A stretch of DNA of 64,000 bases, taken from the NCBI RefSeq assembly GCF_009827055.1, contig NZ_WUMK01000005.1:434001-498000 (forward strand), in the 5' to 3' direction. The stretch comes from Shinella kummerowiae. GTDB lineage: Bacteria; Pseudomonadota; Alphaproteobacteria; Rhizobiales; Rhizobiaceae. A program made the translations under genes and the position numbers. A model generated the notes under the pieces. It saw only the letters and a list, made by a program, of their open reading frames with translations. It searched no databases and was not told the origin of the DNA. Positions 1-64,000 of the stretch are shown piece by piece; within the stretch, counting starts at the first letter, position 1, and every line of letters starts with the position of its first letter.

Positions 1-1
1 T

Positions 2-583
2 CGATACGAGGGCAAGCCGCTGAATTCGCCGAACGACGTGATCGTCGCCTCGGATGGTGCGATCTGGTTTACCGATCCGCATTACGGCATCGCTACCGAC
101 TATGAGGGCACCCGCTCGAAGCAGGAGCTGCCGTGCAACGTCTACCGCGTCGAACCGCTTTCCGGCACGGTCCGCGCCGTGCTCACGGATTTCCAATGCC
201 CGAACGGTCTTGCCTTCAGCCCGGACGAAAGACGGCTCTATGTCGCCGATACCGGGCGCATCCACAGCGATGATCCGCGTCATATCCGTGCTTTCGACGT
301 CGGCGCGGATTGGCATCTCACCGGTGGCGACGTCTTCCACACCATCGCGCCGGGCTGCGCGGATGGGATGCGGGTCGATGAGAACGGCAATCTCTGGTCC
401 TCGGCGGGCGATGGCGTGCATTGCATCGCGTCGGACGGCCGCCGCCTTGGGAAAATCCTCGTGCCGGAGACCGTTTCCAATGTCTGTTTCGGCGGACGGA
501 ATGGCCACCGCCTTTTCATCACAGCCACCACGTCGCTTTATGCCGTGTCACTGGCTGTGCGTGGCGCTCGCCGGCGCGAATGA
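2..583 (+). CDS. SMP-30/gluconolactonase family protein, C-terminal part
   Basis: The frame is open from the first bases and the 5' end lies outside the window; about 193 C-terminal residues are visible. Beta-propeller motifs typical of SMP-30/Gluconolactonase/LRE proteins can be read: LNSPNDVIVASDGAIWFTDP, then CPNGLAFSPDERRLYVAD, then DGMRVDENGNLWSS. In the family the Asn and Asp of these motifs bind a divalent metal, and members usually hydrolyse sugar lactones in the cytoplasm. Family length is near 300 residues, so about one third is missing. The tail after TATTSLYAVSL is short and Arg-rich. The substrate cannot be told from the sequence. The next gene starts about 140 bases downstream and is probably a separate unit. 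Confidence 0.85.
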   Translation, partial: RYEGKPLNSPNDVIVASDGAIWFTDPHYGIATDYEGTRSKQELPCNVYRVEPLSGTVRAVLTDFQCPNGLAFSPDERRLYVADTGRIHSDDPRHIRAFDVGADWHLTGGDVFHTIAPGCADGMRVDENGNLWSSAGDGVHCIASDGRRLGKILVPETVSNVCFGGRNGHRLFITATTSLYAVSLAVRGARRRE

Positions 584-725
584 GGAGACAAACATCGGCC
601 AGGGAATGGAGGGAGCCCGTAAAATCTGATAGGACTCCTGTCAACGGTGTTGGTCCGAGACAAAAATGTCCGGCGGAACGGTCTGGGAGATCTGGATGGC
701 GGTGGGTGTTCGGACGGGGAAGGAG

Positions 726-1715
726 ATGAGCGCGACGGCGGCGCCGAAGGCGTTGCGTGTCGGTTTCATCCTGTCGAAGAGCTTTACACTCTCTGCCTTC
801 GCCCTGTTCGTGGACACGCTACGGCTCGCCAGCGACAGCGAAGACCGCTCCCGTCGTGTCAATTGCGATTGGGACGTTCTGAGCAGCACGCGCAACTTCA
901 TCTCGTCGTCGAGCGGCATACAGGTCGCGCCGACAGCACCCTTCGCCGACCCCTCGTGTTTCGACTATATCGCCGTCGTCGGCGGGCTGCTGAAGGACGA
1001 TGAGCCAATCGACAGCTACGCGCAGGCCTATCTGCGCAAGGCGGCCAAGGCGGGCGTCGGGCTGATCGGCCTGTGCACCGGCAGCTTCATTCTTGCCGAG
1101 GCCGGACTGCTCAAGGGGCATACGGCCTGTGTAAGCTGGCTACATCATCGTGAATTCCGCGGGCGCTTCCCCGATATCGAGGCGACATCCGAACAGATTT
1201 TCCGCTTCGACGGCAAGGTCGCGACCTGTGCCGGTGGCAGCAGCGTAGCCGATCTGGCGGCGACGCTGGTCCGCCACCATGTCGGTGAGGCAGCGGAGCG
1301 TAACGCCCTGGAAATCCTGCAGATCCGCCACCGGCGCGACGCAACCGATCTCCAGCCGCGCAACCCGCTCGGCCTTGAGGCGCGCGACCGCCGCGTGCAC
1401 CTCGCCATCATGATGATGGAGCAGCACACGGAAGACCTGCTGTCGATCGACAGCATCGCCACCATGACGAACGTCTCCCGCCGCCAGCTCGAGCGGTTGT
1501 TCGAGAGCGACATGGGCGCCTCGCCAAGCGCGATCTACATGAAGATCCGCATGGCGGCAGCCCTCAACATGGTGGTGCGCACCAATAAGCCGTTGATCGA
1601 GATCGCCCTCGAAACCGGCTTCGAAAGCCTGTCGCATTTCACGCGTCGTTTCCGAGCGGCCTTCGGCGACACGCCGTCGCAGATCCGCCGCGATGGTCGT
1701 CGCCAGGCAAGCTGA
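726..1715 (+). CDS. GlxA-type AraC family transcriptional regulator (DJ-1/PfpI domain plus HTH)
   Basis: Two-domain regulator of 329 residues. The N-terminal two thirds is a DJ-1/PfpI amidotransferase-like fold with the nucleophile-elbow segment GLIGLCTGSFILAEAGLL; the C-terminal third is an AraC/XylS double HTH (LSIDSIATMTNVSRRQLERL, then ALETGFESLSHFTRRFRAAF). Relatives such as GlxA and the choline/carnitine regulators GbdR and CdhR activate catabolic genes for quaternary amines or related nitrogen compounds, but the ligand here is unknown. The start at 726 is chosen because GGGGA at 716-720 sits 5 bases upstream; an in-frame ATG at 666 would add 20 residues that do not resemble the family. 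No obvious target operon is adjacent. Confidence 0.88.
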   Translation: MSATAAPKALRVGFILSKSFTLSAFALFVDTLRLASDSEDRSRRVNCDWDVLSSTRNFISSSSGIQVAPTAPFADPSCFDYIAVVGGLLKDDEPIDSYAQAYLRKAAKAGVGLIGLCTGSFILAEAGLLKGHTACVSWLHHREFRGRFPDIEATSEQIFRFDGKVATCAGGSSVADLAATLVRHHVGEAAERNALEILQIRHRRDATDLQPRNPLGLEARDRRVHLAIMMMEQHTEDLLSIDSIATMTNVSRRQLERLFESDMGASPSAIYMKIRMAAALNMVVRTNKPLIEIALETGFESLSHFTRRFRAAFGDTPSQIRRDGRRQAS

Positions 1716-1796
1716 CGGCCAATCCTCCATCTCCTATTCTGCGCACTTCCGGTCACAGAACCGCTGCGCAGTTTTGCGGGAATTGCGCTGGCGTTT

Positions 1797-1821
1797 GGAA
1801 CCAAGCCACGCGCCAGCCGTT
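1797..1821 (+). promoter_or_regulatory. EcfG-type (general stress response) promoter
   Basis: GGAAC at 1797-1801 and CGTT at 1818-1821 are separated by 16 bases, an exact match to the alphaproteobacterial sigma-EcfG consensus (GGAAC, 16-17 bases, CGTT). It lies 29 bases before the ATG of the DUF883-like gene at 1851, which fits a stress-induced membrane-anchored protein. The match is seen directly; activity is inferred. Confidence 0.7.
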
Positions 1822-1850
1822 CGGTTTCCATTGCAGACAAGGAGACCGCA

Positions 1851-2174
1851 ATGGCAAGCAATGACGTCCAAACCCAGATTTCCGCTCTTCGCGCAGAAAT
1901 CGCCGCGCTTCATAAGGATCTCGGCGAGCGGGGTACCGAAGCCTATGAGACGATCCGCGATCGCGCCGGCAATGCCGTCGAGGCCGCCCGTCCCGCTGTC
2001 CGTTCGGCAACGAAATATGTCCGCAACGAAGGGGCCGCCGTTGCCCAGACCGCGCGAGAGCACCCTGCAGCCCTTTCGACCGTCGTGCTGACGGCGGGCC
2101 TTGCCGGTGTCGTCATCGGTTATCTGCTGGGTTCCCTGGAAAGCGAACCGCCACGCCGCCAGCGCTGGTTCTGA
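1851..2174 (+). CDS. DUF883/ElaB-like small membrane-anchored stress protein
   Basis: 107 residues. The N-terminal half is amphipathic and charged (SALRAEIAALHKDLGERG), likely a coiled coil. The C-terminal part is one hydrophobic segment (TVVLTAGLAGVVIGYLLGSL, about residues 76-95) followed by a short basic tail (PPRRQRWF). This is the layout of ElaB/YqjD/YgaM (DUF883) proteins, C-tail-anchored inner-membrane proteins that bind ribosomes in E. coli stationary phase. AAGGAGACCGCA precedes the ATG. The EcfG-type promoter just upstream suggests general stress control. A related protein is encoded convergently at 2247-2552. Confidence 0.8.
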   Translation: MASNDVQTQISALRAEIAALHKDLGERGTEAYETIRDRAGNAVEAARPAVRSATKYVRNEGAAVAQTAREHPAALSTVVLTAGLAGVVIGYLLGSLESEPPRRQRWF

Positions 2175-2183
2175 ACAGACAAG

Positions 2184-2206
2184 AAAGCCCGGCAATGCCG
2201 GGCTTT
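2184..2206. terminator. Bidirectional rho-independent terminator
   Basis: Perfect 10-bp inverted repeat AAAGCCCGGC / GCCGGGCTTT with a 3-base loop (AAT), giving a T run on both strands. It lies between the convergent DUF883-like genes and probably ends both transcripts. Confidence 0.85.
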
Positions 2207-2246
2207 TCGTTGGACAGAAGAAGGAAGCGGTTGCTTCCCCTGTTCG

Positions 2247-2552
2247 TTACCGGTGGCGCAGACCGAACAGGTAGCCGATGAAGGCGGCGCCGGCGAGGGC
2301 TGCCAGCGGATTGGCCTGGATGGTGGTGCGCACTTCATCACGCAGCGATTCCGCCTTGGCGACCGCAAGCTGGCCGGTGCCTTCGGCAATCAGGCCGGCG
2401 GATTCCTTCAGTCGGCTGATTTCGGTCTTAAGCGCTTCGATCTGCTCGTTGACCGTTGCTTCCGCAGCCGCAGCGCGGGCGTCTTCCGAAATGCTGTCGC
2501 GACCTTCAACGACGCCGAGCGTACGTTTGCCGGTGCTCTTTTCGTCAGCCAT
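2247..2552 (-). CDS. DUF883/ElaB-like small membrane-anchored stress protein
   Basis: 101 residues with the same plan as the gene at 1851: a charged, helical N-terminal part (EQIEALKTEISRLKESAGLI), then ANPLAALAGAAFIGYLFGLRH as a C-terminal membrane anchor. AGGAG lies 8 bases before the ATG at 2552 but only 2 bases before an in-frame ATG at 2558, so 2552 is preferred. The gene is convergent with the first DUF883-like gene and shares its terminator. The first 30 residues are rich in charged residues and Ala and look disordered. An EcfG-like promoter lies upstream on the same strand. Confidence 0.8.
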   Translation of the reverse strand: MADEKSTGKRTLGVVEGRDSISEDARAAAAEATVNEQIEALKTEISRLKESAGLIAEGTGQLAVAKAESLRDEVRTTIQANPLAALAGAAFIGYLFGLRHR

Positions 2553-2590
2553 GAACATGTCTCCTGGATTTGATGGAATGGCCAGGGAAG

Positions 2591-2615
2591 AACTACCGTC
2601 ATGCCAGTTGGTTCC
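2591..2615 (-). promoter_or_regulatory. EcfG-like promoter (minus strand)
   Basis: On the minus strand GGAAC (2615-2611) and AGTT (2594-2591) are 16 bases apart. This differs from the EcfG consensus by one base in the -10 (AGTT for CGTT). It sits about 40 bases before the start of the DUF883-like gene at 2552. It is weaker than the site at 1797 but has the same spacing. Confidence 0.5.
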
Positions 2616-2678
2616 ACAGCTGATTCAAACTGTGATCGCGGCAAGGCCGTTTGGCGATTGACTCTCGTGCAGCAAATG

Positions 2679-2693
2679 GAACAAATAGAGAAC
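2679..2693 (+). promoter_or_regulatory. LexA operator (alphaproteobacterial SOS box)
   Basis: GAAC, seven bases, GAAC: an exact match to the alphaproteobacterial LexA direct repeat. It lies 34 bases before the imuA start at 2727, where LexA would cover the promoter. This marks imuA-imuB-dnaE2 as an SOS operon and argues against any upstream start for imuA that would place the box inside the gene. Confidence 0.88.
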
Positions 2694-2726
2694 ATAACTC
2701 TTTCCAGTCCGGGAGCCGCCACGCCG

Positions 2727-3488
2727 ATGTCCGTCTTCGCCGCCCGTGCCGTTGTCGCTGATCTGCGCGACCGCATCCGGCAGTTCGATGGCCGTACGGC
2801 GCGCGACCGGGCGGTGTTGCCCTTCGGCGTGCCGGAGATCGACGACCGGTTGCCGGGCGGCGGGCTGGCGCTGGCCAGCCTGCACGAGGTGTGCGGCGGC
2901 GGCAACGATGCGGTGGAGGGCGCAGCGGCCATGCTCTTTGCGGCCGGCATCGCAGCGCGCACCAAGGGGCAGGTGCTGTGGTGCCTGACACGGTCCGACC
3001 TCTTCGCGCCGGCACTGGCACAGGCGGGGCTTGCACCGGGCCGGGTGATCTATGTGGAGGCGGGCGACGAAAAGAGCCTGCTCCTCTGTTTCGAGGAAGG
3101 GCTGCGCCATGGTGGGCTCGGCGCGGTGGTGGCGGAGGTGGCGCGGCTGTCGATGACCGCTTCGCGCCGCCTGCAACTGGCGGCCGAGGCCGGCGGCACG
3201 CTCGCCATTGCGCTACGGCGTTTGCGCCACCGGGCGGAGGCGGATGCCTTTGCCCAACCGTCCGCCGCGGTGACGCGCTGGCGGGTTTGTGTCCGTCCGT
3301 CCGCCGCCCTGCCTGTGCCCGGTGTCGGCCGGGCGCAGTGGCATTTGCAACTTGTGCGCTGCCGGGCTGGCGCCGCGGCAGATTTTGACGTGGAGGCCTC
3401 CGATGCCGAGGGTCGTATCGCTTTTTCTTCCCGGCTGGCCGATCGACCGCCTGAGGCGCAGCTTGGGCGCGTTGGCGCCTCCGCCTGA
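2727..3488 (+). CDS. imuA: ImuA, SOS mutasome accessory protein
   Basis: 253 residues, a RecA/SulA-like protein of the ImuA family. Recognisable segments are the N-terminal LPFGVPEIDDRLPGGGLALA and LHEVCGG, and the central AAAMLFAAGIAARTKGQVLW, a degenerate ATPase-like core without a complete Walker A. ImuA works with ImuB and DnaE2 in mutagenic translesion synthesis after DNA damage. The frame is open upstream to 2601, but the LexA box at 2679 lies inside that extension, so the start at 2727 (GGGAG at 2711) is used. The 3' end overlaps imuB by 86 bases, a common arrangement in rhizobial cassettes. Confidence 0.87.
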   Translation: MSVFAARAVVADLRDRIRQFDGRTARDRAVLPFGVPEIDDRLPGGGLALASLHEVCGGGNDAVEGAAAMLFAAGIAARTKGQVLWCLTRSDLFAPALAQAGLAPGRVIYVEAGDEKSLLLCFEEGLRHGGLGAVVAEVARLSMTASRRLQLAAEAGGTLAIALRRLRHRAEADAFAQPSAAVTRWRVCVRPSAALPVPGVGRAQWHLQLVRCRAGAAADFDVEASDAEGRIAFSSRLADRPPEAQLGRVGASA

Positions 3489-4926
3489 CGATCGTCTCGT
3501 GCTTGTCGGCCGCGAGGGCTCGCGCCGTATCGTCACCGCCGTGAGCCGGCCTGCCGAGCAGGCGGGCCTGCGCGTCGGCATGCCGCTCACCAAGGCCCAT
3601 GCGCTCTTGCCTGACGTGCTGACCATGCCGGCCGATCCCGTAGCGGATGCGGCAGCGCTCAACCGCCTGGCACTGTGGGCCTTGCAACACTATGCGCCCA
3701 TCGTCGCACCCGATCCGCCGGATGGCCTGGTCATCGATACAACGGGGGCCGACCATTTGCACGGCGGCGAGGAACGCATGCTGACCGGTCTCGTCAACCG
3801 GCTCGGCGCCTCCGGCATTTTCGCCCGCGCGGCGGTTGCCGATACCTGGGGCGCGGCTCACGCCGCCGCCCGTTTCTGCGCCGATCCCGTCTGCATCATA
3901 GCCCCGGGTACGACGAGCGACAGGGTGGCGCCGCTACCGATCCTCGGGCTCAGGATCCCGCCGGACATCGTGACCGGCCTGCATGTGCTGGGGTTTGCCA
4001 CGATCGGCGACGTGCTCGCCGTACCACGCGCGCCGCTCGTATTACGCTTCGGCCCGCTTCTCGGTCGCCGCCTTGACCAATTGCAAGGCATCCTTTCCGA
4101 ACCCGTCGATCCGCTCCGCGATCCCGAACTCGCCAGCGTGCGAAAGGTCTTCGGCGAGCCGATCGGTGCACCCGAAACCATCGCCCGCTATACGACCGCT
4201 CTCGTCCACGACCTCTGCCTGGCGCTGGAAAAACGCGGCCTTGGCGCCCGAAGGCTCGATCTTCTTTTCCACCGCGTCGACAATTCGCTCCAGGCGATCC
4301 GCGTTGGCACGGCGCAGCCCGTTCGGGATGAAAAACGGCTCACCCGGCTCCTCTCGGACCGGATCGAGACGATCGATCCGGGTTTCGGCATCGAGATCAT
4401 GGACCTGACGGCGACACTTGCCGAACCGCTCCTCCTGCAACAGGCAGTCTCTTCGCTGATCGAGGAGGAGCAGGCGGACATTGCCGGTCTCGTCGATGTG
4501 ATCGCCAACCGTATCGGCGCCCGGCGGCTTTACCGCATGGCCCCCGTCGAAAGCGACGTGCCCGAGCGGTCCGTCCATCGGGTCGCCCCGCTTGCCCCGG
4601 ATGATGGTGCAACCTGGCAGGGTCGCTGGCCGCGCCCGGCGCGCCTGCTCGCCCGGCCCGAGCCGATCGAGGTCATGGCGCTCCTGCCGGACCACCCGCC
4701 GGGTGCCTTCACCTGGCGTGGCGTACGCCGGTTGGTAAAGCGCGCCGACGGCCCCGAACGCATCTTCGGCGAATGGTGGAAGCGCGATGCCGAACTTGCT
4801 GCCGTGCGGGACTATTTTCAGGTCGAGGATGCTTCCGGCGAACGCTTCTGGCTCTTCCGTTCGGGAAATGAACAACAGGCGGCAAGCGGGGCGGGCCGCT
4901 GGTTCCTGCACGGGATTTTCGCATGA
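3403..4926 (+). CDS. imuB: ImuB, inactive Y-family polymerase homologue
   Basis: 507 residues. Y-family polymerase fold ([17 protein letters not shown]; little-finger region after residue 240) but the catalytic carboxylates are missing: the N-terminal DxD position reads [14 protein letters not shown] and the palm SxDE position reads [13 protein letters not shown]. This matches ImuB, which has no polymerase activity and serves as the hub linking ImuA, DnaE2 and the beta clamp. The start at 3403 has TGGAGG seven bases upstream; an open frame back to 3289 lies wholly within imuA. The stop overlaps the dnaE2 start by 4 bases (ATGA), indicating coupled translation. Confidence 0.9.
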
Positions 4927-7900
4927 GCACCCGTTATGCCGAGCTTCAGGTGGCGTCCCACTTCTCGTTCCTGCGCGGCGCGAGCAGTTGCGCGGAGCTG
5001 TTTGCCCAGGCCAGCGCCCTCGGGATAGAGGCACTCGCCATCGTCGACCGCAACAGCCTTGCCGGCGTGGTACAGGCACACAGGGCGGCGAAGGAATTGC
5101 CCCCTGATGTCAACATGGTGCGCCTTGTCATCGGCTGCCGGCTGGATCTTGTCGACGGCATGTCACTGCTCGTCTACCCGACCGACCGGGAGGCTTATGC
5201 GCGCCTCTGCCGCCTGCTCACCATCGGCAAGAAGAAGGCCGGCAAGGGGAAGTGCCATCTCGATTGGGCCGATGTCGTGGAATGGAACGAGGGCCTGCTC
5301 GCCGTGCTGCTGCCCGACGCGGCAGACGAGACCGTAGCCTTTCATCTACGCCGTTTACGCGAGACATTCCGTGGTCGCTGCTACCTTGCGCTGACGCTGC
5401 GCCGTCGCCCGAATGACCAGCTACGGCTCTTCGAACTCTCCAATCTCGCCACCCAGCACCGCGTGCCCACCATCGTCACCAACGACGTGCTCTACCATGA
5501 GCCCGGCCGCCGCATGTTGCAGGACATCGTCACCTGCATCCGCCATAACGTCGTCATCGACAATGCCGGCTTCCTGCGCGAACGCCACGCCGACCGCTAC
5601 CTGAAGCCGCCGCAGGAAATGCATCGGCTCTTCCCGCACTATCCGCAAGCGCTCGCCCGCACGCTGGAGATCGTCGACCGCTGCAAATTCTCGCTGGACG
5701 AGCTGCAATACCAATATCCGGACGAGAAGGAGTATGCGCATCTCACGCCCCAGGAAGCGCTGGAGAAATATACGTGGGAGGGGGCGGCGGTCCGCTATCC
5801 TGAGGGCCTGCCGGAGGACGTGCAGGCGCAACTCGTTCACGAACTGGGCCTGATTGCAAGAATGCACTATGCGCCGTATTTCCTGACTGTGAACGCCATT
5901 GTGCGGCAGGCGAGAGCGATGAAAATTCTCTGCCAAGGCAGGGGGTCCGCGGCCAACAGCGCCGTTTGCTACATGCTCGGCATCACCGCCGTGGACCCGA
6001 GGGGAAACGGCCTGCTCTTTGAGCGCTTCGTATCGGAACAGCGTGGCGAGCCGCCCGACATCGACGTGGATTTCGAGCACGAGCGGCGCGAGGAGATCAT
6101 CCAGTGGGTTTATGAGACCTATGGGCGAAGTCGCGCCGCACTTTGCGCGACTGTCATCCGCTATCGCTCCCGTGGTGCCATGCGCGATGTCGGACGTGCG
6201 CTGGGCATGCCGGAGGATGTGTTGAAGGCGATATCGTCCCAGGTCTGGGGCTGGTCCGAGGACATACCGAAGTCGGAGGCCAAGGACATTGGCCTCAATG
6301 TGGATGACAGGCGCGTGCGATTGCTGATGGAACTCTCCCGTCAGCTCATGGGCGTGCCGCGCCATCTCTCACAACATCCGGGTGGTTTCGTGCTGACGCG
6401 TGACCGGCTGGACGATCTTGTGCCTATCGAGCCGGCGGCAATGGACGATCGGCAGGTAATCGAATGGGACAAGGACGACATCGAATCCCTCAACTTCATG
6501 AAGGTGGATGTCCTGGCGCTCGGCATGCTCTCCTGCATGCGCAGGGCCTTCGAATATCTGGAAGATCTCAAGGGAATCCGGAAGGGGCTGTGGAACATCG
6601 AGCTGGATGACGAGCCGACCTATGCCATGATTTCGAAGGCGGACACGCTGGGCACATTCCAGATCGAGAGCCGGGCGCAGATGTCGATGCTGCCGCGGCT
6701 TAAACCCAAAGAATTCTATGACATCGTCATTCAGGTGGCGATCGTACGGCCCGGACCGATCCAGGGGGATATGGTGCATCCCTATTTGCGGCGGCGGCAG
6801 GGACTGGAAAAACCGGATTATCCCAATGATGCGAAGTTAAGGAAGGTCCTCCAAAAAACCCTCGGCGTGCCACTTTTTCAGGAGCAGGCCATGCAGGTGG
6901 CCATTGTCGGGGCCGACTTTTCGCCCGGCCGCGCCGACCAGTTACGACGTGCCATGGCAACCTTCAAGCATACGGGTGGCGTCGATAAATTCCGGCAGGA
7001 ACTGATCGATGGCATGACCGGGAAGGGCTATCCTTTGGAGTTCGCCGAGCGCATGTGCCGTCAGCTCGAGGGTTTCGGTTCCTATGGTTTCCCGGAAAGC
7101 CATGCCTACAGTTTTGCCATCATCGCCTATGCCTCCGCCTGGATGAAGTGTCATCATCCGGATGTCTTCTGCGCCGCGCTTCTCAATTCCCAACCCATGG
7201 GTTTTTATGCACCGGCCCAGATCGTGCGGGACGCGCAGCAGCATGGGGTGGAGGTGCGACCTGTCTGCATCAATGAAAGCCGGTGGGATTGTACGCTGGA
7301 GCCGACAAAGGACAAAAAGCGCTTTGCTGTTCGTCTCGGCCTCAAGATGGTCAAGGGGCTGAGCAATCAGGAAGGCGGTAGGCTCATTCAAGAACGGGCG
7401 GACGAGCCCTTCGTTTCCGTGGATGATCTATGGCGCCGTTCCGGCCTGCCGGTCGCCGCACTTGTCGAAATTGCGGAGGCGGATGCATTCCTGCCATCGC
7501 TTGGCCTTGCCCGGCGCGAGGCGCTGTGGGCGATCCGGGCGCTGCGTGATGAGCCGTTGCCGCTTTTTGCCGCTGCTGCACAGCGCGAGGAAGCGGTGAT
7601 TGCGGAACTCGATGAACCCGTTGTTTCCCTTCGCCCCATGACGGCGGGAAACGAGGTGGTCGAGGATTATGGCCATGTCGGGCTGACGCTGCGCGCCCAC
7701 CCCGTCAGCTTCCTGCGGGAGGATTTGCAGCGGCAAAAAATCCTCTCCTGCCACATCGCCGCAAACCTGCGCGACCGGCAACGGGTCGAGACGGCGGGTG
7801 TCGTTCTCGTGCGCCAGCGGCCGGGTTCCGCCAAGGGCGTCATCTTCGTGACGATCGAAGACGAGACCGGCATTGCCAACCTCGTCGTCTGGAAAAAGGT

Positions 7901-8204
7901 CTTTACCGCTTATCGCAAGGTGGTGATGGGGGCCTCCATGCTCGGCGTGAAAGGCTATGTCCAGCGAGAAGGGGAGGTGGTGCATGTCGTCGCGCAGCAC
8001 CTGACGGATCTTTCCGGCATGCTTTCGAGCGTCGGGCGCCGCGACGGACCGTTTCCCCTGCCGCACGGGCGGGGCGACGAATTCCACCACGGCAGCCCGC
8101 CGCACGATCCACGCGGCGCGCCAAAGCTCGTCAAGGCGCGCAATCTCGTTGATGGCTACGGCCATATCGACGAAATCCGCGTCAAATCCCGCGACTTCCA
8201 CTAG
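4923..8204 (+). CDS. dnaE2: DnaE2, error-prone DNA polymerase III alpha subunit
   Basis: 1093 residues, usual for DnaE2. The N-terminal PHP domain starts with [18 protein letters not shown] and includes [14 protein letters not shown]. The catalytic palm carries [15 protein letters not shown] (about residues 377-391), with the two polymerase aspartates. The helix-hairpin-helix region, the OB fold near 950-1030 ([19 protein letters not shown]) and the typical C-terminus [13 protein letters not shown] follow. DnaE2 is the active polymerase of the ImuA-ImuB-DnaE2 mutasome and makes damage-induced mutations. It is the last gene of the LexA-controlled operon. Its stop is one base from the stop of the convergent hydrolase gene. 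Confidence 0.96.
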
Positions 8205-8205
8205 C

Positions 8206-10206
8206 CTACATGAAGTCGCGCGGCACCGCCTTCTCGAACGTCTTCTCGAAAATCTGCGCGTCACCCTCGAAAGCCCGGACGGAGGCCGAGATCAGCCAGT
8301 CCGTCGCCGTGCAGGCGATGGTTGCCGTCGAAACCGTGCGGACGAACCAGCCGGGACGCTGCATGTCGCAGGTCCAGACGGAGGTGCCGGTCATCGACAG
8401 CGGGTCGTCTTGCGCGATCGACCAGAGTTCGTCGCGCACCTGCCGCGTGGCCAACCCCGTGCCCGGATGTTCGAAGAGGCCGGTATCCTCGTAGATCGAA
8501 TATTCCGTCAGGCCGTTCGTGAGATCGCGTTCCACGCCACGGGCGGTCTCGCCGGGGGCGAGTTCGGTATATTTCGGCAGCGGATCGGGATTTGTCGGTT
8601 CCGGGATCGCAACGACCTGATGCGCGCCGAGCTTCGGCAGGGCGAGGCCGAGCGATGCGAGATCGATCGTCACGCCGGCATCCGTCGGCGGTGGCAGCAC
8701 CATTGGCCAATAGGCGGTCGAGAGCGACAGGCGGATGCGATGGCCGGCGCGGAAACGGTAGCCCATCGCGTCGAGCACCAGGCGGATGCGCGTCTTCTCG
8801 CCTCTCGGCATGGCTTTAGGATCGGCATTGCCATCGCGGTGCGCAAGGTTGACGACGCCGAAGGTCACGCGCGTCGCGGTGCCGTCCGGGTGCACATCGA
8901 CGAGGCGGGCGCAGAGGTTGCCGATTTCCGCCTCCGTCGAAAGATCGACTTCCAGCACTGGCTGACCGAGGAAGTCCTGGGGCTCGGTGAGCGGCGGCGT
9001 CTCGATGACGAGTGAGCCGGCATCGTCGAGGCGTTGGTCGAGCGCCATCTCGGCATCCGGCTTCAGCGTGAACCACTCGCCGGCCATGATGCCGGTATCG
9101 AGCGGCGATTTCAGGTAGCGGTCATGACCGCACGCGCCGGCAATCGGCATTCCGGGCGTAAGCGTGCCGTACTGCTCCACGTAGAAGGTCGCCATGTCCG
9201 GCGCCGCCCATCTGTCCTTGGCGATCCAGAAACCGGGATCGACTGCGCGCCGTAGAGCGGGACGGGCGGCGTCCTGGATATAGGCGCGCACCTGTGGGAT
9301 GTTCTCTGCCCCGTTTTGCTCGCCGCGCAGCCAGCGGTTCCACCAGGCGATGGCCTGGCCATGAAAATCCATGCGCGGCTTCGGCCAGGCAAAATGCGGA
9401 TATTTATGGACCCATGGCCCGATCAGCGCCTTGGCCTTGTCGCCAAGCCCCTCGACCGCCTTCAGCGGCGTGCTGCGATACCCGTCCGCCCAGCCGGCGA
9501 TGACAAGGGCGGGCACGGGGAAACCCGCGAAATCCTCACAAATGGAACCGTGTTTCCAGAAGGCGTCGCGTCGCTGGTGTTGCAACCATTCCTCCAGGAA
9601 GAAGGGTTCGTTTTCCAACCGCTCCAGCCACATGTCCTTCCAGCGGTCGCCGACGATCTCCGGATCGGGCGAACGGGATTGATAGGCGAGCATCGTCGCC
9701 GCCCAGGAAAGCTGCGCGGAAAGGTGTGTGCCGTTTTTGTAATGGATATCGTCGTTGTAGCGGTCGACGGTGGAGGCGATAGAGATGACGGCCTTCAGGG
9801 CGGGAGGCTTGAGCGCCGCGACTTGCAGGCAGTTGAAGCCACCCCAGGAGATGCCCATCATGCCCACCGAACCGTTCGACCAGGGTTGCGCCGCGATCCA
9901 GGCAATGAGCTCGCAGGCATTGGCGAGCTCCAGCGGCGTATATTCGCCATCGATGACGCCGTCGGACTCGCCCGAACCGCGGATGTCGACGCGCACGCCG
10001 GCAATGCCCGCGGCGGCGAAGACCGGATAGGTCGATTCATCGCGTGGGCTCGTTCCGTCGCGCTTGCGGTAGGGCAGGAATTCGAAGACGGCGGGCACGG
10101 GATCCTGTTCCGCGCCGTGCGGCATCCAGATGCGTGCGGCAAGCCGCGTTCCATCGGCAAGCGTGATCCACTGGTTTTCGATGACGGTGAAGGTGCGAGA
10201 TGTCAT
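8206..10206 (-). CDS. CocE/NonD family alpha/beta hydrolase (X-Pro dipeptidyl-peptidase S15 type)
   Basis: 666 residues. The N-terminal alpha/beta hydrolase domain carries the nucleophile elbow GMMGISWGGFNCLQ, the acid in VIAGWADGYRS and the catalytic His region LIGPWVHKYPHFAWP. The C-terminal jelly-roll domain typical of CocE/S15 enzymes follows (about 400-660; LEVDLSTEAEIGNLCARLVD). Such enzymes hydrolyse esters or amides (cocaine esterase, glutaryl-acylase and X-Pro peptidase relatives); the substrate here is unknown. No signal peptide is seen, so it is probably cytoplasmic. ATG at 10206 has AGAGGA about 6 bases upstream and is preferred to TTG at 10212. It is divergent from the dehydrogenase-like gene at 10364. 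Confidence 0.88.
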   Translation of the reverse strand: MTSRTFTVIENQWITLADGTRLAARIWMPHGAEQDPVPAVFEFLPYRKRDGTSPRDESTYPVFAAAGIAGVRVDIRGSGESDGVIDGEYTPLELANACELIAWIAAQPWSNGSVGMMGISWGGFNCLQVAALKPPALKAVISIASTVDRYNDDIHYKNGTHLSAQLSWAATMLAYQSRSPDPEIVGDRWKDMWLERLENEPFFLEEWLQHQRRDAFWKHGSICEDFAGFPVPALVIAGWADGYRSTPLKAVEGLGDKAKALIGPWVHKYPHFAWPKPRMDFHGQAIAWWNRWLRGEQNGAENIPQVRAYIQDAARPALRRAVDPGFWIAKDRWAAPDMATFYVEQYGTLTPGMPIAGACGHDRYLKSPLDTGIMAGEWFTLKPDAEMALDQRLDDAGSLVIETPPLTEPQDFLGQPVLEVDLSTEAEIGNLCARLVDVHPDGTATRVTFGVVNLAHRDGNADPKAMPRGEKTRIRLVLDAMGYRFRAGHRIRLSLSTAYWPMVLPPPTDAGVTIDLASLGLALPKLGAHQVVAIPEPTNPDPLPKYTELAPGETARGVERDLTNGLTEYSIYEDTGLFEHPGTGLATRQVRDELWSIAQDDPLSMTGTSVWTCDMQRPGWFVRTVSTATIACTATDWLISASVRAFEGDAQIFEKTFEKAVPRDFM

Positions 10207-10363
10207 GGGCAATCCTCTTCAGGCACCTCTTTATGGAGGGCGCGTAACGGGCGGGCAATACGATGGTTTTGACGTGCCGTGTCGCTTTTGCGTGGCGTCG
10301 CCGCCGCTTGCCCGGTCCGAAAAACTCGCTTACGAAAATGAGGGACGAGCAGGGAGGGGTGCC

Positions 10364-11812
10364 ATGCAGGATCAACAAGCGGATTCAAACGACGGCGGGC
10401 GGTCGGATGAGCCGCAGCGTGCCTATCGGATCCTGATCGCAGATCTCGTCGGTCTGCGCTTCGATGCGGAGGGCAAGCCCGATCCCAGCGAGGTTAAGGC
10501 CCATGTCGAGGCGCGGGGCGGCGTCTTCCATGACGGCGGCTATCAGCGCGAAACGCTGCCGCCGGGCATCCACTTCTTCTACGCTCCCGATCTCAGCGCC
10601 GAGGTCGAGATCATCGCACAGACGGCCGATGGCCGGTACGATGCGCTGATCGCCGCCGCGACCTTCATTCCCAAACAGGCGATCTTCCCGCTTGGCGGCG
10701 TGCGTATCGGTGCCGGTACCGGCAATATGGGCTCGGCCTCCTGGGGTGGTGGCGACGGCGAAGGCGGTGCTGCGCCGTTGATGAACACGCCCGGCATCAA
10801 CAGTCGCGCGACGGCGCAGATGGTGATGAAAGCTATTTTGAAGGTCACGCCCGATCTCCCGGTCGATCTCCTGCATCAGCGCGTTGCTGCGGGTGATTTC
10901 GATACCGGCCGCGACCTCAAGTCTTACCCGACCGCCAAGCTCGAAGGTCGCCGCATGGCGGTGCTGGGGTACGGCAATATCGGCCGCGAAGTGGCGAAAC
11001 TCGGCCGCGCCTTCGGCATGGACGTCGTGGTCTATGCCCGTGCCAAACACCGGCAATGGATCGAGGCCGAGGGTTTTGGCTATGCGCAGACGCCGGTGGA
11101 GGCAGCAACGGGTGCCGACGTGCTCTCCGCCCATGTCGGCCTCGGCCGGCTCGATGCGGAGAGCCACACCTACGCCAATGCGGGCATCGTCGGCGAGGCG
11201 GTGCTGTCGGCGATGAACCGGGGCGCTGTCGTGGTGAACTACGATCGCGGCGAGGTGGTGGATGTGAGCGCCCTCGACCGGGCGATCGCCTCGGGACAGG
11301 TGCGCCACGCCGCCATCGACGCCGACCTCTTCAAGAACACGACGAGCGGCGTCCTGAGCGGCCCCATGCAGCCCTATCTCAAACTCGCCGAGCGCCATCC
11401 CGGCAAGCTCGAATTGCTGCCGCATGCGGCGGCCGATACGGATCATCCGTCGCGGGTGGCGGGTGCCTGCCAGGCCGTCGACCAGATGATCGACGCCATC
11501 CGCCATCGTCGCGTCACCAATCTGAAGGGCGCTCTGCCTGAAGGCTATGTTGATGCAGGCGCAAAGGTGCCGCATGGCATCGGGCGTCTCACGACCGCCA
11601 CGCTGGCGGCAGCGGCCGTTGATCCGCGTTTTGCGGAACTGCACGACATTTCCCGCGAGATCGCCGATACGCTCGAGGCCATCGTGGAAGCGGTGGATGA
11701 GGGCATGACGCATCAGCCGGCCGATGGCGACGTGGCCGCGCTCACCCATTTGCTGCTGCGTCAGCGCCGCCTGATCGACGCGCTTGGTCTGGATGGGCCG
11801 GCGGGCGGCTAG
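10364..11812 (+). CDS. D-2-hydroxyacid dehydrogenase-like NAD(P)-binding protein
   Basis: 482 residues. The Rossmann motif VLGYGNIGREVAKLGRAFGM (about residues 201-220), the segment GAVVVNYDRGEVVDVSALDRAI and the pattern ADVLSAHVGLG belong to the D-isomer specific 2-hydroxyacid dehydrogenase family (phosphoglycerate/formate dehydrogenase type). The expected catalytic NxARG reads NYDRG, so the catalytic Arg region is altered; the His region is HAAADTDHPSR. The protein is longer than a standard 330-residue family member, with a long N-terminus and a C-terminal helical extension. GGGAGGGG precedes the ATG at 10364. The frame is open further upstream, but that part overlaps the divergent hydrolase. 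Confidence 0.75.
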   Translation: MQDQQADSNDGGRSDEPQRAYRILIADLVGLRFDAEGKPDPSEVKAHVEARGGVFHDGGYQRETLPPGIHFFYAPDLSAEVEIIAQTADGRYDALIAAATFIPKQAIFPLGGVRIGAGTGNMGSASWGGGDGEGGAAPLMNTPGINSRATAQMVMKAILKVTPDLPVDLLHQRVAAGDFDTGRDLKSYPTAKLEGRRMAVLGYGNIGREVAKLGRAFGMDVVVYARAKHRQWIEAEGFGYAQTPVEAATGADVLSAHVGLGRLDAESHTYANAGIVGEAVLSAMNRGAVVVNYDRGEVVDVSALDRAIASGQVRHAAIDADLFKNTTSGVLSGPMQPYLKLAERHPGKLELLPHAAADTDHPSRVAGACQAVDQMIDAIRHRRVTNLKGALPEGYVDAGAKVPHGIGRLTTATLAAAAVDPRFAELHDISREIADTLEAIVEAVDEGMTHQPADGDVAALTHLLLRQRRLIDALGLDGPAGG

Positions 11813-11817
11813 GGCGA

Positions 11818-11842
11818 GGAACTTTCGCGCGCACCACAAGTT
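11818..11842 (+). promoter_or_regulatory. Possible EcfG-like promoter, overlapping a 7-bp inverted repeat
   Basis: GGAAC, 16 bases, AGTT upstream of the small membrane protein gene at 11876, with the same one-base departure from consensus as the site at 2591. The stretch also reads as the inverted repeat GGAACTT ... AAGTTCC (11818-11845), so it could be a weak terminator of the preceding gene or an operator. The promoter reading is tentative. Confidence 0.35.
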
Positions 11843-11875
11843 CCTTCCCTGACGCGATATCAGGGAGTGCACGCC

Positions 11876-12247
11876 ATGACCCATCAGCAAGACGAACGCG
11901 GCGACCCGCTGAGCCGCACCCATGATCCCGCCCGCAAGCACTATGCAGCGCAGGAAAGCCGTCAGGGCGGTCTGGGCCGGCCAGTGCTGAAGGTGCTCGG
12001 CATCAGCCTTGCGCTCGCGCTCCTCGTCTGGGGTGGTGTCGAGATCTGGGGTGAGCAGAGCGATCCCGCCGACCCGGTCGATGCGTCTCAGACCTCTTCC
12101 ACATCAGGCGGCACGCCGACGCAGGATACGATCGACAATACGGTTCCAGGCGGCAACGAAGTCGTTCCGACGGATCGCGATCCGACCGCGCAGTCCGGTT
12201 CGGGCGGTGACAGCCAGAGCGTCACGCCGGACGGAACGGCCAACTAA
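11876..12247 (+). CDS. Small single-pass membrane protein, function unknown
   Basis: 123 residues, not recognised. The N-terminus is hydrophilic (THQQDERGDPLSRTHDPARK), one transmembrane segment follows (VLKVLGISLALALLVWGGVE, about residues 39-58), and the C-terminal 60 residues are Ser/Thr/Gly/Asp-rich and likely disordered, probably on the periplasmic side. ATG at 11876 has CAGGGAG about 9 bases upstream; GTG at 11867 would add three residues. A possible stress promoter precedes it. The N-terminus is short of positive charge, so the topology is uncertain. Confidence 0.65.
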   Translation: MTHQQDERGDPLSRTHDPARKHYAAQESRQGGLGRPVLKVLGISLALALLVWGGVEIWGEQSDPADPVDASQTSSTSGGTPTQDTIDNTVPGGNEVVPTDRDPTAQSGSGGDSQSVTPDGTAN

Positions 12248-12267
12248 ACGACTGAAACGCGAGCGAC

Positions 12268-12292
12268 GGTCGGCCTCTTAGAGAGGCCGGCC
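12268..12292. terminator. Hairpin between convergent genes
   Basis: GGTCGGCCTC / GAGGCCGGCC with a 5-base loop (one G-T pair). It covers the last codons of the P1 peptidase gene and follows the small membrane protein gene by 20 bases. There is no strong T run, so it may be a weak terminator or an RNA-stabilising stem. Confidence 0.5.
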
Positions 12293-13402
12293 GTATTGCT
12301 GCATGACGGCCATCAGCTGATCGTGTTTGATCGCATCGATGCGGAAGCGGTCATGCGGCGTGCCGCCACTATCCTCCGCCGCCAGCATGGCATTGACCAC
12401 CGCCTCTTCCACGCTCTCCACCGCCGCCAGATAGACCGGGTCGAGATGTTCGTCGTTGATAATGTCGAGGCTGAGCATGGCCGGGGCCTTGTGCGTCATA
12501 GGCTGCGGATTGGCCGTCGAGAAGGCGAGGAAGATATCGCCGGAATTGTTGCCGCCGGGCGTGCCGTTGCGGCCGATACCAATGGCGGCGCGGCGGGCGA
12601 GGCGCTTCAACTGATGCGGCGCCATCGGCAGATCCGTGGCGATGACAACGATGATCGAGCCGCGCTCCTTAAGCTGGCTTTGTGGTGTGTTGTCCTGAAG
12701 ATGTTTTCCGACGGGCACGCCGCAGATCGTCAGCCAGTCGCGCTGGCCGTGGTTGGCCTGAACGAGCGTGCCGATCGTATAGTCCTTGCCGCCCAAGGAA
12801 ACGACGCGCGATGTCGTGCCGGTGCCACCCTTGAAGCCATAGGTGATCATGCCCGTGCCGCCACCGCAATTGCCCTCCGAGACGGGGCCGCGCGATAGGT
12901 TTTCCAGCGCGGTACGCACATCCGCTTCCGTGACCGGCAGGCCATTGATGTCGTTCAGCACGCCGTCATAGGTCTCGGCGATGACAGGCATGAGCCAGAG
13001 AAAATCGCCGACCTCGTAGGTCGAGGCATAGCGCTCCAGCATCCAGCGGGTCGTCGTATGATGGGTGATACCGACGCCGTGGGTGTTGGTGATCATCACC
13101 GGGCCGAGAAAGGTGCCGCCGTCCTCGATCCAGTGCGTGCCGGTCATCTCGCCATTGCCGTTGAAACGGTGCACGCCCGCATAGACAGGGACCGGCGTCT
13201 CGCTGTCGGCATGTGGAAGGATGGCGGTGACGCCGGTGCGCACCGGCAGCTTGCGGCCCGGTCGCGGTGTCTCTTCCTGAATGGTGCGGAAACCGACGGC
13301 GAGGCCATCGACATCGGTGATGGCGTTGAGGGGGCCGGTGCGGCCGGTGAAGGGCAGGCCGAGGGCCCGGGCGCGGGGTTTCGTCGTCTGGGTCATGGTC
13401 AT
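12278..13402 (-). CDS. P1 family peptidase (DmpA/BapA-like aminopeptidase)
   Basis: 374 residues. The N-terminus PLNAITDVDGLAVGFRTI, the middle GGGTGMITYGFKGGTGTTSR and the segment NNSGDIFLAFSTAN identify the DmpA/endotype 6-aminohexanoate oligomer hydrolase group. These are Ntn-type enzymes that cleave themselves before a nucleophilic Ser, here expected in the SGDIF motif, to form alpha and beta chains. DmpA and BapA release N-terminal D- or beta-amino acids from peptides and amides. The ATG at 13402 overlaps the stop of the permease gene upstream by 4 bases (ATGA), so it is the last gene of the polyamine-type transporter operon. The longer open frame to 13663 overlaps the permease. Confidence 0.87.
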   Translation of the reverse strand: MTMTQTTKPRARALGLPFTGRTGPLNAITDVDGLAVGFRTIQEETPRPGRKLPVRTGVTAILPHADSETPVPVYAGVHRFNGNGEMTGTHWIEDGGTFLGPVMITNTHGVGITHHTTTRWMLERYASTYEVGDFLWLMPVIAETYDGVLNDINGLPVTEADVRTALENLSRGPVSEGNCGGGTGMITYGFKGGTGTTSRVVSLGGKDYTIGTLVQANHGQRDWLTICGVPVGKHLQDNTPQSQLKERGSIIVVIATDLPMAPHQLKRLARRAAIGIGRNGTPGGNNSGDIFLAFSTANPQPMTHKAPAMLSLDIINDEHLDPVYLAAVESVEEAVVNAMLAAEDSGGTPHDRFRIDAIKHDQLMAVMQQYGRPL

Positions 13403-14229
13403 TTCTGCCGGGAGCGAAGGTAGAGGCCGAGCGAGGCGATGACGAAGGAGAAGGTCAGCATCATCACCGCGATGGCGTTGATCTCCGGCTTGATGCCGCG
13501 CCGGAGCATGGCGAAGATGAACATCGGCAGGGTCGTCACATCGACGCCGGCGATGAAGTAGGTGATGACCAGGTCGTCCATCGAGATGATGAAGGCGAGC
13601 AGCGCACCGCCGACGATGCCGGGCAGGAGCTGCGGAAACACCACCCTGCGAAAGGTTGTCCACTCATTGGCGCCGAGGTCGGCCGAGGCGTGTTCCAGCG
13701 TGCGATCCATGCCGGCGAGCCGGGCGGAGACGACGATGAAGACATAGGAGATCAGGAAGGTGCACTGGCCGATGATGATCGTCGTCAGCCCGAGATTGAC
13801 GCCGGCATTGACGAAGAAGATCAGCAGCGCGATGCCGAGCACGATATCCGGCATCAGCATCGGCATGAACATGACGACGCGGTAGAAGCGCCGGCCGAAG
13901 AAATCGAAGCGATAGAGCGCGATGGCGATTGCCGTGCCGAGCACGGTGGCGATGGTCGTCGTGGAGGTGGCGATCATCAGGCTGTTCCAGACGGCCTGCA
14001 CGAGCTGGTCGGTCGATTCGATATAAAGCGCGCTTTCCGAAATCGCCGTCTTGAAGCCGAGGACCTGGGCGTACCAATCGGTGGTGAAACCCGTCCAGGT
14101 CATCATGTTGATCGGGTTGGAATTGAACGAATAGACCGCGATCAGCACCAGCGGGATGTAGATGAAGGCGAAGAACAGCGCGGTGTAGCCGATGAGGCTG
14201 CCGCGGGCGAGGGAGGCCAAAATCTTCAT
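13399..14229 (-). CDS. ABC transporter permease, PotC type
   Basis: 276 residues with six hydrophobic segments. The EAA-type cytoplasmic loop reads EHASADLGANEWTTFRRVVF (about residues 170-190), followed by FPQLLPGIVGGALLAFIISM. Family: inner-membrane permease of spermidine/putrescine-type importers. AGGGAGGA lies 6 bases before ATG 14229. It follows the PotB-like gene by 13 bases and overlaps the peptidase gene by 4. Segments GYTALFFAFIYIPLVLIAVY and YSFNSNPINMMTWTGFTTDW are close to PotC sequences. Confidence 0.9.
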   Translation of the reverse strand: MKILASLARGSLIGYTALFFAFIYIPLVLIAVYSFNSNPINMMTWTGFTTDWYAQVLGFKTAISESALYIESTDQLVQAVWNSLMIATSTTTIATVLGTAIAIALYRFDFFGRRFYRVVMFMPMLMPDIVLGIALLIFFVNAGVNLGLTTIIIGQCTFLISYVFIVVSARLAGMDRTLEHASADLGANEWTTFRRVVFPQLLPGIVGGALLAFIISMDDLVITYFIAGVDVTTLPMFIFAMLRRGIKPEINAIAVMMLTFSFVIASLGLYLRSRQK

Positions 14230-14242
14230 GGACAGTCCTCCC

Positions 14243-15145
14243 TCAGCGCCCGGTCGCGGCATCGATGCCGCGGCGGCCGGACACGATGACATAGACGAAA
14301 AGCAGAACCAGCATGACGGCCATCACCATCATGGCGAGCGCCGAACCGAACGGCCAGTTACGCGCGGCGAGGAACTGCTGCTCGATGAGGTTGCCGAGCA
14401 TCATCACCTTGGCGCCGCCAAGGATGGCTGGCACGACGAAATTGCCGAGCGCCGGGATGAAGACGATCACCGCGCCACCGGCAATGCCGGGTGCGGTCAG
14501 CGGCAGAATGATGCGCAGAAAGGTTCGGATTGGCCCGGCGCCGAGATCGAGCGAGGCGCGCACCAGCGTCCAGTCGAGCTTTTCGACGCTGGCATAGACC
14601 GGCATGAACATGAACGGGATGAAGATATAGACCATGCCGAGGATGATCGCCCCGTCGGTATAGATCAGTTCCAGCGGCCGGGCGATGACGCCGGTGTTCA
14701 GCAGCACCGAATTCACGAGACCGGTCTGGCGCAGGATCAGCACCCAGATGAACAGCCGCACGATGAGGCTGGTGAAGAAGGGCAGTGTGATGAGGAAGAG
14801 GCAAAAGTTCTTCCAGCGCTCGGAAAGCCGGCTTATGCAGAAGGCGGCCGGATAGCAGACGATGAGCGTGGCGATGACGGTCAGTGCAGCGATCTTCAGC
14901 GAACGTAAAAAAATCGCGATATAGACCGGGTCGAAATCCTCGAACATCGGATCGGCGAAGCCGAGGATGCGACCGTAATTGTGCGGATACCAGGTCCATT
15001 CCACGCCGCCATAAAGGCCGGGTGCCAGAAAGCTCGTCACGATCATGATGGCGAGCGGGCCGAGGAAGAAGACGGCGAGGAACAGCGAGACCGGCCCGAG
15101 CAGCAGGCCGAGCTGGGCGCGGCGGCGAAGCGCAATCGATGACAT
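14243..15145 (-). CDS. ABC transporter permease, PotB type
   Basis: 300 residues and about six membrane segments, starting LGLLLGPVSLFLAVFFLGPL. The EAA loop reads VRASLDLGAGPIRTFLRIIL, then PLTAPGIAGGAVIVFIPALG. It pairs with the PotC-like permease to form the membrane channel of a polyamine-type importer. The ATG at 15145 is one base past the ATPase gene stop, so the two are probably coupled. An open frame extending to 15601 lies inside the ATPase gene and is not used. Confidence 0.9.
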   Translation of the reverse strand: MSSIALRRRAQLGLLLGPVSLFLAVFFLGPLAIMIVTSFLAPGLYGGVEWTWYPHNYGRILGFADPMFEDFDPVYIAIFLRSLKIAALTVIATLIVCYPAAFCISRLSERWKNFCLFLITLPFFTSLIVRLFIWVLILRQTGLVNSVLLNTGVIARPLELIYTDGAIILGMVYIFIPFMFMPVYASVEKLDWTLVRASLDLGAGPIRTFLRIILPLTAPGIAGGAVIVFIPALGNFVVPAILGGAKVMMLGNLIEQQFLAARNWPFGSALAMMVMAVMLVLLFVYVIVSGRRGIDAATGR

Positions 15146-15146
15146 G

Positions 15147-16229
15147 TCAGGCCGCCTCCGCCGGAATGAGGTGCACGGCTGCCGGATCATAGGCGAGGCG
15201 CGCGCGGCGCGACTGCTCGATCTCGCCGACGAGATTGCGGCGGGTCGCCGGGATTTCCGCGATGACGCGGCGGCCTGCGGCGGTGCGGCCGAACAGTTCG
15301 AAGGTGGAGCCGACAAAGACGATCTGTTCGAGGTCGACATCGAGGCTCGGCGCGGCATCGTCCGGCTGGGCGATAAAGAACTGCTCCGGGCGGATGAGGG
15401 CTGTTGCGGTGCCCGTCGTTTGCACCTTGGCATGCGTGATGGAGAGACCGTCGGCCGTGAGCAACTGCCCGCCGATCGCTTCGCCCTCGAAGAGGTTGCT
15501 CGCTCCGACGAAGGTGGCGACGAAACTGTTCTTCGGCTGGTCGTAGATGGCGCGCGGCGTGTCGAGCTGCTGGATGCGGCCGCCGGAGAGCACGGCGACA
15601 CGATCCGACATGGTCAGCGCCTCCTGCTGGTCGTGCGTGACGAAGATGAAGGAGATGCCGAGCTCGTGCTGGAGCGTCTTCAGCTCGATTTGCATGGCCT
15701 GGCGCAGGTTCTTGTCCAGCGCGGATAACGGCTCGTCGAGCAGCAGCAGTTTCGGGCGCGCGATGATCGCACGGGCGAGCGCCACGCGCTGTTGCTGGCC
15801 GCCGGACAGTTGCCGCGGCTTGCGGCCCTCCATGCCTTGGAGGCCGACCATGCGCAACGCGTCGGCGACGCGTTTGGTGCGCTCCGCCTTCGCGACACCG
15901 GCAACTTCCAAGGCATAGGCAGTGTTTTCGCCGACCGTCATATGCGGGAACAGAGCGTAGTTCTGGAAGACGGTATTGACCGGGCGGCGATAGGGCGGCC
16001 GGTCGGTGATGTCTTCGCCGTCGATCAGGATGCGACCGGCATCGAGCTCGACGAAGCCGCTGATCGCCTGGAGCAACGTGGTCTTGCCGCAGCCGGACGG
16101 CCCGAGCAGCGTCAGGAATTCGTTGCGCGAGACATCGAGGTCGATCGCGTCGAGCGCCGTGACGGTATGGCCTTCGGGCGTGGCAAAGGCTTTCGCCGCC
16201 TTCTCCAGGCGGACTATGGAATCTCGCAT
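15147..16229 (-). CDS. ABC transporter ATP-binding protein, PotA type
   Basis: 360 residues. Walker [13 protein letters not shown] (about 43-54), Q-loop [15 protein letters not shown], signature [15 protein letters not shown] and Walker [13 protein letters not shown], with switch His in FVTHDQ. The C-terminal 110 residues form the TOBE regulatory domain of the PotA/UgpC group. It powers import of polyamines or related cations by the PotB/PotC-like permeases downstream. It is divergent from the binding-protein gene at 16393, with a 163-base shared promoter region holding a dyad at 16246. First gene of the minus-strand operon. Confidence 0.92.
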
Positions 16230-16245
16230 CGTCGTTCCCCATTAT

Positions 16246-16259
16246 GTTATAAAAATAAC
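16246..16259. promoter_or_regulatory. Dyad in divergent promoter, candidate RpiR operator
   Basis: GTTAT-AAAA-ATAAC, a perfect 5-bp inverted repeat in an AT-rich patch 16 bases upstream of the minus-strand ATPase start and 134 bases before the binding-protein start. The RpiR regulator encoded at 17514 is the obvious candidate to bind it. It could also hold the -10 of one promoter. Binding is inferred. Confidence 0.45.
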
Positions 16260-16392
16260 GCTTGTGCGATTTGGATATCTGGATACCATTTACGCATCCA
16301 AGTCAACGGCCGACAGAAGCCGGGACGGGAACAGGCGGCGCAAAGGAAAGCGCCGGGGCCTCGACGGGCCAAACCACCAGAGGAGACTATCG

Positions 16393-17463
16393 ATGACAAA
16401 ATTTGATCGTGCCGGTGCATCCGGTCTTCGCGCTCTGGCGTGCAGTACCGCTCTCTCGCTTGCCGCCCTCGTGGCAGGTGCAAGCATGGCGGGTGCCGCC
16501 GAACTCAACGTTTACAACTGGGGCGAATACATCAATCCGGAGGTCCTGAAGAAGTTCGAGGAGGAGACCCAGATCAAGGTCAATCTCTCGACCTATTCCT
16601 CCAACGAGGAAATGCTGGCGAAAATCCAGGGCGGCGCCACGGGCTATGACGTCGTCTTTCCGTCGGTGCACATGCAGGACATCATGGCCAAGCTCGACCT
16701 GCTCGAGAAGACAGACATCAACACCTATGAAGGCTTCAAGAACATCGATCCCGCCTTCCTGCGCGCGAAAAGCGATCCGAAGGGCGAATATTGCCTGCCC
16801 TATGCGTGGGGTTCGGTCGGCATCTTCTACAATCGCACGATCCTCGGCAAGGATATCACCGGATGGAAGGACCTGATCGAAACGGTCAAGGCGAAGGGGC
16901 TGAAGTTCACGCTGCTCGACGACATGCGCGAGGTGCTGGCCGTCGGCCTCATGCTGAACGGCCACAAGATCAACTCGACCGATCCGGCCGAATTGCAGCA
17001 GGCGGCGGATACGATCATCGCCATGAAGCCCGACGTCGCGGCCTTCACCTATGACACGCGCCCGATGGTGCAGTCGGGTGACGTGGCGGCCGGCCATTTC
17101 TTCGTCGGCGCCATGGTCGATGTCTTCGGCAATGAGAAGGATCTCGGCTACGTGATCCCGGAAGAGGGCGCGACGATGTACCAGGAGGATGCCTGCGTGC
17201 TGAAGAGCGCGCCGAACAAGGAAAACGCCATAAAATTCCTCCAGTTCTACACGCGCCCCGAGATCGTCGCGCTCAACGTCTCGCAGCAGACAAACGGCAC
17301 GGCCAACGTTCCGGCACGGGAATTGACCCCGGAAAAGATCAAGAATAGCAAGGAGATCAATCCGCCGGCGGAAACGATGGCGCGTCTCCAGATCTTCGAG
17401 GACCTGGGGCCCGCGCTGCGCCAGCTGGATCGTGTCTGGACGAAGGTGAAGACTGCGCAGTAG
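16393..17463 (+). CDS. Polyamine-type ABC transporter substrate-binding protein (PotD/PotF-like)
   Basis: 356 residues. The N-terminal signal peptide (about residues 1-36, ending ASMAGA) is followed by ELNVYNWGEYINPEVLKKFE, the typical start of PotD/PotF-like proteins. Further family segments are GYDVVFPSVHMQ and YCLPYAWGSVGIFYNR. It is periplasmic and would deliver the ligand to the divergent PotABC-like proteins. Family members bind putrescine, spermidine or related compounds; the exact ligand is not fixed by the sequence. AGGAG lies 7 bases before the ATG. The RpiR gene follows after a 50-base gap with a hairpin. Confidence 0.92.
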   Translation: MTKFDRAGASGLRALACSTALSLAALVAGASMAGAAELNVYNWGEYINPEVLKKFEEETQIKVNLSTYSSNEEMLAKIQGGATGYDVVFPSVHMQDIMAKLDLLEKTDINTYEGFKNIDPAFLRAKSDPKGEYCLPYAWGSVGIFYNRTILGKDITGWKDLIETVKAKGLKFTLLDDMREVLAVGLMLNGHKINSTDPAELQQAADTIIAMKPDVAAFTYDTRPMVQSGDVAAGHFFVGAMVDVFGNEKDLGYVIPEEGATMYQEDACVLKSAPNKENAIKFLQFYTRPEIVALNVSQQTNGTANVPARELTPEKIKNSKEINPPAETMARLQIFEDLGPALRQLDRVWTKVKTAQ

Positions 17464-17471
17464 AGGCGCTG

Positions 17472-17497
17472 GCCCGCCTGTCTCCGGATGGGCGGGC
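17472..17497 (+). terminator. Intercistronic hairpin after the binding-protein gene
   Basis: GCCCGCC (17472-17478) and GGCGGGC (17491-17497) form a 7-bp GC stem with a 12-base loop, directly after the binding-protein stop. With little T after it, it probably stabilises the abundant binding-protein mRNA or partly ends transcription before the regulator gene. Confidence 0.5.
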
Positions 17498-17513
17498 TTC
17501 GAGGAGGGGCGAC

Positions 17514-18368
17514 GTGTCGAAACACATTCTGAAACTCGTTCAGTCCGATGACCTCCGGCGGTCCAAGTCCGACAAGCTGATCGCCAACTACATCGAGCGC
17601 AATATCGCCGATCTGCCTTTCGAGACGGCGCGGTCCATCGCCCAGCGACTCGAACTCTCGCCGATGACCGTCGGTCGCTATCTGCGCCGCATGGGCTTCG
17701 ACGGTCTCGACGAGCTGAAGGGTGAACTGCGGCGCGGCAGTTCCAATCCGGCCTGGCAGGTCAAGGGTCAGGTCGACCGGCTGGAGCAGGACCGCAAGGA
17801 AGGCAAGCTGCTTGCCGGCCTTATCCAGCAGCAGATCGACAATCTCGGCCAGATCTACGAAATCACCACCGCGCCGGAATGGCAGCAGACGATCGAGGCG
17901 CTCGTCGGCGCAAGCGAGGTCTATGTCGCCGCCTACCAGAATGTGCGCGGCATCGCCCAGTATTTCGCAAGCCAGCTTTCCTATACCCGTCCGCGTGTGC
18001 AGTTCGTCGATGGCGTCAATGGCACCTATGCCGAAGTGCTCGACGGTTCCGTTGAGGGGCGACTGCTTTTCCTGCACGACGTGCGCCGCTTCGCCGCCAA
18101 GGCGCGGCCGCTGGCGCTGGAGGCGCGGCGCGCGGGCGTCAAGGTCGTGCTGCTGACCGATGAGTTCTGCCCCTGGGGACCGGAGGTCTCGGATATCTGC
18201 CTCGTCGTGCCCGGCTCCCATGGCCCGCTCTGGGATGGTGCCGCCACCATGACGGCCGTTATGGACCTCATGCTCAGCAATATCATCGTCGTGATGGGCG
18301 AGGCGGTGAGCGAGCGCGTCGATACGCTGACCCGCCTGCAGGATGTCTTCGGGGATTTCGAGACTTGA
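17514..18368 (+). CDS. RpiR family transcriptional regulator (HTH_6 plus SIS domain)
   Basis: 284 residues. The N-terminal HTH_6 domain includes ETARSIAQRLELSPMTVGRY and LRRMGFDGLDELKGELR; the C-terminal SIS domain (about 115-260) usually binds a phosphosugar or similar ligand. The start is GTG at 17514 with GAGGAGGGG about 5 bases upstream. It lies 50 bases after the binding-protein gene and is likely its local regulator, although SIS domains more often sense sugars than polyamines. The B12 riboswitch begins 47 bases after its stop and belongs to the next operon. Confidence 0.87.
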   Translation: MSKHILKLVQSDDLRRSKSDKLIANYIERNIADLPFETARSIAQRLELSPMTVGRYLRRMGFDGLDELKGELRRGSSNPAWQVKGQVDRLEQDRKEGKLLAGLIQQQIDNLGQIYEITTAPEWQQTIEALVGASEVYVAAYQNVRGIAQYFASQLSYTRPRVQFVDGVNGTYAEVLDGSVEGRLLFLHDVRRFAAKARPLALEARRAGVKVVLLTDEFCPWGPEVSDICLVVPGSHGPLWDGAATMTAVMDLMLSNIIVVMGEAVSERVDTLTRLQDVFGDFET

Positions 18369-18415
18369 TGACCGTCGCGCCTTGACGCTGCCGAGTGCTC
18401 CGGACTAAGGAGGAC

Positions 18416-18624
18416 ATGACGGTTCCCTGACGGATGACTCCCAGGGGATTAATAGGGAACACGGTGCGGACGACCCAACAGGGACCCATTCCGTGGCTGC
18501 CCCCGCAACTGTAGGCGGATTGCCGCCTGTCCCCGGACGCGTTTACGCGTCATGCCACTGCGGCTTTACCCGCGGGAAGGCAGACAGGCAGCAGATATCC
18601 GTGAGCCAGGAGACCTGCCGTCAT
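18416..18624 (+). ncRNA. Cobalamin (B12) riboswitch
   Basis: The B12 box is AGCCAGGAGACCTGCC at 18604-18619. Core elements are in order: GGTTCCC at 18421, AATAGGGAAC, GGCTGCCCCCGCAACTGTAG, GCCACTG and GGGAAGGC. The closing P1 helix is a perfect 7-bp pair, ATGACGG (18416-18422) with CCGTCAT (18618-18624). A short hairpin CGGGC/GCCCG (18642-18657) lies just before the ribosome binding site of the leader ORF at 18671 and is a likely expression platform. When adenosylcobalamin or another corrinoid binds, the downstream operon would be repressed. This is strong evidence that the transporter operon concerns B12 or its precursors. Confidence 0.95.
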
Positions 18625-18670
18625 AGCAACAATCCAAGTCACGGGCGGGGATGCCCGGAACGGAGACGCC

Positions 18671-18760
18671 ATGACGATTCTCACTGCCGCACCCGGCAGA
18701 CATCCGCTCGTTTTCTCCCAACCGAATGCGGCCCGCTCCTGTTGTTGGTGCGCCGGCTAG
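18671..18760 (+). CDS. Candidate 29-residue Cys-rich leader peptide
   Basis: ATG-to-TAG frame of 29 codons between the riboswitch and the binding-protein gene. CGGAG lies 5 bases before the ATG. The C-terminus reads NAARSCCWCAG: three Cys and a Trp in four residues just before the stop. The stop is followed by a GC hairpin (18786-18800) before the next start. This layout resembles leader peptides whose translation at clustered codons controls a downstream attenuator. It could respond to Cys-tRNA, to metal or redox damage at the Cys cluster, or have no function of its own. It is too short for homology by eye; the clean ribosome site and position support translation. Confidence 0.5.
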   Translation: MTILTAAPGRHPLVFSQPNAARSCCWCAG

Positions 18761-18785
18761 GCTTCGCCTGCTGTCGTGTCGTCGC

Positions 18786-18800
18786 GCGCCCTGCGGGCGC
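18786..18800 (+). terminator. Attenuator-like hairpin before the binding-protein gene
   Basis: GCGCCC-TGC-GGGCGC, 6 bp with a 3-base loop, followed by TTCTATCATT. It lies 25 bases after the stop of the leader ORF and 22 bases before the ATG at 18823, close enough to act in transcription attenuation or to affect ribosome access. The T run is weak. Confidence 0.45.
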
Positions 18801-18822
18801 TTCTATCATTCGGGAGACATCC

Positions 18823-19866
18823 ATGACCCTCTTCACTGCGGCCCCGCGCGCCGCAACCCTGCTTTCGCTCGTCGCCGGCACGGCCGCGCTGGTCTTGTCC
18901 TCCACGACGGCCGAGGCCGCCGAAACCCAATATCCGCTGACTTTTGAAAATTGCGGCCGTCAGGTCACGTTCGAGAAAGCGCCGGAGCGTGCCGTTTCGC
19001 TCGGCCAGAGCTCCACCGAAATCCTCTATCTGCTCGGCGTTGGCGACCGCATGGTCGGCACGGCCGTGTGGATCGGCCCGGTTCTTGCCGGCTATGAGGA
19101 GGCCAACGCCAAGGTCGAGCGCCTTGCCGACAACGATCCGAGCTTCGAGAATGTTGTCGCCAAGAAGCCGGATCTCGTGACCGCGCAGTTCCAGTGGCAC
19201 GTCGGCCCGGAAGGCATCGTCGCAACGCCGGAGCAATTCGAGGAACTGAAGATTCCCGTCTACACCTCGCCAGCCGATTGCATCGGCAAGGACAACTCCG
19301 GTGGCGGTGACGGTGTGCGCAAGACGGTCTTCACCATGGACCTGATATACAAGGAAATCAGCGAATTGGCGCAGATCTTCAATGTACAGGATCAGGGCGA
19401 GAAGGTCGTCGCCGAACTCAAGGCGCGCGAGGATGCGGCCCGCAAGAAGATCGCGTCGGCCGATGGCAAGCTCTCCGCCGTCTTCTGGTTCTCCAGCGCC
19501 GAACTCGACATCGACCCCTACGTCGCCGGCCGTAACGGCGCACCCGGATACATCATGTCCGCCCTCGGCATCAGAAACGTCATCGAGAGTGACGAGGAAT
19601 GGCCGACGGTCGGCTGGGAAACGGTCGCCAAGGCTGATCCGACGATCATCGTCGCCGGCAAGATGGAACGCCGTCGCTTCCCGGCGGACGACGTCGCCGT
19701 CAAGCACACCTTCCTCAAGGAGGACCCGGTCGCCAGCCTGATGCCGGCCGTCAAGAACGGTTATGTCGTCGACATGGATGCGCAGGCAATGAACCCGACG
19801 ATCCGCACCATCGAGGGCATCGAAGTGCTCGCGGATGCGGTCGAAAAGGCTGGTCTCGCCAAGTGA
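18823..19866 (+). CDS. Substrate-binding protein of a B12/metal-chelate ABC importer (BtuF/FecB class)
   Basis: 347 residues. Signal peptide to about residue 33 (STTAEA-AET). The mature chain shows the periplasmic-binding-protein-2 pattern of BtuF/FecB: APERAVSLGQSSTEILYLLG, VVAKKPDLVTAQ, then DPTIIVAG near the C-terminal lobe. Cys residues occur in ENCGRQVTF and SPADCIGKDN and may form a disulfide. It is the first large gene after the cobalamin riboswitch, so corrinoid is the likeliest ligand, but related proteins carry siderophores or haem. CGGGAGA precedes ATG 18823. The stop overlaps the permease start by 4 bases (GTGA). Confidence 0.87.
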   Translation: MTLFTAAPRAATLLSLVAGTAALVLSSTTAEAAETQYPLTFENCGRQVTFEKAPERAVSLGQSSTEILYLLGVGDRMVGTAVWIGPVLAGYEEANAKVERLADNDPSFENVVAKKPDLVTAQFQWHVGPEGIVATPEQFEELKIPVYTSPADCIGKDNSGGGDGVRKTVFTMDLIYKEISELAQIFNVQDQGEKVVAELKAREDAARKKIASADGKLSAVFWFSSAELDIDPYVAGRNGAPGYIMSALGIRNVIESDEEWPTVGWETVAKADPTIIVAGKMERRRFPADDVAVKHTFLKEDPVASLMPAVKNGYVVDMDAQAMNPTIRTIEGIEVLADAVEKAGLAK

Positions 19867-20891
19867 CGGCGGACCGCCCCCTCTTGCTCCGAACGGGCGC
19901 CGCTCTCGCGGCGCTCGTGCTGTTGCTCGTCGCGCTCGGCGTGGGCGCGGCGGTCGGCGAGACCGCGATCCCGCTCGATGTCGTGGCAAAGACCGTGGCG
20001 AACCGCCTCTGGCAGGCGGGTTATGCGCTGGAACCGATCGACGAGGGCATCATCTGGAACTACCGACTGAGCCGCGCCGTGGTCGCCGCCTGCTGCGGCT
20101 CGGCGCTGGCGCTGTCCGGCGTCATCCTGCAATCGCTGCTGCGCAATGCGCTCGCCGACCCGTACATTCTCGGCATCTCGGCTGGCGCCTCCACGGGTGC
20201 CGTCGCCGTCGCGATCCTGGGCATCGGTGCTGGCATGCTGACGCTGCCGATCGGTGCCTTCATCGGTGCGCTCGTCGCTTTCGGTCTGGTGAGTGTGCTG
20301 GCCGTGCGCGCCGGCCGCGGCACCAGCGCGATCATTCTGGCCGGTGTCGCCGGCTCGCAACTCTTCAACGCGCTCACCTCCTTCATCGTCACCAAGGCGG
20401 CCAATGCCGAACAGGCGCGCGGCATCATGTTCTGGCTGCTCGGCAATCTTTCCGGTGTGCGCTGGCCGGATGTCTGGCTGGCGCTGCCGGTAGCGATCCT
20501 CGGTCTGCTCGTCTGCCTCTTGCATGCCCGTGCGCTCGATGCCTTCACCTTCGGCACGGAATCGGCCGCGTCCCTCGGTATTCCGGTGCGCCGCGTCTAT
20601 GTCGTATTGATCGCCATCTCCGCGCTGATGACCGCCGTCATGGTCTCCATCGTCGGCTCGATCGGCTTCGTCGGCCTCGTCATTCCCCATGCTGCGCGCA
20701 TGGTCGTCGGCGTGCGTCACGGTCTGCTGCTGCCGGCCTCGGCGCTGATCGGCGCCATCTTCATGATCGCGGCCGATGTGCTGTCGCGCGTGATCATCCC
20801 CGGCCAGGTGCTGCCCATCGGCGTCATCACGGCACTGTTCGGCGCACCCGCCTTTGCGCTCATCCTAAGCCAGAGGAGATCGGCGCTATGA
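19863..20891 (+). CDS. FecCD/BtuC-type ABC permease
   Basis: 342 residues, about ten membrane segments, as usual for FecCD/BtuC permeases. Family landmarks are NYRLSRAVVAACCGSALALSG, then LLRNALADPYILGISAGAST, and SIVGSIGFVGLVIPHAARMV near the C-terminus. The start is GTG at 19863 overlapping the binding-protein stop. It forms the inner-membrane channel with the ATPase gene at 20888, which it overlaps by 4 bases. Substrate inferred from the B12 riboswitch. Confidence 0.92.
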   Translation: MTADRPLLLRTGAALAALVLLLVALGVGAAVGETAIPLDVVAKTVANRLWQAGYALEPIDEGIIWNYRLSRAVVAACCGSALALSGVILQSLLRNALADPYILGISAGASTGAVAVAILGIGAGMLTLPIGAFIGALVAFGLVSVLAVRAGRGTSAIILAGVAGSQLFNALTSFIVTKAANAEQARGIMFWLLGNLSGVRWPDVWLALPVAILGLLVCLLHARALDAFTFGTESAASLGIPVRRVYVVLIAISALMTAVMVSIVGSIGFVGLVIPHAARMVVGVRHGLLLPASALIGAIFMIAADVLSRVIIPGQVLPIGVITALFGAPAFALILSQRRSAL

Positions 20892-21691
20892 CATTGGCAG
20901 CGAACGGAATTTACTGGTCGGTTGGGGGCGCAGCCATCCTGTCTGATGTTTCGCTCGATGTGCGCCCCGGCGAGTTCCTCGGCATCATCGGCCCGAACGG
21001 GTCCGGCAAGACCAGCCTGATGGCGCTGCTTGCCGGTATCCGCAAGCCGCAACGCGGTGAGGTGATGCTGGATGACAAACCGTTGCTGGCACACGGCCGG
21101 CAGGCGATCGCCCGCCGTATCGCCTTCGTCGAGCAGCAGGCGGAAACCACGGAACGCATCACGGCAAGGCAGGCCGTCGAACTCGGCCGCACGCCGCATC
21201 TCGGTGCGCTGACGCCCTGGTCTAAGGCGGATGACGCCGTTGTCGACCGGGCGCTGGAAGAGGTCGACATGACGCATTTCGCCGGCCGGCTCTGGCACAC
21301 GCTGTCCGGCGGCGAGCGGCAACGGCTGCATATCGGCCGCGCGCTTGCCCAGCAGTCGCCAATCCTGCTGCTCGACGAGCCGACCAACCATCTCGACATC
21401 GGCCACCAGATCGGCCTGCTCCAGCTGGTCCGCGAACAGGAATTGACCGTGGTCGCAGCGCTTCACGATCTCAACCACGCTGCCATGTTCTGCGACCGCA
21501 TCGCCGTCATGCAGGGAGGCCACATCGTCGCCCTCGGCACGCCCGCCAAGGTGCTGGAGCCGCAGCGCCTGGCCGACGTCTTCGGCATCACCGTCGATGT
21601 CGAGCGCGACAGCGCCGGCGGCTGCTTCATCCGCTATCGCCGCCCCGATCCACGGCCGGCCAAACTCAAGCTCGTTGCAGAGGCAAGATGA
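20888..21691 (+). CDS. FecE/BtuD-type ABC ATP-binding protein
   Basis: 267 residues. Walker A GPNGSGKTSLMALLAGI, signature LSGGERQRLHIGRALAQ, Walker B ILLLDEPTNHLDIGHQ and switch His in VVAALHDLNHAA. FecE/BtuD/HmuV class. ATG at 20888 overlaps the permease stop (ATGA); its own stop overlaps the pseudoazurin start (ATGA). A longer open frame from 19835 in the same phase runs antiphase through the permease gene and is an artefact. Confidence 0.92.
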   Translation: MTLAANGIYWSVGGAAILSDVSLDVRPGEFLGIIGPNGSGKTSLMALLAGIRKPQRGEVMLDDKPLLAHGRQAIARRIAFVEQQAETTERITARQAVELGRTPHLGALTPWSKADDAVVDRALEEVDMTHFAGRLWHTLSGGERQRLHIGRALAQQSPILLLDEPTNHLDIGHQIGLLQLVREQELTVVAALHDLNHAAMFCDRIAVMQGGHIVALGTPAKVLEPQRLADVFGITVDVERDSAGGCFIRYRRPDPRPAKLKLVAEAR

Positions 21692-22140
21692 AAACGCTTT
21701 CCATGATCGCCGTTGCCCTTGTGGTTTCTCTCCTCGCCGGTGCGTCCGCTGCGGCAGAGACGTTCAAGGTCGAGATGCGCAACCGTGGTGAAAGGGGCTC
21801 GATGGTGTTCGAGCCGGATTTCCTAGCGCTCAAGCCCGGTGACAGCATCAAGTTCATCGCCACCCACAAAAGCCACAACGCCGCGAGCATCGACGGCATG
21901 GTTCCGGAAGGTTATGCGGGTTTCAAGGGCAAGATCAACGAGGAGATCGAGGTCACTTTCGACCAGCCCGGCTACTACGGCATCAAGTGCTCGCCGCATT
22001 TCGGCATGGGCATGGTCATGCTGGTGAAGGTGGGCGAGGCAGCGTTGACGGACGCGATCCGTACAGTTGACGTGCCGGCCCGCGCCCGGCCGCGTTTCGA
22101 CGACATCTTTGCCCGCATCGATGCGGGTGAGGGCAAATGA
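21688..22140 (+). CDS. Pseudoazurin-like blue copper protein
   Basis: 150 residues. Signal peptide to about residue 23 (AGASAAA). The cupredoxin has the four type-1 copper ligands: His in THKSHNAASIDG, and Cys, His and Met in YYGIKCSPHFGMGMVML. Pseudoazurins are soluble periplasmic electron carriers, best known as donors to nitrite or nitrous-oxide reductase, yet no denitrification gene is in the window. The gene is coupled by ATGA overlaps to the ATPase before and the methyltransferase after, so it belongs to the B12-riboswitch operon, which is unusual. The C-terminal 35 residues (RTVDVPARARPRFDDIFARI) extend beyond the copper site as in other pseudoazurins. Confidence 0.9.
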   Translation: MKTLSMIAVALVVSLLAGASAAAETFKVEMRNRGERGSMVFEPDFLALKPGDSIKFIATHKSHNAASIDGMVPEGYAGFKGKINEEIEVTFDQPGYYGIKCSPHFGMGMVMLVKVGEAALTDAIRTVDVPARARPRFDDIFARIDAGEGK

Positions 22141-22922
22141 TGCACGGTACGCTTCCCAACACCGATCTCAAGGAAGACATCCGGGATTACTGGTCGCGCC
22201 GCTCGGAAACCTTCGACCTTGCCTTCGGGCACCGCATTCCGCAGGGACCGGAATTCGACGCCTGGGCGGCGGCGATCCGCGAACGGCTCGGCCCGGAGCC
22301 ACGTCGCGTGCTGGAGTTGGCCTGCGGCACGGGGGAGGTGACGCGCCTGTTGCTCTCGCTCGGCCACGAGGTGACGGCGCTCGATTTTTCCGAGGCGATG
22401 CTGGCGGTTGCGCGCAAGAAACACGCGGACGCAAAAGGGCTGCGTTTCCTGCTTGCCGATGCGGAAAACCCGATGGAACCGGATGAGAGCTATGACGCGA
22501 TTGTCTGCCGTCATCTCGTCTGGACGCTGACGACACCAGCGCAAGCCTTTGCCGAATGGTACCGCATGCTGAAGCCCGGCGGCACGCTGCTGTTCTTCGA
22601 TGGCGACTGGGCGGCACCCACCCCGCTCGGCCGGCTGGCCAGCCGGGCTATCGCGGTTCTCGATCGCCTCGTTGGCACGGATCCCCACTATGACGGCGCA
22701 ATGAGCGACCGGCATGCCAACATCATGGCGCGGCTGCCCTTCGGCGACGGGCTGACGGTCGACCGGGTCTTGCCGCTGCTCGAAACGGCCGGCTTCCGCG
22801 ATATGACGATCGGCTCGCATGCTTCGATCGCCAAGGCTCAGCGGCGCACGGCCGACCTGCGCAACAGGCTGCGAACGCTGCTCTATCGCCGCTTCATCCT
22901 CTGCTGCCGAAAGCCGGCCTAA
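22137..22922 (+). CDS. Class I SAM-dependent methyltransferase
   Basis: 261 residues. SAM motif I VLELACGTGEVTRLLLSLG (about 61-79), motif II TALDFSEAMLAVARKKH, post-motif region YDAIVCRHLVWTLTTP and KPGGTLLFFDGDW. Methyltransf_11/25 type; substrate unknown. Start ATG 22137 overlaps the pseudoazurin stop; ATG 22140 follows directly. The C-terminus is basic with two adjacent Cys (RRFILCCRKPA). It is the last gene of the riboswitch operon, and its 3' end overlaps the convergent phnF by 4 bases. A role in corrinoid or ligand remodelling is possible but not shown. Confidence 0.87.
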   Translation: MMHGTLPNTDLKEDIRDYWSRRSETFDLAFGHRIPQGPEFDAWAAAIRERLGPEPRRVLELACGTGEVTRLLLSLGHEVTALDFSEAMLAVARKKHADAKGLRFLLADAENPMEPDESYDAIVCRHLVWTLTTPAQAFAEWYRMLKPGGTLLFFDGDWAAPTPLGRLASRAIAVLDRLVGTDPHYDGAMSDRHANIMARLPFGDGLTVDRVLPLLETAGFRDMTIGSHASIAKAQRRTADLRNRLRTLLYRRFILCCRKPA

Positions 22923-23647
22923 GCCTCCGGCTCCACTGTCAGCTTGACGCGGTCGGCGGCAAAGCGGGTGCGGGAGAACTGGATCGGTGTTCCGGCAAGG
23001 TCCGTATTGACCGCCGTCGCGACGAGGATGATTGCGCCGGGCGAAAGCTTGAGGTGACGGATGTCATCGCCCTCCGCGTGGATCGCCGATATTTCTGTCG
23101 AGCGGCGCACATAGTCGGGGACACCGAGTTCGCGAAAGGCGGCGGTGACGGAGCGCGTCCGATCGTAGGTGCCTCCCATATCGGCAAATCGCTCGGCCGG
23201 AAAATAATGTGTCGCCCGCGAGATCGGGCGCTTATCCGCACTGTTGACGGTTTCCATGCGCACGCAAAGGGTGCCTGTCGGCAGTCCCAGGGCTTGCGCG
23301 ACGGCTGTCGGCGCGACCTCCGTCATCGCCTCCAGCATCCTGCCTTCGATATCACGCGTCTGGTTGCCGAGGCCCTGCGAAAAGCGCGTGCGCCGCGAGA
23401 TTGGAAAACGCAGCCGGTCACGCCGCTCGATGCGTGTGCCGATGCCTTGGATCGCTCGGACGATGCCTTCTTCCGAGAGAGCCGCCATGGCACTGCGCAC
23501 CGTATGACGGTTCACGCCGAAGCGGGCTGCCAGCACCGTTTCCGGCGGCATCATGCCGGTCTCGTCGAAATCGCCATTGTTGATTGCAAGGCGCATGCGA
23601 TCCGCGATCTGCCGCCACAGTGCCACGCCCGATTGCCGTTCCACCAT
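22919..23647 (-). CDS. phnF: PhnF, GntR/HutC family regulator of phosphonate metabolism
   Basis: 242 residues. The N-terminal GntR winged helix includes MMPPETVLAARFGVNRHTVR and SAMAALSEEGIVRAIQGIGT; the C-terminal UTRA ligand domain runs from about residue 90 to 235. Similar to PhnF, the repressor of C-P lyase genes. It is divergent from phnG. The 106-base intergenic region holds a PHO box and a dyad that is its likely operator. A family-typical start at 23647 (ATGGTGGAACGG) is used. Confidence 0.9.
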   Translation of the reverse strand: MVERQSGVALWRQIADRMRLAINNGDFDETGMMPPETVLAARFGVNRHTVRSAMAALSEEGIVRAIQGIGTRIERRDRLRFPISRRTRFSQGLGNQTRDIEGRMLEAMTEVAPTAVAQALGLPTGTLCVRMETVNSADKRPISRATHYFPAERFADMGGTYDRTRSVTAAFRELGVPDYVRRSTEISAIHAEGDDIRHLKLSPGAIILVATAVNTDLAGTPIQFSRTRFAADRVKLTVEPEA

Positions 23648-23668
23648 TTTCGCCCCCGCGAGAATACG

Positions 23669-23686
23669 CTGTCACACCCTTGTCAT
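23669..23686 (+). promoter_or_regulatory. PHO box upstream of phnG
   Basis: Two 7-base direct repeats, CTGTCAC and TTGTCAT, separated by 4 bases, giving the 11-bp period of PhoB sites (consensus CTGTCAT-N4-CTGTCAT). It lies between phnF and phnG and would induce phnGHIJKL under phosphate limitation. Confidence 0.82.
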
Positions 23687-23720
23687 TCGCCCCCGTTAAG
23701 ACAAGACTTAGATGTTCGGT

Positions 23721-23738
23721 TGTCTAGATTAATAGACA
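23721..23738. promoter_or_regulatory. Candidate PhnF operator
   Basis: Perfect dyad TGTCTA-GATTAA-TAGACA, 16 bases before the phnG start and about 35 bases after the PHO box. Its centre contains TCTAGA and its outer part TAGAC, resembling known PhnF/HutC half-sites (GTATAGAC type). It overlaps where RNA polymerase or the ribosome site would lie, fitting a repressor operator. The binding partner is inferred. Confidence 0.6.
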
Positions 23739-23753
23739 TTTGGAGAAATGACA

Positions 23754-24233
23754 ATGGCATCAATTCAGAAAACTGCCGATGCGGCCGCGAAGGGCGCGGC
23801 TGCGGACAGGCAGACGGCGATGGGCGTGCTCGCCAAGGCGAGCCGGGTCGAGTTGCAGGCGGCGTTCGACGCGCTCGACAACAAGCCGGCCGTGCAGCCG
23901 GTGCGCGGACCGGAAACGGGCCTCGTCATGGTGCGCGGCCGTATCGGCGGCGGCGGCGCGCCGTTCAATCTCGGCGAGACGACGGTGAGCCGCGCCAGCA
24001 TCCGCCTCGACGACGGCACGGTCGGTCATGGCCAGGCGCTCGGTACGGATGGTGCCAAGGCGCGCCTTGCGGCGATCTTCGATGCCCTGTTCCAGCAGCC
24101 GGCGCACAAGGCCGCCGCCGCGACATTGCTCGATGCCGTCACGGCCCGCGTTGCCAAAGAAGACGCTGAAAAGGCCCGCCAGACGGCGGCGACCCGCGTC
24201 GATTTCTTCACCATGGTTCGGGGAGAAGACTGA
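23754..24233 (+). CDS. phnG: PhnG, C-P lyase core complex subunit
   Basis: 159 residues. Typical segments are RQTAMGVLAKASRVELQAAF, VRGPETGLVMVRGRIGGGG and GEVTVSR-like GETTVSRASIRLDDG. PhnG is part of the PhnGHIJ core that converts phosphonates to methylphosphonate-ribose and then to alkane. TGGAG at 23741 lies 8 bases before ATG 23754 but only 2 before ATG 23748, so 23754 is used. The stop shares one base with the phnH start. Confidence 0.95.
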   Translation: MASIQKTADAAAKGAAADRQTAMGVLAKASRVELQAAFDALDNKPAVQPVRGPETGLVMVRGRIGGGGAPFNLGETTVSRASIRLDDGTVGHGQALGTDGAKARLAAIFDALFQQPAHKAAAATLLDAVTARVAKEDAEKARQTAATRVDFFTMVRGED

Positions 24234-24841
24234 TGTCACTCGATACGCTCGCCTTTGCTGGCGGTTTTCAGAAGCCGGTGTTCGAGGCGCAGGCCGTCTT
24301 CCGGACGCTGATGGATTGCATGGCCCGCCCCGGCACGATTGGCGATATCGCTGCGACCGTGACGCCGCCCAGGCCGCTGACACCGGCAGCCGGCGCCGTT
24401 GCGCTGACGCTCTGCGATCACGATACGTCGATCTGGCTCACGCCCGCCCTTGCCGCCTCCGCGCTGCCCGGCTGGCTCGCCTTCAATGCAGGCGCTGCCA
24501 TTGCGGATGAGCGCCAGAACGCCCGCTTCGCCTTTATCGAAAAGGGCGCAATGCTGCCGAATTTCTGCCTCTTCGCACAGGGCACGCAAGAATATCCCGA
24601 TCGCTCGACAACGCTCGTCGTCGAGATCGAATCCTTCGAAGGCGGCCGGCCGCTTGCCCTGACGGGACCGGGTATCCGCACCGAGGAGGGGATCGCGCCA
24701 GTTGGCCTGCCGGATATGTTCCCGCAGTTCTGGGCGGAGAACCGGCAGAAATTTCCGCGTGGCGTCGATCTGATCCTCGTGGCCGGCGACAGGGTTCTCT
24801 GCCTGCCGCGCACCACCATCATCAGCGTGAAGGAGGCGTAA
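24233..24841 (+). CDS. phnH: PhnH, C-P lyase core complex subunit
   Basis: 202 residues. Segments AFAGGFQKPVFEAQAVFRTL, MDCMARPG and GAALADERQNA-like GAAIADERQNARFAFIEKG are characteristic. PhnH forms a core-complex dimer without a catalytic motif of its own and helps build the PhnGHIJ octamer. The ATG uses the last base of the phnG stop (TGATG), so translation is coupled. phnI starts 3 bases after the stop. Confidence 0.95.
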   Translation: MSLDTLAFAGGFQKPVFEAQAVFRTLMDCMARPGTIGDIAATVTPPRPLTPAAGAVALTLCDHDTSIWLTPALAASALPGWLAFNAGAAIADERQNARFAFIEKGAMLPNFCLFAQGTQEYPDRSTTLVVEIESFEGGRPLALTGPGIRTEEGIAPVGLPDMFPQFWAENRQKFPRGVDLILVAGDRVLCLPRTTIISVKEA

Positions 24842-24844
24842 GTT

Positions 24845-25951
24845 ATGTACGTTGCCGTCAAGGGTGGCGAAGCCGCCATCTCCAACGCCCACCGCCTTCT
24901 CGCGGACCGCCGCCGGGGTGATCGTTCGCTGCCGGCCATCGGCATCGAGCAGATCGTCGCCCAGCTCGGCCTTGCCGTCGATCGCGTGATGGCGGAAGCC
25001 TCGCTCTATGATCGCGCGCTCGCGGCCCTCGCTATCCGGCAGTCGCGCGGCGACATGATCGAGGCGATCTTCATTCTGCGCGCCTACCGTACGACGCTGC
25101 CGCGTTTTGGTTATTCGCTACCGGTCGAGACGGGCGCGATGCTGATCGAACGCCGCGTCTCGGCGACCTACAAGGACCTGCCGGGCGGCCAGCTTCTCGG
25201 CCCGACCTTCGACTATACCCACCGCCTTCTCGACCCGTCGCTTCTGGGCGACGAGGCGATCGATGCGGGCCTGGAGCGGGAAGAGGGCGGAGAGCCGATC
25301 ATGCGCGTCTCCGACATCCTCGCCGGCGAAGGCCTAGTCGAGGACGATGGCAGCCTGCCGGACGGCCATGTCGCTGGCGACATCACGCGCGAGCCGCTGG
25401 AATTCCCCATGGCCCGCGATCTGCGCCTGCAGGCGCTCGCCCGCGGGGACGAAGGTTTTCTGCTGGCGCTCGGCTATTCCACCCAACGCGGCTATGCCCG
25501 CACCCACCCCTTTGTCGGTGAAGTGCGTATCGGCGAGGTCGAGGTGGAACTCGACATGCCGGAGCTCGGCTTCGCCGTCTCGCTCGGCCGCATCCAGGTA
25601 ACCGAATGCCAGATGATCGCCCAGTTCAAGGGCTCGGCGAAGAACCCACCGCAGTTCACCCGCGGCTATGGCTTGGTCTTCGGCCAGAGCGAGCGCAAGG
25701 CCATGGCCATGTCGTTGGTCGACCGTGCATTGCGCGCGGAAGAGTTCGGCGAGGATATCGTGGCGCCTGCGCAGGACGAGGAATTCGTCATCTCCCATTC
25801 CGATAACGTGCAGGCGACCGGCTTCGTCGAGCACCTGAAACTGCCGCACTACGTGGATTTCCAGGCGGAACTCGATCTCGTGCGCCGCATGCGACGCGAA
25901 TACGAAGCCGCACAGAACGTGGGCACTGAACTTCCGGAGGCCGCAGAATGA
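24845..25951 (+). CDS. phnI: PhnI, nucleosidase subunit of the C-P lyase core
   Basis: 368 residues. The N-terminus MYVAVKGGEAAISNAHRLLA and LLDPSLLGDEAIDAGLEREE are PhnI landmarks; HPFVGEVRIGEVEVEL and GYGLVFGQSERKAMAMSLVD follow. PhnI removes the purine from ATP/GTP while attaching the phosphonate to ribose 5-triphosphate, with PhnG, PhnH and PhnL. GGAGG at 24832 precedes ATG 24845. The stop overlaps the phnJ start (ATGA). Length is usual. Confidence 0.96.
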   Translation: MYVAVKGGEAAISNAHRLLADRRRGDRSLPAIGIEQIVAQLGLAVDRVMAEASLYDRALAALAIRQSRGDMIEAIFILRAYRTTLPRFGYSLPVETGAMLIERRVSATYKDLPGGQLLGPTFDYTHRLLDPSLLGDEAIDAGLEREEGGEPIMRVSDILAGEGLVEDDGSLPDGHVAGDITREPLEFPMARDLRLQALARGDEGFLLALGYSTQRGYARTHPFVGEVRIGEVEVELDMPELGFAVSLGRIQVTECQMIAQFKGSAKNPPQFTRGYGLVFGQSERKAMAMSLVDRALRAEEFGEDIVAPAQDEEFVISHSDNVQATGFVEHLKLPHYVDFQAELDLVRRMRREYEAAQNVGTELPEAAE

Positions 25952-26832
25952 ACACGACCGATCTGGCGACCTACAACTTCGCCTATCTCGACGAGCAGAC
26001 CAAGCGCATGATCCGCCGCGCGATCCTAAAAGCGATCGCCATTCCCGGTTATCAGGTGCCCTTCGCAAGTCGTGAAATGCCGATGCCCTATGGTTGGGGC
26101 ACTGGCGGCGTGCAGGTGACGGCGGCGATCCTCGGACCGGACGACGTGCTGAAGGTCATCGACCAGGGCGCCGACGACACGACCAATGCCGTCTCCATCC
26201 GCGCCTTCTTCCAGAAGGTGGCGAATGTCGCGGTGACGACGAAGACCCGCGAGGCGACGATCATCCAGACGCGTCACCGCATTCCCGAAGAGAAGCTGAC
26301 AGCCGGCCAGACGCTCGTCTATCAGGTGCCGATCCCGGAACCCCTGCGCTTCCTCGAGCCGCGCGAGACCGAGACGCGCAAGATGCATGCGCTGGAAGAA
26401 TACGGCCTGATGCATGTCAAGCTCTACGAAGACATCGCCAAGAACGGCCATATCGCGACGACCTATGCCTATCCGGTGAAGGTCGAGGGCCGTTACGTCA
26501 TGGACCCGTCGCCGACGCCGAAATTCGACAATCCGAAGATGCACCGCTCGGAAGCACTCCAGCTTTTCGGCGCCGGCCGTGAAAAGCGCATCTACGCCGT
26601 ACCGCCCTATACCGACGTCGTCAGCCTCGATTTCGAGGATCATCCCTTCGAGATCCAGACCTTCGACAAACCCTGCGCGCTGTGCGGCGCGAAGAATGTC
26701 TATCTCGACGAAGTGGTGCTCGATGACAGGGGCGGGCGGATGTTCGTCTGCTCGGATACCGACCATTGCGAAGACCGCTGCGCGAACGGCCACCGTGGCC
26801 ATCTCGCCTATAACAAGGAGGCTGCCGAATGA
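25948..26832 (+). CDS. phnJ: PhnJ, radical SAM C-P lyase
   Basis: 294 residues. The Fe-S cluster ligands are visible as CALCGAKNVYLDEVV (Cys243, Cys246) and MFVCSDTDHCEDRC (Cys268), with Cys274 the equivalent of the E. coli catalytic Cys272. Gly34 in AIPGYQVPF is at the glycyl-radical position (Gly32 in E. coli). PhnJ cleaves the C-P bond of 5-phosphoribosyl-1-phosphonate, releasing the hydrocarbon and a cyclic ribose phosphate. All four Cys are offset by two residues from E. coli. The gene overlaps phnI and phnK by 4 bases each. Confidence 0.97.
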   Translation: MNTTDLATYNFAYLDEQTKRMIRRAILKAIAIPGYQVPFASREMPMPYGWGTGGVQVTAAILGPDDVLKVIDQGADDTTNAVSIRAFFQKVANVAVTTKTREATIIQTRHRIPEEKLTAGQTLVYQVPIPEPLRFLEPRETETRKMHALEEYGLMHVKLYEDIAKNGHIATTYAYPVKVEGRYVMDPSPTPKFDNPKMHRSEALQLFGAGREKRIYAVPPYTDVVSLDFEDHPFEIQTFDKPCALCGAKNVYLDEVVLDDRGGRMFVCSDTDHCEDRCANGHRGHLAYNKEAAE

Positions 26833-27605
26833 CCGACACGCCGCTTCTCAAAGTCCGCGACATCTCCAAATTCTACGGCGCGCGCATCGGCTGCCAGAAT
26901 GTCTCCTTCGATCTCTGGCCCGGCGAAGTGCTGGCGATCGTCGGCGAATCCGGCTCCGGCAAGACGACACTGCTCAACTGCCTCGCCACGCGCCTGATGC
27001 CAACATCGGGCGCCGTCGAATACCGCATGCGCGACGGGCAGATGCGCGATCTCTCCCGCATGAGCGAGGCGGAGCGCCGCTTCCTGATGCGCACCGACTG
27101 GGGTTTCGTGCACCAAAACCCGGCAGACGGCCTGCGCATGGCGGTCTCCGCCGGCGCCAATGTCGGCGAGCGGCTGATGGCCGTCGGCGAGCGGCACTAC
27201 GGCAACATTCGCGAGACGGCCGGCTCCTGGCTCGGCCGCGTCGAGATCAGCGTCGATCGCATCGATGACCAGCCGCGCGACTTTTCCGGCGGTATGCGGC
27301 AGCGCCTGCAGATCGCCCGCAATCTCGTGACCTCGCCGCGCCTGATCTTCATGGACGAGCCGACCGGCGGCCTCGACGTCTCGGTACAGGCCCGCCTGCT
27401 CGACCTGCTGCGCGGCCTCGTCCAGGATCTCGGCTTGTCGGCGATCATCGTCACGCATGACCTTGCCGTGGCGCGTCTGCTCTCGCACCGCATGATGGTG
27501 ATGAAGGATGGCCTCGTCATCGAACAGGGCCTGACCGATCGTGTGCTCGACGATCCGCGCGAAGCCTATACCCAGCTCCTCGTCTCCTCGATCCTGCAGG
27601 TCTGA
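26829..27605 (+). CDS. phnK: PhnK, ABC-type ATPase of the C-P lyase complex
   Basis: 258 residues. Walker A VGESGSGKTTLLNCL, signature DFSGGMRQRLQIARNL and Walker B LIFMDEPTGGLDVS. PhnK looks like a dipeptide-transport ATPase but is a soluble partner that docks on PhnJ, not an importer subunit. ATG 26829 overlaps the phnJ stop. A dispersed palindromic repeat follows at 27608 before phnL. Confidence 0.95.
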   Translation: MTDTPLLKVRDISKFYGARIGCQNVSFDLWPGEVLAIVGESGSGKTTLLNCLATRLMPTSGAVEYRMRDGQMRDLSRMSEAERRFLMRTDWGFVHQNPADGLRMAVSAGANVGERLMAVGERHYGNIRETAGSWLGRVEISVDRIDDQPRDFSGGMRQRLQIARNLVTSPRLIFMDEPTGGLDVSVQARLLDLLRGLVQDLGLSAIIVTHDLAVARLLSHRMMVMKDGLVIEQGLTDRVLDDPREAYTQLLVSSILQV

Positions 27606-27607
27606 AA

Positions 27608-27652
27608 GCATGGTCCCGAAAAGTGGAATCCGGTTTTCGCACGAGACCATGC
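27608..27652. repeat. Rhizobiaceae-type palindromic intergenic repeat
   Basis: The outer arms GCATGGTC (27608-27615) and GACCATGC (27645-27652) pair perfectly. Between them lie CCCGAAAAGTGGAATCCGG and TTTTCG, a motif I recognise from many rhizobial intergenic spaces. It sits between phnK and phnL and would fold into a hairpin in the mRNA, either stabilising the upstream part or reducing phnL expression. Confidence 0.75.
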
Positions 27653-27670
27653 GTCAAAAGGAAAAGTGAC

Positions 27671-28378
27671 ATGCCCACACCCCTCGTTGTTTCCGAAGTG
27701 GCGAAGAGCTTTACCATGCATCTTCGCGACGGCCTGCGCCTGCCGGTCATGTCGAATGTCACCTTCTCGGTGAAGGCAGGCGAATGCGTCGTGCTCGGCG
27801 GTCCGTCCGGCATCGGCAAGAGCTCGCTGCTCAAGATGGTCTATGGCAATTATGCGGTCGATAGCGGCCAGATCCTGATCGAACATGGCGGCCGGTTGCT
27901 CGACCTTGCGACCGCTGATCCGCGCACGATCTTGTCGGTGCGCCGGGCGACGCTCGGTTATGTCAGCCAGTTCCTGCGCACCGTGCCGCGCGTCGCAGCC
28001 GTCGATGTCGTCGCCGAACCGTTGCTCGGCCGTGGTGTCGATCCGGCGGAGGCGCGGGCGAGCGCGGAGGCCATGCTGGCCCGTCTCAACCTGCCGCGCG
28101 AACTGTGGCAACTGCCGCCTGCCACCTTCTCCGGCGGCGAACAGCAGCGCGTCAACATCGCCCGCGGCTTCATCACCGATCACCGCATCCTGCTACTCGA
28201 TGAGCCGACCGCCTCGCTGGACGCAAAGAACCGCGCCGTCGTCGTCGGCATGATCGAGGAGAAGAAGGCGGCGGGCGTCGCCCTTCTCGGCATCTTCCAC
28301 GACGAGGACGTGCGCGAGAAGGTCGCCGACCGTATTGTCGACGTCTCCGCCTTTTCGCCGCGAAAGGCTGCCGCATGA
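27671..28378 (+). CDS. phnL: PhnL, ABC-type ATPase of C-P lyase pathway
   Basis: 235 residues. Walker A GGPSGIGKSSLLKMVYG, signature FSGGEQQRVNIARGFI, Walker B ILLLDEPTASLD. PhnL associates with the PhnGHIJK assembly and is needed for the first step in vivo. ATG 27671 has AAGGAAAAG just upstream; the open frame back to 27623 runs through the palindromic repeat and is not used. The stop overlaps the hexapeptide transferase start by 4 bases. Confidence 0.94.
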   Translation: MPTPLVVSEVAKSFTMHLRDGLRLPVMSNVTFSVKAGECVVLGGPSGIGKSSLLKMVYGNYAVDSGQILIEHGGRLLDLATADPRTILSVRRATLGYVSQFLRTVPRVAAVDVVAEPLLGRGVDPAEARASAEAMLARLNLPRELWQLPPATFSGGEQQRVNIARGFITDHRILLLDEPTASLDAKNRAVVVGMIEEKKAAGVALLGIFHDEDVREKVADRIVDVSAFSPRKAAA

Positions 28379-28989
28379 CCAAATTGTCCGAAACGCCGCT
28401 GGTCCACCCGACGGCCATCGTCTCCGATACGGTGCTCGGCCGCTACACCGAGATCGCCGAGAACTGCCGCATCAGCGAAGCCGAGATCGGCGATTATTCC
28501 TACATCATGGACGGCGGCTCGGTCTGGTGCGCGACGATCGGCAAGTTCGCCAACATCGCCTCGTCGGTGCGTCTCAACGCCACCAACCACCCGATGTGGC
28601 GCGCGACGCTGCACCACTTCACCTATCGCGCCAACGACTACTGGCCCGACGCCGAGCCCGAGAGTGAATTCTTCTCCTGGCGGCGCGAGCATCGCGTCAC
28701 CGTCGGCCACGATGTGTGGATCGGCCACGGTTCGACGATTTTGCCGGGTGTCACAATCGGCAACGGTGCTGTCATAGGCTCCGGCGCGGTGGTCACAAAA
28801 GACGTCGAACCGTACATGATCGTCGGCGGCGTGGCGGCGAAACCGATCCGCGAACGCTTTCCGCGAAACATCGCCGAACGCATGGAAAAACTCGCCTGGT
28901 GGGATTGGGATCACGCCCGGTTGCGCGCCGCTTTGGACGACTTTCGCAAACTTGACGCAGAAGCCTTCCTCAGCCGTCACGACGGCTGA
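28375..28989 (+). CDS. Phosphonate-cluster hexapeptide-repeat transferase
   Basis: 204 residues. Left-handed beta-helix repeats can be read ([20 protein letters not shown], then [20 protein letters not shown] and [17 protein letters not shown]), with the active-site-type His in [11 protein letters not shown]. Proteins of this type are found in many phn clusters and are classed as phosphonate-metabolism members of the xenobiotic/chloramphenicol acetyltransferase family. The acyl acceptor is not established; by analogy with PhnO an aminoalkylphosphonate is possible. ATGA overlap with phnL shows it belongs to the operon. PHO box and phnC follow. Confidence 0.87.
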
Positions 28990-29026
28990 GCGGGCATGTG
29001 CAATGCCGGAAAATCAGGCCTGTGGA

Positions 29027-29055
29027 CTGTAATTTTTCCGACATGAAACTGACAT
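29027..29055 (+). promoter_or_regulatory. PHO box (three repeats) upstream of phnC
   Basis: CTGTAAT, CCGACAT and CTGACAT, each separated by 4 bases, giving three 11-bp-spaced repeats close to the CTGTCAT consensus. It lies 87 bases before the phnC ATG and marks a second PhoB-dependent promoter in the cluster. Confidence 0.82.
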
Positions 29056-29141
29056 TGCCCCTTCATCAACAGCGTTTACAGCCAGTCCCGAAAACGACAT
29101 TGCCCGCACGGGCTCACGACTGGAAATTAGAGGGATCCGCC

Positions 29142-29990
29142 ATGTTCCGACTGAAGAATGTCACCCGCCGTTTTGGCGAGCGTACTGCGGTCGACGATGT
29201 GACTTTCGACATCCCGCAGGGCCAGATGGTCGGCGTCATCGGCCGTTCGGGTGCCGGCAAGTCGACCATGCTGCGCATGATCAACCGCCTTGCCGATCCG
29301 AGCGAAGGTTCGATCCATTTCAACGATGTCGAAGTCTCGTCGCTGCGCGGTTCGGCACTGCGCAACTGGCAGCGCGACTGTGCGATGATCTTCCAGCAGT
29401 TCAACCTCGTGCCGCGCCTCGATGTCCTGACCAATGTGCTGCTCGGCCGCCTCAATCACCGTTCGACCACGCTCAGCATCCTCAACCTCTTTACCCGTGA
29501 CGAGCGCATCATGGCGATTGCCGCGCTCGAACGCCTCGGCATCGAGCAGACGGCGCTTCAGCCAGCGGGTACGCTGTCCGGCGGCCAGCAACAGCGTGTA
29601 GCGATTGCCCGTGCCCTGATGCAGAACCCGAAGATGCTGCTCGCCGACGAGCCGATCGCCTCGCTCGACCCGCTCAACGCCAAGATCGTCATGGACGCGC
29701 TGCGCGACATCAACGAGCGCGAAGGCATCACGGTCATCACCAACCTGCACACGCTCGACACGGCCCGCGCCTATTGCGAACGCATCATCGGCATGGCGCA
29801 TGGCCGCGTCGTGTTTGACGGCTCGGCGCGCGAACTCGATGCCGAGGCGGTGCGCACGATTTACGGCACGGGCGCCGATGGCGCGGAGATCGACGAGAGC
29901 CTCACCTCGACGGCGATCCGCAACCCAGCCCGTCAGGACAACATCAAGGAATCCGCCAGCCCGACACCGCTGGCATTGGCCGGGCTCTAG
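29142..29990 (+). CDS. phnC: PhnC, phosphonate ABC transporter ATP-binding protein
   Basis: 282 residues. Walker [18 protein letters not shown], signature [17 protein letters not shown], Walker [17 protein letters not shown]. It powers phosphonate import with PhnD and the two PhnE proteins. GAGGG lies upstream of ATG 29142; an open frame to 28998 crosses the PHO box and is rejected. The last 40 residues after the ABC core are variable. A palindromic repeat follows the stop. Confidence 0.95.
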
Positions 29991-29991
29991 A

Positions 29992-30035
29992 GCATTTCCA
30001 GCAAAAGTGCGTAGCGGTTTTGCGTCCGGAAATGC
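29992..30035. repeat. Second Rhizobiaceae-type palindromic intergenic repeat
   Basis: Outer arms GCATTTCC (29992-29999) and GGAAATGC (30028-30035) and inner arms GCAAAA / TTTTGC (30001-30006, 30018-30023) form a two-part hairpin. TCTAGA flanks it on both sides (29986 and 30045), slightly extending the symmetry. This motif is common between rhizobial genes. It lies between phnC and phnD, where it may help raise PhnD level over PhnC. Confidence 0.75.
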
Positions 30036-30130
30036 GTACCAAACTCTAGAACCCCGCCAGGATCGAACGACCCGCGTAAAGGGTCAGAAAACTTCCAGTC
30101 CGGCAAAGCCGGTCAAACAGGAGAGAGACC

Positions 30131-31036
30131 ATGCTGAAGAAACTTCTTCTCGGCGCCGTTGCGCTCGTCGCGCTCGCCGGCCACGTCCAGGCTGAAGACC
30201 TCAAGGAATTCCGCGTCGGCATCATCGGCGGCGAAAACGAAGCCGACCGCCTGCGCAACTACCAGTGCCTCGGCGACCACCTGAAGGCCGAACTCGGCTT
30301 CGAGAAGGTCTCGTTCTTCCCGGCTGCCGACTATGACGGCGTCATCCAGGGCCTGCTCGGCGGCACGCTCGACTACGCCGAACTCGGCGCATCTGGCTTT
30401 GCCAAGATCTACCTCGCCAAGGCTGACGCCGTCGAGCCGATCCTGACGACCGTCCAGACCGACGGCTCGACCGGCTACCACTCGATCATGGTCGCCCGCA
30501 AGGACAGCGGCATCACCAAGCTCGAAGACCTCAAGGGCAAGAAGCTCGGCTTCGCCGACCCGGACTCGACCTCGGGCTACCTCGTCCCGCTCGTCACCCT
30601 GCCGGAAGCCATCGGCGGCCCGGTCAAGGAATTCTTCGCTGAAACCGGCTTCGGCGGCGGTCACGAAAACCTCGTCCTCGAAGTGCTGAAGGGCACCTTC
30701 GACGCCGGCACGACCTTCGGTTCGGGCGTTGGCGAGTGGAAGGACGGCTACACGTCCGGCAACCTGCACAAGATGGTCGAGAAGGGCATTCTCGACATGA
30801 ACGACATCGTCGAACTCTGGAAGTCGCCGCTGATCCCGAACGGCCCGATCGTCGTTCGCACCTCGATGGCTGACGAGACCAAGGCGAAGTTCAAGCAGTT
30901 CATGCTCGACCTGCCGAAGAAGGACGCAGCCTGCTTCTCCGCCGTCATGGGCGGCGATTTCACCGCGTTCACGGAAGTCAACGTCGACTTCTACAAGCCG
31001 ATCATCGACGCCCGCAAGGCAACGATCGGCGGCTGA
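30131..31036 (+). CDS. phnD: PhnD, phosphonate-binding periplasmic protein
   Basis: 301 residues. Signal peptide to about residue 21 (LAGHVQA-ED). The mature protein has PhnD/SsuA-like segments: FRVGIIGGENEADRLRNYQC, LDYAELGASGFAKIYL, LGFADPDSTSGYLVP and VLEVLKGTFDAGTTFGSGVG. It captures phosphonates (E. coli PhnD prefers 2-aminoethylphosphonate) for PhnCE1E2. GAGAGAGA precedes the ATG. Codon use is strongly biased to C-ending codons, as expected for a highly made protein. Confidence 0.95.
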   Translation: MLKKLLLGAVALVALAGHVQAEDLKEFRVGIIGGENEADRLRNYQCLGDHLKAELGFEKVSFFPAADYDGVIQGLLGGTLDYAELGASGFAKIYLAKADAVEPILTTVQTDGSTGYHSIMVARKDSGITKLEDLKGKKLGFADPDSTSGYLVPLVTLPEAIGGPVKEFFAETGFGGGHENLVLEVLKGTFDAGTTFGSGVGEWKDGYTSGNLHKMVEKGILDMNDIVELWKSPLIPNGPIVVRTSMADETKAKFKQFMLDLPKKDAACFSAVMGGDFTAFTEVNVDFYKPIIDARKATIGG

Positions 31037-31053
31037 TAGCCACGCAGACACTG

Positions 31054-31078
31054 GCGCCGGCCGCAACCCGGCCGGCGC
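31054..31078 (+). terminator. Strong intercistronic hairpin between phnD and phnE
   Basis: Perfect 10-bp GC-rich inverted repeat GCGCCGGCCG / CGGCCGGCGC with loop CAACC, 17 bases after the phnD stop. TTCGTCATTTTT follows. Probably a partial terminator or 3' stabiliser that keeps binding-protein output above permease output. Confidence 0.7.
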
Positions 31079-31110
31079 TTCGTCATTTTTGAGCCCAGGC
31101 GGAACAGACG

Positions 31111-32073
31111 ATGGCCATGAACACGCTTCACGACGGCTTCAGCGAGAAGGGCGCTCTGATCGAGCGACACTGGCAAGAGCTGAACGCACGGCGCCGCCTC
31201 TATACCTGGCTTGGTCTTGCCATCCTGGCGGTGGCGCTCTCCGGTTCGCTCTGGTTCGCCAATGAGACGAATGCCGGCAAATTCTTCGACCGGTTGCCCT
31301 ATCTCTTCGACTTTGTCGGCGACATGGTGCCGCGCGACGGCCTCGAAGTTTTTCGCGCGCTGTTCGACCTGCCTTCGCCCTATGACGACGGCAGCTTCAA
31401 GTACAATTACCCCGAAGGCCGGCTCTATCTCACCGAGAGCTTCTACATCCCGGAATATTTCCACAAGATGCTGGAGACGCTGAACATCGCGTTGTTCTCC
31501 ACTATCATCGGCATGTTCTTCGGCTTCCTGCTCTGTTTCCTCGCCGCCAAGAACCTCGTCGCTAACCGCCTGCTGCGCGGCTTTGTGCGCCGCTTCATGG
31601 AAATCCTGCGCGCCTTCCCGGAAGTGGTGCTTGCCGGTTTCTTCCTCGCCATCCTGTCGCTCGGGCCCCTGCCTGCCGTCATCGCTGTGTCGATCCACAC
31701 GATCGGCGCGCTCGGAAAACTGTTCTTCGAGGTGGTCGAAAATGCGGACATGAAGGCGGAGGAGGGGCTTCGCGCCGTCGGCGCAAGCTGGATCGAGCGC
31801 GTCTGGTTCGGCATCGTGCCGCAGGTCCTGCCGAACTTCATGAGCTACTTCCTGCTGCGTCTCGAAATCAACGTGCGCGCCTCGACCATCATCGGCGCTG
31901 TCGGTGGCGGCGGTATCGGCGAGTTGCTGCGTTTGTCGATCGGCCAGAACCACCAGGCCAAGACGCTTGCCATCGTACTCCTGCTGCTCATCACCATCAT
32001 CGCCGTCGACCAGTTTTCCGCCTGGCTGCGCCGCAAGCTCGTCGGCGACCACGCCTTCCGGCTGGCCCAATAG
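31111..32073 (+). CDS. phnE1: PhnE1, phosphonate ABC transporter permease
   Basis: 320 residues. One N-terminal membrane segment (LYTWLGLAILAVALSGSLWF) is followed by a long loop and the permease core (NIALFSTIIGMFFGFLLCFL onward). The EAA loop reads ENADMKAEEGLRAVGASWIE and the family segment ASTIIGAVGGGGIGELLRL follows. Works with PhnE2 as channel. The two genes are 9 bases apart. Confidence 0.93.
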   Translation: MAMNTLHDGFSEKGALIERHWQELNARRRLYTWLGLAILAVALSGSLWFANETNAGKFFDRLPYLFDFVGDMVPRDGLEVFRALFDLPSPYDDGSFKYNYPEGRLYLTESFYIPEYFHKMLETLNIALFSTIIGMFFGFLLCFLAAKNLVANRLLRGFVRRFMEILRAFPEVVLAGFFLAILSLGPLPAVIAVSIHTIGALGKLFFEVVENADMKAEEGLRAVGASWIERVWFGIVPQVLPNFMSYFLLRLEINVRASTIIGAVGGGGIGELLRLSIGQNHQAKTLAIVLLLLITIIAVDQFSAWLRRKLVGDHAFRLAQ

Positions 32074-32082
32074 GAGTGTGCC

Positions 32083-33585
32083 ATGACGACCCTCAATCCC
32101 GCACAAATGGATGAGATCGCGGCACGCCATCCGGCCGTCTTCCACCGCTCGTTCTGGCAGCGTTTTCGCGTGGCATTCATTGCCGGCGGCTTCGTGCTCT
32201 ACGCGCTCTATTGCTGGTGGTTCTTCGCCATCGGCCATGTGCTCGGCACGGCCAACTGGAACATCGCCGGCACCTATCTCGCCGACTGGGTGTCCTACGA
32301 GGTGCGCCCGGAAGTGACGATCGCGTCCGATGGCGCGATGAAGCTCACCTATCCACGCTTTTCGCCGCTCGGGCCAAACGCCGAGCCCGATTGGGTGGAA
32401 ATCGAGCGCGGCATGATGACCCGCACGACGCCGGCAGCAGATGCTGCAGGCACGACAGCCAAGAAACCGGCATCCATGGGCTTCATGGGCGCGGGGGCGA
32501 CGCTCGGTGGTTCAGCCGCCGCGGCAGAAGGTCTTGCGACGGCGACGACGCGTGAGGAAGAGGTGGTCAAGCGCGCCAAGATCACGCTCAATGCCTCGAC
32601 GAGCGTGGAGGTCGTACCGGAGCGCGTGACTGTCCAGCACGCCGGTGAGACGCTGGTCGTCAACATGGGCGGGACGGATATGACAGTCGAGGGCGCGCTT
32701 CCGGACTGGGCAACGCAGAAGACACCAGGCCAGAAGATCACCCTTGCGTTTGGTTTTGCCGGTTGGGGCCAGATCGAGCCGGACGATATCTCAATCCGCA
32801 GGCGCTTCCTCGGTTGGGCGAACTTCCTGTTCGACACGAACTCGCCGTTCCATGGCAAATCGACCTCAGAGGTTATCTCGCTGATCACCTCGGGCGAGCG
32901 GATCGACCCAAAACAATCGAACCTCTCGCTCGCCTGGGACAACATTCTCTACAATGCGGAATGGCAGCATCTCGATGTCTGGACGAAGCTGCTCCAGACG
33001 ATCGTCATGGCCTTTGTCGGCACGCTGTTCGCCATGCTGCTGGCCTTCCCGCTCGCTTTCCTTGCGGCACGCAACATCACGCGCAACTGGATTTCCAATC
33101 AGCTCACCAAACGCCTGTTCGACTTCCTGCGTTCGGTCGACATGCTGATCTGGGCGCTGTTCTTCACGCGCGCCTTTGGCCCCGGACCGCTGGCGGGCAT
33201 GTCGGCGATCTTCTTCACGGATACGGGTACGCTGGGAAAACTCTATTCCGAGGCGCTGGAGAACATTGACGACAAGCAGCGTGAGGGTGTGAAGTCGGTG
33301 GGTGCTGCCCCCGTCGCGGTGCAGCGCTATGGCGTGCTGCCGCAGGTCATGCCGCTCTTTGCTTCTCAGGCACTCTATTTCTGGGAATCGAACACTCGCT
33401 CCGCGACCATCATCGGCGCGGTCGGCGCCGGTGGTATCGGCCTCAAGCTCTGGGAAGCGATGCGCACGAATTCGGACTGGGAGAACGTCGCCTACATGGT
33501 GCTGCTGATCCTTATCGTGGTCTTCGTCTTCGACGGCATATCGAATGCGCTTCGCTCGCGGCTCATGGGCAAGCCTGCGCACTGA
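32083..33585 (+). CDS. phnE2: PhnE2, phosphonate ABC transporter permease with large loop
   Basis: 500 residues, much longer than E. coli PhnE (about 260). After an N-terminal membrane segment (FIAGGFVLYALYCWWFFAIG) comes a polar region of about 200 residues (roughly 60-265), including a Gly/Ala-rich stretch (FMGAGATLGGSAAAAEGLAT). The permease core follows (LLQTIVMAFVGTLFAMLLAF; ENIDDKQREGVKSVGAAPVA; SATIIGAVGAGGIGLKLWEA). The loop probably faces the periplasm, where it might contact PhnD. No frameshift is seen. Confidence 0.92.
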   Translation: MTTLNPAQMDEIAARHPAVFHRSFWQRFRVAFIAGGFVLYALYCWWFFAIGHVLGTANWNIAGTYLADWVSYEVRPEVTIASDGAMKLTYPRFSPLGPNAEPDWVEIERGMMTRTTPAADAAGTTAKKPASMGFMGAGATLGGSAAAAEGLATATTREEEVVKRAKITLNASTSVEVVPERVTVQHAGETLVVNMGGTDMTVEGALPDWATQKTPGQKITLAFGFAGWGQIEPDDISIRRRFLGWANFLFDTNSPFHGKSTSEVISLITSGERIDPKQSNLSLAWDNILYNAEWQHLDVWTKLLQTIVMAFVGTLFAMLLAFPLAFLAARNITRNWISNQLTKRLFDFLRSVDMLIWALFFTRAFGPGPLAGMSAIFFTDTGTLGKLYSEALENIDDKQREGVKSVGAAPVAVQRYGVLPQVMPLFASQALYFWESNTRSATIIGAVGAGGIGLKLWEAMRTNSDWENVAYMVLLILIVVFVFDGISNALRSRLMGKPAH

Positions 33586-33648
33586 GCAGGTCCAGCAAAA
33601 GATCCGTGGGGCGGCATGATGCTGCCACACGAATCCCTACAAGGTCCG

Positions 33649-33669
33649 ATGCCGCCGGTCCGGCGGCAT
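33649..33669 (+). terminator. Intercistronic hairpin upstream of the DUF1045 gene
   Basis: ATGCCGCCG / CGGCGGCAT, a perfect 9-bp repeat with a 3-base loop (GTC), 64 bases after phnE2 and 27 bases before the next start. TTCTCT follows. It may reduce read-through from the transport genes or bound a new transcript. Confidence 0.55.
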
Positions 33670-33695
33670 TCTCTGAATTGCATAGGAATAAGCCA

Positions 33696-34403
33696 TTGCG
33701 TTACGCCCTCTATTTCACCCCGTCCGCAAGCGACCCGCTGACCCTTTCCGCCCAGCGCTGGCTGGGGCGCAATGCGTTTACCGGGGCCGCTCTCGAGCAG
33801 CCGAGCGTGAACGGACTCGATGGGGCAGCGCTGGCAGGATTGACGGCGGATCCGCGCCGCTACGGATTCCATGCCACGATAAAGGCGCCGTTTTCGCTTG
33901 CCGAAGGCCGCTCGGAGGCGGAGCTTGTGGCTGAGATCGGCCGGTTCGTCAGCGAGACCGAGCCGTTCGAAATCCCGGAAATCATCGTCGGCCGCCTCGG
34001 GTCTTTCTTCGCTCTGGTGCCGGCAGACGAGTGCGCGCCACTGCAAGGCTTTGCCGGCGAAGTTGTGCGCCGTTTCGAGCGTTTCCGCGCGCCGCTGACG
34101 TCTGCTGATATCGCACGGCGCAAGCCCGATGAACTGACCGCCACTGAGCGGCAGAACCTCGTGCAATGGGGGTACCCTTACGTGTTCGATGAGTTTCGTT
34201 TCCACATGACTCTGACGGGACGCGTGCCGGCCGAACGCCGCGATGCCGTCGAAGGCGTGCTTCTCGATCAATTCGCCGACTTCCACGGCCGCCCGCTGGC
34301 CGTCCATGGCCTCGCGCTCTTCCGCGAACAGTCGCGCGGCGCCGATTTCACCGTCCATTCGCTCTTCCCGCTGGGTGGGGCAGCCAACAGAAAGACCGCC
34401 TGA
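33696..34403 (+). CDS. DUF1045 phosphonate-cluster protein, 2H phosphoesterase-like
   Basis: 235 residues starting at TTG 33696 (AGGAA about 8 bases upstream). The two 2H-phosphoesterase-type motifs are visible: GFHATIKAPFSL near residue 50 and FRFHMTLTGRV near residue 170. RYALYFTPSASDPL at the N-terminus is typical of the DUF1045 family that occurs only in phn clusters. 2H enzymes hydrolyse or form cyclic nucleotide phosphates. As no phnP is in the cluster, this protein could open the 1,2-cyclic ribose phosphate made by PhnJ; that is inference. phnM starts one base after its stop. Confidence 0.85.
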   Translation: MRYALYFTPSASDPLTLSAQRWLGRNAFTGAALEQPSVNGLDGAALAGLTADPRRYGFHATIKAPFSLAEGRSEAELVAEIGRFVSETEPFEIPEIIVGRLGSFFALVPADECAPLQGFAGEVVRRFERFRAPLTSADIARRKPDELTATERQNLVQWGYPYVFDEFRFHMTLTGRVPAERRDAVEGVLLDQFADFHGRPLAVHGLALFREQSRGADFTVHSLFPLGGAANRKTA

Positions 34404-34404
34404 C

Positions 34405-35538
34405 ATGACCCGCGAAACCGTTCTTTCCAATGCCCGCATCGTGCTTGAGGACCGTATCCTCGACGGCACGCTGGTGTTGCGCGATGGCCTGATCGCCGAC
34501 ATCTCCGAAGGCTCCTCCGCGACCGGCGAAGACATGGAGGGCGACTTCCTGATCCCCGGCCTCGTGGAACTGCACACCGATCACCTCGAAGCCCACTATT
34601 CGCCGCGCCCCGGCGTGCGCTGGGGCCTGACGGCGGCGATCCAGGCCCATGACGCCCAGGTCGTCACGTCCGGCATCACCACAGTATTCGACTGCCTGCG
34701 CATGGGATCGGACGAGGACGGTGGCTTCGAGAAGGGCGAGATGCGCGCCATGGCCAGTGCCATCGCCGAAGCGCAGGCCGAAGATCGCCTGCGTGCCGAG
34801 CACCTCATTCACTTGCGTTGCGAAGTCTCGACCGACAACGTGCTGGAGCATTACGAAGAATTCGAGAACGACCCGATGGTCCGCCTCGTCTCGCTGATGG
34901 ATCACGCGCCCGGCCAGCGCCAGTTCCAGACGCTGGAGCAATATATCCTCTACTACAAGAAGAAGCGCGGCCTGACCGACGATGAGTTCGACGCCTTCTG
35001 CAAGCGCCAGCAGGATCTTTCCGCCCGCTACGCCAAGCCGCACCGTGATGCGATTGCCGCCTCCTGTGCGGCGCGCAACATCTCGGTCGCAAGCCACGAC
35101 GATGCGACCTTGGAGCATGTCGAGGAAGCCATCGGCTACGGCATTCGCCTCGCCGAATTCCCGACCAGCTTCGAGGCTGCAAAGGCCTCGCATGGTGCCG
35201 GCATGAGCGTGCTGATGGGCGCGCCGAACATCGTGCGCGGCAAGTCGCATTCCGGCAACATCGCCGCCCGCGATCTCGCGAACATGGGCGTGCTCGACGT
35301 GTTGTCGTCGGATTACGTGCCGTTCAGCCTGATGCATGCGCCGTTCATCCTTGCCGATGAGGGCATGGACCTGACCAAGGCGATCGCCATGGTGTCGACG
35401 ACGCCGGCTCGCACGGTCGGTCTCGATGATCGAGGCGCCATTGCCAAGGGCCTGCGCGCCGACCTCGTGCGCGTCCGCCGCCCCTCCGGCGTGCCGGTCG
35501 TGCGCTCCGTCTGGCGGCAGGGCAAGCGGGTGGCATGA
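34405..35538 (+). CDS. phnM: PhnM, alpha-D-ribose 1-methylphosphonate 5-triphosphate diphosphatase
   Basis: 377 residues. Amidohydrolase-fold metal motif LIPGLVELHTDHLEAHYSPR, then VASHDDATLEHVEEA and the C-terminal LSSDYVPFSLMHAPF. PhnM removes pyrophosphate from the ribose triphosphate phosphonate so that PhnJ can cleave it. The ATG at 34405 follows the DUF1045 stop; the stop overlaps phnN (ATGA). Confidence 0.96.
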   Translation: MTRETVLSNARIVLEDRILDGTLVLRDGLIADISEGSSATGEDMEGDFLIPGLVELHTDHLEAHYSPRPGVRWGLTAAIQAHDAQVVTSGITTVFDCLRMGSDEDGGFEKGEMRAMASAIAEAQAEDRLRAEHLIHLRCEVSTDNVLEHYEEFENDPMVRLVSLMDHAPGQRQFQTLEQYILYYKKKRGLTDDEFDAFCKRQQDLSARYAKPHRDAIAASCAARNISVASHDDATLEHVEEAIGYGIRLAEFPTSFEAAKASHGAGMSVLMGAPNIVRGKSHSGNIAARDLANMGVLDVLSSDYVPFSLMHAPFILADEGMDLTKAIAMVSTTPARTVGLDDRGAIAKGLRADLVRVRRPSGVPVVRSVWRQGKRVA

Positions 35539-36140
35539 GCATGGATGCCGAACAGGTGATCGCGCGGCCGTCGCCTGTGGCGGCGGGCACCATGGTCGTC
35601 GTCGTCGGCCCGAGCGGGGCCGGCAAGGACAGCGTGATGTCCTATGCTCAGCGCCACTTCGCAGACGAGGCGCGCGTGCAGTTCGTGCGCCGCGTCATCA
35701 CCCGCCCGGCCGATGCCGGTGGAGAGGCGCATGAGGCAATCGATGCGGATGGCTTTCGCCAACGCGCGGCCGATGGCGCGTTTGCCGTTTCCTGGGATGC
35801 ACACGGCTTGTCCTACGGCATTCCGCGCAAGACTCTCGATCAATTGGCACAGGGCGTGACGCTGGTCGCCAATGGCAGTCGCTCGGCGCTGCCGGCCTTT
35901 GCGGAGGCCTATCCGCGGCTGAAGGTCGTGCTCGTCACCGCCCGCCCCGACATTCTCGCTGCCCGTCTCGCCGCGAGAGGCCGGGAAAGCACGGAGGCGA
36001 TCGCCAAGCGGCTTGAGCGCGCCGTGCCGGAAATCGTCGTCTCGGCCGATACCGTCGTCATCGACAACAGCGGCGCGCTTGAAGCGGCGGGCGGCGCGTT
36101 CATCTCGTTGCTCGCCTCGGCGCTGGCGCGCAACGATTAG
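35535..36140 (+). CDS. phnN: PhnN, ribose 1,5-bisphosphate phosphokinase
   Basis: 201 residues. P-loop VVVVGPSGAGKDSVMSYAQ (about 16-34), then RRVITRPADAGGEAHEAID, guanylate-kinase-like. PhnN phosphorylates ribose 1,5-bisphosphate to PRPP, feeding the carbon of the pathway back to nucleotide synthesis. Last gene of the cluster; its stop is one base from the convergent photolyase stop. ATGA overlap with phnM. Confidence 0.95.
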   Translation: MSMDAEQVIARPSPVAAGTMVVVVGPSGAGKDSVMSYAQRHFADEARVQFVRRVITRPADAGGEAHEAIDADGFRQRAADGAFAVSWDAHGLSYGIPRKTLDQLAQGVTLVANGSRSALPAFAEAYPRLKVVLVTARPDILAARLAARGRESTEAIAKRLERAVPEIVVSADTVVIDNSGALEAAGGAFISLLASALARND

Positions 36141-36141
36141 G

Positions 36142-37584
36142 TCAATCGTTCTTCAGGGACTTGTAGGCCGAAAGGGCGCATTCGCGCGCCTTGCGATGAT
36201 CGACGATCGGCTTGGGATAGGTTTTGCCAAGATCGAGGCCTGCTTCCTTCAACACGGGTTCCGGCGCGTCGAAGGGCTTGTGAATCCAGGCGGAATCGAG
36301 CATCTCCAGTTCCGGCACGAAACTGCGCACATAGGTCCCGTCGGGATCGAATTTTTCGCCCTGCAGGATCGGGTTGAAGATGCGGAAAAACGGCGAGGCA
36401 TCCGCACCGGACCCTGCCACCCATTGCCAGTTCGCCGCATTCGACGCCGCATCGGCATCCACCAGCGTATCGCGAAACCATTTTTCGCCGCGCCGCCAGT
36501 CGATCATCAGGTGCTTGATCAGGAAGGACGCGGTGATCATGCGCACACGATTGTGCATCCAGCCATGTTTCCAGAGCTGCCGCATCCCCGCATCGACGAT
36601 GGGATAGCCCGTCATGCCGCGCGTCCAGAGTTCGAAATTTTTGCCCGCCGCCTCCCATGGAAAGGCATCGAACCGGCTGTTCCAGTTTTTCTCCGCCAGT
36701 TTCGGGAAATGAAAATGCAGATGGTAGCAGAATTCCCGCCAGGCCAGTTCTTTGCGGAAATGCACGACATCGTCCTTCGATGACGTCAGGCCACGGGTTG
36801 CGTGCCAGACGCGGGCGGGAGAGATTTCCCCGAACGCCAGGTGGGGCGACAGCATGGATGTGGCATCGATTGCCGGAAAATCACGATCCGTCTTGTAGCC
36901 GTCGATTGCCCCATCGGCGAAGTCGTCAAGGCGTTCGCGTGCCGCGCCTTCTCCCGGCGTCCAGATGTCGGTGAAGGAGCATGCCCAATTCGGCTTCGTC
37001 GGCAGAAGGTGCCAATCGTCCAGCACGTCGGATGCCGGTGCTTTTTCGGGAGGCCGCAGTTTTTCCGGCGCATCGGTCGGTTCGTGTGGTTCTCCATCCC
37101 GCTCCAGCGCCTTCCAGAACGGTGTGTAGACGCGGTACGGCTTCTTTTCTCCCGTCAACAGGCGCGTCGGATCGTGCAGCAATTCCGCCGCGAAGCTTCT
37201 CGTGTCGACACCGCGTGCCTTGAGCGAGGCCTTGATAACCTTGTCGATTTCGACACCGGCCGGATTATGCCTGCGGTTCCAGTAGAGGCCGCCGGCACCG
37301 GTTTCCTCGATCATATCATCGAGAACCTTGCCCGCCGGGCCGCTGCGAAGGACGAGGGGCGTTCCAAGCCTGTCGAGCGTGCTGCCGAGAGACGCCAGCG
37401 AGTGATGCAGCCACCAGTCCTGCGCCGCTCCGAGCGGACCCGTTCCGGCCTCCGCAGGTTCGCGTATGTAGAGCGCGATGACGGGGTGCTCGGTCTCCGA
37501 CGCGGCGATCAGGGCGGGATTGTCGTCCGTGCGCAGATCCTTGCGGAACCAGACGATGATCGGAGCCCCATTCTCTACCGTCAT
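36142..37584 (-). CDS. phrB: Deoxyribodipyrimidine photolyase
   Basis: 480 residues, class I CPD photolyase/cryptochrome. The N-terminal antenna domain starts IIVWFRKDLRTDDNPALIAA; the C-terminal FAD domain shows FRKELAWREFCYHLHFHFP, TGYPIVDAGMRQLWKHGWMH, NRVRMITASFLIKHLMIDWR and DADAASNAANWQWVAGSG, with the expected Trp residues. It repairs UV-induced cyclobutane pyrimidine dimers using blue light. It stands alone on the minus strand, followed upstream by the YbaN-like gene after 34 bases, so the two may share a transcript. Confidence 0.95.
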   Translation of the reverse strand: MTVENGAPIIVWFRKDLRTDDNPALIAASETEHPVIALYIREPAEAGTGPLGAAQDWWLHHSLASLGSTLDRLGTPLVLRSGPAGKVLDDMIEETGAGGLYWNRRHNPAGVEIDKVIKASLKARGVDTRSFAAELLHDPTRLLTGEKKPYRVYTPFWKALERDGEPHEPTDAPEKLRPPEKAPASDVLDDWHLLPTKPNWACSFTDIWTPGEGAARERLDDFADGAIDGYKTDRDFPAIDATSMLSPHLAFGEISPARVWHATRGLTSSKDDVVHFRKELAWREFCYHLHFHFPKLAEKNWNSRFDAFPWEAAGKNFELWTRGMTGYPIVDAGMRQLWKHGWMHNRVRMITASFLIKHLMIDWRRGEKWFRDTLVDADAASNAANWQWVAGSGADASPFFRIFNPILQGEKFDPDGTYVRSFVPELEMLDSAWIHKPFDAPEPVLKEAGLDLGKTYPKPIVDHRKARECALSAYKSLKND

Positions 37585-37618
37585 GTCTGGTTTCCTTTCT
37601 GCTCTGCTGCGTGGGTGA

Positions 37619-37978
37619 TCATTTCGGCAGCGGGCGGGTCAGAATGAAGAGAACGCTTCCCGACAGGATGAGCCCGACAACGACGGCAAGAAGCGGCGAC
37701 GGCTGCGTACGATACCAGAAGAAGCCATAGCTCACGGCAATGAGAGAAACCGCGACGACTTTCGCACGCGCGGCGATTGCGCCCTCGCGCTGCCAGTTTC
37801 GCAACGGCGGTCCGAGCGTGCGGTGGTTGAGCAGCCATTGCTCCAGACGGGGCGAGGAGCGGGAAAAGCACCAGACGGCAACCAGCAGGAACGGCGTTGT
37901 GGGCAGCAAAGGCAGGAAGGCCCCGACGATGCCGAGCGCCGTCATCAGCAGGCCAGCCAGCATATAGATCGAGCGCAC
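37619..37978 (-). CDS. ybaN: YbaN family (DUF454) inner-membrane protein
   Basis: 119 residues from a GTG at 37978, with GAGGA 5 bases upstream. LAGLLMTALGIVGAFLPLLP and TTPFLLVAVWCFSRSS are the hallmark N-terminal DUF454 sequences; two or three more hydrophobic segments follow. E. coli YbaN is an inner-membrane protein of unknown role. A longer open frame to 38149 adds 57 residues unlike the family and is rejected. It precedes phrB on the same strand. Confidence 0.83.
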   Translation of the reverse strand: MRSIYMLAGLLMTALGIVGAFLPLLPTTPFLLVAVWCFSRSSPRLEQWLLNHRTLGPPLRNWQREGAIAARAKVVAVSLIAVSYGFFWYRTQPSPLLAVVVGLILSGSVLFILTRPLPK

Positions 37979-38120
37979 GGGGTTCCTCGTCGTAAAGGGT
38001 GTCGACCGTTCAGATAGAGTGCTTTGCCCGCCCCTCCAAGGGGGTATCGCGCCGCGGTGATTGGAACGAACATCTTCGTCAGGCATTCCTTGCGGACGGA
38101 AACAGGGCAGGGCGAAGCGA

Positions 38121-38933
38121 ATGTTGGATGATGCGGCAAGCGGAAACACGAATGCCTGGTGGACGACGCACCGGGGTGCATCGCCCGTGGTCGCGACGGC
38201 TATTCACGATGGCCATGCGGTTTGCGAAAACCTGCTGCTGAAAATGGCACTCGACGAGGATGAACGCCTGCGCGAAGAGGACCCTTTCACCGCGCAAACC
38301 ATCCGCGACCTGCAAAACCGTATCGTCTTTCATCGCTCGCGTTTCGAGGTCGATCTCAATCGTGCCCGGGACGGGGCTTTCTACCTCTTGCCCGAGCAGG
38401 CCTGGGGGCTGAAGGTCTGGCGCGAAAAGCCCACCGATGCGGAGATCGCGGAGGCGCTCGCCGTTCACGACGCCTATTATGCCATGCTGGAAAACTATCT
38501 GCGTGGCATCGCGGCACAATACGGTCGCTTCATCGTGCTGGACATCCACAGCTACAACCATCGCCGCGGCGGAGCGGCAGTCGCTTCGACCGAGGCGAGC
38601 GAAGCCCCGGAAATCAATATCGGCACCGCCTCGATGGACCGAGAGCGCTGGGCGCCGGTCATCGAGGCATTCATGGCCTTCGCCGCGGATTTCGATTTTC
38701 TTGGCCGCAGGCTCGACGTGCGCGAGAACGTCGCCTTCCAGGGGCGGGGCGAGCAGACGCGGTTCATCCATGAGCGGTTTGCCGACAGCGGCTGTGCCAT
38801 CGCGATTGAATTCAAGAAGATTTTCATGGACGAGTGGACGGGCGCGCCGGACTGGCAGGCCATCGCGGCGTTTCGCGCGCTGATCACCGGATCCCTGCCT
38901 GTGCTCGAAGGGGCACTGCGGGAGGTCGCATGA
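38121..38933 (+). CDS. N-formylglutamate amidohydrolase-like protein
   Basis: 270 residues. Motifs of the FGase (HutG2-type) family: FEVDLNRARDGAFYL, FIVLDIHSYNHRRGG and CAIAIEFKKIFMDEWTG. The classical enzyme removes formate from N-formylglutamate with zinc; this branch is associated with other gene contexts and its substrate is unknown. Start ATG 38121 is preceded by only a weak Shine-Dalgarno (CAGGGCAGGGCGAAG). A poor EcfG-like match (GGAAC, 16 bases, CATT at 38063-38087) lies upstream. The stop overlaps the DUF1704 gene start by 4 bases (ATGA), so the two act together. Confidence 0.83.
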   Translation: MLDDAASGNTNAWWTTHRGASPVVATAIHDGHAVCENLLLKMALDEDERLREEDPFTAQTIRDLQNRIVFHRSRFEVDLNRARDGAFYLLPEQAWGLKVWREKPTDAEIAEALAVHDAYYAMLENYLRGIAAQYGRFIVLDIHSYNHRRGGAAVASTEASEAPEINIGTASMDRERWAPVIEAFMAFAADFDFLGRRLDVRENVAFQGRGEQTRFIHERFADSGCAIAIEFKKIFMDEWTGAPDWQAIAAFRALITGSLPVLEGALREVA

Positions 38934-40825
38934 GCCCGACCAGGAAGGTCCGAAAACCACGACGAAAGAAGGAGAAGTCGCTGGCCGAAGAGGTCGTCGA
39001 GGCGCTCGAGGCCGGGAAATCGGTGCGCAGGGATCTCGAAGGAGGGCGCCTTCATATCGACCGGCCGTTGCCGTTCCTCTGTCTGCATGTCGGGGAGCCG
39101 GACGGGCACATTGTCGCCCGCGAGGTTGCGGCGGCAAATGCCTCTTATCTGCTTGTCAGCCGGATCGAGGATGCCGTTGAACTCATCGTGCCGATCGCAG
39201 ACGCGCTCCGCCGGAAATTCGGCACCTTCGTGCTGTTCGACATAGACGAATTCGATCGCGACCGGCTGCTTTCCGACGACGCACCGTTTTTGCAGCCTTT
39301 CGAAGTCATGCTGTCGGCAACGCCCGGTATTGCGGCGAACCGGGCACTGGAGGCGTTTGAAACGGCGGTCAAGGCGTTCGAGGCGCGTTTTCGCACGCCG
39401 CATGTCGAGCTTTGTGCCGCAGACGACGATCCCTGCGTGCGCTCCGAGCTTTTGGCTTTGCAACTGCCGCTCCTGACGCTGCGTTTCGCGCCGATCTACC
39501 GCGTGACGGGATCGGACGCCACTTATCCGGATTTGCGCGAACGGCTCATCGACAACTTCCTCGATGCGGGCCTGCGCGCCTTCGCGGCGTTTCTCGATGC
39601 CGATGGCTTCCCGAAGCCGGCCACCTACCGCGCCTTTGGCCGCAAGGCCTTCATCGACGCGGTCGAACGGGCGGACCGCGGGATGGACGACGTCGCTTCG
39701 AGTTTCGATTTCCTGCTTGCCGTCACCCCGATCAATGCGGATGCGGCCTGGAAGGAATTCAAGGCGAACAAATTCGAAAAGCCGCCGCGGTTCCTGTATC
39801 GACCACTGAGCCTGCTGGTGGAACAGGAAAAGCGCCGGCTCTATTCGATCGCGCTCGACCGGCTCGAAGATCCGGTGCTGCACCAGATCTACCGGGAAAA
39901 GCAGCAGGAACTCGATCTTCAACTGACGCTGATCGCTGAACGGGAAAAAGCGCGGTTCGTCGAGTTTGGCCGTACGCTTTACGGCCCGGTGGAACCGTCG
40001 CTGTTGAAGGCTGCCCGCGAGGTTCTGGATGGGACCTCCGATGCCAGGCGCTTGCCGTCCCTTTCGGACGATGATGACGAGGTTGTGGACTGCTTCTACG
40101 TCGAGCATCGCGCACGCTCCATGATGCTGGACTACCATCTTCGCTACGACGGTTTCGACGCCGCCATCGAGCTGCGTGACGACGTGCCTGCCGGTCTCTT
40201 GGTATCGGGGCGCCGCCTGCTCATTTCCCGCCGCACACGCATGATGCGCCACCGCGTGGAAGCGCTGCTCAGCCACGAGGTGGGGGTCCATCTTCTCACC
40301 TATTTCAACGGTTCGGCACAGGGGCTGCGCGTGTTCCGGACGGGCCTTTCGGGTTACGAGGGCATGCAGGAGGGACTGGCGGTTTTCGCCGAATTCCTGG
40401 CCGGCGGCTTCACGCCGGAACGCCTGCGTCTGCTGGCCGCCCGCGTCATCGGTTGCGATCTCATGCTGGCGGGAGCGTCCTTCGCTGAAAGCTTTCGCGT
40501 ACTGGTACAAGACTATGATTTCGACACGGAAATGGCATTCGGTCTTCTGCTGCGGGTCTTTCGCGGAGGAGGACTCGCCAAGGATGCGATCTATCTGCGC
40601 GGCCTGCTGTCGCTGCTTAGCCACCTGAAGGCCGGCGGTGCGCTCGATCCGTTCTGGATGGGCAAGATTTCCGCGTCCCATTTCAGCGTGATGGAGGAGC
40701 TTGGAGCCCGCGGCCTGCTGAAGGCACCGATCCTTCGCCCCCTCTGTCTCGAAACCGACCGGGGGCGCGCAAGGCTGGAACGCGCCCGCGCCGGTCTCAC
40801 CCCCCTTTCCATGCTCGAAGCTTGA
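38930..40825 (+). CDS. DUF1704 (QEGLA/MATCAP-type) zinc carboxypeptidase-like protein
   Basis: 631 residues. The N-terminus is very basic (SPTRKVRKPRRKKEKSLAEE). The C-terminal catalytic part has the HExxxH motif LLSHEVGVHLLTYFNG (His449, Glu450, His454) and YEGMQEGLAVFAEF (QEGLA, Gln480-Ala484), the features of DUF1704. The same domain occurs in the eukaryotic tubulin carboxypeptidases MATCAP and its relatives, where the two His and a downstream Glu bind zinc. Bacterial members carry the old label flavohemoglobin expression-modulating protein. Likely cytoplasmic; no signal or membrane segment. Coupled to the gene before it and 11 bases from the ATP-grasp gene after it, suggesting a peptide ligase/peptidase cycle. 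Confidence 0.88.
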   Translation: MSPTRKVRKPRRKKEKSLAEEVVEALEAGKSVRRDLEGGRLHIDRPLPFLCLHVGEPDGHIVAREVAAANASYLLVSRIEDAVELIVPIADALRRKFGTFVLFDIDEFDRDRLLSDDAPFLQPFEVMLSATPGIAANRALEAFETAVKAFEARFRTPHVELCAADDDPCVRSELLALQLPLLTLRFAPIYRVTGSDATYPDLRERLIDNFLDAGLRAFAAFLDADGFPKPATYRAFGRKAFIDAVERADRGMDDVASSFDFLLAVTPINADAAWKEFKANKFEKPPRFLYRPLSLLVEQEKRRLYSIALDRLEDPVLHQIYREKQQELDLQLTLIAEREKARFVEFGRTLYGPVEPSLLKAAREVLDGTSDARRLPSLSDDDDEVVDCFYVEHRARSMMLDYHLRYDGFDAAIELRDDVPAGLLVSGRRLLISRRTRMMRHRVEALLSHEVGVHLLTYFNGSAQGLRVFRTGLSGYEGMQEGLAVFAEFLAGGFTPERLRLLAARVIGCDLMLAGASFAESFRVLVQDYDFDTEMAFGLLLRVFRGGGLAKDAIYLRGLLSLLSHLKAGGALDPFWMGKISASHFSVMEELGARGLLKAPILRPLCLETDRGRARLERARAGLTPLSMLEA

Positions 40826-40836
40826 GGAGAGCAGCC

Positions 40837-41883
40837 ATGCGCATCGCCTTTTTCGTCAACTCCATCGAGGGGGAAACCCCGACCTATACGACCACGGCGC
40901 TCGCCATGGCGGCGGTCGCGCGCGGACACGACATTTGGTACATAACGCCGGGTGATTTCGTGCTGCGCGCCGACGACACGCTCTCGATCCGGGGCCGTGT
41001 TCCGCCCGGCAAACGCTACAAGAAGCCGGAGAGTTTTCACGCTGCCCTCCAGGGTGACGACGCAGCGATCGAGACGATGGATGTAAGCGACGTCGACGTC
41101 GTTTTCCTTCGCAACGACCCCTCGCTTGATGCCGACGACCGGCCCTGGGCGGCCCATGTCGGTGCGATGTTCGGCCGACTTGCCGCCGCGCGCGGAAGCA
41201 TCGTCGTCAACGATCCGGACGGTCTGTCGCTGGCGCAGAACAAGCTTTATTTCCAGGGATTTCCACGGGCGGTTCGTCCCGAAACGCTGATCTCCAAGAG
41301 TATCGACGAAATCAAGGCCTTCATCGACAGCCACAAGGAAGGCGTCATCATGAAGCCGCTGCAAGGGTCCGGCGGCAAGAACGTCTTCAAGATCGGCTCC
41401 GCCGATGAAGCAAATCTCAACCAGATTTTCGAGGCGGTCAGCGGCGAGGGATACCTGATCGTCCAGAACTACTTGCCGGCCGCAACAGAGGGAGACGTCC
41501 GTCTGTTCCTGATGAACGGCCGCCCGCTGGAGCACGGCGGTAAATATGCCGCCATCCGCCGCGTGCCGGCCAAGGGCGAGGTCCGCTCGAACATTCACGC
41601 GGCCGGGACGGCTGTCGCCGTCGAGATCACGCCGGAAATCCTGGCGATCGCTGAAATGGTCCGCCCCAAGCTCATCGAGGACGGCATGTTCCTGGTCGGC
41701 CTCGACATCGTCGGCGACAAGATCCTGGAAATCAATGTCTTCACGCCGGGTGGCCTTAGCGCAATGCTCGATCTCTACGATGTCGACTTTGCCGAGAACA
41801 TCATCTCAGCGCTGGAAGACAAGGTAACCCAGCGCGACGCCTATGCCGGCGTGATTGCCAACAGGACACTCGCTACCTTGTAA
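40837..41883 (+). CDS. ATP-grasp ligase, GshB/RimK-like
   Basis: 348 residues. N-terminal MRIAFFVNSIEGETPTYTTT and GHDIWYITPGDFVLR resemble the GshB pre-ATP-grasp domain. ATP-grasp elements: GVIMKPLQGSGGKNVF, YLIVQNYLPAATEGDVRLFL, KGEVRSNIHAAG and GLDIVGDKILEINVFTPGG with metal-binding Glu and Asn. Relatives ligate amino acids to peptides or glycine to gamma-glutamylcysteine. No gamma-glutamylcysteine synthetase is nearby, and the partner genes are a DUF1704 peptidase and an FGase-like hydrolase, so a peptide-tail ligase is more likely than glutathione synthesis. AGGAG lies 6 bases before ATG 40837. Confidence 0.88.
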   Translation: MRIAFFVNSIEGETPTYTTTALAMAAVARGHDIWYITPGDFVLRADDTLSIRGRVPPGKRYKKPESFHAALQGDDAAIETMDVSDVDVVFLRNDPSLDADDRPWAAHVGAMFGRLAAARGSIVVNDPDGLSLAQNKLYFQGFPRAVRPETLISKSIDEIKAFIDSHKEGVIMKPLQGSGGKNVFKIGSADEANLNQIFEAVSGEGYLIVQNYLPAATEGDVRLFLMNGRPLEHGGKYAAIRRVPAKGEVRSNIHAAGTAVAVEITPEILAIAEMVRPKLIEDGMFLVGLDIVGDKILEINVFTPGGLSAMLDLYDVDFAENIISALEDKVTQRDAYAGVIANRTLATL

Positions 41884-41889
41884 GGGCGA

Positions 41890-42216
41890 TCAGATCAGTT
41901 TGCTGTTTGCCGCAGCCTTGGAAGACTTCGCCTTGGCGACGGCTTTGGCTGCGGCCGGCTTCTCAGCCGCGGCATCCGCCTTCTTCTTCGACTTGGCCGC
42001 CTCAGACTTCTTGTCCTGGGCTTTCGCGGAGATTTCGATCAGCGGCTTCTTCTTGCTCGCCGGCTTTGTCTCGGGGGCGAGTGCCACGCGCTCGAACTCC
42101 TCACGCTCAAGCACAGCCTGGGCCCAATGGTCGGCGTCATGACCATGCGGTCGCCCGGCTTCTTCCCAGATCGTGTAGGCGCGCTTGCTGATCCATTCAC
42201 TTCTCGCATCCGTCAT
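41890..42216 (-). CDS. DUF2934 domain protein with Lys/Ala-rich tail
   Basis: 108 residues. The N-terminal 45 residues carry the DUF2934 signature (ISKRAYTIWEEAGRPHGHDA, then HWAQAVLEREEF). The rest is low-complexity Lys/Ala/Glu (SEAAKSKKKADAAAEKPAAA), histone H1-like, suggesting nucleic-acid binding or general charge interaction. The function of DUF2934 is unknown. Convergent with the ATP-grasp gene (6-base gap). Confidence 0.75.
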   Translation of the reverse strand: MTDARSEWISKRAYTIWEEAGRPHGHDADHWAQAVLEREEFERVALAPETKPASKKKPLIEISAKAQDKKSEAAKSKKKADAAAEKPAAAKAVAKAKSSKAAANSKLI

Positions 42217-42567
42217 CGTGTATCCTCGTTTGAGAGTGGACTGACGCCGTGCCGGATATGCCGCAGGTTGCGCGCAGTCACCGGGAGACGGAACTCACTG
42301 GACACCGGGAAATATCGGCCGGCAGGTCTGCTACATGCGATTCGCGGGATAAGAATGCGCCCAAAGCGACATGGCATCAAGCCGAGCGGATCGCGACACG
42401 ATCCCCGTTTTGACGGATAGTAATGAAACCCACTCGCGTGTGGCGTCGCGATCTGGCGTAAATTTGGAAAAGTTTCATGCTTGCGGGTGGACAGCATCAA
42501 TCCCGCCAACGTATTGTCCGGATGAAAGAATCTTCAAGACAAGCGGCGAACTAGAGAGGCAGGGCGT
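42217..42567. other. Intergenic region, no clear gene
   Basis: About 350 bases between the DUF2934 gene and the small secreted-type ORF. Short frames on both strands show no family resemblance, ribosome site or codon pattern. It should hold the promoter of the DUF2934 gene and of the following ORF or the mrp operon. I see no clear EcfG, PHO or LexA site in it. Confidence 0.5.
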
Positions 42568-42951
42568 TTGGCAGCATTCGGGCAACAGCATCGACCGGTT
42601 TGTCGGGCTTTTCGCCTTCTTTGCACCTCGCTGACCTGTCTTTTGTTGTTGATATCGACGCTGTCGGCTCCCGCTACCGCCAGCGCCCCGTCGAAAGTGC
42701 TTCGATACGGCACACAGAAGGCGGCGAATACCTCATCTGCTCTTGCCGATATGGAATGCCGCAAGCGCCCCGTCGCTGGCAAGGCGACCCCGCTCGATGG
42801 CGGCGGTATCGATCTCGGCTGTCTATCGGCGAACACGGGCGTGTATGTGAACGGTACTGCCGTCAACGCGGCCATCGTTCCGCCTTTCGCGGCCGGCAGT
42901 GATCGTATCCAGACGCGTGGGGCGCGTGCCCCTCCGTGCAGTTTCGCCTGA
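42568..42951 (+). CDS. Hypothetical small secreted-type protein
   Basis: 127 residues from TTG 42568 (GAGGCAGGG upstream). Residues 13-40 look like a signal peptide (RAFRLLCTSLTCLLLLISTL, then SAPATASA). The mature part has three Cys and a Gly-rich core (PLDGGGIDLGCLSANTGVYV, NGTAVNAAIVPPF). Codons in the second half show the strong G/C third-base bias of real genes here, which the first half shows less. No family recognised. It lies 101 bases upstream of mrpA. The weak start and lack of recognised homologues keep confidence low. Confidence 0.45.
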   Translation: MAAFGQQHRPVCRAFRLLCTSLTCLLLLISTLSAPATASAPSKVLRYGTQKAANTSSALADMECRKRPVAGKATPLDGGGIDLGCLSANTGVYVNGTAVNAAIVPPFAAGSDRIQTRGARAPPCSFA

Positions 42952-43052
42952 CGACTGCCCCGATCGTCTCCATCGATCGCCGCAGTCTTCCCGATGTCGC
43001 CGGCGTGCCGGCATGTGAGAAGCTCTGACGTTCGAAAGCGATCGACCAATCG

Positions 43053-45971
43053 ATGACAGGTGAAATGATTCTGGTCCTGCTGGTCTGCCTTCCCTTTGCG
43101 GGAAGCCTTGCCGCGACCATTCTCTTGCGGACGGATTCCCGCATTCTTGCAGCGCGCATGTCGGGCGTCGTGTCGTTTGCCGCCCTCCTGTTGACGGCGG
43201 CGCTCTATCCGGCGGTGCGCGATGGCGGCAAGGTTCGGCTCGATCTCGAATGGCTGCCGCAGCTCGGATTGAACGTCACGCTGCGCATGGACGGCTTTGC
43301 CTGGCTTTTCGCCATGCTCATCACCGGCATCGGTTGCCTCGTCGTGCTCTATGCGCGGTACTACATGTCGGAAGAGGATCCGGTCCCGCGCTTCTTCTCC
43401 TTCCTGCTCGCCTTCATGGGCTCCATGCTTGGCATCGTGCTGTCGGGCAACATCATCCTGCTCTCGGTGTTTTGGGAGCTGACCAGCATCTTCTCCTTCC
43501 TGCTCATCAGCTACTGGCACAACAATGCCGCGGCGCGTGACGGCGCACGCATGGCGCTGACGATCACCGGCATTGGCGGCTTCTGCCTGCTCGCCGGCCT
43601 GCTGGTGCTCGGCCATATCGTCGGCAGCTATGACCTCGATGTGGTGCTCGCCTCTGGAGACCAGATCAAGGCGCATCCGCTCTATCTCACCGCGCTCGTG
43701 TTGATCCTCATGGGCGCATTGACCAAAAGCGCGCAGGTGCCGTTCCATTTCTGGCTGCCGAATGCCATGGCGGCGCCGACGCCGGTCTCGGCCTATCTGC
43801 ATTCCGCCACCATGGTGAAGGCGGGCGTCTTCCTGCTGGTGCGTTTCTGGCCGGCCCTGTCGGGCACCTATGAATGGTTCATGCTGGTCGGCATCGCCGG
43901 CATCAGCACGCTGATCCTCGGCGCCTATTTCGCCATGTTCCAGCAGGACCTGAAGGGCCTGCTCGCCTACTCGACGATCAGTCATCTGGGCCTCATCACC
44001 ACGCTGCTCAGCCTCGGCAGCCCCGTCGCTGCGGTCGCGGCGATCTTCCACATGATGAACCATGCCACCTTCAAGGCGTCGCTCTTCATGGCCGCCGGCA
44101 TCATCGATCATGAGACCGGCACGCGCGACATGCGACGATTAAGCGGGCTCCTGAAATACCTGCCGATCACCGGCACGCTCGCCATGGTGGCGAGCGCGGC
44201 CATGGCCGGCGTGCCGCTGCTCAACGGCTTCATCTCGAAAGAGATGTTCTTCGCCGAAGCCGTTGAAACGCACGCGGATTCCGTGCTCGACCGCATCCTG
44301 CCCTATATCGCGGTGCTCGCCGGCGCCTTCTCCGTCGCCTATTCGCTCCGCTTCATCCACATGGTGTTCTTCGGCCCTGAACCGACCGACCTGCCGAAGC
44401 CGAAACCGCACGAGCCGCCGCACTGGATGCGCTTCCCGATCGAATTCCTGGTGCTCGCCTGCCTGGTGGTCGGCATCATTCCCAGCCTGTCGATCGGCCC
44501 GTTCCTGCATTCGGCCGTCGTCTCCGTGCTTGGCGACCGCACGCCGGAATACAGCCTCGCTGTCTGGCACGGCATCAATACCCCACTCATCATGAGCGTG
44601 ATTGCGCTGGTCGGCGGCGTGGCGCTCTACGCGGTGATGAAGGACTACCTCGCCAAGTGCGACGATGGCCCACCGCTCTTCCGCCATCTCGGCGGCCAGC
44701 GCATCTTCGAGCGTGTGCTCGTGACTGTCTCGTGGAAATGGGCGCGCTGGATGGAAAGCCGCCTGGGCACACGCAATCTGCAGCCGCAGTTGCGCCTCAT
44801 CGCCGCTGCCGGTCTGCTGGCCGGTGTCTTGCCGCTCTATATCGCCGGCTTTGCGCCGACACCGCTCGCTTTTGACGGTATCGATCCGATCTTCGCCGCC
44901 GTCTGGTGTGTTGGGGCGTTCTGTGCGCTGGGTGCGGCCTATCAGGCGAAATATCACCGTCTTGCGGCGCTCGTCCTGCTTGGCGGCGCGGGCATCACCA
45001 CCTGCATCACCTTCGTCTGGCTGTCGGCCCCGGACCTTGCCATCACGCAGCTCGTCGTCGAGATCGTCACGACGGTCCTGTTGCTGCTCGGCCTGCGCTG
45101 GCTGCCGAAACGGTCCGAAAAGGTCGACAATTCGGTCACGTTTTCTGCCCGTAGCCGCCGCTTTCGCGACTTTCTGCTCGCGATTTCCTGCGGCTTCGGC
45201 ATGTTCGTTTTCTCCTACGCGATCATGAAGCAGCCGGTGCCTGATGCGATCGCCAGCTATTTCCTGGAGAAGGCCTATACCGAAGGCGGCGGGCGCAACG
45301 TGGTCAACGTCATCCTCGTCGACTTCCGCGGCTTCGACACGCTGGGCGAGATCGCCGTTCTCGCCATCGTGGCCCTGACCGTCTTCGCACTGCTGCGTCG
45401 CTTCCGCCCGGCGCCGGACAGCGTGGACAAGCCGGAACAGCAGCGCATCCAGAATGCCTATGACGCGGAACGCCCCGAGCGTTCGGCGGGCGATACCGTG
45501 CGCGACTACCTGCTCGTGCCGTCCGTGATCATGCAATGGATGTTCCCGGTCATCATCACCTTCTCGATCTACCTGCTCCTGCGTGGGCATGACCTGCCGG
45601 GCGGTGGCTTCGCCGCTGGCATCACCATGGCGATCGCCTTCCTGCTGCAATATCTTGCCGGCGGCGTGCGCTGGGCAGAAGACCGCCTGCGCATCCTGCC
45701 GCTGCGCTGGATGGGCATCGGCCTTCTTATGGCGGCCCTTACGGGCATGGGCGCCTGGCTGTTCGGCTATCCGTTCCTGACGACCTATTCGCAATATATC
45801 GAGCTACCCTTCATCGGCAAAATTCCGGCAGCGACCGCCCTCCTGTTCGATCTCGGCGTCTTCTCGCTCGTCGTTGGCGCCACGGTGCTCATCCTGATTG
45901 CGCTTGCACACCAGTCCATACGTACGCATCGGGTCCGCGGCCTCGAAGCCACCAAGGCGGAGGAAACCTGA
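43053..45971 (+). CDS. mrpA: MrpA/MrpB fusion, Na+(K+)/H+ antiporter subunit A
   Basis: 972 residues. The N-terminal two thirds is the ND5-like antiporter (DGFAWLFAMLITGIGCLVVL, SAQVPFHFWLPNAMAAPTPV with the conserved Lys, and HSATMVKAGVFLL). The MrpA-specific C-terminal part follows (about 600-780), then an MrpB-like domain (about 820-950; MFPVIITFSIYLLLRGHDLP, GGGFAAGITMAIAFLLQYLA). A/B fusion defines group 2 Mrp operons, which in rhizobia are also called pha. The complex exports Na+ or K+ in exchange for H+ and supports growth at alkaline pH and symbiosis in Sinorhizobium. The ATG at 43053 has no strong ribosome site. One-base overlap with mrpC. Confidence 0.95.
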   Translation: MTGEMILVLLVCLPFAGSLAATILLRTDSRILAARMSGVVSFAALLLTAALYPAVRDGGKVRLDLEWLPQLGLNVTLRMDGFAWLFAMLITGIGCLVVLYARYYMSEEDPVPRFFSFLLAFMGSMLGIVLSGNIILLSVFWELTSIFSFLLISYWHNNAAARDGARMALTITGIGGFCLLAGLLVLGHIVGSYDLDVVLASGDQIKAHPLYLTALVLILMGALTKSAQVPFHFWLPNAMAAPTPVSAYLHSATMVKAGVFLLVRFWPALSGTYEWFMLVGIAGISTLILGAYFAMFQQDLKGLLAYSTISHLGLITTLLSLGSPVAAVAAIFHMMNHATFKASLFMAAGIIDHETGTRDMRRLSGLLKYLPITGTLAMVASAAMAGVPLLNGFISKEMFFAEAVETHADSVLDRILPYIAVLAGAFSVAYSLRFIHMVFFGPEPTDLPKPKPHEPPHWMRFPIEFLVLACLVVGIIPSLSIGPFLHSAVVSVLGDRTPEYSLAVWHGINTPLIMSVIALVGGVALYAVMKDYLAKCDDGPPLFRHLGGQRIFERVLVTVSWKWARWMESRLGTRNLQPQLRLIAAAGLLAGVLPLYIAGFAPTPLAFDGIDPIFAAVWCVGAFCALGAAYQAKYHRLAALVLLGGAGITTCITFVWLSAPDLAITQLVVEIVTTVLLLLGLRWLPKRSEKVDNSVTFSARSRRFRDFLLAISCGFGMFVFSYAIMKQPVPDAIASYFLEKAYTEGGGRNVVNVILVDFRGFDTLGEIAVLAIVALTVFALLRRFRPAPDSVDKPEQQRIQNAYDAERPERSAGDTVRDYLLVPSVIMQWMFPVIITFSIYLLLRGHDLPGGGFAAGITMAIAFLLQYLAGGVRWAEDRLRILPLRWMGIGLLMAALTGMGAWLFGYPFLTTYSQYIELPFIGKIPAATALLFDLGVFSLVVGATVLILIALAHQSIRTHRVRGLEATKAEET

Positions 45972-46309
45972 TGGAACTCGTCCTTTCGATCGGTATCGGC
46001 ATCATGACGGGGTCCGGTGTCTGGCTCATCCTGCGCCCGCGCACCTATCAGGTCATCATCGGCCTTTCGCTGCTGTCCTATGCGGTCAACCTCTTCATCT
46101 TCGGCGTCGGCGGCGTGAAGTCCAATGCCGCGCCGTTGCTCGGCGAGGGCGTCGATATCTCGACGGTGACCGATCCGGTACCGCACGCGCTGGTGCTGAC
46201 CGCCATCGTCATCGGCTTTGCCACGACGGCACTCTTCCTCGTGGTTCTACTCGCCGCGCGCGGCCTGACCGGCACAGACCATGTCGACGGCAGGGAGCAG
46301 CCGAAATGA
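45971..46309 (+). CDS. mrpC: MrpC, antiporter subunit C
   Basis: 112 residues, NuoK-like, three membrane segments: VLSIGIGIMTGSGVWLILRP, YQVIIGLSLLSYAVNLFIFG and VLTAIVIGFATTALFLVVLL, with the usual loop PVPHALVLTAIVIG. The ATG shares a base with the mrpA stop (TGATG), and the stop overlaps mrpD (ATGA). Confidence 0.95.
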   Translation: MELVLSIGIGIMTGSGVWLILRPRTYQVIIGLSLLSYAVNLFIFGVGGVKSNAAPLLGEGVDISTVTDPVPHALVLTAIVIGFATTALFLVVLLAARGLTGTDHVDGREQPK

Positions 46310-47943
46310 GCGGCTGGCAGCAACACCTCATCATCGCGCCGATCCTCATCCCGCTTGTCGCCGGCGCAACGCTGCTCTTCTTCGATGAGCGCGAGCGCGT
46401 CATCAAGGCCATGATCAGCGTCGTTTCGGGCCTGGCGCTTGCCGCCGTCGCCATCAGCCTGTTCCGGCTTGCCAATAGCGGCGAGGGCACCTTCGAGGGT
46501 GTCTATATGCTCGGCAACTGGCCGGCGCCCTTCGGTATCGTGCTGGTGGTCGACCGGCTGTCGGCATTGATGCTCGTCCTCGCCTCGATCCTGGCGATCC
46601 CCACGCTCGTCTATGCGCTCGCCCGCTGGCACACCGCGGGGGCGCATTTCCATTCGTTGTTCCAGTTCCTGCTGATGGGGCTCAACGGTGCGTTCCTGAC
46701 GGGGGACCTTTTCAACCTCTTCGTCTTCTTCGAGGTGATGCTGGCCGCATCCTATGGCCTGCTGATGCACGGCTCCGGTTCCATGCGCGTCAAGGCGGGT
46801 CTGCACTACATCGCCGTCAACCTTGCGGCGGCGCTCTGCTTCCTGATCGGCGTCAGCGCCATCTACGGTTCGGCGGGCACGCTCAACATGGCGGATCTCG
46901 CCGTGCGCATCGGCGAAATCGAAGGCGAGCGACGCATGCTGCTGGAGGCCGGCGCCGGCATTCTTGGCATCGTCTTCCTCATCAAGGCCGGTATGTGGCC
47001 GCTGAATTTCTGGCTGCCGGGTGCTTACAGTGCCGCGACCGCTCCGGTTGCCGGTATTTTCGCGATCATGAGCAAGGTCGGCATCTACGTCATCCTGCGC
47101 CTCTCGTTGCTGGTCTTCGGGCAGGGCGCTTCCGCCGGCCTCGGGCTCAACGTCCTGCTCTACGGCGGCATGGCGACCATCGCCTTCGGCACGATCGGCG
47201 TGCTGGCCTCGCAGGCGCTGGGGCGGCTGGCAAGTTACTCCGTGCTCGTCTCCTCGGGGACCCTGCTCGCCGTGCTCGGCCTCAACAATGGCATGGTGAC
47301 GGCCGGCGCGCTCTTCTACATGGTGAGCTCCACGCTCACGATCGCCGCCTTCTTCCTGCTCATCGAACTCGTCGAGCGCGGGCAGGACGCCGGCGCGTCG
47401 GTTCTCGCCGTGACGATGGAAGCCTATGGCGATGCGGACGAGGAGGATGAAGAGGTCGAGGTCGGCGTCACCATGCCGGGGACGATCGCGGTGCTCGGCA
47501 TCTGCTTTGCCGCCTGCGGCATCCTGCTCTCGGGCCTGCCGCCGCTCTCCGGCTTCGTTGCGAAGTTTGCCATGCTGTCGGGCATGATCGGCACGAGTGC
47601 GCAGGGTGACACACCCATTGCTGCCTCCGCCTGGTGGATCGTCGGTCTGCTCATCCTGTCTGGGCTCGCCGCACTCATCTCCATGACGCGCGCCGGCATC
47701 CGCACCTTCTGGGCCTCGATGGAGGGCACGGTGCCGCGCGTGCTCGTCATGGAAATGGCGCCTGTCATGCTGCTGATCGCCCTGACGCTCGCATTGACCA
47801 TCAAGGCGGGGCCGGCGATGAGCTATATGGAGGAGACCGTCCGGAACCTGCAGCAGCCAACGACCTATATCGATGCCGTGATCAATGCGCGCCGCGCAGG
47901 CGTGAGCGAACCGAGCGGGCCGGATGGCGGGGGAGGGCTCTGA
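46306..47943 (+). CDS. mrpD: MrpD, ND2/ND4-like antiporter subunit D
   Basis: 545 residues with 13-14 membrane segments. The antiporter core shows SLFQFLLMGLNGAFLTGDLF, LIKAGMWPLNFWLPGAYSAA and MSKVGIYVILRL. A strongly acidic cytoplasmic stretch (EAYGDADEEDEEVEVG, about 370-390) interrupts the membrane part. MrpA and MrpD carry proton/cation translocation. ATG 46306 overlaps mrpC; a longer frame from 45898 runs through mrpC and is rejected. Confidence 0.95.
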   Translation: MSGWQQHLIIAPILIPLVAGATLLFFDERERVIKAMISVVSGLALAAVAISLFRLANSGEGTFEGVYMLGNWPAPFGIVLVVDRLSALMLVLASILAIPTLVYALARWHTAGAHFHSLFQFLLMGLNGAFLTGDLFNLFVFFEVMLAASYGLLMHGSGSMRVKAGLHYIAVNLAAALCFLIGVSAIYGSAGTLNMADLAVRIGEIEGERRMLLEAGAGILGIVFLIKAGMWPLNFWLPGAYSAATAPVAGIFAIMSKVGIYVILRLSLLVFGQGASAGLGLNVLLYGGMATIAFGTIGVLASQALGRLASYSVLVSSGTLLAVLGLNNGMVTAGALFYMVSSTLTIAAFFLLIELVERGQDAGASVLAVTMEAYGDADEEDEEVEVGVTMPGTIAVLGICFAACGILLSGLPPLSGFVAKFAMLSGMIGTSAQGDTPIAASAWWIVGLLILSGLAALISMTRAGIRTFWASMEGTVPRVLVMEMAPVMLLIALTLALTIKAGPAMSYMEETVRNLQQPTTYIDAVINARRAGVSEPSGPDGGGGL

Positions 47944-47944
47944 C

Positions 47945-48421
47945 ATGCTGCCCTATCCGCTTCTGAGCGCCTCGCTCGTCATCATGTGGCTTGCCCTCAA
48001 CGGGTTTACGCTCGGTCATCTTATTCTTGGCTGCATCGTTTCGGTCTTCGCCTCCTGGGGCATGGCGGCGCTCCGCCCTGTCAAGCCACGCCTGCCCAAA
48101 TGGTACCTGCTGCCCAAGCTGGTCAGCATCGTACTCTATGACATCGTGCGCTCGAACATCGCCGTCGCCTCCATCCTGCTGACGGGACGCAGCAAGCGCA
48201 TCAAATCCGGCTTCATAACCGTTCCGCTGGAACTGGAGAACCCGACGGCGCTCGCCGTACTCGCCGTCGTGGTGACGAGCACGCCGGGAACCGCCTGGCT
48301 GGAATACAACTCGCTGAACAAGTCGGTGCTGATCCATGTGCTCGACCTCGTCGACGAGGAAGCGTGGCGTGTGTTGATCAAGACCCGCTACGAGGCGCTG
48401 CTGCTGGAGATCTTCGAATGA
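47945..48421 (+). CDS. mrpE: MrpE, antiporter subunit E
   Basis: 158 residues. Two N-terminal membrane segments ([39 protein letters not shown]), then the soluble MrpE domain with [20 protein letters not shown] and STPGTAW. ATG 47945 is one base after the mrpD stop; the stop overlaps mrpF (ATGA). Confidence 0.94.
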
Positions 48422-48699
48422 GCCACACGATCCTCCTCTGGTCCGTCACCTTTGCGCAGATCTGCCTGGCCACCGCGATGGCGCTTGCCGCCCTGCGCAT
48501 GTCGCGCGGCCCGCGCGCGCAGGACCGCGTGCTGGCACTCGACACGCTGTACGTGAACTCCATGCTTCTCCTCATGGTGTTCGGCATGCGCACCGGCAAG
48601 GTCATCTATTTCGAAGCTTCCCTGGTGATGGGCATGCTTGGCTTCGTCGCGACGGTTGCCCTCGCCAAATTCCTGATGCGGGGGGAGGTGATCGAATGA
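48418..48699 (+). CDS. mrpF: MrpF, antiporter subunit F
   Basis: 93 residues, three membrane segments ([59 protein letters not shown]) with the family motif [15 protein letters not shown]. MrpF proteins are also linked to solute efflux in some bacteria. ATGA overlaps with mrpE and mrpG. Confidence 0.93.
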
Positions 48700-49085
48700 G
48701 CACGATCGAACATGCAAGCGAACTGCCGGCCTGGGCAGCACTCCTTGTCTCCTTCTTCTTGGTTGTCGGCGCCGGGCTCACGCTGATCGGCACGATCGGT
48801 TTCGTCCGCTTGCCGACCTTCTACGAGCGCATCCATGCGCCAACGCTGGGCACGAGCTGGGGCACGGGCGGCATCGTCATGGCCTCGATGATTTTCTTCA
48901 CCGTGCTTGCCACGCGGCCCGTCGTTCACGAAATTTTGATTGGCATCTTTGTGACAGTCACCACGCCGGTCACGCTCATGCTGCTCGCCCGTGCGGCGCT
49001 GCATCGCGACCGAACCGAAGGAAATCCGGGCGTTCCAGCCGAAGGGCCCGTCCAGTCGCCGGGCGAGAGCGTGGACGCCAAGTGA
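48696..49085 (+). CDS. mrpG: MrpG, antiporter subunit G
   Basis: 129 residues. Three membrane segments; the family motif [20 protein letters not shown] is present. The last 25 residues are hydrophilic ([17 protein letters not shown]). Last gene of the mrp operon. Downstream lie two dyads (49107, 49145), either of which could belong to the next gene's promoter. Confidence 0.94.
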
Positions 49086-49106
49086 TCTCCCGGTTGTAAG
49101 GACTTT

Positions 49107-49118
49107 GGAACATGTTCC
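49107..49118. promoter_or_regulatory. 12-bp perfect palindrome GGAACATGTTCC
   Basis: Perfect 12-bp palindrome with no spacer, 98 bases before the glycosyltransferase start and just after the mrp operon. A compact dyad in front of a polysaccharide gene suggests an operator. I do not recognise the factor. Confidence 0.4.
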
Positions 49119-49144
49119 GGCAATATTAAGGCTGCCCCCTCTAA

Positions 49145-49165
49145 TTTGCCCGCTCATGGGGCAAA
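49145..49165. promoter_or_regulatory. 7-bp dyad upstream of the glycosyltransferase gene
   Basis: TTTGCCC / GGGCAAA with a 7-base spacer, 51 bases before the start. It may be a second operator or an RNA hairpin in the leader. Seen in the sequence; function inferred. Confidence 0.3.
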
Positions 49166-49215
49166 GCCATTCAAAACCCGCCGCCCGTGATGCGTCGATC
49201 ATGGAAGAGACGATC

Positions 49216-50340
49216 ATGCATGCCAGGAAAATTGTCGTCTTGACGTCGCACGTCTTCCTCGACGGCTTCAGGAAGGCGAGCATCCATTTTGTCACGCGCA
49301 ACTGGGCGACGGCCGGGCATGACGTGTTTTTCACGACAGTCGGCCACAGCGGGCTGAGCCGCTTCAAACAGAAGGCGCGGCTGGAGGCGTTGCGCCGCAC
49401 GCAAGGCAATCGCTACGCAGAGATCGAGCCGCACCTTCACGCGGGTGCCTATCTGCCGCCAATCCATGCCTTCAGCACGTCCAACCCGCTCGTCAATGCT
49501 GCGGTGAAACCGCTTTTCGCGCTCTATGGGCGATATCTTCCCGGATTCGTGGCGCAGAAGATCAAGGAGGCGGATCTCGTGGTCGTCGAAAGCGGCACGC
49601 CGGTCGCCTTCGTTCCGCTCCTCCGGCAGTTGAACCCGAAGGCGAAACTGCTCTATTTCTGCCGTGATCTCCTGAACAGCGTGGGAGCGGCACCCTATCT
49701 TTGCGAAACCGAGCGTCGGGTCATCGGGTCGTTCGACAGCATCTGCGTTCCGTCGCGCCACCTTGGCGAGATGCTTCCGCCGGGGGGCAAAGTGAACTTC
49801 GTCCCGCAGGGCATCGAAGGGGCTGCCTTCGACAAAGCCGACGTCTCACCCTATCCGCAAGGGAGCCGCAATGCGGTCGCCGTCGGCGATATGCTGTTCG
49901 ACCAGGCCGCCGTGGAGCAGATGGCAGCCGTCGCGCCCGAAGTGACGTTTCATCTCTTTGGCATCCGGTGGCGCGGGGATGTGCCCAGCAATATCGAGGT
50001 TCATGGCGAGCAGTCGTTCGAAACTCTGGCCGCCTATATCCGCCATGCCAATATCGGACTGGCGCCTTACAAGGTGAACACCAGCGAAGTCTATCTGGCG
50101 GAATCGAGCCTCAAGCTGCTGCAATACGGCTACTGCCTGCTTCCAGTCGTGCTTCCGGATATCATTCCCGTGTCGCGGGGCAACGAAATCACCTATTCGC
50201 TCGATGCGGCCAACGATTGGCGGGCCATCATCGACACCGCACTCGGCTGGCCACACGATCCGACCTACCGTGACGGCATTCTCAGCTGGGAGGACGTGGC
50301 GGCGCAGACGCTCGACACGGTGTTTCCGCAGCAGGCTTAA
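49216..50340 (+). CDS. GumK-like glycosyltransferase
   Basis: 374 residues. The N-terminus VVLTSHVFLDGFRKASIHFV and GHDVFFTTVGHSGLSRF resembles GumK-type (GT70) glucuronosyltransferases of exopolysaccharide synthesis. GT-B fold features: a central linker, then VGDMLFDQAAVEQMAAVAPE and the C-terminal nucleotide-sugar site around LAPYKVNTSEVYLAESSLKL. ATG 49216 has GGAAGAGA about 6 bases upstream; ATG 49201 has none. The frame continues upstream into mrpG but only the 49216 start fits. It probably transfers a sugar acid to a lipid-linked oligosaccharide at the inner membrane. Convergent with the flippase gene (4-base overlap). Confidence 0.8.
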   Translation: MHARKIVVLTSHVFLDGFRKASIHFVTRNWATAGHDVFFTTVGHSGLSRFKQKARLEALRRTQGNRYAEIEPHLHAGAYLPPIHAFSTSNPLVNAAVKPLFALYGRYLPGFVAQKIKEADLVVVESGTPVAFVPLLRQLNPKAKLLYFCRDLLNSVGAAPYLCETERRVIGSFDSICVPSRHLGEMLPPGGKVNFVPQGIEGAAFDKADVSPYPQGSRNAVAVGDMLFDQAAVEQMAAVAPEVTFHLFGIRWRGDVPSNIEVHGEQSFETLAAYIRHANIGLAPYKVNTSEVYLAESSLKLLQYGYCLLPVVLPDIIPVSRGNEITYSLDAANDWRAIIDTALGWPHDPTYRDGILSWEDVAAQTLDTVFPQQA

Positions 50341-51851
50341 CCGGTTCTCGCCGGAGATGCGGCAATCAGCTCGACAAGGCGTTGAGCAAGGGGGCGCAGC
50401 GCCCCCGGCAGGCGCGTTTCGACCAACTGGAACAGGCGTGTTGCCTCGTCCGTCGCGATGAGACCAAGCAGCCGGATTGCCACCAGATAGACGAGGGCAC
50501 CCGTACCAATAGCCAGAACGATCCCGATTATACCCGGCACCACCACCGTGGCGGCAAAGGCCGCGACGCCGCAGAGGCTCGCGGCGACCAGCGTGCGTAA
50601 AAGCGCATTCCAGGGGGCCGAGGGACCACCATCGCTGCTTGCGGCCCGCAGCAAAAACGCCAGTGTCAGTGTTTCGGACAGGACCCGGACCACCGCCGCG
50701 CCCCAAATTCCCGCGACCGGCACGACGATGATCAGCAGGGTAAAAATCAGCGCTGCGGAAAGAAGCGTCACATGCATCAAGGTGCGCGCCCGCGCGCCGG
50801 CGGCTAGAGAGGCCCAGGGCACCACGGCGATCCCGGCCGGCACGGAAGCCAGCATGAACAGCACGGCGGCATTTGCAGCCGGCGCAAAGTCATTGCCGAA
50901 GACGAGAGGAACGAGCGGGCCGACGACCGCCGCCCCACCAATGCCGAGCGGCATCATGAAGAGGGCGGTCAACCGCAGGCTGTTCCTGTAGAGTTCGCTG
51001 GGCGGACCGGAGGCGCCTTCGCTGGGCGCGCGCGCCGTAAGGCCAACGAGGAAAGCGGGCGACAGTTGGAGGGTCATCTGGCCCACCAGACCAGCAAACA
51101 CCACGGCGGCAGCGAAATAGCCGACATCCGCATCGGCGAGGAAATAGCCGATGACGAGGTATTCGATGCGTGTGAGCAGGATGATGTCGATCGCGTCGCT
51201 TGCCCACATGCTGCGGCGGTAGCTCTGCATTTCGGGCGACAGGACGGTTGCCTCCGGCGCGGAGCGGCGGCCGAGATGTTTGGGCAGGCTGAGAGCCTGC
51301 GGCAGATACCGGGTCAGCATGCCGAGAAAGGCGCCGCCCGGCCCCACCAGAAAGGCGCCCATGAAGACGAGCGGTATTTGCAAGAGGCTCCCGACGGCAG
51401 TGATGGCGGCAACCTCGCCGAAGCGCCCACGCCCACGCGCGGCCGCGGCCGAGAAGGCGGAAAAGACATAGGCGAGGAAAAGCACGCTTGCAGCGATCCA
51501 GATCCAGGGTGCCGGGCGGCCCAGGGTTCTGTGATAAAGGCCATAGGCAAGAAGCAGCAGGAAAACCACGAGCACGACGGGCAGGAACGACTTGAAGGCC
51601 TGCCGCACGACCGGACGCCATGCCGGCTCGCCCTGATCGCGTAGTGCTGCCACGTAGCGCAGAACCATCTGCGGAAATCCCCGGTCCGCAAGCGCGGCGG
51701 CGCAGACGACCACCCACATGGCATAGGCGACCGTGCCCGAGCCGGCCGGGCCGAGCACGCGCGCGTTTATGACGCTGACGAGAAAGCCTGCCATCAGCGA
51801 TACGAGTGTTGCCGCCAAATTGAGCAGGGAAGAGCCGAGGATGCTGGTCAT
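50337..51851 (-). CDS. Polysaccharide flippase (Wzx/MATE-like, oligosaccharide_flippase family)
   Basis: 504 residues with about 12-14 membrane segments from SILGSSLLNLAATLVSLMAG to the end. The segment ARVLGPAGSGTVAYAMWVVV matches polysaccharide biosynthesis/flippase proteins (RfbX/Wzx). It would move a lipid-linked repeat unit across the inner membrane. ATG 51851 follows AAAAGGG; an in-frame ATG at 51893 has no ribosome site and adds a basic stretch. Divergent from the ATP-grasp gene at 51937. Confidence 0.85.
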   Translation of the reverse strand: MTSILGSSLLNLAATLVSLMAGFLVSVINARVLGPAGSGTVAYAMWVVVCAAALADRGFPQMVLRYVAALRDQGEPAWRPVVRQAFKSFLPVVLVVFLLLLAYGLYHRTLGRPAPWIWIAASVLFLAYVFSAFSAAAARGRGRFGEVAAITAVGSLLQIPLVFMGAFLVGPGGAFLGMLTRYLPQALSLPKHLGRRSAPEATVLSPEMQSYRRSMWASDAIDIILLTRIEYLVIGYFLADADVGYFAAAVVFAGLVGQMTLQLSPAFLVGLTARAPSEGASGPPSELYRNSLRLTALFMMPLGIGGAAVVGPLVPLVFGNDFAPAANAAVLFMLASVPAGIAVVPWASLAAGARARTLMHVTLLSAALIFTLLIIVVPVAGIWGAAVVRVLSETLTLAFLLRAASSDGGPSAPWNALLRTLVAASLCGVAAFAATVVVPGIIGIVLAIGTGALVYLVAIRLLGLIATDEATRLFQLVETRLPGALRPLAQRLVELIAASPARTG

Positions 51852-51936
51852 TCGCCCTTTTCTCACGAAAAGATAACTTTGCATTAAATAAAGCCGGGCA
51901 TTGGTGGACAGTGGCAAAATAAAGGCGGTGAGAGCG

Positions 51937-52878
51937 ATGATGGACAAACCGGAGCGCAAGGAGACGTTCCTTGTCCCCGGCTATCAGCAGCGGACACTCA
52001 AGGAGATGTTCCATCACCTGATCTGGCGCGTGATCAAACCGCTGCCCGACAAGCCGTACCTGAAGCTGAAATACTGGGTCATCAAGGGTAAATGGCCCGA
52101 TATCGATCGGCCGAAGACGTTTTGCGAGAAAGTGCAGGCGCGTAAACTCTACGACCGCAAGCCGATCTACGCGACGCTGGTCGACAAGGCCGCTGTGAAG
52201 CCCTTCGTCACGGAAAAGCTGGGATCGGCCTATGTGACGCCGACCTATTGGGTCGGTAAGGATCTTTCGACGGTCGATTGGACAACGGTTCCCCTGCCGG
52301 CTGTGGTCAAGCCCACCCATGCCAGTGCGCAGGGGCGGTTCCTCTACACGCAGGACGATATCCAGCGCCTGCTTGCGGAAAACCCCGCGCCGGCGTGGCT
52401 ACAGCTCGACCATGCCCAGTACAATCGCGAATGGGCCTATAGCGGCGTGAAACCGCAAGTCCTCATAGAAGCGATGCTGGTCGTGGATGGCGGCGTGCCA
52501 TGGGACTACCGCTTCTTCACCTTTGACGGCGTCGTGTCGCATATCGAAATCAATCTGCGGATCGACGGCGAGGGCTATGCCTGCCACTACACGCCCGATT
52601 GGGTGAAGCTGCCGTTCCATGATCCCGATTACCTGACGTTCTATCCGGGCGAGGTGCCGAAGCCGGCGCGTTTCGACGAAATGATGCGCATTGCCCAGAC
52701 CATCGGCCGCGGCTTCGATTTCCTGCGCATCGACCTCTATGCCAGCGACGACTGGATCAAGCTCGGGGAACTGACGCTCTATCCCGGCGGCGGCTTCGAG
52801 CGCTTCGATCCCCCACACTATGACCGGTTGATCGGCGACAAATGGACACTCGGTTTCGACCTGCCGAACGCTGCTTAG
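51937..52878 (+). CDS. TupA-like ATP-grasp protein
   Basis: 313 residues. ATP-grasp features: VVKPTHASAQGRFLY (nucleotide Lys), QVLIEAMLVVDGGVPWDYRF and FDFLRIDLYASDDWIKLGEL, TLYPGGGFERFDP. This is the TupA-like family linked to capsule, teichuronic acid and other surface polysaccharide loci, probably attaching amino acids to sugar acids. N-terminal 50 residues are basic with a conserved pattern (KLKYWVIKGKWPDIDRPKTF). ATG 51937 is chosen; GTG 51928 is possible. Neighbours (GumK-like GT, flippase) support surface polysaccharide synthesis. Confidence 0.83.
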   Translation: MMDKPERKETFLVPGYQQRTLKEMFHHLIWRVIKPLPDKPYLKLKYWVIKGKWPDIDRPKTFCEKVQARKLYDRKPIYATLVDKAAVKPFVTEKLGSAYVTPTYWVGKDLSTVDWTTVPLPAVVKPTHASAQGRFLYTQDDIQRLLAENPAPAWLQLDHAQYNREWAYSGVKPQVLIEAMLVVDGGVPWDYRFFTFDGVVSHIEINLRIDGEGYACHYTPDWVKLPFHDPDYLTFYPGEVPKPARFDEMMRIAQTIGRGFDFLRIDLYASDDWIKLGELTLYPGGGFERFDPPHYDRLIGDKWTLGFDLPNAA

Positions 52879-52946
52879 CCGCCAGCCGTTGACCACGACC
52901 GTTCGTCATTCGATAAGAGCGGACCACGCGAACCGGGGGCGATGCG

Positions 52947-53636
52947 TTGAAGACACCGAAAGCCGCTCCAGCGCCCAATGACGATGCGGATGCCGCAACG
53001 CCGATGACCAAGACCGGCAGGCAGGATCGCCGTCATCTGCGCGGGCAGGCGAGCGCTCAGCGCATCATCGACACCACCATCCGCCTTATCGCCGAAGAGG
53101 GTATCGCGGGCGTCACCATGCAGCGCATCGCCCGTGAAATCGGCTCCTCCAATGCGCTGGTGGTTTTTCACTTCGGTTCGAAGGAAAAACTCTTTCGCGC
53201 GGTTCTCGAATATCTCAACGAGCAGTTCGCCCGTCTCTGGGAAGAGACGGTGAACGCGCCCGACCTTTCGGCCGCGGAGCGCGTCGTCGCTTCCATCGAC
53301 TGTGCCCGGCATTTCCGCTACCGTCATCCGGACTGGGTGTCCGTCTGGGTGCTGTTCGGCAGCGACCGGCAGACCATGCAACTCGACCGCCTGATCAGCC
53401 TGCCGAGCGACAAGGCCTATCTCGCCCAGTCGCGTGCGCTGCTTGCCGAGGTGGCGCGAGATGGCGGTTACGAGAACGTGGATACGGATACGCTTGCCGA
53501 GGGGCTGAACTACCTCGTCCAGGGCGCCTGGTACTGGGATACGTTCAATCCCGACATGGCCCGCTCGGACGCCTTGCACAAGACGGCCCTGGCCCTGCTG
53601 CGTCAGGCTTTTCCGAAAAGTTTTGCGGCTTCATAG
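52947..53636 (+). CDS. TetR family transcriptional regulator (BetI-like)
   Basis: 229 residues from TTG 52947; an ATG at 53004 would give 210 residues and fits the family better, so the true start is uncertain. HTH: GVTMQRIAREIGSSNALVVF followed by HFGSKEKLFRAVLEYLN. The C-terminal domain resembles BetI-type TetR_C (HPDWVSVWVLFGSDRQ; LNYLVQGAWYWDTFNP). The ligand is unknown. It lies 68 bases after the TupA-like gene and may be independent. No choline genes are adjacent. Confidence 0.82.
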   Translation: MKTPKAAPAPNDDADAATPMTKTGRQDRRHLRGQASAQRIIDTTIRLIAEEGIAGVTMQRIAREIGSSNALVVFHFGSKEKLFRAVLEYLNEQFARLWEETVNAPDLSAAERVVASIDCARHFRYRHPDWVSVWVLFGSDRQTMQLDRLISLPSDKAYLAQSRALLAEVARDGGYENVDTDTLAEGLNYLVQGAWYWDTFNPDMARSDALHKTALALLRQAFPKSFAAS

Positions 53637-53644
53637 AAAAAAGG

Positions 53645-53663
53645 GCCCCGCACGAAGCGGGGC
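53645..53663 (-). terminator. Rho-independent terminator of the ROK gene (minus strand)
   Basis: GCCCCGC / GCGGGGC stem, 7 bp, loop ACGAA. On the minus strand the stem is followed by CCTTTTTTC, a good U tract. It lies 180 bases after the ROK gene stop and overlaps the tail of the TetR transcript region. Confidence 0.75.
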
Positions 53664-53842
53664 AGCAAGCGCCACGGTTTGGCTCCCAATGACGCGGGGA
53701 AGCTCGCGGGTTGCGCGAGTGATATCCAAGTAGAATGTTGCCGAAACGCAGGGAAGGTCTGATTCGGCGAATCCGGTACGCTCGTGCAAATAAACTGTGC
53801 TGACGCCTAGCGGATAAGCAGCCGCCCCGTCCATGCGGCCGC

Positions 53843-55048
53843 TTAAGGGGCCTCCTTCAAGATCGCCGAGAAGAGCGGATCGAAGGCGCGGCGGATCGGC
53901 TCGGCAGCCGCACCGAGTGCCACGGCCCAGGGACCGACCATGCCGATCTGCAGACGGGGCAGGCTTCGGTCCGGCCGGTCGGCGTTCGACGGGATCAGGG
54001 GGAACATCGCCTCGAAGAGCCGCTTCGCCAAGGGCTCCGGCGCACTGCCGGAAAGGATCACCGTCTGCGGGTCGAAGATGGTTTCGACCATATGCACGGC
54101 CTGCCGCATGTCGGCAGCGGCACCCTCTAACCAGTCAAGGATGCGCGGATCGTCTGCAAGCGTCAGCCGCTCGACGTCGGCATAGGCTTCGGTGGTCGCC
54201 GAATCGAGGCCGAGATGCTGGAACAGTGAGGCAAGCGAGGAGCGGTGCTCCAGTGGTGACTGGGTTCCGCCCCGCGAAAACAGAACCATGCCGATCTCAC
54301 CCGCATTACGGTTGCTGCCGGTATAGAGTTCTCCGCCGAGGATGAGGCCGGCGCCGATACCATAGCCGAAATAGATGCAGACGGCGTGATCGAGACCGTC
54401 AGCCGAGCCATTCATCCGTTCCGCCGTCGCGCACGCTGTCGCGTCGTTTTGCAGGCTGGTGGCAAGCCCCGTGCCGGCCGCCAGCGTTTCCACGAGCGGA
54501 AAGGATTGCCACTGCGCCATCATCCACGTGTCATCGTCCGAAGGCGGCAGTCCGAACGGGCCGGGCATGGCGACACCCAGACCGGCAAGCCGGTGCACGG
54601 AGTCCGGAAAACGGGCGGCAAGATCGCGGCGAACGGTTTCGATCAGGCCGAGGATGAGCTTGCTGCCCTCCGCCGGCCCTCCGGCCGGAAGGTTGGCCAC
54701 AACACGTGCCACCTCACGGCCCATCAGGTCGACAGCGACGACGCGCGTCAGATGACGATCGATCTGCACGCCGAGCGAAAAGGCCCCTTCGGGAACAAGG
54801 CGGTAGGGGGTCGAGGGTTGTCCGCGGGCGCCACGAACCACGTCTTCCGAGGCGACGAGCCCGTCGGCCTCTAAGCTTTCGATAAGGTTCGAAATTGTCT
54901 GCTTGGTCAGCCGCGTGGCGCGGGCGAGATCGGCGCGCGACAGCGGCCCGTTCAGGCGGATGGCCTCGATGACGACGCGCCGGTTATGCGCGCTCGTGCC
55001 CTCCTGGTTGGTCCCGCTCTTGGCGCGGATCGTCCGCAAATCATGCAT
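53843..55048 (-). CDS. ROK family transcriptional repressor (NagC/Mlc-like)
   Basis: 401 residues. The N-terminal winged helix shows HNRRVVIEAIRLNGPLSRAD and LARATRLTKQTISNLIESLE; the ROK sugar-kinase-like domain runs from about residue 80 (VAMPGPFGLPPSDDDTWMMA, QNDATACATAERMNG, FGYGIGAGLILGGELYTGSN with AGEIGMVLF). The zinc-binding CxCGxxGC loop typical of ROK kinases is not seen. ROK repressors bind a sugar or phosphosugar as inducer. ATG 55048 has AGAGGGA about 7 bases upstream. It is divergent from the sugar uptake operon, with the dyad at 55089 between. Confidence 0.9.
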   Translation of the reverse strand: MHDLRTIRAKSGTNQEGTSAHNRRVVIEAIRLNGPLSRADLARATRLTKQTISNLIESLEADGLVASEDVVRGARGQPSTPYRLVPEGAFSLGVQIDRHLTRVVAVDLMGREVARVVANLPAGGPAEGSKLILGLIETVRRDLAARFPDSVHRLAGLGVAMPGPFGLPPSDDDTWMMAQWQSFPLVETLAAGTGLATSLQNDATACATAERMNGSADGLDHAVCIYFGYGIGAGLILGGELYTGSNRNAGEIGMVLFSRGGTQSPLEHRSSLASLFQHLGLDSATTEAYADVERLTLADDPRILDWLEGAAADMRQAVHMVETIFDPQTVILSGSAPEPLAKRLFEAMFPLIPSNADRPDRSLPRLQIGMVGPWAVALGAAAEPIRRAFDPLFSAILKEAP

Positions 55049-55088
55049 CGGCAATTCCCTCTTGACACCATTTGAATAATACAGAACA

Positions 55089-55111
55089 TTTAAGTCAAGC
55101 CATTTGACTTA
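55089..55111. promoter_or_regulatory. Perfect 9-bp dyad, likely ROK operator
   Basis: TTAAGTCAA-GCCAT-TTGACTTAA, a perfect 9-bp inverted repeat with a 5-base spacer in the 167-base divergent region between the ROK gene and the binding-protein gene. TTGACACCATTTGAATA just to its left shows a degenerate second copy. Position and symmetry suit repression of both genes. Confidence 0.7.
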
Positions 55112-55215
55112 ATAGGAGCCAAAGAGTTCCAGGGAACACGAACCAAGGACGGGCTTGCGTAACCACACGCGCCTTTCCGTCACTGTCGAGATCAAGAAGC
55201 AAAACGGAGGAAGTC

Positions 55216-56454
55216 ATGTTGAAATCAATCAAGAAATCCCTGCTTGGCGCGGCGCTGATAGCGGCCGTTTCGGCGCCGCACGCCTTTGCCGAAACCACGC
55301 TGAATGCGCTCTTCATGGCGCAGGCCGCCTATAGCGAAGCCGATGTGCGCGCCATGACCGACGCCTTCAGCAAGGCGAACCCGGACGTCAAGGTGAACCT
55401 CGAATTCGTGCCCTACGAGGGCCTGCACGATAAGGCCGTGCTCGCTCAGGGCTCCGGCAGCGGCTACGACGTCGTGCTGTTCGACGTGATCTGGCCGGCC
55501 GAATATGCGACGAACAACGTGCTCGTCGACGTGTCCTCGCGCATCACCGACGACATGAAGAAGGGCGTGCTGCCGGGCGCCTGGACGACCGTCAACTATG
55601 ACGGCAAGTCCTATGGCATGCCGTGGATTCTCGACACGAAATACCTGTTCTACAACAAGGAAATCCTCGAAAAGGCCGGCATCAAGGCACCGCCGAAGAC
55701 CTGGGCTGAGCTCAACGATCAGGCCAAGATCATCAAGGACAAGGGCCTGCTGGCAACGCCGATCGCCTGGAGCTGGTCGCAGGCCGAAGCCGCGATCTGC
55801 GACTACACCACGCTGGTCAGCGCCTATGGCGGCGAATTCCTGAAGGACGGCAAGCCGGCCTTTACCGAAGGCGGCGGTCTCGACGCGCTGAAGTATATGG
55901 TCGACAGCTACAAGTCGGGCCTCACCAACCCCAACTCCAAGGAGTTCCTGGAAGAGGACGTGCGCAACGTCTTCCAGAACGGCGAGGCGGCCTTCGCGCT
56001 GAACTGGACCTACATGTACAACATGGCCAATGGCGGCAAGGACAGCAAGGTTGCCGGCAAGGTCGGCGTCGTGCCGGCACCGGGCGTCGAAGGCAAGAGC
56101 ACGGTTTCGGCCGTCAACGGCTCGATGGGTCTCGGCGTCACCACGACGAGCAAACATCCCGACGAGGCCTGGAAATACATCGTGCACATGACTTCGCAGG
56201 AGACGCAGAACGCCTATGCGAAGCTCAGCCTGCCGATCTGGGCTTCTTCCTATGAGGATGCGGCCGTCACCGCCGGCCAGGAAGAGCTTATCGCAGCCGC
56301 CAAGCTCGGCCTTGCCGCGATGTATCCGCGTCCGACGACAGCGAAGTACCAGGAACTATCGACGGCGCTCCAGCAGGCCATTCAGGAAGCGCTGCTCGAT
56401 CAGGCATCGCCCGAGGATGCGCTGAAGTCCGCCGCGGAAAACAGCGGCCTCTGA
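55216..56454 (+). CDS. Sugar ABC transporter substrate-binding protein (family 1)
   Basis: 412 residues. Signal peptide to about residue 25 (APHAFA-ETTLN). SBP_bac_1-type segments: FSKANPDVKVNLEFVPYEGL, SGYDVVLFDVIWPAEYA, YGMPWILDTKYLFYNKEIL, and GLGVTTTSKHPDEAWKYI. CGGAGG precedes the ATG. It delivers a sugar or sugar derivative to the permeases next door. First gene of an operon that continues to 61251. Confidence 0.92.
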   Translation: MLKSIKKSLLGAALIAAVSAPHAFAETTLNALFMAQAAYSEADVRAMTDAFSKANPDVKVNLEFVPYEGLHDKAVLAQGSGSGYDVVLFDVIWPAEYATNNVLVDVSSRITDDMKKGVLPGAWTTVNYDGKSYGMPWILDTKYLFYNKEILEKAGIKAPPKTWAELNDQAKIIKDKGLLATPIAWSWSQAEAAICDYTTLVSAYGGEFLKDGKPAFTEGGGLDALKYMVDSYKSGLTNPNSKEFLEEDVRNVFQNGEAAFALNWTYMYNMANGGKDSKVAGKVGVVPAPGVEGKSTVSAVNGSMGLGVTTTSKHPDEAWKYIVHMTSQETQNAYAKLSLPIWASSYEDAAVTAGQEELIAAAKLGLAAMYPRPTTAKYQELSTALQQAIQEALLDQASPEDALKSAAENSGL

Positions 56455-56523
56455 TATCACGCCTTGCGGGCGGCCCCGGTCGCCCGCACACTTTCCTTCC
56501 CGACAATCGATGACGAGGACGCT

Positions 56524-57408
56524 ATGTCCGGCACCTGGATGACGACCCGGGCATGGCTTCTCATGCTGCCACTTCTGATAATCATGCTCGCCGTGATCGG
56601 CTGGCCGATGATCGATACGGTCCGGCTGTCCTTCACCGATGCCAAGCTGGTGGGTGCTGCCGGCAATTTCGTCGGTTTCGACAATTACCTGAAAATGCTG
56701 GGAAGCAGTAACTTCCAGCGTGCGCTCTGGGCGACCACCTGGTTTGCCGTGGTGTCAGTGACGGCGGAAATGGTGATCGGCGTTCTCGCCGCCTTGCTTC
56801 TGAACCAGCAGTTTTACGGCCGCACGGTGCTGCGCGCCCTGTTGATCCTGCCCTGGGCCTTGCCGACCGTCGTCAACGCGACCCTGTGGCGGCTCATCTA
56901 CAACCCGGAGTATGGCGCTCTGAATGCGGTGCTGACGCAGATCGGCCTTCTCGACAGCTACCGCTCCTGGCTCGGCGAACCGGGAACCGCGATGACGGCA
57001 CTGATCATCGCCGATTGCTGGAAGAATTTCCCGCTCGTCGCCCTCATCACACTCGCTGCCCTTCAGGCCGTACCGCGCGACATCACCTCCGCCTCGCTGG
57101 TCGATGGCGCCGGTTCCTTCGCCCGCTTCCGTTTCGTCATCCTGCCCTATCTCGCCGGGCCGCTGATGGTGGCGCTGGTGCTACGCACGATCGAGGCTTT
57201 CAAGGTGTTCGATATCATCTGGGTCATGACACGCGGCGGCCCGGCCAATTCGACACGCACCCTGTCGATCCTCGTCTATCAGGAGGCCTTTTCCTTCCAG
57301 CGTGCGGGCTCAGGGGCGTCGCTCGCCCTCGTGGTCACGCTCATCGTCACGGTTCTGGCGATCGGCTACGGCATGCTGGTGCGCCGCGCCGCTGGGAGTG
57401 CCGCCTGA
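56524..57408 (+). CDS. Sugar ABC transporter permease, MalF/UgpA type
   Basis: 294 residues with six membrane segments: AWLLMLPLLIIMLAVIGWPM near the start and the EAA loop VPRDITSASLVDGAGSFARF. ATG 56524 is 69 bases after the binding-protein stop; the start is preceded by GACGAGGACGCT. The stop overlaps the second permease start by one base (TGATG). Confidence 0.9.
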   Translation: MSGTWMTTRAWLLMLPLLIIMLAVIGWPMIDTVRLSFTDAKLVGAAGNFVGFDNYLKMLGSSNFQRALWATTWFAVVSVTAEMVIGVLAALLLNQQFYGRTVLRALLILPWALPTVVNATLWRLIYNPEYGALNAVLTQIGLLDSYRSWLGEPGTAMTALIIADCWKNFPLVALITLAALQAVPRDITSASLVDGAGSFARFRFVILPYLAGPLMVALVLRTIEAFKVFDIIWVMTRGGPANSTRTLSILVYQEAFSFQRAGSGASLALVVTLIVTVLAIGYGMLVRRAAGSAA

Positions 57409-58253
57409 TGGAACGCCGCAGTCTTCTCGCCTCCGTGCTGATCCATGCCGCAGCGCTTCTGCTGGCCGCCGTCATCCTCGCGCCGATCTTCTGGCTCTTC
57501 GTCATGAGCATCTCGCCGGCTGCCGATCTCGTGGCAAAACCGTTGCGCTGGTGGCCAAGTGAAGTCGATTTCTCGCGCTACGCAACGCTGCTGTCGACCA
57601 TCCCGAACAGCGCCGGCGCGGCCTTCACTGCCTCGCTCGTCAACAGCATCCTGGTCGCCAGTATGGCGACCATCGCCGCCATAGCGCTCGCCATTCCCGC
57701 CGGCTGGGCCGTTTCGCGCACGCCTTCGATCGGCTGGTCACTATCGCTGGTCATCGCCACCTATATGCTGCCACCGGTCGCGCTGGCCGTGCCGCTTTAT
57801 ATGGGGCTCGCGGCCCTGGGGCTGCTCAACTCCGTCTTCGGCCTGGCGCTCGTCTATCTCAGCATCCTCGCACCCTTCACGACCTGGCTCATGAAATCGG
57901 GCTTCGACGGCATTCCGCGCGAGATCGAGCAGGCGGCGATGATGGATGGTGCAAGCCTCTTTGCCACGCTGCGCATCGTCACCCTGCCGCTCGCCCTGCC
58001 GATCGTCGCCACCTCGGCGCTGTTTGCCTTCCTGCTCGGCTGGGACGAGTTTTTCTATGCGCTGCTCTTCACCTCGGATCAGCGCGCACGAACCTTGACG
58101 GTAGCCATCGCCGACCTCGCCGGCGGCCGTGTTTCCGATTACGGGCTGATTGCCACAGCCGGCGTGCTTGCCGCGCTGCCGCCGGTCGCGGTTGGCCTTC
58201 TCATGCAGCGGGCCTTGATCTCGGGCCTCACCAGCGGCGGTGTGAAAGGATGA
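57408..58253 (+). CDS. Sugar ABC transporter permease, MalG/UgpE type
   Basis: 281 residues, six membrane segments, starting SVLIHAAALLLAAVILAPIF. EAA loop: IPREIEQAAMMDGASLFATL. ALLFTSDQRARTLTVAIAD is typical of carbohydrate permeases of the CUT1 group. Overlaps the preceding gene by one base and the SIS gene by 4 (ATGA). Confidence 0.9.
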   Translation: MERRSLLASVLIHAAALLLAAVILAPIFWLFVMSISPAADLVAKPLRWWPSEVDFSRYATLLSTIPNSAGAAFTASLVNSILVASMATIAAIALAIPAGWAVSRTPSIGWSLSLVIATYMLPPVALAVPLYMGLAALGLLNSVFGLALVYLSILAPFTTWLMKSGFDGIPREIEQAAMMDGASLFATLRIVTLPLALPIVATSALFAFLLGWDEFFYALLFTSDQRARTLTVAIADLAGGRVSDYGLIATAGVLAALPPVAVGLLMQRALISGLTSGGVKG

Positions 58254-59266
58254 CCATGACGATGACACGACCAGAGGGTGTTCGAGCAATCGAGCGGGAA
58301 ATGGCCCGGCAGCATGCCGACGCGCTTGCCTCCTTCCGCGCCAATGACGAGATGGCCGAGAAGGCGGCCGCAAGCCTGAGACGTACCGGAAAACTGCTGC
58401 TGCTCGGCATGGGCGGTTCGCACGCCGTCGGCCGGGCCGTCGAGCCGCTCTACCGCCTCCTCGGTATCGACGCGATTGCCCTGCCGCTGTCCGAACAGCT
58501 CGGTGCACCGCTGGCGCTTGATGGCCGTACAGTCTTCATCACCTCGCAATCGGGCGAAAGCGCGGAAGTGCTGCGCTGGTACGACGAGGCCGGCGGTAAC
58601 GCCGAAACCTTCGGCTTCACGCTCGAAAACGGCTCTTTCCTCGCCCGCACCGCGCCCAGCCTGGTCGGTCACGGCGGTACGGAACAGGCCTTTGCGGCGA
58701 CGCGGAGCCTGACGGTGAGTTTCGCCCTGCATCTCGCTATCCTCGCAGCACTCGGCGAGGACGCTTCGGCAGCCGTCGATGCGCTGGAGAACCCGCAGGA
58801 GCCCGCCATCGGCGAGGCGCTGTCCGTCCTTTCCGACGTCCGTTCGGTGGTGACATCCGGACGGCGGCTGCAGGGCCTCGCGGAGGCGATCGCACTCGGC
58901 TTTACAGAACTCTCCCGTGTGCCGTGTTTCTCGCTGGAAGGCGGCCAGTTGCGGCATGGGCCCATGGAAATGCTGTCGCCGGAGGTGGGCATCGTCCTGT
59001 TCCGCAGCGATGACGCGACAGCCGATCTCGTGACCGCCATGGCGATGTCTGTGATCGAGGCCGGCGCCAGGCTCGTGATCTTCGATACCTCCGGCCGCCC
59101 GCCGGTCCCAGGAGCGGCAACGATCGTATTCCCGCCGCTGACGGGGCTTGCCGCCGTCTTCGCCATGCTACCGACGGTGCAGCGTCTGATGATCGCCTTT
59201 GCGGAAGCGCGTGTCGCCGATGCCGGAACGCCGGTGCGCTCCAGCAAGATTACCCGGAGTGAATGA
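58250..59266 (+). CDS. SIS-domain sugar isomerase/deglycase (FrlB/GlmS-C-like)
   Basis: 338 residues with two SIS domains, like the isomerase half of GlmS. Sugar-phosphate segments: LLLLGMGGSHAVGRAVEPLY, DGRTVFITSQSGESAEVLRW and LSRVPCFSLEGGQLRHGPME. There is no glutaminase domain. Enzymes of this form include AgaS (aldose-ketose isomerase) and FrlB (fructoselysine-6-phosphate deglycase). Beside a PfkB kinase and importer it probably acts on a phosphorylated amino sugar or Amadori compound. ATGA overlap with the permease; the kinase GTG follows directly. Confidence 0.87.
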   Translation: MTMTMTRPEGVRAIEREMARQHADALASFRANDEMAEKAAASLRRTGKLLLLGMGGSHAVGRAVEPLYRLLGIDAIALPLSEQLGAPLALDGRTVFITSQSGESAEVLRWYDEAGGNAETFGFTLENGSFLARTAPSLVGHGGTEQAFAATRSLTVSFALHLAILAALGEDASAAVDALENPQEPAIGEALSVLSDVRSVVTSGRRLQGLAEAIALGFTELSRVPCFSLEGGQLRHGPMEMLSPEVGIVLFRSDDATADLVTAMAMSVIEAGARLVIFDTSGRPPVPGAATIVFPPLTGLAAVFAMLPTVQRLMIAFAEARVADAGTPVRSSKITRSE

Positions 59267-60190
59267 GTGAAACCGCTTGCCGTTATCGGAAACGTCAATG
59301 TCGATCTGATCATGGGCCCGGCCGCGCCCTGGCCGCAGCCCGGCACGGAAATCATCGTCGACCACGACGAGTTGCGCGCCGGCGGTTCGGCCGGCAACAC
59401 GGCCCTTGCCTGGCTGGCCCTCGGCACGCCTTTCGAGATCGCCGCAAGCATCGGCAGCGACCGTTTCGGGGCTTGGCTTGCGGAGAATTTCGGTGAGCAT
59501 GCCAGCAATTGGCCGGTACATGGCGAAAGCACCACGCTCTCGGTCGGCATCACCCATCCGGACGGCGAGCGCACCTTCTTCACGACACGGGGCCATCTGC
59601 CGCTCTTCAGTCTGGAGGATGTTTTCGCCGTGCTCGACGGGCCGCGTCTTGCCGGCGGCATCGCGCTGCTGTGCGGCTCCTTCCTCACCGACAAGCTGGT
59701 GGAGGATTACGATCGCTTTTTCGACTGGGCGGATCGCCACGACATCGCCGTTGCCCTTGATACCGGCTGGCCGCTGGCGGGCTGGACGAAAACCAACAAG
59801 AGGGCAGCCAGAGGCTGGCTGTCGCGCTGCCGCATCGCCCTGTTCAACGAGGTGGAGACGACCAATCTCGCCGAGGTGTCCGACCCGAGCGAGGCGGCGT
59901 CCATCCTCCGCCGGGGCATGCCGGCGGGTGCCATCGTCGTGGTGAAAAGCGGACCGAACGGCGCGATCGCTCTCGATGCCGACGGCAAGGTTTTTCGCGC
60001 CGAGGCGCCCGCCGTGACGGTCATCGACACGATTGGCGCCGGAGACGTCTTCAACGCGGCTTTCCTGGCCGCCTTCGCCGCCGGCAACGGGCTCGAAGAG
60101 AGCCTTGCCGTAGGAACCCGCGTCGCGTCGCGCGCCATTTCCACCAATCCTCGACGCTACGCACCGACCTTGCAGGAAGCCCGCGCATGA
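59267..60190 (+). CDS. PfkB family carbohydrate kinase
   Basis: 307 residues. PfkB motifs: N-terminal LAVIGNVNVDLIMG and ELRAGGSAGNTALAWLALG, and C-terminal VTVIDTIGAGDVFNAAFLAA with the catalytic Asp. FrlD, the kinase partner of FrlB, is in the same family, as are fructo- and ribokinases. GTG 59267 starts right after the SIS stop, with CGGAG about 7 bases upstream. Its stop overlaps the ATPase start (ATGA). The product is presumably the phosphosugar acted on by the SIS enzyme. Confidence 0.9.
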   Translation: MKPLAVIGNVNVDLIMGPAAPWPQPGTEIIVDHDELRAGGSAGNTALAWLALGTPFEIAASIGSDRFGAWLAENFGEHASNWPVHGESTTLSVGITHPDGERTFFTTRGHLPLFSLEDVFAVLDGPRLAGGIALLCGSFLTDKLVEDYDRFFDWADRHDIAVALDTGWPLAGWTKTNKRAARGWLSRCRIALFNEVETTNLAEVSDPSEAASILRRGMPAGAIVVVKSGPNGAIALDADGKVFRAEAPAVTVIDTIGAGDVFNAAFLAAFAAGNGLEESLAVGTRVASRAISTNPRRYAPTLQEARA

Positions 60191-61251
60191 GCACGCTGAC
60201 CATCAACGCCATCCGCAAGAGCTACGGCGCCGTCGAGACGCTGAAGGGCATCGACATCGCGCTGGAAAGCGGCGAATTCCTCGTGCTGCTCGGGGCGTCC
60301 GGTTGCGGCAAGTCCACGCTGCTTAACATCATTGCCGGCCTTGCCGAGCCGACCAGCGGCGACATCCGCATCGGCGAGCGCTCCATCGTCGGCGTGCACC
60401 CGAAAGACCGGGACATCGCGATGGTGTTCCAGTCCTACGCGCTCTATCCCAATCTCACCGTGCACCGGAACATCGGCTTCGGGCTTGAAATGCGCAAGGT
60501 CGACAAGGCCGAGCGTGACCGCGCGGTGCACGAAACGGCGAAGCTGCTGCAGATCGAAAACCTTCTGGACCGCAAACCCGGCCAGCTTTCCGGTGGCCAG
60601 CGCCAGCGCGTGGCGATCGGCCGGGCGCTGGTGCGCAATCCAAAGATCTTTCTCTTCGACGAACCGCTTTCCAATCTTGATGCGAAGCTGCGCATGGAGA
60701 TGCGCACCGAGCTGAAGCGCCTGCACCAGATGACCCGGACGACGGTGGTCTATGTCACGCATGACCAGATCGAGGCGATGACGCTTGCAACCCGCATCGC
60801 GGTGATGCGCAACGGCCGTATCGAACAGCTCGACACGCCGGAGAAGATCTACAACCGGCCGGCGACGCTCTACGTCGCGACCTTTGTCGGCGCTCCGCCG
60901 ATGAACCTGCTGGCCGCGACTGCGGGTGAGGGGGGGCTCCAGATCGACGGCTCGGATATCGTCGTGTCGGTGCCAGGGCTGGAATCCGCCGCGCCGGGGC
61001 GCCGGCTGGTTCTCGGCATCCGCCCGGAGGCGATTGGAAAAGCCGATGGTGTCCTGTCGCTGTCGGCGCGCTGCGAGGTCGCGGAACTGACCGGCCCGGA
61101 ACTGGTCGTCACCGCGATGGTCGGAAACCAGCGTATCGTTGCAGCCCTTCCGGCCTCGACCAAACTTCAGGCGGGCGACGCGATCGTGCTCAGCGCCGAT
61201 CCCGCTGCCTTTCACGTCTTCGACGCGCAAACGGAACAGCGACTGAACTGA
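60187..61251 (+). CDS. Sugar ABC transporter ATP-binding protein (UgpC/MsmK type)
   Basis: 354 residues. Walker A GASGCGKSTLLNIIAGL, Q-loop VFQSYALYPNLTV, signature LSGGQRQRVAIGRALV, Walker B IFLFDEPLSNLDAKL, and a C-terminal TOBE/MalK-like domain. It energises the two permeases at 56524 and 57408. Last gene of the operon, ATGA overlap with the kinase gene. Confidence 0.93.
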   Translation: MSTLTINAIRKSYGAVETLKGIDIALESGEFLVLLGASGCGKSTLLNIIAGLAEPTSGDIRIGERSIVGVHPKDRDIAMVFQSYALYPNLTVHRNIGFGLEMRKVDKAERDRAVHETAKLLQIENLLDRKPGQLSGGQRQRVAIGRALVRNPKIFLFDEPLSNLDAKLRMEMRTELKRLHQMTRTTVVYVTHDQIEAMTLATRIAVMRNGRIEQLDTPEKIYNRPATLYVATFVGAPPMNLLAATAGEGGLQIDGSDIVVSVPGLESAAPGRRLVLGIRPEAIGKADGVLSLSARCEVAELTGPELVVTAMVGNQRIVAALPASTKLQAGDAIVLSADPAAFHVFDAQTEQRLN

Positions 61252-61434
61252 CGGCACCGATCCGATTCCAGCCATTCCCGCCGGACAAAACCAGAGACGG
61301 TCGTGAGCGGTGGCCGTAGCGCTAGATACTTGGCGTTATGTCCCGACTTTTCTTGTTCAAAAAACATGAGTATTAAAGTTGTGTTTTAATTGCGCGACAG
61401 CGTTTCGCGCAGCCTAGGAATAAGAGGAAAAGCT

Positions 61435-61725
61435 ATGATCGAATCCACCGCCTATCTGAGCACCGAACACGGTGCGAAATATCTGGTGCAATTGTGCAAG
61501 CACTTCGCCCACAAAGTCGACGTCACCTATTCAGACAATCATGGCGAATGCCGCTTCGACCGCGGTGTCGCCACACTGGACGCCGATGCGGAGGGTTTGC
61601 GCATGACGGTGAAGGCGGCCGATGAGGAGGGTCTTGGATGGGGCCAGTCGGTCATCGAATCGCACCTCGTCCGTTTTGCTTTCCGCGAGGAACTCGGCGC
61701 TTTCGACTGGCAGCGTCAGATTTAA
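61435..61725 (+). CDS. DUF2218 family small protein
   Basis: 96 residues. The DUF2218 pattern is seen: STEHGAKYLVQLCKHFAHKV, then ECRFDRGVATLDADAEGLRM, and SHLVRFAFREELGAFDW at the end. AGAGGAA lies 5 bases before ATG 61435. In other bacteria the family often sits near iron-siderophore genes, but none is here. Soluble, function unknown. The upstream 180-base gap contains an AT-rich stretch (61365-61390) that could be its promoter. Confidence 0.8.
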   Translation: MIESTAYLSTEHGAKYLVQLCKHFAHKVDVTYSDNHGECRFDRGVATLDADAEGLRMTVKAADEEGLGWGQSVIESHLVRFAFREELGAFDWQRQI

Positions 61726-62033
61726 CGCGGTGGACGCGGCCCCTTTCACCAGTATCACAGGCTAAGCAACTGCCGCAGCTCGATCGAAGGCTCTGCCGCC
61801 GCGGCGCTTTCCACAATCCCGGGCAAAGATGTACGACAACTGCACGGATCGCGCCGCGGACCGTGTTGTTGTCGATTGACCGAGTCATCACGGAATTCTA
61901 TCGGCTCATCTCATCGTTTCATGAATTGACGCCTTCAGCGCCCTTGACACCGAAACCTCCAAGCTGACACATTTAGTTGTCAGACATCTTACATAAATGG
62001 GGATTCCGGTTAACGGATCAAATGGAGGACCAC
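61726..62033. other. Intergenic region with candidate regulatory dyad
   Basis: About 310 bases with no convincing gene; the open frames have no ribosome site or family match. It should carry the promoter of the binding-protein gene at 62034, and the dyad at 61964 lies near its 3' end. Confidence 0.5.
61964..61983. promoter_or_regulatory. Dyad, candidate operator for the amino-acid uptake genes
   Basis: CTGACA-CATTTAGT-TGTCAG, perfect 6-bp arms, 50 bases before the binding-protein start. The right part reads TGTCAGACA, itself a near-perfect 9-bp dyad of GntR type. No regulator gene is visible next to it within the window. Confidence 0.4.
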
Positions 62034-62861
62034 ATGAAAAATCTCTTCATGCGACTGGCCGTCGGCGCCGCTTTCGTCGCAGCCGCCGTCTCGGCCCAGG
62101 CCGGCGAGACGCTTGATCGCGTTATGGAAAAGAAGGCGATGGTCGTCGCCACCAACAGCGGCTGGCCGCCCCAGAGCTATCTGGATGACAGCAACGAAAT
62201 GGTTGGCTTCGACATCGACGTGTCACGCGAGATCGCCAAACGTCTCGGTGTCGAGGTGAGCTTCGAGACCCCGGACTGGGCGACGCTGACCGGCGGCCGC
62301 TGGCAAGGCCGCTACGATCTCGGCGTCGGCTCCGTGACGCCCACCAAGGCGCGCGCCCAGGTCATCGATTTCGTCGGCATCTACTATTACAGCCCCTATG
62401 TCTACGTCGTGCACAAGGACAGCGACGCGAAGTCCGTCACCGACCTCAACGGCAAGGTCATCGGTGTCGAGACGGCGACGACATCGGAAGACTTCATCAA
62501 CCGCAAGCTGGAAATCGACGCGCCCGGCCTGCCGCCGATCGAATACAAGCTGGAGCCGGGCGAGGTTCGCACCTTCGCCGATTCCATGCTGCCCTTCGAC
62601 GACCTGCGCCTCGGCGCCGGTGTGCGTCTCGATGCGGTGATCGCGCCGGAACAGACCGCGCTCAACGCCATCAAGAACGGCTACCCGCTGCGCGTTCTCG
62701 ATGGCGACTACGCCTTCCGCGAGCCGCTCGTCGTCATCGCCGAAAAGGTCGACCCGGAATGGACCGCCAAGGTCGGCGGCATCATCGACGAGATGAAGAA
62801 GGACGGCACCCTCGGCACGCTCACCACCAAGTGGTACGGCAAGGACTACAGCGCCGATTGA
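62034..62861 (+). CDS. Amino-acid-type ABC transporter substrate-binding protein (family 3)
   Basis: 275 residues. Signal peptide to about residue 23 (AVSAQA-GET). SBP_bac_3 segments: MVVATNSGWPPQSYLDDSNE, MVGFDIDVSREIAKRLGVEV and YDLGVGSVTPTKARAQVIDF. It binds a polar amino acid, amine or opine. ATG 62034 has TGGAGGA 7 bases upstream. The FAD oxidase gene follows after a hairpin, suggesting an amine or amino acid that is oxidised after uptake. Permease genes are not within the window. Confidence 0.9.
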   Translation: MKNLFMRLAVGAAFVAAAVSAQAGETLDRVMEKKAMVVATNSGWPPQSYLDDSNEMVGFDIDVSREIAKRLGVEVSFETPDWATLTGGRWQGRYDLGVGSVTPTKARAQVIDFVGIYYYSPYVYVVHKDSDAKSVTDLNGKVIGVETATTSEDFINRKLEIDAPGLPPIEYKLEPGEVRTFADSMLPFDDLRLGAGVRLDAVIAPEQTALNAIKNGYPLRVLDGDYAFREPLVVIAEKVDPEWTAKVGGIIDEMKKDGTLGTLTTKWYGKDYSAD

Positions 62862-62870
62862 TGAACTGCC

Positions 62871-62895
62871 GGCGCGGGCGGTTTCTGCCCGCGCC
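62871..62895 (+). terminator. Intercistronic terminator/attenuator hairpin
   Basis: Perfect 9-bp stem GGCGCGGGC / GCCCGCGCC with a 7-base loop, then TTTCAT. It lies 10 bases after the binding-protein stop and 27 bases before the FAD oxidase start, so it likely ends part of the transcription after the binding-protein gene. Confidence 0.7.
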
Positions 62896-62921
62896 TTTCA
62901 TATTCGAGGGGGAGCATGCGC

Positions 62922-64000
62922 ATGGCCTATCCGGACACCTATTACAAACGAACCATGGCGGACCAGACGGCGCGCGCTACCCTTTCGGGTACGATCGAAT
63001 GCGACGCCGTTGTCATCGGCGGCGGCCTTGCTGGGCTTTCGACCGCATTGCAGCTTGCCCGCACCGGCAGGGGTGTCACGGTGCTGGAGGCCGAAAGTGT
63101 CGGTTTCGGCGCCTCCGGGCGCAATGGCGGTTTCGTTGGGCCTGGCTATGCGACGGGCGGTGACGATATCGCGCGTGTTGTCGGCAAAAACGCCGCGCGC
63201 CGTCTCCACCAGCTTTCCGTCGAAGGCATGGAGTTCATTCGCGACAACATCCAGTCGCTCGGCATCATCGATGCCAAGCCTGAGCCGGGCATCATGAGCG
63301 TGCTGCGCTACGATGACGGCGCGAGCCTCAGGGCCTATGCGGAAGAAACCCGCAAGGAATACGGATTCGAGCTCGAATACATGGACCGCGATGCCGTGCG
63401 TTCGGTTCTGAAATCCGAGCGTTATTTCCAGGCACTGCGCAACCCGAGCGCCTTCCACATGCACCCGCTCAACTATCTGCGCGCCATAGCCCAGGAAATC
63501 GAACGCCTTGGCGGACGCATCTGCGAACAATCGCCGGCGACGTCCGTGGAGCTTTCGGGTGCGGAGAAGCGGGTGAAGACGGCCGGCGGAGAGGTAAAAG
63601 CCCGCGACGTGGTGTTCACCACGGGCGGCTATACCGGCGCGCTGAACGGCAGGCTGAAGCGCTCGTTCCTGCCGATCGCCACCTATGTCATGGTCAGCGA
63701 GGAGGCACCGGACCTGATCGCCTCGGCGATCACCACCCGCAATGCAATCGGCGACAACCGCCGGGCGGGTGACTACTACCGTGTGGTCGACGACGGCCGC
63801 CGCCTGCTCTGGGGTGGGCGCATCACCACCCATGCCGCCTCGACCGCGGGCCTCGTCAAGGAACTGCGCGACGAAATGGTCGGCACCTATCCGCAGCTTG
63901 CCGGGCTCAAGACGGAACTCGCCTGGTCCGGCCTGATGTCCTATGCCCGCCACCTGATGCCCCAGATCGGGCGCATGAGCCCCGGCGTCTGGTATTGCAC
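62922..64000 (+). CDS. PuuB-like FAD-dependent amine oxidase (DAO family), 5' part
   Basis: At least 359 residues; the gene runs off the window end without a stop. The dinucleotide-binding motif VVIGGGLAGLSTALQLAR lies near residue 34, preceded by YPDTYYKRTMADQT as in gamma-glutamylputrescine oxidase (PuuB/OrdL) relatives. Further family sequence includes ESVGFGASGRNGGFVGPGYA (the SGRNGG motif) and VVFTTGGYTGALN. These enzymes oxidise secondary or primary amines or gamma-glutamylated polyamines, releasing an aldehyde and hydrogen peroxide. GAGGGGGAG ends 7 bases before ATG 62922, preferred over ATG 62916. Linked to the amino-acid binding protein upstream. Confidence 0.88.
   Translation, partial: MAYPDTYYKRTMADQTARATLSGTIECDAVVIGGGLAGLSTALQLARTGRGVTVLEAESVGFGASGRNGGFVGPGYATGGDDIARVVGKNAARRLHQLSVEGMEFIRDNIQSLGIIDAKPEPGIMSVLRYDDGASLRAYAEETRKEYGFELEYMDRDAVRSVLKSERYFQALRNPSAFHMHPLNYLRAIAQEIERLGGRICEQSPATSVELSGAEKRVKTAGGEVKARDVVFTTGGYTGALNGRLKRSFLPIATYVMVSEEAPDLIASAITTRNAIGDNRRAGDYYRVVDDGRRLLWGGRITTHAASTAGLVKELRDEMVGTYPQLAGLKTELAWSGLMSYARHLMPQIGRMSPGVWYC

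Follow-up and report, generated by a model that had tools for sequence, protein, structure and literature searches.

A recurring bacterial operon of an FGase-family hydrolase, a MATCAP-domain protein and a GshB-like ATP-grasp ligase, and its possible part in an acyl-peptide cycle

The mammalian N-acetylaspartylglutamate (NAAG) cycle is run by an ATP-grasp ligase (RIMKL), a zinc carboxypeptidase (glutamate carboxypeptidase II) and aspartoacylase. Another ATP-grasp ligase, RimK, extends ribosomal protein S6 with amino acids at its C-terminus, and the substrates of the known MATCAPs are likewise protein tails. Human TMCP1/2, for example, remove C-terminal Tyr/Glu from tubulin, according to the available text of PMC10499314. 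Here we describe an operon in the window (a stretch of 64,000 nucleotides of Shinella kummerowiae DNA) that combines enzyme types of this kind. The literature searched, which covered few subscription papers, yielded neither a characterisation of the DUF1704/QEGLA/COG3930/COG3931 family nor a description of this operon, so that an earlier mention is possible; a survey of ATP-grasp gene neighbourhoods (Iyer et al. 2009, PMC3268129) may mention such an operon.

Three genes that recur together

All three genes lie intact within 38121-41883, and the features discussed below are:

FG, 38121-38933, + strand: 270 aa, FGase-family (PF05013) zinc amidohydrolase
DU, 38930-40825, + strand: 631 aa, two-domain protein with MATCAP/DUF1704 (PF08014), HEVGVH...QEGLA
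DU N-terminal domain (aa 30-227), 39017-39610, + strand: fold of the FGase/M14 type, probably without catalytic activity
DU C-terminal MATCAP domain (aa 262-630), 39713-40819, + strand: predicted HEVGVH...QEGLA zinc carboxypeptidase
AT, 40837-41883, + strand: 348 aa, GshB-like ATP-grasp ligase of the NCBIfam PRK12458 subfamily, loop EINVFTPGGL

FG and DU overlap by ATGA at 38930-38933, DU and AT are separated by 11 bases (40826-40836), and in DU the motifs HEVGVH and QEGLA occupy residues 449-454 and 480-484. The neighbours scanned beside the trio were photolyase, DUF454, DUF2934, an Mrp antiporter subunit and phn genes, and a retropepsin-like PF05618 protease was absent among them.

Among the 80 best DU relatives, drawn from many phyla, AT accompanied DU in every locus (80/80) and FG did so in 78/80; at one locus (L110) FG sits between AT and DU. 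An order-wide survey of 199 genomes found DU and the AT subfamily in three genomes, identical for the two, and in a phylum-wide survey of 299 genomes DU was found in seven of the eight AT genomes; in the remaining one, AT sits where its contig ends. Distance matrices correlated at r 0.91-0.96 (73 loci). FG, DU and AT are a real unit that recurs across phyla, and the operon is widespread among bacteria. A pSymB record of a Sinorhizobium meliloti strain other than 1021 carries the trio too. We dropped chance as an explanation because the gene set recurs across phyla and because H449, E450, H454, N460, Q480, E481, G482 and E488 of DU are invariant in 87/87 rows. An earlier, sequence-only reading of this DNA had described the three genes, their overlap and gap and the two motifs correctly, and its expectation that the three families would occur together was borne out.

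The three proteins

DU scored 293.4 bits against PF08014 (cut-off 27) and 348.4 bits against TIGR02421 (cut-off 338.65). The MATCAP zinc motif, HExxxH plus a downstream Glu (H449, E450, H454, E481), is present in all 87 rows, and this Glu is presumably the third zinc ligand. In a structure model of DU (mean pLDDT 90.0, pTM 0.78), the C-terminal domain is predicted to adopt the fold of solved MATCAP. The bacterial DU is a cousin of the human microtubule-trimming enzyme; both this kinship and the intact zinc motif in the relatives examined bear out the sequence-only reading. Its further suggestion, that a basic N-terminus of DU serves in docking, did not survive: the net charge of the first 25 residues, with starts picked by our own script, was at least +4 in 16/87 rows and 0 or lower in 50/87.

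A second domain, with an FGase/M14 fold, was found at the N-terminus of DU, and there the conserved H143 of FG is mostly lost, so that this domain is probably catalytically dead. With its discovery we dropped the view of DU as a one-domain peptidase. An equation of the invariant R45 of DU with the carboxylate-binding arginine of FG was also dropped, because the alignment pairs R45 with another FG stretch. In some DU relatives a real FGase domain is joined to MATCAP at the N-terminal position; at L026/L119, L120 and L128, FGase and MATCAP are fused in one ORF with AT upstream.

FG belongs to the FGase superfamily (87.1 bits against PF05013, Pfam cut-off 28.9). Across 76 rows, H29, E52/E53, H143, E230 and N80-R81 are conserved at 95% or more; from the M14/FGase families we take the first four positions to be putative metal or catalytic residues and N80-R81 to be a putative carboxylate-binding pair. 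Judged by family membership, and with FG scoring far below the HutG cut-off, its substrate would be N-acyl-Glu/Asp.

AT scored 178.0 bits against PF02955 (Pfam cut-off 23) and 482.5 bits against NF009110 (cut-off 408), the PRK12458 subfamily named glutathione synthetase. It fell under the cut-offs of both glutathione synthase equivalogs, TIGR01380 (205.2 bits against 299.05) and PRK05246 (222.3 bits against 272), and of the RimK family TIGR00768 (73.4 bits against 143.4). The name attached to NF009110 comes from annotation, without a test behind it. The substrate loop reads [ST]PG in 84/84 AT rows that reach it (three of the 87 rows are cut or frameshifted) versus SPT in 20/20 GshBs of a set that we picked, and the GshB sequence N-V-T-S-P-T, which we take to be the substrate loop, is not matched by AT. 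AT was also separate from the GshBs in the tree, and contig C12 of the genome carries a separate GshB-like gene. In the list of structural matches for AT, GshB and RimK were nearest, with PsnB and MdnC lower. On its sequence features, AT is distinct from the housekeeping glutathione synthase GshB, as had been anticipated; the accompanying claim that no glutathione gene attends the operon holds for the scanned adjoining genes, the GshB-like gene lying apart on contig C12. AT as the cell's sole glutathione synthase was rejected on the missed equivalog cut-offs, the gene on C12 and the tree.

Locus variants and a low-salt setting

At L117 (G093 contig C24), the usual place of FG directly next to DU is taken by a gene of the AstE/AspA type (aspartoacylase/succinylglutamate desuccinylase), and here, as on a Vibrio plasmid (L127), DU has no adjacent AT. 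L091 has no FG within reach of the locus and an FGase elsewhere in its genome, and in G113 FG is absent at the contig C16 locus and about 2 kb off at that of contig C283. The 23 short-form DUF1704 loci had neither FG nor a close AT in their 1.5-kb flanks, indicating that MATCAP-family proteins also work outside the trio. No conserved fourth gene was found among ORFs of at least 90 aa in 28 non-rhizobial loci, and hence no candidate protein substrate among the neighbours; the search for a conserved substrate gene that the earlier reading had proposed came up empty. The two-gene version at L119 adjoins a glutamine-synthetase-family gene (Pfam), and further neighbours resemble, by eye, the Puu putrescine pathway.

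The available text of a Photobacterium RNA-seq study (PMC10308900) lists a 'GshB' gene (A0J47_RS17020) up 38.4-fold and a QEGLA gene (A0J47_RS17025) up 27.5-fold in 1% versus 3% NaCl. These are neighbouring locus tags, and we take the genes to be the fused Vibrionaceae version, judged by annotation and tag order rather than by sequence. Downstream of the trio at L118 come genes for PF05618, a 7TM-transglutaminase and an ATP-grasp protein, and PF05618 adjoins the trio at L126 as well. This same combination forms the rlo operon of P. aeruginosa, which governs hypoosmotic tolerance and whose protease mutant is rescued by loss of RloB or RloC, as far as the available text of PMC12239564 goes; because of that rescue, an rlo-like neighbourhood gives no direction of any effect. 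CorA lay within 8 kb in 6/25 chosen genomes against 0.12 expected, an excess that was seen first and tested afterwards. The physiological setting of the operon is perhaps low osmolarity or low ionic strength.

A candidate make-and-trim cycle and its known counterparts

Our preferred reading, which we hold tentatively and rate somewhat short of an even chance, is that the operon encodes a self-contained, reversible cycle that extends an acidic acyl-peptide at its carboxyl end and trims it back, with its reactions, substrate, pairing and osmotic role all putative. AT would activate a carboxylate with ATP and join an amino acid on, the MATCAP domain of DU would remove that C-terminal amino acid again, and FG would strip the N-acyl cap off the remaining N-acyl-glutamate or -aspartate, while the probably dead FGase-like domain of DU may bind the substrate in place or act as a partner of FG. 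Such a scheme would follow the NAAG cycle in its logic, probably in a setting of low osmolarity or low ionic strength. As the substrate, a small acidic peptide with an N-acyl group would be more likely than a protein tail, because the FGase type acts on free N-acyl-amino acids. We counted for this cycle the co-occurrence, the FGase-MATCAP fusions, the acylase swap at L117, the difference of AT from GshB, the low-salt data, L118 and CorA, and against it the loci without FG or AT, the short-form DUF1704 loci and the protein-tail habit of MATCAPs.

The sequence-only reading has AT lengthen a cellular protein at its C-terminus, as RimK does with S6, DU trim it and FG clear the released acyl-amino acid. 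We consider this unlikely, if a serious candidate: the neighbourhoods offer no conserved substrate gene among ORFs of at least 90 aa, though the substrate may be encoded elsewhere, the basic N-terminus of DU is not conserved, it is hard to see what an FGase would do at a protein tail, and AT most resembles GshB, which ligates small peptides. It is rather improbable that AT is a second glutathione synthase, with DU and FG as glutathione or gamma-glutamyl turnover enzymes, given its equivalog scores, its loop and the GshB-like gene already in the genome; NF009110 also finds a match in 195/199 genomes of the order (192 of these only below cut-off), and GCS2 was not seen in 4/23 trio genomes, in a search that covered this one of the two GshA families (the other being PF04262) and for genomes where MAG incompleteness could explain the loss.

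The surroundings of L119, together with polyamine genes that also rise in the P. damselae low-salt data set (available text of PMC10308900), would fit an operon that acts on polyamines or other amines conjugated to amino-acyl or gamma-glutamyl groups, but no recurring polyamine gene was recognised in the neighbour clusters of other loci, whose genes mostly carry no profile annotation, and we give this only a low probability. It is very improbable indeed that the operon serves to mature a natural product of the ribosomal peptide class (RiPP): graspetides are matured by ATP-grasp ligases, and PsnB and MdnC do appear among the structural matches of AT, but below GshB and RimK, and the neighbourhood clusters held no conserved extra gene among ORFs of at least 90 aa.

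The acyl-peptide cycle also admits a bolder version, which we regard as doubtful. A NAAG-like cycle would operate in bacteria of many phyla, its product an unrecognised low-osmolarity metabolite; MATCAPs would have begun as its small-peptide carboxypeptidases, in a complex that joins an active FGase to DU with its dead FGase domain, and eukaryotes would later have redirected the carboxypeptidase to tubulin.

New here are the second domain of DU with the real-FGase fusions in its relatives, the loop distinction of AT and the low-salt link drawn from published RNA-seq. Current genome annotation uses the names 'flavohemoglobin expression-modulating QEGLA protein' and 'glutathione synthase', and the low-salt-induced gene was read as glutathione synthetase in the available text of the transcriptome study (PMC10308900); if AT is a different ligase, both the 'glutathione synthase' annotations and that reading change. 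The operon would give the MATCAP family a bacterial setting and would suggest that rhizobia and many other bacteria have a peptide metabolite or a protein modification still to be discovered.

Set beside known systems, DU shares only 17-20% identity with the MATCAP/TMCP tubulin carboxypeptidases (KIAA0895L, KIAA0895) and differs from them in being bacterial, in its extra N-terminal FGase-like domain and in its ATP-grasp partner. FG falls in the PF05013 family of the N-formylglutamate deformylase HutG, but scores only 28.3 bits against TIGR02017 (cut-off 278.75). AT stands apart from bacterial GshB in the tree, in its [ST]PG rather than SPT loop, in its sub-equivalog scores and in the presence of a GshB-like gene elsewhere in the genome. 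As in RimK/RimB and Pseudomonas RloABC, an ATP-grasp ligase is encoded with a peptidase acting in the same process, and genes fitting the Rlo description adjoin the trio at L118; in the trio, however, the peptidase is a MATCAP metalloenzyme rather than a retropepsin, and an FGase is added. With the NAAG cycle the trio would share three predicted reaction types (ATP-grasp ligation, zinc carboxypeptidase and N-acyl acidic amino acid hydrolase), and L117 carries an AstE/AspA gene in the place of FG, whereas the carboxypeptidase comes from a different family.

The three genes as a unit

The three-gene arrangement proposed by the sequence-only reading was found at the window locus, with FG (FGase family, PF05013), DU (MATCAP/DUF1704, PF08014; we take DUF1704 to be COG3930) and AT (a GshB-like ATP-grasp ligase) all intact and in the order it had stated. 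The DU start overlaps the FG stop, 11 bases separate DU from AT, and DU shares 94% identity with its counterpart in "Sinorhizobium sp. RAC02" and 83% with that in Shinella curvata.

Features of the locus and its surroundings
33606-36140, phn (phosphonate) genes: putative phosphonate metabolism protein, PhnM and PhnN; upstream of an opposite-strand photolyase gene
38121-41883, FG (270 aa), DU (631 aa) and AT (348 aa)
41890-42216, DUF2934 gene, convergent with AT
43053-45971, Mrp-type monovalent cation/proton antiporter subunit A gene

FG, DU and AT are a real unit. Six long-form DU proteins were aligned and used to scan one genome per species for relatives, and because the best 80 of at least 566 were kept, these loci are near relatives of the long form and not a random sample. 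Within these best 80, the conserved co-occurrence expected from the earlier reading was observed, DU being accompanied by AT in 80/80 loci and by FG in 78/80; the two exceptions for FG are L091, where an FGase lies on another contig of the genome, and L109, where the contig starts at DU. A contig end cuts FG or AT in a few of the 80. Going by record titles, hosts were Rhizobiales, other alphaproteobacteria, Luteimonas, Pseudoxanthomonas and Pontibacter, together with metagenome bins labelled Planctomycetota, Gemmatimonadota, Calditrichaeota, Verrucomicrobia, Poribacteria, Acidobacteria, Kiritimatiellae and others. Using one copy per locus, pairwise distances correlated for DU-FG, DU-AT and FG-AT at r = 0.94, 0.96 and 0.91 across 73 loci, and at 0.945, 0.925 and 0.905 across 22 non-rhizobial loci.

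The layout varied among relatives: in L110 FG and AT are both on the strand opposite to DU, with FG in the middle, and extra copies occur in L105 (FG-DU-AT-AT-DU-AT), L085 (two AT) and L109 (DU-AT-DU-AT). On a plasmid of Rhizobium sp. RCAM05350 all three genes look split in tblastn, which suggests frameshifts or sequencing errors in the record. On one S. meliloti pSymB a galactofuranose ABC transporter (ytfQ, ytfR, yjfF) lies directly downstream of the trio.

In the order sample, PF08014 was present in 3/199 genomes, and NF009110 (PRK12458, the AT subfamily) passed its cut-off in exactly the same three (chance 7.7e-7), the two genes being near each other in every one. In the phylum sample NF009110 passed in 8/299 genomes, seven of which carried PF08014 (chance 3e-7); the AT of the eighth lies at a contig edge. 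PF08014 was found in 29/299 phylum genomes, and the remaining 22 had no NF009110 match over the cut-off. Their 23 loci, with open frames mostly of 430–570 residues (range 180–719), contained no FG within the 1.5-kb flanks covered, and the only AT-like match there was a RimK in L016. This RimK gene and the short-form DUF1704 gene of the locus are divergent, a hint that pairing with a glutamate ligase may extend to the short form.

None of the 13 same-family genomes listed for the phylum sample contained PF08014, and the operon is therefore patchy. DU-like genes also occur on plasmids, with 116 records carrying one, of which 79 are from Sinorhizobium. DU lacks an adjacent AT on one contig of G093 (C24) and on a Vibrio plasmid, and genome G113 has no FG nearby on contig C16 and one about 2 kb away on C283. 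In the window's own order, genome G394 carries a fused FGase-MATCAP version, in contrast to the three-gene version of other genomes there.

Separation of AT from GshB and RimK

AT is not the housekeeping GshB. It scored over the PRK12458 cut-off and under those of both glutathione synthase equivalogs and of RimK, and a separate GshB-like gene is present elsewhere in the same genome. An unrooted tree of 46 rows placed 22 AT, three fused-type AT (the ligases upstream of the FGase-MATCAP fusion) and 20 GshB each on one side of a branch. The GshB branch is strongly supported (100/99), the fused-type branch has fair support (94/99) and the AT branch modest support (82/71); the one RimK formed a very long branch. 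The loop following E-x-N, which we take from GshB work to be a putative substrate-contacting loop, reads V-T-S-P-T in 20/20 GshBs (the genome's own and 19 hand-picked from phylum and order profile matches, two being near-identical), whereas it reads [FY]-[ST]-P-G in 84/84 AT rows reaching it, a further three of 87 being short or frameshifted. It is L-S-P-G-G in the three fused-type ATs and S-A-P-G-L in the L016 RimK.

Neighbours of the trio

A conserved neighbour protein, sought following the earlier reading, did not emerge, no fourth gene accompanying the trio among open frames of at least 90 aa at 28 non-rhizobial loci. The next commonest cluster there comprised ABC-type ATPases (nine loci, seven from Pontibacter), and an ABC-type ATPase was likewise the commonest other cluster at rhizobial loci (16/52), both identified by eye. 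A gene for the Mg2+ channel CorA was no more than 8 kb from the trio in 6/25 genomes against 0.12 expected (L086, L090, L099, L100, L123 and L125), in a test applied to hand-chosen genomes once the pattern had been spotted. MgtE domains and MscS were each found near the trio at two loci, and these scattered neighbours have an ion/osmotic flavour. AT is followed in L118 by PF05618, 7TM-transglutaminase and ATPgrasp_ST genes. PF05618 also comes after AT in L126, joined there by a gene resembling 7TM-transglutaminase by eye. A LysR-type regulator, presumably HdfR-like, lies near the operon or fused gene in L118 (Pfam), L127 (annotation, along with maoP/DUF413) and L122, L123, L125 and L128 (by eye).

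Substrate and comparison with known systems

The enzyme families of the trio are already known. The literature searched, which was partial and had one relevant ATP-grasp survey outside it, yielded no published account of the operon, of the FG/DU/AT combination, of DU's FGase-like domain or of the fusion. One study describes a P. aeruginosa rlo operon encoding RloA (retropepsin), RloB (7TM-transglutaminase) and RloC (ATP-grasp), and reports that mutants without the three RloA proteases fail under low-osmolarity conditions, a defect that loss of RloB or RloC rescues (PMC12239564). In Photobacterium damselae at 1% versus 3% NaCl, A0J47_RS17020 ("GshB") is 38.4-fold up and A0J47_RS17025 (QEGLA) 27.5-fold up (PMC10308900). 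Since Photobacterium sp. DA100 has AT followed by a fused FGase-MATCAP, we infer from annotation that these two genes belong to this system. A Vibrio vulnificus source lists a COG3930 gene next to "glutathione synthetase" (PMC3091676).

Judged by family, AT would join an amino acid to a carboxylate, DU would take off a C-terminal residue and FG would hydrolyse an N-acyl-amino acid. The earlier reading had placed such ligation and trimming on the C-terminus of a peptide or protein, and had given DU a basic N-terminal docking tail, which proved not to be conserved. A protein tail as substrate appears rather unlikely, and we rank it under a small acyl-peptide, which we favour tentatively. At L117, where no AT is adjacent, an AstE/AspA gene occupies FG's usual place; this family cleaves N-acyl-Asp/Glu. 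The small acyl-peptide is favoured because the family activities of AT, DU and FG, together with the AstE/AspA gene of L117, resemble the mammalian N-acetylaspartylglutamate cycle.
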